Source: Sphingomonadales bacterium (GTDB lineage: Bacteria > Pseudomonadota > Alphaproteobacteria > Sphingomonadales > Sphingomonadaceae). From it: 11,422 bases of DNA. The position numbers and the translations under genes were made by a program. Position 1 is the stretch's first letter; each line of letters starts with the position of its first letter. The notes below the pieces were generated by a model, which saw only the letters and a program-made list of their open reading frames with translations, did no database searches and was not told the DNA's origin. Below are positions 1-11,422 of the stretch, piece after piece. Location: contig JAAFIT010000035.1 of assembly GCA_013298745.1 (NCBI GenBank), forward strand, positions 1 through 11,422, read 5' to 3'.

Positions 1-1214
1 TCGGGGTTGCGGCGGCCAAGACGGATCGGGCGCTTTTCGGCGGTCTTGCCGTCTTTCGAGACGACAAAGGCGAAGGCGCCACCCGAATCCTGGTAGAAGG
101 CGCCATTGGCGACGGTGACGGCGGGTACCGGGTCGCTCAACGTCAGCTTGGGGCTGAGCGTCTGGCCGCGCTGCAAGGTGGTTGGCTCCGCGCCGTCAAA
201 GGTGAGGTCGGCGGTAAAGGTGCCGCCTTTCACCTGCGGATAAATTTTGGTGACCGTAAGCGGCCAGGCCTTGCCGGCCCATTCGACATTGGCCTTTTGC
301 CCGGTGCGGACGCGGCCCAAATAGAATTCGTCGATATCGGCGACCAGCTTGTTGCGGCCGGCGCTGTCGATCTGGCCGATGCGCTCACCGCGGTTGAGGC
401 TCTGGCCGACCTGCGGCGCAAAGCCCGACAATTGCCCGGCGACCGGGGCGCGGATGGTAAGCGCTTCGAGGCTGGCGCGGGCGAGGCGGAGATTGGCGGT
501 GAGGCCTGTGGCGGCGCTGCGCAACTGCGCGAGCTGGCTCGCTTGCAAGCGCTCCTCGGTGGCGAGTGTTTCGGCGGTAATGGTGCGGCGCTCGGCAAGA
601 TAACGCGCTTCGTCCTGCGAATCCTTCAGGGCCTTGCCCGAGACCCAGCCATTGGCTGCAAGCGCCCGGTCGCGCTCCAGCTGGCGGTCGGCCTTGCGCA
701 TCTGCCAATCGACTTCGCCGAGATTGCGGCGGTTTTCGAGGCGGCTGCGCTGGAGTTCAAGTTCCTGGCTGCGCAAATTGTTGAGCTGCTGGCTGACATC
801 GGCTTCGCGAGCGATGACATCGAGTTGCAGCGTCGCATTGGACAGCACGGCAAGCGGCTGGCCGGGCGTGACGGCGGTGCCATCCTCCACCAGCACGCGC
901 TCGATACGGCCACCTTCAACAGCGTCGAGAAACACCGTGACCGAGGGCGTGACGCGGGCGCGCAACGACACGAAATCATCAAAGGTGCCGCGGCTGACGG
1001 TGGCGATCGACAGATTGGCGGTTTCGACCGTCTGGGATCCCGCACTGGTCGCCACCACCCAGGCCGCCACGCCGCCGGTGATGACGATAGCCAGGGCACC
1101 GATGATCATTCGGGTGCGCAGCGGCATCCGCCGGGTTTCAACCGCCTTGTCCATGCCGACGCCGCTGGGGCTGGCCGGCTTGGCTTCGCCGGATTTGAGG
1201 GTGACGACGGTCAT
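1..1214 (-). CDS. HlyD/MacA-like periplasmic adaptor (membrane-fusion) protein, 3' end cut by window edge
   Basis: Periplasmic adaptor that would link an inner-membrane exporter to an outer-membrane channel. About 404 residues are visible and the frame is still open at position 1, so the C-terminus lies outside. The start at 1214 gives a short cytoplasmic N-terminus, one membrane anchor (about residues 35-55, IIGALAIVITGGVAAWVV), a first lipoyl-like half (about 94-126, with GGRIERVLVEDGTAVTPGQP), a long charged Q/R/L-rich helical hairpin (about 135-250), the second lipoyl half (about 252-285, LTIRAPVAGQLSGF), then a beta-barrel region and the start of a membrane-proximal domain. This order is the HlyD/MacA architecture. 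The start lacks a strong ribosome-binding site, and Met21 or Met30 are alternatives. It follows urcA on the same strand and probably shares its sigma-54 promoter. The exporter partner, perhaps a MacB/FtsX-type ABC transporter, would be beyond the left edge; that is inference. Confidence 0.9.
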   Translation of the reverse strand, partial: MTVVTLKSGEAKPASPSGVGMDKAVETRRMPLRTRMIIGALAIVITGGVAAWVVATSAGSQTVETANLSIATVSRGTFDDFVSLRARVTPSVTVFLDAVEGGRIERVLVEDGTAVTPGQPLAVLSNATLQLDVIAREADVSQQLNNLRSQELELQRSRLENRRNLGEVDWQMRKADRQLERDRALAANGWVSGKALKDSQDEARYLAERRTITAETLATEERLQASQLAQLRSAATGLTANLRLARASLEALTIRAPVAGQLSGFAPQVGQSLNRGERIGQIDSAGRNKLVADIDEFYLGRVRTGQKANVEWAGKAWPLTVTKIYPQVKGGTFTADLTFDGAEPTTLQRGQTLSPKLTLSDPVPAVTVANGAFYQDSGGAFAFVVSKDGKTAEKRPIRLGRRNP

Positions 1215-1240
1215 TGCAGGCTTTCGTGAAAAGAAGGGCC

Positions 1241-1274
1241 GGTGGGCGCGGTGGAGGGGGACACGGCGCCCACC
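1241..1274 (-). terminator. Hairpin between urcA and the adaptor gene, possible partial terminator
   Basis: The arms GGTGGGCGC and GCGCCCACC (1241-1249 and 1266-1274) form a perfect 9-bp GC-rich stem with a 16-nt loop. On the minus strand the stem is followed after five bases by the T-rich stretch TTCTTTT, about 20 nt before the adaptor start codon. It could end part of the urcA transcript or act as an mRNA-stabilising or processing structure. The T-tract is interrupted and offset, so full termination is unlikely. Confidence 0.5.
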
Positions 1275-1286
1275 AGCAGGCCGACA

Positions 1287-1667
1287 CTAGCGCTGCGCCG
1301 TGGCAGCGGCGGGGGCGGCGTCGGCGACCGCGGTGCGGGCATCGCGCGCAGCGGCGGCAGAGCTGTCGAGGTTTGGCATTGCCCGGGCAACAGTCGCCTT
1401 GATGCAGTCACGTCGGGCCATGGCGTTGGCGGCGGTGCGGTCGTCACCGGTTGAACAGACACTGCGTGCAGCACGACCGATCTGTGCTTCGATCCGGGCG
1501 TAACCGGCCGGGCTGGCAAGATCGATGCCGCTGACATCGATAGCGACACCGCGCTGCCCTTCGGCGGCAGCGGCTGGGGCGGCGCTGCCAGCGATGGTGA
1601 GCAGGGTTGCTGCGGTTGCGACAGTGATGGCGAGGGTGGAACGGAACAGGCTGAAGCGAGTGGTCAT
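1287..1667 (-). CDS. UrcA family exported protein
   Basis: Small protein of 126 residues. It begins with a clear Sec signal peptide: positively charged MTTRFSLFRS, a hydrophobic Ala/Val/Leu/Thr core, and an AAAA-E cleavage region near residue 35. The mature part carries the UrcA-like pattern VxIDVSGIDLASPAGYARIEAQIGRAA, with two cysteines (residues 71 and 88) that could form a disulfide after export, and ends in an Ala-rich, probably disordered tail. The molecular role of UrcA proteins is unknown; they are found mainly in Sphingomonadales and related Alphaproteobacteria. The start at 1667 is supported by AAGGA eight bases upstream. The frame stays open to 1940, but that extension would cross the sigma-54 promoter and lacks signal-peptide logic. 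It is the first gene of a minus-strand unit with the adaptor, directly downstream of a -24/-12 promoter. Confidence 0.85.
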   Translation of the reverse strand: MTTRFSLFRSTLAITVATAATLLTIAGSAAPAAAAEGQRGVAIDVSGIDLASPAGYARIEAQIGRAARSVCSTGDDRTAANAMARRDCIKATVARAMPNLDSSAAAARDARTAVADAAPAAATAQR

Positions 1668-1715
1668 GGGAAGGGTCCTTTCGTTCGTGACCGGGGGAAG
1701 CCACGTCTCATGCCA

Positions 1716-1731
1716 TGCAGGAAGTGTGCCA
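1716..1731 (-). promoter_or_regulatory. Sigma-54 (-24/-12) promoter for urcA and probably the adaptor operon
   Basis: The minus strand reads TGGCACACTTCCTGCA. This matches the RpoN consensus TGGCACGRNNNTTGCW with the invariant GG and GC in exactly the required spacing; the mismatches are at the G, the R and the first T of TTGC. The predicted transcription start is about 1705, giving a 5' leader of about 38 nt with a good ribosome-binding site before urcA. An NtrC-type activator is encoded divergently next door. Confidence 0.78.
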
Positions 1732-1795
1732 AGTGGATAAGTAATTGATTTTGCTTGATTCAATTGCGGAACATGAAAAAAATACATCGTGCGGC

Positions 1796-1811
1796 TGTTC
1801 GCTTTCGGACA
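1796..1811. promoter_or_regulatory. Upstream activator palindrome 1 (TGTTCG-N4-CGGACA)
   Basis: TGTTCGCTTTCGGACA is an imperfect inverted repeat (TGTTCG against CGGACA, one mismatch) with a 4-nt centre. Its centre is about 98 bp upstream of the predicted sigma-54 start, a normal distance for an enhancer site. It is the same motif as palindrome 2, 21 bp away. The likely ligand is the Fis-type HTH of the adjacent response regulator. It also lies 50 bp before that regulator's start codon, so autoregulation is possible. Confidence 0.65.
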
Positions 1812-1816
1812 GATGC

Positions 1817-1832
1817 TGTACGAATCCGGACA
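1817..1832. promoter_or_regulatory. Upstream activator palindrome 2 (TGTACG-N4-CGGACA)
   Basis: TGTACGAATCCGGACA has the same half-sites as palindrome 1 and an unrelated 4-nt centre, so only the recognition bases are conserved. The 21-bp centre-to-centre distance is two helical turns and places both sites on one DNA face, as expected for co-operative binding of an NtrC-family oligomer. It sits about 120 bp upstream of the sigma-54 start and 29 bp before the regulator ATG. Confidence 0.65.
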
Positions 1833-1861
1833 CTGGGATGTGACCTCTGGATGGAGCCTTG

Positions 1862-3247
1862 ATGCCCGCACGCGGCACTGCGCTGATTGTCGATGACGAT
1901 GCCGATGTGGCGCTGTCGGCGCGGCTGTTGCTGCGGCCACTGTTCGCCGAGGTGATCGTCGCGCATGATCCGGCAGCGCTACCGGCGCTGCTCAAGGCGC
2001 ACGATCCCGATGTCATCCTGCTCGACATGAATTTCGCGCGCGGTCAATCGAGCGGTGCCGAAGGCTTCAAGGCGCTGGAACTCATCCGCCGTCATGATCC
2101 GCAGGCGGTGGTGGTGATCATCACCGCCTATGGCGGGGTGAATATCGCCGTCGAAGCGATGAAGCGCGGCGCCACCGATTTCGTCACCAAGCCGTGGGAC
2201 AATGACCGGCTGGTGGCAACCGTCACGACAGCGGCGGCCTTGCGGGCAAGCCGCCGCGACGCACACGTCGCCGAAGCGCGCCTCGCCGAAATGGTGACGA
2301 CGGCACGGCCGGAAAGCCCGCTGCTGGGTCGCTCGGCCGCGATGCGCGGCGTTCTGGCGCTGATCGATCGGGTCGCGCCGACCGATGCCAATGTGCTGGT
2401 GCTCGGCGAGAATGGCACCGGCAAGGAACTCATCGCCCGCGAACTCCACGCTCGCTCGAAACGCGCCGCCAAGCCCTTCCTGTCGGTTGATCTGGGGGCG
2501 GTCGCCGAAAGCCTGTTCGATTCCGAGCTGTTCGGCCATGTGAAGGGCGCCTTCACCGATGCGCGTGCCGATCGCATCGGGCGGTTCCAGGCGGCCGATG
2601 GCGGCACATTGTTTCTCGATGAAATCGGCAATCTGCCGCTCAACCTGCAACCCAAATTGTTGACGGCACTCGAACAGCGGCGGGTGACGCCGGTCGGCAG
2701 CAATCGCGATGTCGGCTTCGACGTGCGGGTGATTGCCGCCACCAACATGGCGCCGGCCGATCTGGCCGATGAGCGCCGCTTCCGGCCCGACTTGCTGTTC
2801 CGATTGAACACCGTCGAGATCGTGCTGCCGCCACTGCGCGACCGGCCCGAGGATGTGCCGCTGCTTCTCGATCACTATCTCGGGCTCTATGCTCGCAAAT
2901 ATGGCAAGCCACTCCCGGTGCTGCCCGTAGCGTTGGCGGCCCGGCTGGCCGCTTATGATTGGCCGGGCAATGTCCGGGCGCTGCGCCACGCGGCCGAACG
3001 CGCCATCATCCTCGCTGCCGGTGACAGTTTCACCGATGACGATTTTCCGTTGCCGAAGCGCACGACGGCGATTGCAGCGGCACCGGTCGTCAGCGACGCC
3101 GAAATCGACATGAACCTCGAGCGCAGCGAGCGCCGCATCATCGAGCGAGCATTGCAGAAACACGCCTGGAACATCTCGACTGCCGCGGCTGCACTCGGGC
3201 TGACCCGTGCTTCGCTTTACCGCCGCATGGAAAAGCACGGGCTATGA
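1862..3247 (+). CDS. Sigma-54-dependent response regulator (NtrC family)
   Basis: Transcriptional activator of 461 residues in three domains. The receiver (about 5-122) has the acidic pocket DDD at 11-13, phospho-acceptor Asp55, Thr88 and Lys110. The AAA+ domain (about 153-385) has Walker A GENGTGKE at 182-189, ELFGHVKGAFTDA at 222-234 as the sigma-54 contact loop, Walker B GGTLFLDEIG at 247-256 and arginine-finger region FRPDLLFRL. The C-terminal Fis-type HTH (about 415-460) includes NISTAAAALGLTRASLYRRM. The contact loop reads GAFTDA where the classic form is GAFTGA. ATG at 1862 is preferred because GGAG lies five bases upstream; the TTG one codon earlier is too close to it. The stop overlaps the kinase start by ATGA, so the two are translationally coupled. 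It probably drives the divergent urcA/adaptor promoter; that is inference from site layout. Confidence 0.95.
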   Translation: MPARGTALIVDDDADVALSARLLLRPLFAEVIVAHDPAALPALLKAHDPDVILLDMNFARGQSSGAEGFKALELIRRHDPQAVVVIITAYGGVNIAVEAMKRGATDFVTKPWDNDRLVATVTTAAALRASRRDAHVAEARLAEMVTTARPESPLLGRSAAMRGVLALIDRVAPTDANVLVLGENGTGKELIARELHARSKRAAKPFLSVDLGAVAESLFDSELFGHVKGAFTDARADRIGRFQAADGGTLFLDEIGNLPLNLQPKLLTALEQRRVTPVGSNRDVGFDVRVIAATNMAPADLADERRFRPDLLFRLNTVEIVLPPLRDRPEDVPLLLDHYLGLYARKYGKPLPVLPVALAARLAAYDWPGNVRALRHAAERAIILAAGDSFTDDDFPLPKRTTAIAAAPVVSDAEIDMNLERSERRIIERALQKHAWNISTAAAALGLTRASLYRRMEKHGL

Positions 3248-4575
3248 GCGACATGCCGCTCGGCACCCGCTTCGAAGTCGGGCTTGTGGCGCGCATTGCC
3301 GTGCTGCTGGGGGCCGGCGCGGCGCTGGCCTGGGCGGTCACCCGGCCGGGGCTGTACGCGACAACATTGCTCGCCGGCATCCTGACGGGTGCCGCGCTGG
3401 CGGAACTCTGGCTGTTCATCCGCCGCACCAACTTTGCCGTGGCGCGCTTTGTCGAAGCCTTGACCCATGATGATTTCACCCAGGGGTTCAGCGGCACTGG
3501 CGGCGGCTTCGGCGCGCTCGCCGACAGCCTCAATGGTGCCATCGCCCGGCTGCGCAACGAGCGTGCGGCAATCCAGGACGACAATCGCTATCTGGCGGCG
3601 CTGGTTGATGATGTGCCCAGCCCGTTGGTCAGTATTGATGCCGAGGGCCGGGTGGCGTTGCTCAACAAGGCGGCGCGGCGGCTGCTGGTGGCAACCATCG
3701 CGCGCACCGATGATCTGGCGCTGCACGGCGAAGCGTTTCGCGGCGATGTGATGAGCCTCAAGCCCGGCGAGCGGCAGGCGACGCAGCTGATCGTCGGCGG
3801 CGTGCCGACGGCGGCGCTGCTGTCGATGGCCGAAGTGCGTCAGGCGCGCGGGCCGATGCGGATCCTCGCCATCCAGCCGATCCAGGCCGAGCTTGATCGA
3901 GCCGAACTGGCGGCGCAGACCGATCTGGTGCGCGTGCTGACGCACGAGATCATGAATTCGATGACGCCGGTGACTTCGCTGTCGGCCACCGCGGCGCAAC
4001 TGATCGCCGCCGCCGATACTGGCCATGATCCGGCGATTGCCGATGCGCGCGCCGCGATCGAGACCGTGGCACGGCGCGCCGAAGGGGTGATGCACTTCGT
4101 CCGGACCTATCGCCAGTTGACCCGGCCACCCGAATTGCACCGCCGGATGGTCGATGTTGCGGCGCTTTTTGCCGAATTGAAGCGCCTTTTCGAAAGTGAT
4201 TGGCCGAATTTGCCCTTGGCGGTGGCGATCGCGCCGCCGGGGCTGGCGATCGATGCCGATCCGGATTTGCTCGCGCAATTGCTGATCAACCTGCTGCGCA
4301 ACGCGGCGGCGGCCGTCGACGGGGTTGAGTCGCCGGTGGTGCGGCTGGAGGCGACAGCACAGAAGGCCGGGCGTGTGGCCATCGATGTCAGCGACAATGG
4401 CGTCGGCGTGCCCGAAGCGCAGCGGCAGGATATCTTTCTGCCGTTTTTCACCACCAAGGCCGACGGTACGGGCGTGGGTTTGAGTCTCGCCCGCCAGATT
4501 GCCTTGGCGCATGGTGGGGCGCTGACATGCGAAGCTGTGGTTCCGGCAGGAACGCGGTTCCGGCTGTTGCTCTGA
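3244..4575 (+). CDS. Membrane sensor histidine kinase, cognate partner of the NtrC-type regulator
   Basis: Protein of 443 residues. Two hydrophobic segments (about 16-33 and 37-59) are separated by only a few residues (RPG), so it has essentially no periplasmic sensing domain. A HAMP-like or linker region is followed by a PAS-like segment (about 112-212, with LVDDVPSPLVSIDAEGRV). The dimerisation/phospho-acceptor box is LTHEIMNSMTPV with His234. The ATPase domain has N-box NLLRNAA (349-355), G1 DNGVGVP (384-390), F-box FFTTK (401-405) and G2 GTGVGL (408-413). All catalytic elements are intact. The HExxN form of the H-box is common among NtrB/NtrY-like kinases. It follows the regulator with a 4-bp overlap, making it the expected phosphodonor for Asp55. 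The signal may be sensed within the membrane or by the PAS region; this cannot be decided here. Confidence 0.93.
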   Translation: MSDMPLGTRFEVGLVARIAVLLGAGAALAWAVTRPGLYATTLLAGILTGAALAELWLFIRRTNFAVARFVEALTHDDFTQGFSGTGGGFGALADSLNGAIARLRNERAAIQDDNRYLAALVDDVPSPLVSIDAEGRVALLNKAARRLLVATIARTDDLALHGEAFRGDVMSLKPGERQATQLIVGGVPTAALLSMAEVRQARGPMRILAIQPIQAELDRAELAAQTDLVRVLTHEIMNSMTPVTSLSATAAQLIAAADTGHDPAIADARAAIETVARRAEGVMHFVRTYRQLTRPPELHRRMVDVAALFAELKRLFESDWPNLPLAVAIAPPGLAIDADPDLLAQLLINLLRNAAAAVDGVESPVVRLEATAQKAGRVAIDVSDNGVGVPEAQRQDIFLPFFTTKADGTGVGLSLARQIALAHGGALTCEAVVPAGTRFRLLL

Positions 4576-4626
4576 CGCCGCGCGAAAGTTCGGCCACAGG
4601 CGCACGGACAGGCTTGCCATAAATGA

Positions 4627-4643
4627 CTGTCATGTCATGACAG
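4627..4643. repeat. Perfect 17-bp palindrome upstream of the nuclease gene
   Basis: CTGTCATGTCATGACAG has two perfect 8-bp arms around a single central base. It overlaps the proposed Pho box, and part of the symmetry arises from repeated TGTCA units. It could be an independent operator for a dimeric regulator or simply a by-product of the Pho half-sites. Confidence 0.6.
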
Positions 4644-4649
4644 TGTCAC
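4632..4649 (+). promoter_or_regulatory. Probable Pho box (PhoB-binding site) for the extracellular nuclease
   Basis: ATGTCAT-GACA-GTGTCAC consists of two 7-bp direct repeats 11 bp apart. It matches the known pattern CTGTCAT-N4-CTGTCAC/T at all but the first base of each repeat. A further CTGTCAT starts five bases earlier at 4627. The box ends 45 bp before the start codon, leaving room for a -10 element around 4657-4664 (ATCTATCC, weak), which is where PhoB-dependent promoters place it. A phosphate-scavenging nuclease is a fitting target. Confidence 0.62.
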
Positions 4650-4694
4650 GGCACGCATCTATCCGATGCCTGCACTACGGAGACCTTTTGCCAC

Positions 4695-7600
4695 ATGACG
4701 ACGACGCGCTTCGCCCTTTCGACCGGCAATTTCTCTCAGGATTGGTCCAACGCCGGGTTGATCTCCGGCGACGACGATTGGTCGGGCGTGCCGAGCATTA
4801 TGGGCTATCGCGGTGACGATCTTGTGTCGGCGACCGGTGTTGACCCGCAGACCATTACCAGTGGCGCGGCGTCGCCGGGCCCGGTTGATGTCAATGCCAA
4901 CCAGAACAACCCCAACACCTTAGCCATTGGCGGTGTCGCCGAATTCGCGATCACCAACCCGACCATCGCGCTGAATGGGTCCGGCACCGCCGATGCGCCA
5001 AACATCGTCATCTATCTTGATGCGACCGGCCGCGAAAACATCCGTTTCCAGGCGAACATCCGCGATCTTGATGGCAGCGCCGACAATGCCATCCAGCAGG
5101 TTGCCGTGCAGTATCGTGTCGGCGGCGGCAATTGGGTCAATGCGGCCTATACTGCCGATGCCACGACCGCCGGCACGGCGACACAGGTGACTGCCGTCGA
5201 TGTGACACTTGGCGCCGGCGCCAACAATGCTGCCGATCTGGAAATCCGCATCATCACCACCAATGCCGCAGGCAACGACGAATGGGTCGGCATCGACGAT
5301 ATCGTGGTGTCGTCGGTCGGCCAGGCTGCCGATACAACAGCGCCGGCACTTGCTGCCTTCAATCCAGCGGATCCCGATGATGGCGCCGTCGCGGTTCCCG
5401 CCGATGGCAATATCGTGTTGCGCTTCACCGAAACGATCGTTGCCGGCACCGGCAGCTTTACCCTCTCGAACGGCACCGATGTTCGCACCATCGCCATTAC
5501 CGACCCTCAGGTGACGATCAGCGGCAATACGCTGACGATCAACCCCGCCACCGACTTGGTCGGCGGCACCACCTATGCGCTGACCGCCGGCGCCGGCATC
5601 GTCGAGGACGCGGCAGGCAATGATTTTGCCGGCATCGCTGCCGGTGTGCTCGATTTCACCATCGCGGCGCCGCTGGTGCTGCGCACCATCGGTGAAATCC
5701 AGGGACTTGGCCACATCAGCGCTTACGCCGGCAGTATCGTCCTCACCAACGGTGTCGTCACTGCCATTGATACCAACGGCTTTTACATCCAGAGCGCCAG
5801 CGGCGCGTCGGATGGCGATTCGCGCACCTCCGATGGCATCTTTGTCTTCACCAGTTCCGCTCCTGCCAGCGTGGCAATCGGCGATCTGGTGCAGGTGTCG
5901 GGCACCGTGACCGAATTCCGCCCGGCCAATGATAGCCGCAACCTGACGATCACCCAGATCATCTCGCCAAGCATCAGCAAGCTGGGCACCGCAGCCTTCG
6001 ACACCATCATCATCGGCAATGGCGCCTTGCTGCCGCCGACGTCAGTGATCGATGACGACAGCTTCACCAGCTATGATCCGGCCAGCGACGGCATCGATTT
6101 CTGGGAATCGCTGGAAGGCATGCAGATCACCATCGATACGCCGATCGCGGTGTCGAATACCAACGGCTTTGGCGAAACCTATGTGGTCGCCAGCGGCGGC
6201 GCTGGGGCCACCGGCATGTCGGCGAGCGGTGGCATCACCATTTCGCAGGGCGATTCGAACCCCGAAAAGCTGCAACTCGACAACGACAATGGCCTGTTCG
6301 CCGGCTTCACCAACACCTTCAGTGTCGGTGATCGCCTGAGCAACGTCACCGGCATCATCAGCTATGCCTTCCAGAGCTATGAACTGCTCGTCACCCAGGC
6401 GGTGACCACCACCACCGACGTGACTGCTGTCAAGGAAGTCACCAGCCTTGTTGAAGCCGCCGACAAACTGTCGATCGGCAATTACAACCTCGAGAATCTT
6501 GATCCTACTGACAGCATCGCCAAATTCGCCTCGCTTGCGTCGGATATCGTCAACAACCTGAAATCGCCCGATATTCTTGGCGTCCAAGAAATTCAGGATG
6601 CCGATGGCGCCGGGAATGGGATCAATTATTCCGGTCAGGCAACCGCCGATAAGCTGATCGCTGCAATCGTTGCTGCCGGCGGCCCGACCTATGCCTATGT
6701 TGAAGTGGCACCCAGCGCCCCCAATACGACCGGTGGTGAGCCGAATGGCAATATTCGCAACGGCTTCTTCTATGATCCGGCGCGTGTGAGCTATGTCGCC
6801 GGCTCGGCACAGCTGATCCAGGACGTTGCCTTTACCGGGAGCCGTCGTCCGCTTGTCGCCCAGTTCGAGTTCAACGGTGAAAAAATCACCCTCATCAACA
6901 TGCATTCGACGTCGCGCGGTGGCTCGGATGCGCAATGGGGATCAACGCAGCCACCAGCCAATGCCAGCGATGCCGCGCGCACCGCACAGGCGTTGGCGGT
7001 CAAGGCCTATGTCGACTCGCTCCTCGCGGTTGATCCGGCGGCAAAGATTGTCGTTCAGGGCGATTTCAACGGTTTCACTTGGGAAAATGCCATTCAGGCG
7101 CTCGTCGCCGGCGGCACGCTGAGCGATCTGTCGACGTTGTTGCCGGAGGCTGAGCGCTATTCCTACCAGTTTGAAGGCAATAACCAGCAACTCGATCACA
7201 TGCTGACGACCAACAATTTGCGCGCGGTGGCGCAATTTGATGCTGTGCAACTCAACGCCGAGCTTCCCGCTGCGCAGCAGATCTCCACAGACCATGATGC
7301 GCTGCTGGCGATCTTCGAAATCCCGGTCAAGCTGTCCGGCACCGAAGGGCCTGATGTGATCAACGGCACAAATGCCAGCGAAGTCATCCACGGCCTCGGC
7401 GGCAATGACATGATTTTTGGCACTGGCGGCAACGACACGATCTATGGCGGCGAGGGCGCTGACGCCATCCAGGGCGGCGCAGGCAGCAACATCATCTTCG
7501 GCGGTGCTGGCAATGATGTCATCGGCGGTGAAGCCGTTGCCGGTGTCCACACTGTCGATGGCGGCGCAGGCTCCGATTACTTCATCGCGAATTCGGCCGG

Positions 7601-8069
7601 CGAGACGGTGGTCATCGATCTGAATAGCGGCACGGTGACCGGCGGCTATGCCGATGGCTCAACCTTGACCAGTGTCGAGATGCTGAAAGCCGCTCGCGGC
7701 AACTTCGCCGTGGAATTCTACGGCGACAACGGGGTCAATGCGTTTGTCGGGACGGCATGGGCCGATATCCTGTCGGGCGGCGGCGGCAACGACAAGCTGA
7801 TTGGCGGTCGCGGCGGAGACACGTTGAGTGGCGGCTCTGGCGCTGACAAGTTCGTGTTCAGGGTCGGCGACATCAACGGTGACATCATCACGGATTTCGA
7901 TGGCAATGGCACCGCCATCGGCGACACGCTGAATTTCGAAGGCTTCGGCCCAGGGGCATCGCTCAGCAATGTCGGCACGGTCTGGACGATCAGTTACGGC
8001 GCAGGCCTGACCGAAACATTCACGATGAACGTCACCTCGCTGGCGGTCGGTGATGTGATCTTTGGCTGA
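4695..8069 (+). CDS. ExeM/NucH-like extracellular endonuclease with RTX repeats, type I secreted
   Basis: Protein of 1124 residues, probably an extracellular metal-dependent DNase/phosphodiesterase. Domains in order: an N-terminal beta-rich region (1-210, FSQDWSNAGLISGDDDWSGV); an Ig-like Big_5 type domain (about 213-325, with DTTAPALAAFNPADPDDGAV); an OB-fold-like domain (about 328-430, IGEIQGLGH, GDLVQVSGTV); a linker; an endonuclease/exonuclease/phosphatase domain (about 590-875); and RTX nonapeptides of GGxGxD type (about 882-945 and 1019-1056), ending in the hydrophobic tail usual for type I substrates. Catalytic-type residues are present: N598 and E600 in NYNLENL, E632 in GVQEIQD, H737 in NMHSTS, D790 and N792 in GDFNGF, H867 in STDHDA. 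No Sec signal is seen. GGAG lies 12 bases before the ATG, rather far. It stands alone behind a Pho box; no type I exporter genes are in the window. Confidence 0.92.
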   Translation: MTTTRFALSTGNFSQDWSNAGLISGDDDWSGVPSIMGYRGDDLVSATGVDPQTITSGAASPGPVDVNANQNNPNTLAIGGVAEFAITNPTIALNGSGTADAPNIVIYLDATGRENIRFQANIRDLDGSADNAIQQVAVQYRVGGGNWVNAAYTADATTAGTATQVTAVDVTLGAGANNAADLEIRIITTNAAGNDEWVGIDDIVVSSVGQAADTTAPALAAFNPADPDDGAVAVPADGNIVLRFTETIVAGTGSFTLSNGTDVRTIAITDPQVTISGNTLTINPATDLVGGTTYALTAGAGIVEDAAGNDFAGIAAGVLDFTIAAPLVLRTIGEIQGLGHISAYAGSIVLTNGVVTAIDTNGFYIQSASGASDGDSRTSDGIFVFTSSAPASVAIGDLVQVSGTVTEFRPANDSRNLTITQIISPSISKLGTAAFDTIIIGNGALLPPTSVIDDDSFTSYDPASDGIDFWESLEGMQITIDTPIAVSNTNGFGETYVVASGGAGATGMSASGGITISQGDSNPEKLQLDNDNGLFAGFTNTFSVGDRLSNVTGIISYAFQSYELLVTQAVTTTTDVTAVKEVTSLVEAADKLSIGNYNLENLDPTDSIAKFASLASDIVNNLKSPDILGVQEIQDADGAGNGINYSGQATADKLIAAIVAAGGPTYAYVEVAPSAPNTTGGEPNGNIRNGFFYDPARVSYVAGSAQLIQDVAFTGSRRPLVAQFEFNGEKITLINMHSTSRGGSDAQWGSTQPPANASDAARTAQALAVKAYVDSLLAVDPAAKIVVQGDFNGFTWENAIQALVAGGTLSDLSTLLPEAERYSYQFEGNNQQLDHMLTTNNLRAVAQFDAVQLNAELPAAQQISTDHDALLAIFEIPVKLSGTEGPDVINGTNASEVIHGLGGNDMIFGTGGNDTIYGGEGADAIQGGAGSNIIFGGAGNDVIGGEAVAGVHTVDGGAGSDYFIANSAGETVVIDLNSGTVTGGYADGSTLTSVEMLKAARGNFAVEFYGDNGVNAFVGTAWADILSGGGGNDKLIGGRGGDTLSGGSGADKFVFRVGDINGDIITDFDGNGTAIGDTLNFEGFGPGASLSNVGTVWTISYGAGLTETFTMNVTSLAVGDVIFG

Positions 8070-8078
8070 TCCAATAGC

Positions 8079-8112
8079 TGGCAATCGTCACCCTTGGCGG
8101 TGGCGATTGCCA
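8079..8112. terminator. Long hairpin between convergent nuclease and YciI genes
   Basis: TGGCAATCGTCACC (8079-8092) pairs with GGTGGCGATTGCCA (8099-8112): 14 base pairs with one U-G wobble and a 6-nt loop. It begins nine bases after the nuclease stop codon and ends before the stop of the opposing YciI gene, the usual place for a shared bidirectional terminator. Neither side has a clear T-run, so it may act by another route or protect the 3' ends. Confidence 0.6.
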
Positions 8113-8125
8113 TTCCGTCCTGCGA

Positions 8126-8407
8126 CTATGCGGGAAAGACCTTGTGCCAGTTGGTGACCGATCGGCTCTCGAACAGGCCGGCCTGATGATAGGGATCGGC
8201 GTTGGCGAAGGCGATGGCGGCATCGCGATCTTCAAAGGCGATGATCAGCAGCGATCCCATTGCCCGCCCATCAGGGCGTAGCAACGGTCCGGCAACCAGC
8301 ACATCATCACCGGCCGTAGCGATATGCGCGAGGTGTGACGCGCGGGTCGCGGCGCGCAATTCCGCAGAATCGGGCTTGTCGATGCAATGAATGGCAAAAA
8401 AGGGCAT
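8126..8407 (-). CDS. YciI family protein
   Basis: Protein of 93 residues with the compact ferredoxin-like YciI fold signature: MPFFAIHCIDKPDS at the N-terminus, a His-containing helix (RASHLAHIATAG), a GPLLRPDG segment, SLLIIAFEDRDAAIAFANADPY and AGLFESRSVTNWHKVF at the end. These match the conserved His and FAxxDPYxxAGLFxxxxVxxW pattern of the family. The role is uncertain: some members are linked to dehalogenation-like or stress functions, most are uncharacterised. The start at 8407 is supported by GGAG nine bases upstream; the frame continues to 8575 but the extra part has no family similarity and would run into lrgA. It is divergent from the lrgAB pair across about 61 bp. Confidence 0.88.
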   Translation of the reverse strand: MPFFAIHCIDKPDSAELRAATRASHLAHIATAGDDVLVAGPLLRPDGRAMGSLLIIAFEDRDAAIAFANADPYHQAGLFESRSVTNWHKVFPA

Positions 8408-8468
8408 CGCCGCGCGCTCCGTAGAATGGCAAGGGTCTAGCCGGGCTTGATGGCCGGGGGAAGGGGCG

Positions 8469-8834
8469 ATGCAAACAGGGCTTGCGGCAGTGGCGCGTAT
8501 GCTGCCCGGCATATTGCTGTGTTGCGCCCTGGCGATGGCCGGCAATGCGCTGGTGGCTTGGGCGCGTCTGCCCATTCCGGGGGCGGTGCTGGGGTTGCTC
8601 GTCTATCTCGGCTGGTTGATCAGCGGTCGTAGTATCGGTTGGAGCGTGCCGGGCGCCGCGCTGTTGCTGCGCTGGATTGGTGCTTTGATTGTGCCGGCAC
8701 TGGTCGGCTTGACCGCTTATGCTGGCGTCGTGGTGGGCGCCGCGGTGCCGTTGCTGGTCGTGCTGGTCGCGACAACATTGATCACAGCACTGGCGACGGC
8801 GGTGATCTTCCGGTTGGCTGGAGGTCGCAGTTGA
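8469..8834 (+). CDS. CidA/LrgA family holin-like membrane protein
   Basis: Protein of 121 residues, nearly all hydrophobic, with about four membrane segments. The family signature LPIPGAVLGLLVYLGWL follows the first segment. CidA/LrgA proteins are holin-like inner-membrane proteins connected to murein hydrolase control, cell death and, more recently, transport of small organic acids such as pyruvate; which applies here is unknown. The start at 8469 follows GGAAGGGG, a purine-rich ribosome-binding site a few bases upstream. Its stop overlaps the next gene's TTG start (TTGA), so the pair is translationally coupled, matching the usual lrgA-lrgB order. Confidence 0.87.
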   Translation: MQTGLAAVARMLPGILLCCALAMAGNALVAWARLPIPGAVLGLLVYLGWLISGRSIGWSVPGAALLLRWIGALIVPALVGLTAYAGVVVGAAVPLLVVLVATTLITALATAVIFRLAGGRS

Positions 8835-9517
8835 TCCTGGCGATGGCGCTCGCCTGTGCGTTGGTGCTGGCTGGCTTTGCTGCTGCGCGTTCGCTCTCGG
8901 CTCGGCTCGGGCATCCGCCTTGGGCGAGCCCGGTGCTGGTGATAGCGCTGGCGATCATTGCCGGGTTGGCGGTCTCCGGTGTGCCGCTGGCGGATTTTGA
9001 AGCTGCGACCGCGCCGCTGCGTTGGCTGCTGGGCCCGGCGCTGGTGGCGCTGGCGCTGGTGATTGATGGCAACCGCTCGCTGCTGCGCGCGCACGCGGTG
9101 CCGGTGCTGGTGGCGGTGGTGGGCGGCGCGCTGGTCGGGATCGGCAGCGCGGTCGCGCTGGCACGGCTGCTTGGCATCGATGGTGCACTTGCCGCCGCGC
9201 TCGTCACCAAAACCGTGACGACACCGTTCACCGTGGCGATCATGACGCGTGTTGACGGGCCGGTGGCGCTGGCGGCGGCGCTGTCGGTGTTGACCGGTGT
9301 CATTGGCGCCCTGCTGGTGCCACCGCTGTTCGCGCGCCTCAAGGTCGACGATCCGGCGGCCCGCGCCCTGGGGCTTGGTGTGTCGGCGCATATTGTTGGC
9401 ACCGATTGGCTGACCCGGCGTGATGCGCGCAGCGGCGGGTTGGCAGCGCTGGCCTTTGTCGTTACCGGATTGGTTGCCGCGCTGGTGGTTCCACTGGCGT
9501 GGCGGTTTCTCTTGTAG
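8831..9517 (+). CDS. LrgB family membrane protein
   Basis: Protein of 228 residues, polytopic, with many Ala/Leu/Val membrane segments and the LrgB core: LVTKTVTTPFTVAIM, then ALSVLTGVIGALLVPPLF, then DDPAARALGLGVSAHIVGTDWL. The TTG start at 8831 is chosen over the later ATG at 8843 because GGAGG (8820-8824) sits six bases upstream of the TTG and 18 from the ATG, and TTG gives the TTGA overlap with lrgA. The frame is open further upstream inside lrgA, but that part is out-of-frame shadow. LrgB acts with LrgA in the inner membrane. No terminator is obvious after it. Confidence 0.87.
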   Translation: MILAMALACALVLAGFAAARSLSARLGHPPWASPVLVIALAIIAGLAVSGVPLADFEAATAPLRWLLGPALVALALVIDGNRSLLRAHAVPVLVAVVGGALVGIGSAVALARLLGIDGALAAALVTKTVTTPFTVAIMTRVDGPVALAAALSVLTGVIGALLVPPLFARLKVDDPAARALGLGVSAHIVGTDWLTRRDARSGGLAALAFVVTGLVAALVVPLAWRFLL

Positions 9518-9537
9518 GGCTGGCATGCTCGCAGCGG

Positions 9538-9566
9538 TTGACCCGAAGCCTTACCTCGGCTAATGC
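9538..9566 (+). promoter_or_regulatory. Possible sigma-70 promoter for rpmB
   Basis: TTGACC at 9538-9543 matches the -35 box in five of six positions. It is followed at a 17-bp spacing by TAATGC at 9561-9566, a poor -10 match but tolerated in GC-rich Alphaproteobacteria. This would give an untranslated leader of roughly 60 nt before rpmB. Confidence 0.42.
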
Positions 9567-9631
9567 CCGCCGCTCTCGCGTTGCATGCTCCGGCGGCGCA
9601 TCTTTCAGATTCGGTATCAAGGACCAACACC

Positions 9632-9931
9632 ATGTCGCGCGTTTGCGAATTGACCGCCAAGGGTCGCCTCGTCGGGAACAACGTCTCCCACGCCAACAAC
9701 AAGACCAAGCGCACGTTCCTGCCCAACCTGCAGAACGTCACCTTGATTTCGGATGTGCTCGGCCGTTCGGTCAAGCTGCGCGTCTCGATGAACGGTCTGC
9801 GTTCGGTGGAACATGTCGGCGGCCTCGACAATTGGCTGCTGAAGACCCGCACCGAAAAGCTGAGCGTGCGCGCCGCCCGACTGAAGCGCGAGATCGCCAA
9901 GAAGGTCGCCGAAAACGCTCCTGCCGCTTGA
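9632..9931 (+). CDS. rpmB: 50S ribosomal protein L28
   Basis: Structural protein of the large ribosomal subunit, 99 residues, the usual alphaproteobacterial length. It begins [24 protein letters not shown], the conserved L28 N-terminus with the [13 protein letters not shown] stretch, followed by [22 protein letters not shown] and a basic C-terminal helix ([15 protein letters not shown]). Only one cysteine (Cys5) is present, so this is the zinc-ribbon-free form. The ATG at 9632 follows AGGA eight bases upstream. It is a single-gene unit: a promoter-like element lies upstream and a strong terminator follows about 20 bases after the stop. Confidence 0.97.
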
Positions 9932-9951
9932 GCCTGATTGGCTTTCGGTTC

Positions 9952-9982
9952 GAAAACGGCCCGGTTACCCCGGGCCGTTTTC
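9952..9982. terminator. Rho-independent terminator after rpmB
   Basis: GAAAACGGCCCGG (9952-9964) and CCGGGCCGTTTTC (9970-9982) form a perfect 13-bp stem with loop TTACC. The GC core and the A-tract/T-tract flanks make it a classic intrinsic terminator, formally active in both directions. It begins 21 nt after the rpmB stop. Confidence 0.9.
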
Positions 9983-9998
9983 ATGTCTGGCTTGTTTG

Positions 9999-10607
9999 AT
10001 GCGCCCGCCAATCATCGTTCGCACGGCCGCTGCGACAGAGCGAGTTGTCACCGCTGACGTGCTGGCGCGGGCGTTCATCGATGATCCGGCGATGGCCTAT
10101 CTGTTTCCCGATGTGGCAGGGCGTGCGGACCGGCTCGCACGGTTTTTCACGACGATCACGCGAGTCGATGCCTCGACCGACCATTGGACGCTTGCGCTCG
10201 ATGCGGCCGGTACGCCTGTTGCCGCGACGCTTTGGCGGCCGCCGGGCGCCTGGGTAACGCCGGCTTCCGCCATGCTCCGCCTTTTGCCGCAGTTGATCAC
10301 CACCTTCCGCGCCGGTTTGCCGCGCGCGTTGGCGCTGCAATCGGTGCTGGAGGCGCATCATCCCAAGGCGCCGCATTGGTATCTGCAGTTTGCCGGTTGT
10401 GTGCCGACCGCGCAAGGCAAGGGCTATGGTGGCGCTGCCATCCGCGAGCGGTTGGCGCAATGCGATGCGACCGGCATGCCCGCCGCGCTGGAAACCGCCA
10501 CGCCGTCAAATCTGGGGCTCTATCAGTCGCTGGGCTTTGTCATTACCGACAGCCACGAGGTCAGGAACGGCCCGACCTTCTGGAATATGTGGCGCGACCC
10601 GCGCTAA
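9999..10607 (+). CDS. GNAT family N-acetyltransferase
   Basis: Protein of 202 residues with a single GNAT domain. The N-terminal VRTAAATERVVTADVLARAFIDDPAMAYLF matches the first strand-helix unit. The acetyl-CoA-binding motif A is WYLQFAGCVPTAQGKGYGGAAIRERL (residues about 126-151, containing Q-G-K-G-Y-G-G), followed by motif B LETATPSNLGLYQSLGF. It would transfer acetyl from acetyl-CoA to an amine on a small molecule or protein; the substrate cannot be read from sequence. The ATG at 9999 (or TTG at 9996) lies only 16 nt after the rpmB terminator and has no visible Shine-Dalgarno, so the gene may be leaderless or read weakly through the terminator. It converges on the phytase-like gene with three bases between stops. 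Confidence 0.88.
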   Translation: MRPPIIVRTAAATERVVTADVLARAFIDDPAMAYLFPDVAGRADRLARFFTTITRVDASTDHWTLALDAAGTPVAATLWRPPGAWVTPASAMLRLLPQLITTFRAGLPRALALQSVLEAHHPKAPHWYLQFAGCVPTAQGKGYGGAAIRERLAQCDATGMPAALETATPSNLGLYQSLGFVITDSHEVRNGPTFWNMWRDPR

Positions 10608-10610
10608 GAC

Positions 10611-11422
10611 TCAAAACTTCAATTCGAACTTCATCAAGAGCGTGCGTTGCATGCTGGTGAAATTGTTGTCCGACACGATGTAAACGAACACCCGGTCGCC
10701 GTCGCGGCGGATCGCCAGCCCTTCCATATTGTCGAGCGCCACGGGCGCCTGCCATCGCGCCAGCAGCTGCGCCGGCAGGGGGGCAGTCGTCGCATCGTCA
10801 AAGGCAGGTGCCAGATCGACGAGGCTGAGCGCGGCGCCCTGGCCGGCGAGATTGAAGCGTCGATGGAGGACGAGAATCCGGGTGGCATCAAGCGCGACGG
10901 CGTCGGTCGGGCTGTGATTGGCAATGCCGGTCATGGCGATCTCGCGCGTGCGGCCGCCACGGGTCAGCAGGGCGATATGGCTGCCATCGGGCCGTTCGCG
11001 GCGCTCCGATATGACGATCCTGGTGCCATCGGGCAGTATGGCCATTGCTTCGCCGCCACCATTGAGCGGCCAGCCGGTCATCGGCGTTAGCCGCTCGATC
11101 CGGGTCGGCACCGCAGCAAGGCTGGCCGGGTTGCCGGCATCGATCCCGCTGAAATGCGCCAGTCGGTGATCCTGTTCATAGACGATGGTGGCGGCGCCGG
11201 TGGCCGGGTCCCATTCGAGCGCCTCGGCATCACCTTCCGCCTTGGTGCGCGCAGCGGCACCATCGGCCTGGCGGATCGGTGCCAGCGCGGCAGGCGCCAC
11301 GCCGACCAGCCGGCCGCCGCGTTCGATGGTTTCGAACGCTAGCCAATTTCCGGAATCGGTGAGGCCGAGCATTTGCACACCATTGGCGGTGGTCTTGCCG
11401 GCGCGCAGTGCCGAAATGCCGC
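10611..11422 (-). CDS. Phytase-like esterase-activity domain protein, 5' end cut by window edge
   Basis: About 269 C-terminal residues are visible; the frame is open to the right edge, so the N-terminus, where a signal peptide would be, is missing. The visible start GISALRAGKTTANGVQMLG resembles the family's GxSxL entry followed by a display-of-facts strand. Later segments include LVGVAPAALAPI, DAEALEWDPATGAATIVYEQ, GWPLNGGGEAMAILPDGTRIVISER, HSPTDAVALDATRILVLHRRF and LDNMEGLAIRRDGDRVFVYIVSDNNF. These match the beta-propeller 'esterase-like activity of phytase' family, with conserved ExxGGEAM, NMEG and SDNNF motifs. These proteins are usually exported; the substrate is not established and a phosphatase role should not be assumed. 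A GTG at 11378 is not the true start because similarity continues upstream. Confidence 0.82.
   Translation of the reverse strand, partial: GISALRAGKTTANGVQMLGLTDSGNWLAFETIERGGRLVGVAPAALAPIRQADGAAARTKAEGDAEALEWDPATGAATIVYEQDHRLAHFSGIDAGNPASLAAVPTRIERLTPMTGWPLNGGGEAMAILPDGTRIVISERRERPDGSHIALLTRGGRTREIAMTGIANHSPTDAVALDATRILVLHRRFNLAGQGAALSLVDLAPAFDDATTAPLPAQLLARWQAPVALDNMEGLAIRRDGDRVFVYIVSDNNFTSMQRTLLMKFELKF

Follow-up and report, generated by a model that had tools for sequence, protein, structure and literature searches.

A probable sigma-54-dependent two-component switch at an envelope exporter operon of a Sphingomonadales bacterium

Genes and control elements of the locus

The window analyzed here is a whole 11.4-kb contig (C290) from a genome assembly of 2.96 Mb that is 79% complete. 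On its plus strand, residues 1862–3247 encode an NtrC-type response regulator with a receiver, a PF00158 AAA+ sigma-54 activation domain carrying a GAFTDA loop, and a Fis-type helix-turn-helix (HTH), in agreement with the initial annotation; translation could also begin at a TTG at 1859. The NCBIfam models for ZraR (318.8 bits, cut-off 760), AtoC (343.5 bits, cut-off 714), and NtrC (316.6 bits, cut-off 558.6) all scored this protein under their cut-offs. Among regulators with a named organism, the closest come from Polymorphobacter fuscus (88% identical) and Sandarakinorhabdus (85%). The regulator gene overlaps by four bases with a histidine kinase gene (3244–4575, plus strand) whose product has two N-terminal membrane helices and lacks a periplasmic domain. 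A hydropathy count on 24 kinases gave two N-terminal helices separated by at most about 10 residues in 20 and a single helix in four, and none of the 24 showed a large outside part by this count. An ExeM/NucH-type extracellular nuclease gene with RTX repeats (4695–8069; 181.3 bits, below the cut-off of 300) and an LrgA-LrgB gene pair of the CidA/CidB type (8469–9517) are also present in the window. A TGACTGTCATGTCATGACAGT-type inverted repeat was seen by eye near 4622–4646, ahead of the nuclease gene, and a related nuclease gene also adjoins the kinase in the relative L055.

The minus strand carries an operon whose first gene is a urcA family member (1287–1667; TIGR04433, 67.1 bits, cut-off 25) and whose second gene encodes an HlyD/RND-type periplasmic adaptor (3–1214) that is truncated by the contig end. 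The truncated adaptor scores 157.5 bits against the DarC model (cut-off 450). A permease search of the window's own genome, at 79% completeness and run with no positive control, returned no match. Because the contig ends inside HlyD and the own genome gave no permease match, the rest of the operon is inferred from relatives. The same genome encodes RpoN (PF04552, 213 bits, above cut-off) and an IHF-beta-type protein above the family cut-off; an IHF alpha-type model gave hits below cut-off only, the best of them at the IHF-beta-type gene.

The intergenic gap contains a candidate −24/−12 sigma-54 promoter, TGGCAC-N5-CTGC (TGGCACACTTCCTGC), at 1717–1731 on the minus strand, reading into urcA. The initial annotation had proposed this promoter with RpoN spacing, and it is exact at these positions. 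It is the single exact occurrence of TGGCAC-N5-YTGC in the window. The promoter by itself is within chance in the window, since three matches with one mismatch were found against 3.19 expected. The sole departure from GG-N10-GC with TGGCAC/TTGC context is the −12 box, which is CTGC in place of the consensus TTGC. CTGC is common to the window and its close relatives L055–L060, and TTGC is found in most other loci; the change perhaps makes a weaker promoter in the window's lineage. Transcription of urcA would start near 1705, 12 bp past the −12 C.

Two predicted operator palindromes of the form TGTNCG-N4-CGGACA lie farther upstream. The promoter-proximal copy is TGTTCG-CTTT-CGGACA (TGTTCGCTTTCGGACA) at 1796–1811, and the promoter-distal copy is TGTACG-AATC-CGGACA (TGTACGAATCCGGACA) at 1817–1832. 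Their spacing of 21 bp was likewise annotated correctly, and their centers, about 98.5 and 119.5 bp upstream of the predicted start, reproduce the original estimate of about 98 and 120 bp. At one mismatch or less, the window contains four strand-wise matches to this motif compared to a mean of 0.30 in shuffles, and four were reached in 0 of 200 shuffles. The center of the pair is 83 bp from the TGG of the promoter. Because the palindromes also lie 30–66 bp ahead of the regulator start, the regulator may control its own gene. In the 79%-complete own genome the pair is unique even at three mismatches, and the reversed pattern gave no match. Lone palindromes in this genome gave seven matches, against three for the reversed control, and were dropped as further operators since they are unpaired within three mismatches.

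Between the palindromes and the promoter, a candidate IHF site (AATCAATTACTTA) at 1738–1750 on the minus strand, an element absent from the initial annotation, is a perfect match to the IHF consensus WATCAANNNNTTR. It begins 19 bp upstream of the TGG. The consensus occurs once in the 11.4-kb window, where 0.10 occurrences are expected, and 19 of 200 shuffles contain one. Single-strand folding of the intergenic gap gave nothing unusual (z = 1.0).

Conservation of the operator pair beside exporter genes

Close relatives of the regulator (E ≤ 1e-100) were found in 26 of the 79 genomes searched, which comprise the window's own genome and its relatives; the 26 include the own genome. Wider stretches were compared for 25 other regulator loci (L055–L079) and for the locus of a paralog with 41% identity (L080). 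The proposal of a concrete operator depended on the palindromes recurring in related genomes, and they do. A pair with 20–22 bp spacing and at least 17 of the 20 fixed bases stands before an HlyD/ABC exporter operon in all 26 loci, the window and its 25 regulator orthologs. The pair is absent from L080. A strict pair (at most two mismatches) is present in 16 of the 26 genomes with the regulator compared to 2 of the 53 without it, and the reversed pattern at the same stringency is found in 0 of 79. Two relatives, G030 and G066, carry the pair with no regulator detected. The pair in L059 is about 2.2 kb from the regulator yet still precedes HlyD. In L061 (5543–5674), the best promoter for HlyD is upstream of the pair, an arrangement in which the enhancer would work from a downstream position. 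Two pairs and two promoters occur in L063. Three-site arrays, with a third palindrome 24 bp to the promoter side of the pair, are seen in L062, L065, L067, L070, and L071.

In these relatives the promoter is followed by genes for an HlyD-type adaptor and an ABC ATPase and then by one or more permease genes. The permeases are internally duplicated MacB_PCD-FtsX chains of about 810–870 residues as called, with one at 928. Of the 25 loci from relatives, 20 have such a duplicated permease after the adaptor; of the remaining five, L057, L073, and L078 end before the permease, and L076 and L079 show none. The simple gene finder used here missed the ATPase in some of these loci. The exporter components of L058 fall below the cut-offs of the darobactin-exporter models DarC (181.9 bits, cut-off 450), DarB (84.8, cut-off 700), and DarD (272.2, cut-off 375). 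The permeases of L058 (298.3 bits), L081 (278.8), and L087 (261.3) also score below the ADOP model TIGR03434 (cut-off 622.3). A tblastn search with the window's UrcA over L055–L089 and L095–L211 found the protein in L055, L056, L057, and L059 and weakly in L058; distant UrcA proteins may be missed because one query was used. The annotated target, urcA plus HlyD, stands for the HlyD operon and is better described as an HlyD-ATPase-permease exporter operon, with urcA found as first gene in close relatives only. Stand-alone duplicated permeases in L081, L086, and L087 have their own pair and −24/−12 element, and no such regulator was found in their stretches of about 15 kb. Other pair-bearing loci (L082–L085, L088, and L089) have a TonB-plug-like protein, a PCMT methyltransferase, an alpha/beta hydrolase, and small genes nearby.

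The exact double palindrome (20 fixed bases) was also searched on its own in a collection with one genome per species (84,980 species), and at least 117 loci were found. Using tblastn with six references, an exporter gene was scored when an adaptor, ATPase, or permease started within 600 bp and read away from the pair. This was the case for 90 of the 117 matches listed, and for 95 of the 117 listed when the regulator was included. For the control, 25 random points were placed in each of 40 8-kb stretches, drawn from 20 of 24 genomes of this set, and 0 of the 1000 points had an exporter gene. An adaptor or permease match anywhere in the stretch was found in 2 of the 40 controls compared to 91 of the 117 matches listed. 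No exporter component was detected by tblastn in 11 of the 117 matches listed. By eye, L101 starts a TolC-like protein and L160 an adaptor-like protein. Exporter-linked loci among the matches listed are distributed over Bacteroidota (53/72), Alphaproteobacteria (15/17), Gammaproteobacteria (13/14), Acidobacteriota (1/3), Zixibacteria, Neomarinimicrobiota, Myxococcota, Cloacimonadota, and Desulfobacterota (1/1 each), and unplaced labels (3/4); Chrysiogenales and Latescibacteria gave 0/1 each. The 90 exporter-linked loci among the matches listed cover eight phyla as taken from record titles, and single-phylum cases may be misbinned because several are metagenome bins. These results uphold the operator motif and the sigma-54 reading of the initial annotation and place them in a wider setting, in which several phyla have this operator pair next to exporters of this kind.

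The regulator gene is within 600 bp of the pair in 12 of the 72 Bacteroidota loci among the matches listed. In a sample of 198 Bacteroidota genomes, a variable-gap search found the true pattern in one genome, the chosen center G319, and the reversed pattern in one, and exact pairs are therefore uncommon within Bacteroidota as well. A class sample gave the true variable-gap pattern in 6 of 241 genomes and the reversed pattern in 0 of 241; three of the six have 21-bp spacing (the own genome included), and the other three have different spacings only (17, 30, and 32 bp). G224 and G304, from a distant alphaproteobacterial family, have the same half-sites at 17 bp, which possibly belong to another regulator with the same code. 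The reversed pair pattern was found in 0 of a further set of 24 genomes. One Tannerella genome (G326, the genome of L100) has nine pairs, seven of them almost identical across 37 bp, which fits a multi-operon regulon, and Parapedobacter defluvii has seven.

Helical spacing and the regulator signature

We collected −24/−12-type elements that lie 20–150 bp from the pair and reach a score of 19 or more on a scale devised ad hoc. Of the 117 matches listed in the motif-first set, 55 gave 61 promoter matches, 56 of them at 55–112 bp; more than half of the 117 listed, many of them Bacteroidota, gave no strong promoter by this score. The set built from the window's gene order consisted of 26 regulator loci and nine other pair loci and gave 33 promoters at 55–112 bp. 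L056 and L065 fell under the pair threshold of the scoring script, and their promoters are in phase in a separate locus comparison. The distances from pair center to TGG in both sets (n = 89, the motif-first part from the matches listed) cluster at 70–74, 79–86, and 90–94 bp, and 0 of the 89 fall at 75–78 or 87–89 bp. A scan of periods from 7 to 20 bp gave a best period of 10.6–10.8 bp. With one site per genus, 35 of 36 motif-first distances among the matches listed are within 2.6 bp of 82.5 + 10.5k (R = 0.77, nR2 = 21.2), where 2.6 bp is a quarter turn and would include half of the sites by chance. The corresponding count for the window's order is 30 of 33 (R = 0.74), and 3 of 33 promoters are out of phase. 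The Rayleigh values assume independence and are indicative only. When distances were jittered within one turn, the observed value was reached in 0 of 20,000 trials for either set.

The IHF offset seen in the window recurs in part of the relatives. Exact same-strand copies 18–20 bp before TGG number 4 among the 33 spacers in the window's order and 9 among the 56 motif-first spacers from the matches listed, and if one mismatch is allowed at the same strand and offset the numbers are 9 and 29 (the latter again among the matches listed). An exact site anywhere on either strand occurs in 5 of 33 spacers compared to a shuffled mean of 0.17, and in 11 of 56 among the matches listed compared to 0.43, with shuffles that preserve base composition and not dinucleotide composition. 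Most spacers are without an exact IHF site.

The regulators share a sequence signature. From 153 sources, 66 regulator-like frames were selected with a pattern in which GA[FY][TSA] was already mandatory, and within this selection the sigma-54 loop is GAFTDA in 48, GAFTGA in 17, and GAFTNA in one. The GAFTGA loop is held to contact sigma-54. One HTH signature is present in 61 of the 66 frames, an LD[ML]N[FY] receiver motif in 56, and both in 53. Four of the five frames lacking the HTH signature are cut by the locus end, and the fifth, L190, is a different protein.

Interpretation, alternatives, and relation to known systems

These data point to the 1716–1832 region as the place where a sigma-54-dependent two-component system controls an inducible envelope exporter, a reading to which we assign a probability of roughly 85%. 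The feature is real, conserved, and larger than initially annotated, and in kind it is probably a sigma-54 two-component switch. In the proposed mechanism, the kinase would phosphorylate the NtrC-type regulator; having no outside domain, it probably senses the membrane or the exporter itself. A regulator dimer would occupy each palindrome, the two being separated by two helical turns on one DNA face, and together they would nucleate an AAA+ hexamer. IHF-type bending at 1738–1750 would bring the hexamer onto sigma-54 RNA polymerase at 1717–1731, and ATP hydrolysis would open the promoter to yield a urcA-HlyD-ATPase-permease mRNA in an RpoN-dependent manner. For an NtrC-type hexamer to activate by looping, it needs a pair of sites spaced by two turns, a site of bending, and a promoter in phase. 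From the likeness to darobactin-exporter and MacB components, our guess is that the exported compounds are envelope-active peptides or lipids. Counted against this reading are the missing permease match in the own genome, the departure of GAFTDA from GAFTGA, the scarcity of the regulator beside Bacteroidota pairs, the motif-first loci without a strong promoter, the out-of-phase promoters, the L061 arrangement, the many spacers without an exact IHF site, and the composition-only shuffles.

The palindromes could be the operator of a different regulator, with the neighboring NtrC-type protein acting elsewhere. The Bacteroidota pairs, mostly away from a regulator gene, and the pairs of G030 and G066 fit this idea, but the pair and the regulator co-occur across the 79 genomes, one HTH type accompanies one operator across phyla in 61 of 66 frames, and the paralog locus L080 is without the pair. 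Any sigma-54 promoter, moreover, needs an activator of the NtrC class, and we consider a different regulator improbable. It is also quite improbable that the sites mainly autorepress the regulator-kinase genes beside an incidental −24/−12 element. Their position just before the regulator start and the chance-level frequency of the promoter motif in the window agree with autorepression, but the L059 pair stays with the HlyD promoter at a distance from the regulator, the stand-alone permeases of L081, L086, and L087 have pair and promoter with no such regulator nearby, and the distance from pair to promoter is helically phased. A chance pattern in G+C-rich intergenic DNA would account for the lone palindromes of the own genome and for the equal true and reversed counts in the Bacteroidota sample. 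However, the reversed pair was found in none of the 79-, 241-, and 24-genome sets, and the matches listed from the motif alone lie mostly beside the same gene type; conservation and the reversed-pattern controls rule out a chance origin.

Building on the sigma-54 switch, we tentatively propose a wider reading, which we hold to be somewhat doubtful. An undescribed activator family may use one operator code and a helically quantized enhancer-IHF-promoter geometry in at least eight phyla, mostly with GAFTDA, and its kinase may read the state of the exporter that it controls. Flux sensing has reportedly been proposed for Bce systems. As part of this reading, the regulator might run a regulon of several exporters in some Bacteroidota and a one-operon switch in the window's genome, to the extent that the incomplete assembly reveals. 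Three features are unusual: the operator conserved across phyla, the visible helical quantization, and the GAFTDA majority. The findings supply FtsX/MacB-type exporters, as sigma-54 targets, with an operator that can be tested and an activator family defined by sequence, and the operator pair can serve as a probe in searches for inducible exporters. Surveys demanding GAFTGA will miss most members seen because these carry GAFTDA, and the family is a natural test of loop requirements. The natural distance series of about 72, 83, 93, and 104 bp is a ready-made helical phasing experiment in DNA looping.

Sigma-54 promoters are enriched before COG0577 FtsX-type antimicrobial-peptide permeases in Gammaproteobacteria, Opitutia, and Bacteroidia (PLoS One 2025, PMC12316311), a link that its authors term first evidence. 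In the parts of that paper available to us, no activator, operator, or spacing is named for the COG0577 link, and the activator list contains GAFTGA proteins only, a filter that would exclude 49 of our 66 regulator frames. A flavobacterial sigma-54 regulon has been reported whose members include genes for protein quality control, envelope stress, and gliding (PMC9723704). A word search of PMC3162934 and PMC4641369 gave no match, and we came across no description of the regulator family, its operator, or the spacing in a literature library that lacks preprints and most subscription journals. So far as found, the sigma-54 link to FtsX/MacB-type exporters is known in print as a statistical enrichment only, and the activator, operator, and geometry seen here did not turn up in these searches.

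The system resembles the NtrC-type sigma-54 systems ZraSR, AtoSC, and NtrBC in its receiver-AAA+-Fis HTH regulator, cognate kinase, paired palindromes, and −24/−12 promoter. Paired palindromic enhancers are known for NtrC, and ZraR (1ojl) is the closest solved structure to the window regulator by sequence. The present system differs from these in a regulator under the NCBIfam cut-offs with its own receiver loop and operator, in GAFTDA in most members seen, in a kinase without a periplasmic domain, and in its exporter target. Caulobacter UrcA belongs to the same family as the window protein, but urcA there is under UzcRS, which acts through a CATTAC-N6-TTAA-type site and not a sigma-54 pair (PMC8963506). 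The adaptor, permease, and ATPase of L058 all match the models of the darobactin exporter DarB/DarC/DarD; all three are below cut-offs, so they are relatives and not members of DarBCD. The permease matches ADOP over its length and differs in scoring below the TIGR03434 cut-off. It shares the MacB_PCD-FtsX architecture in duplicated form and, unlike MacB, works with a separate ATPase.
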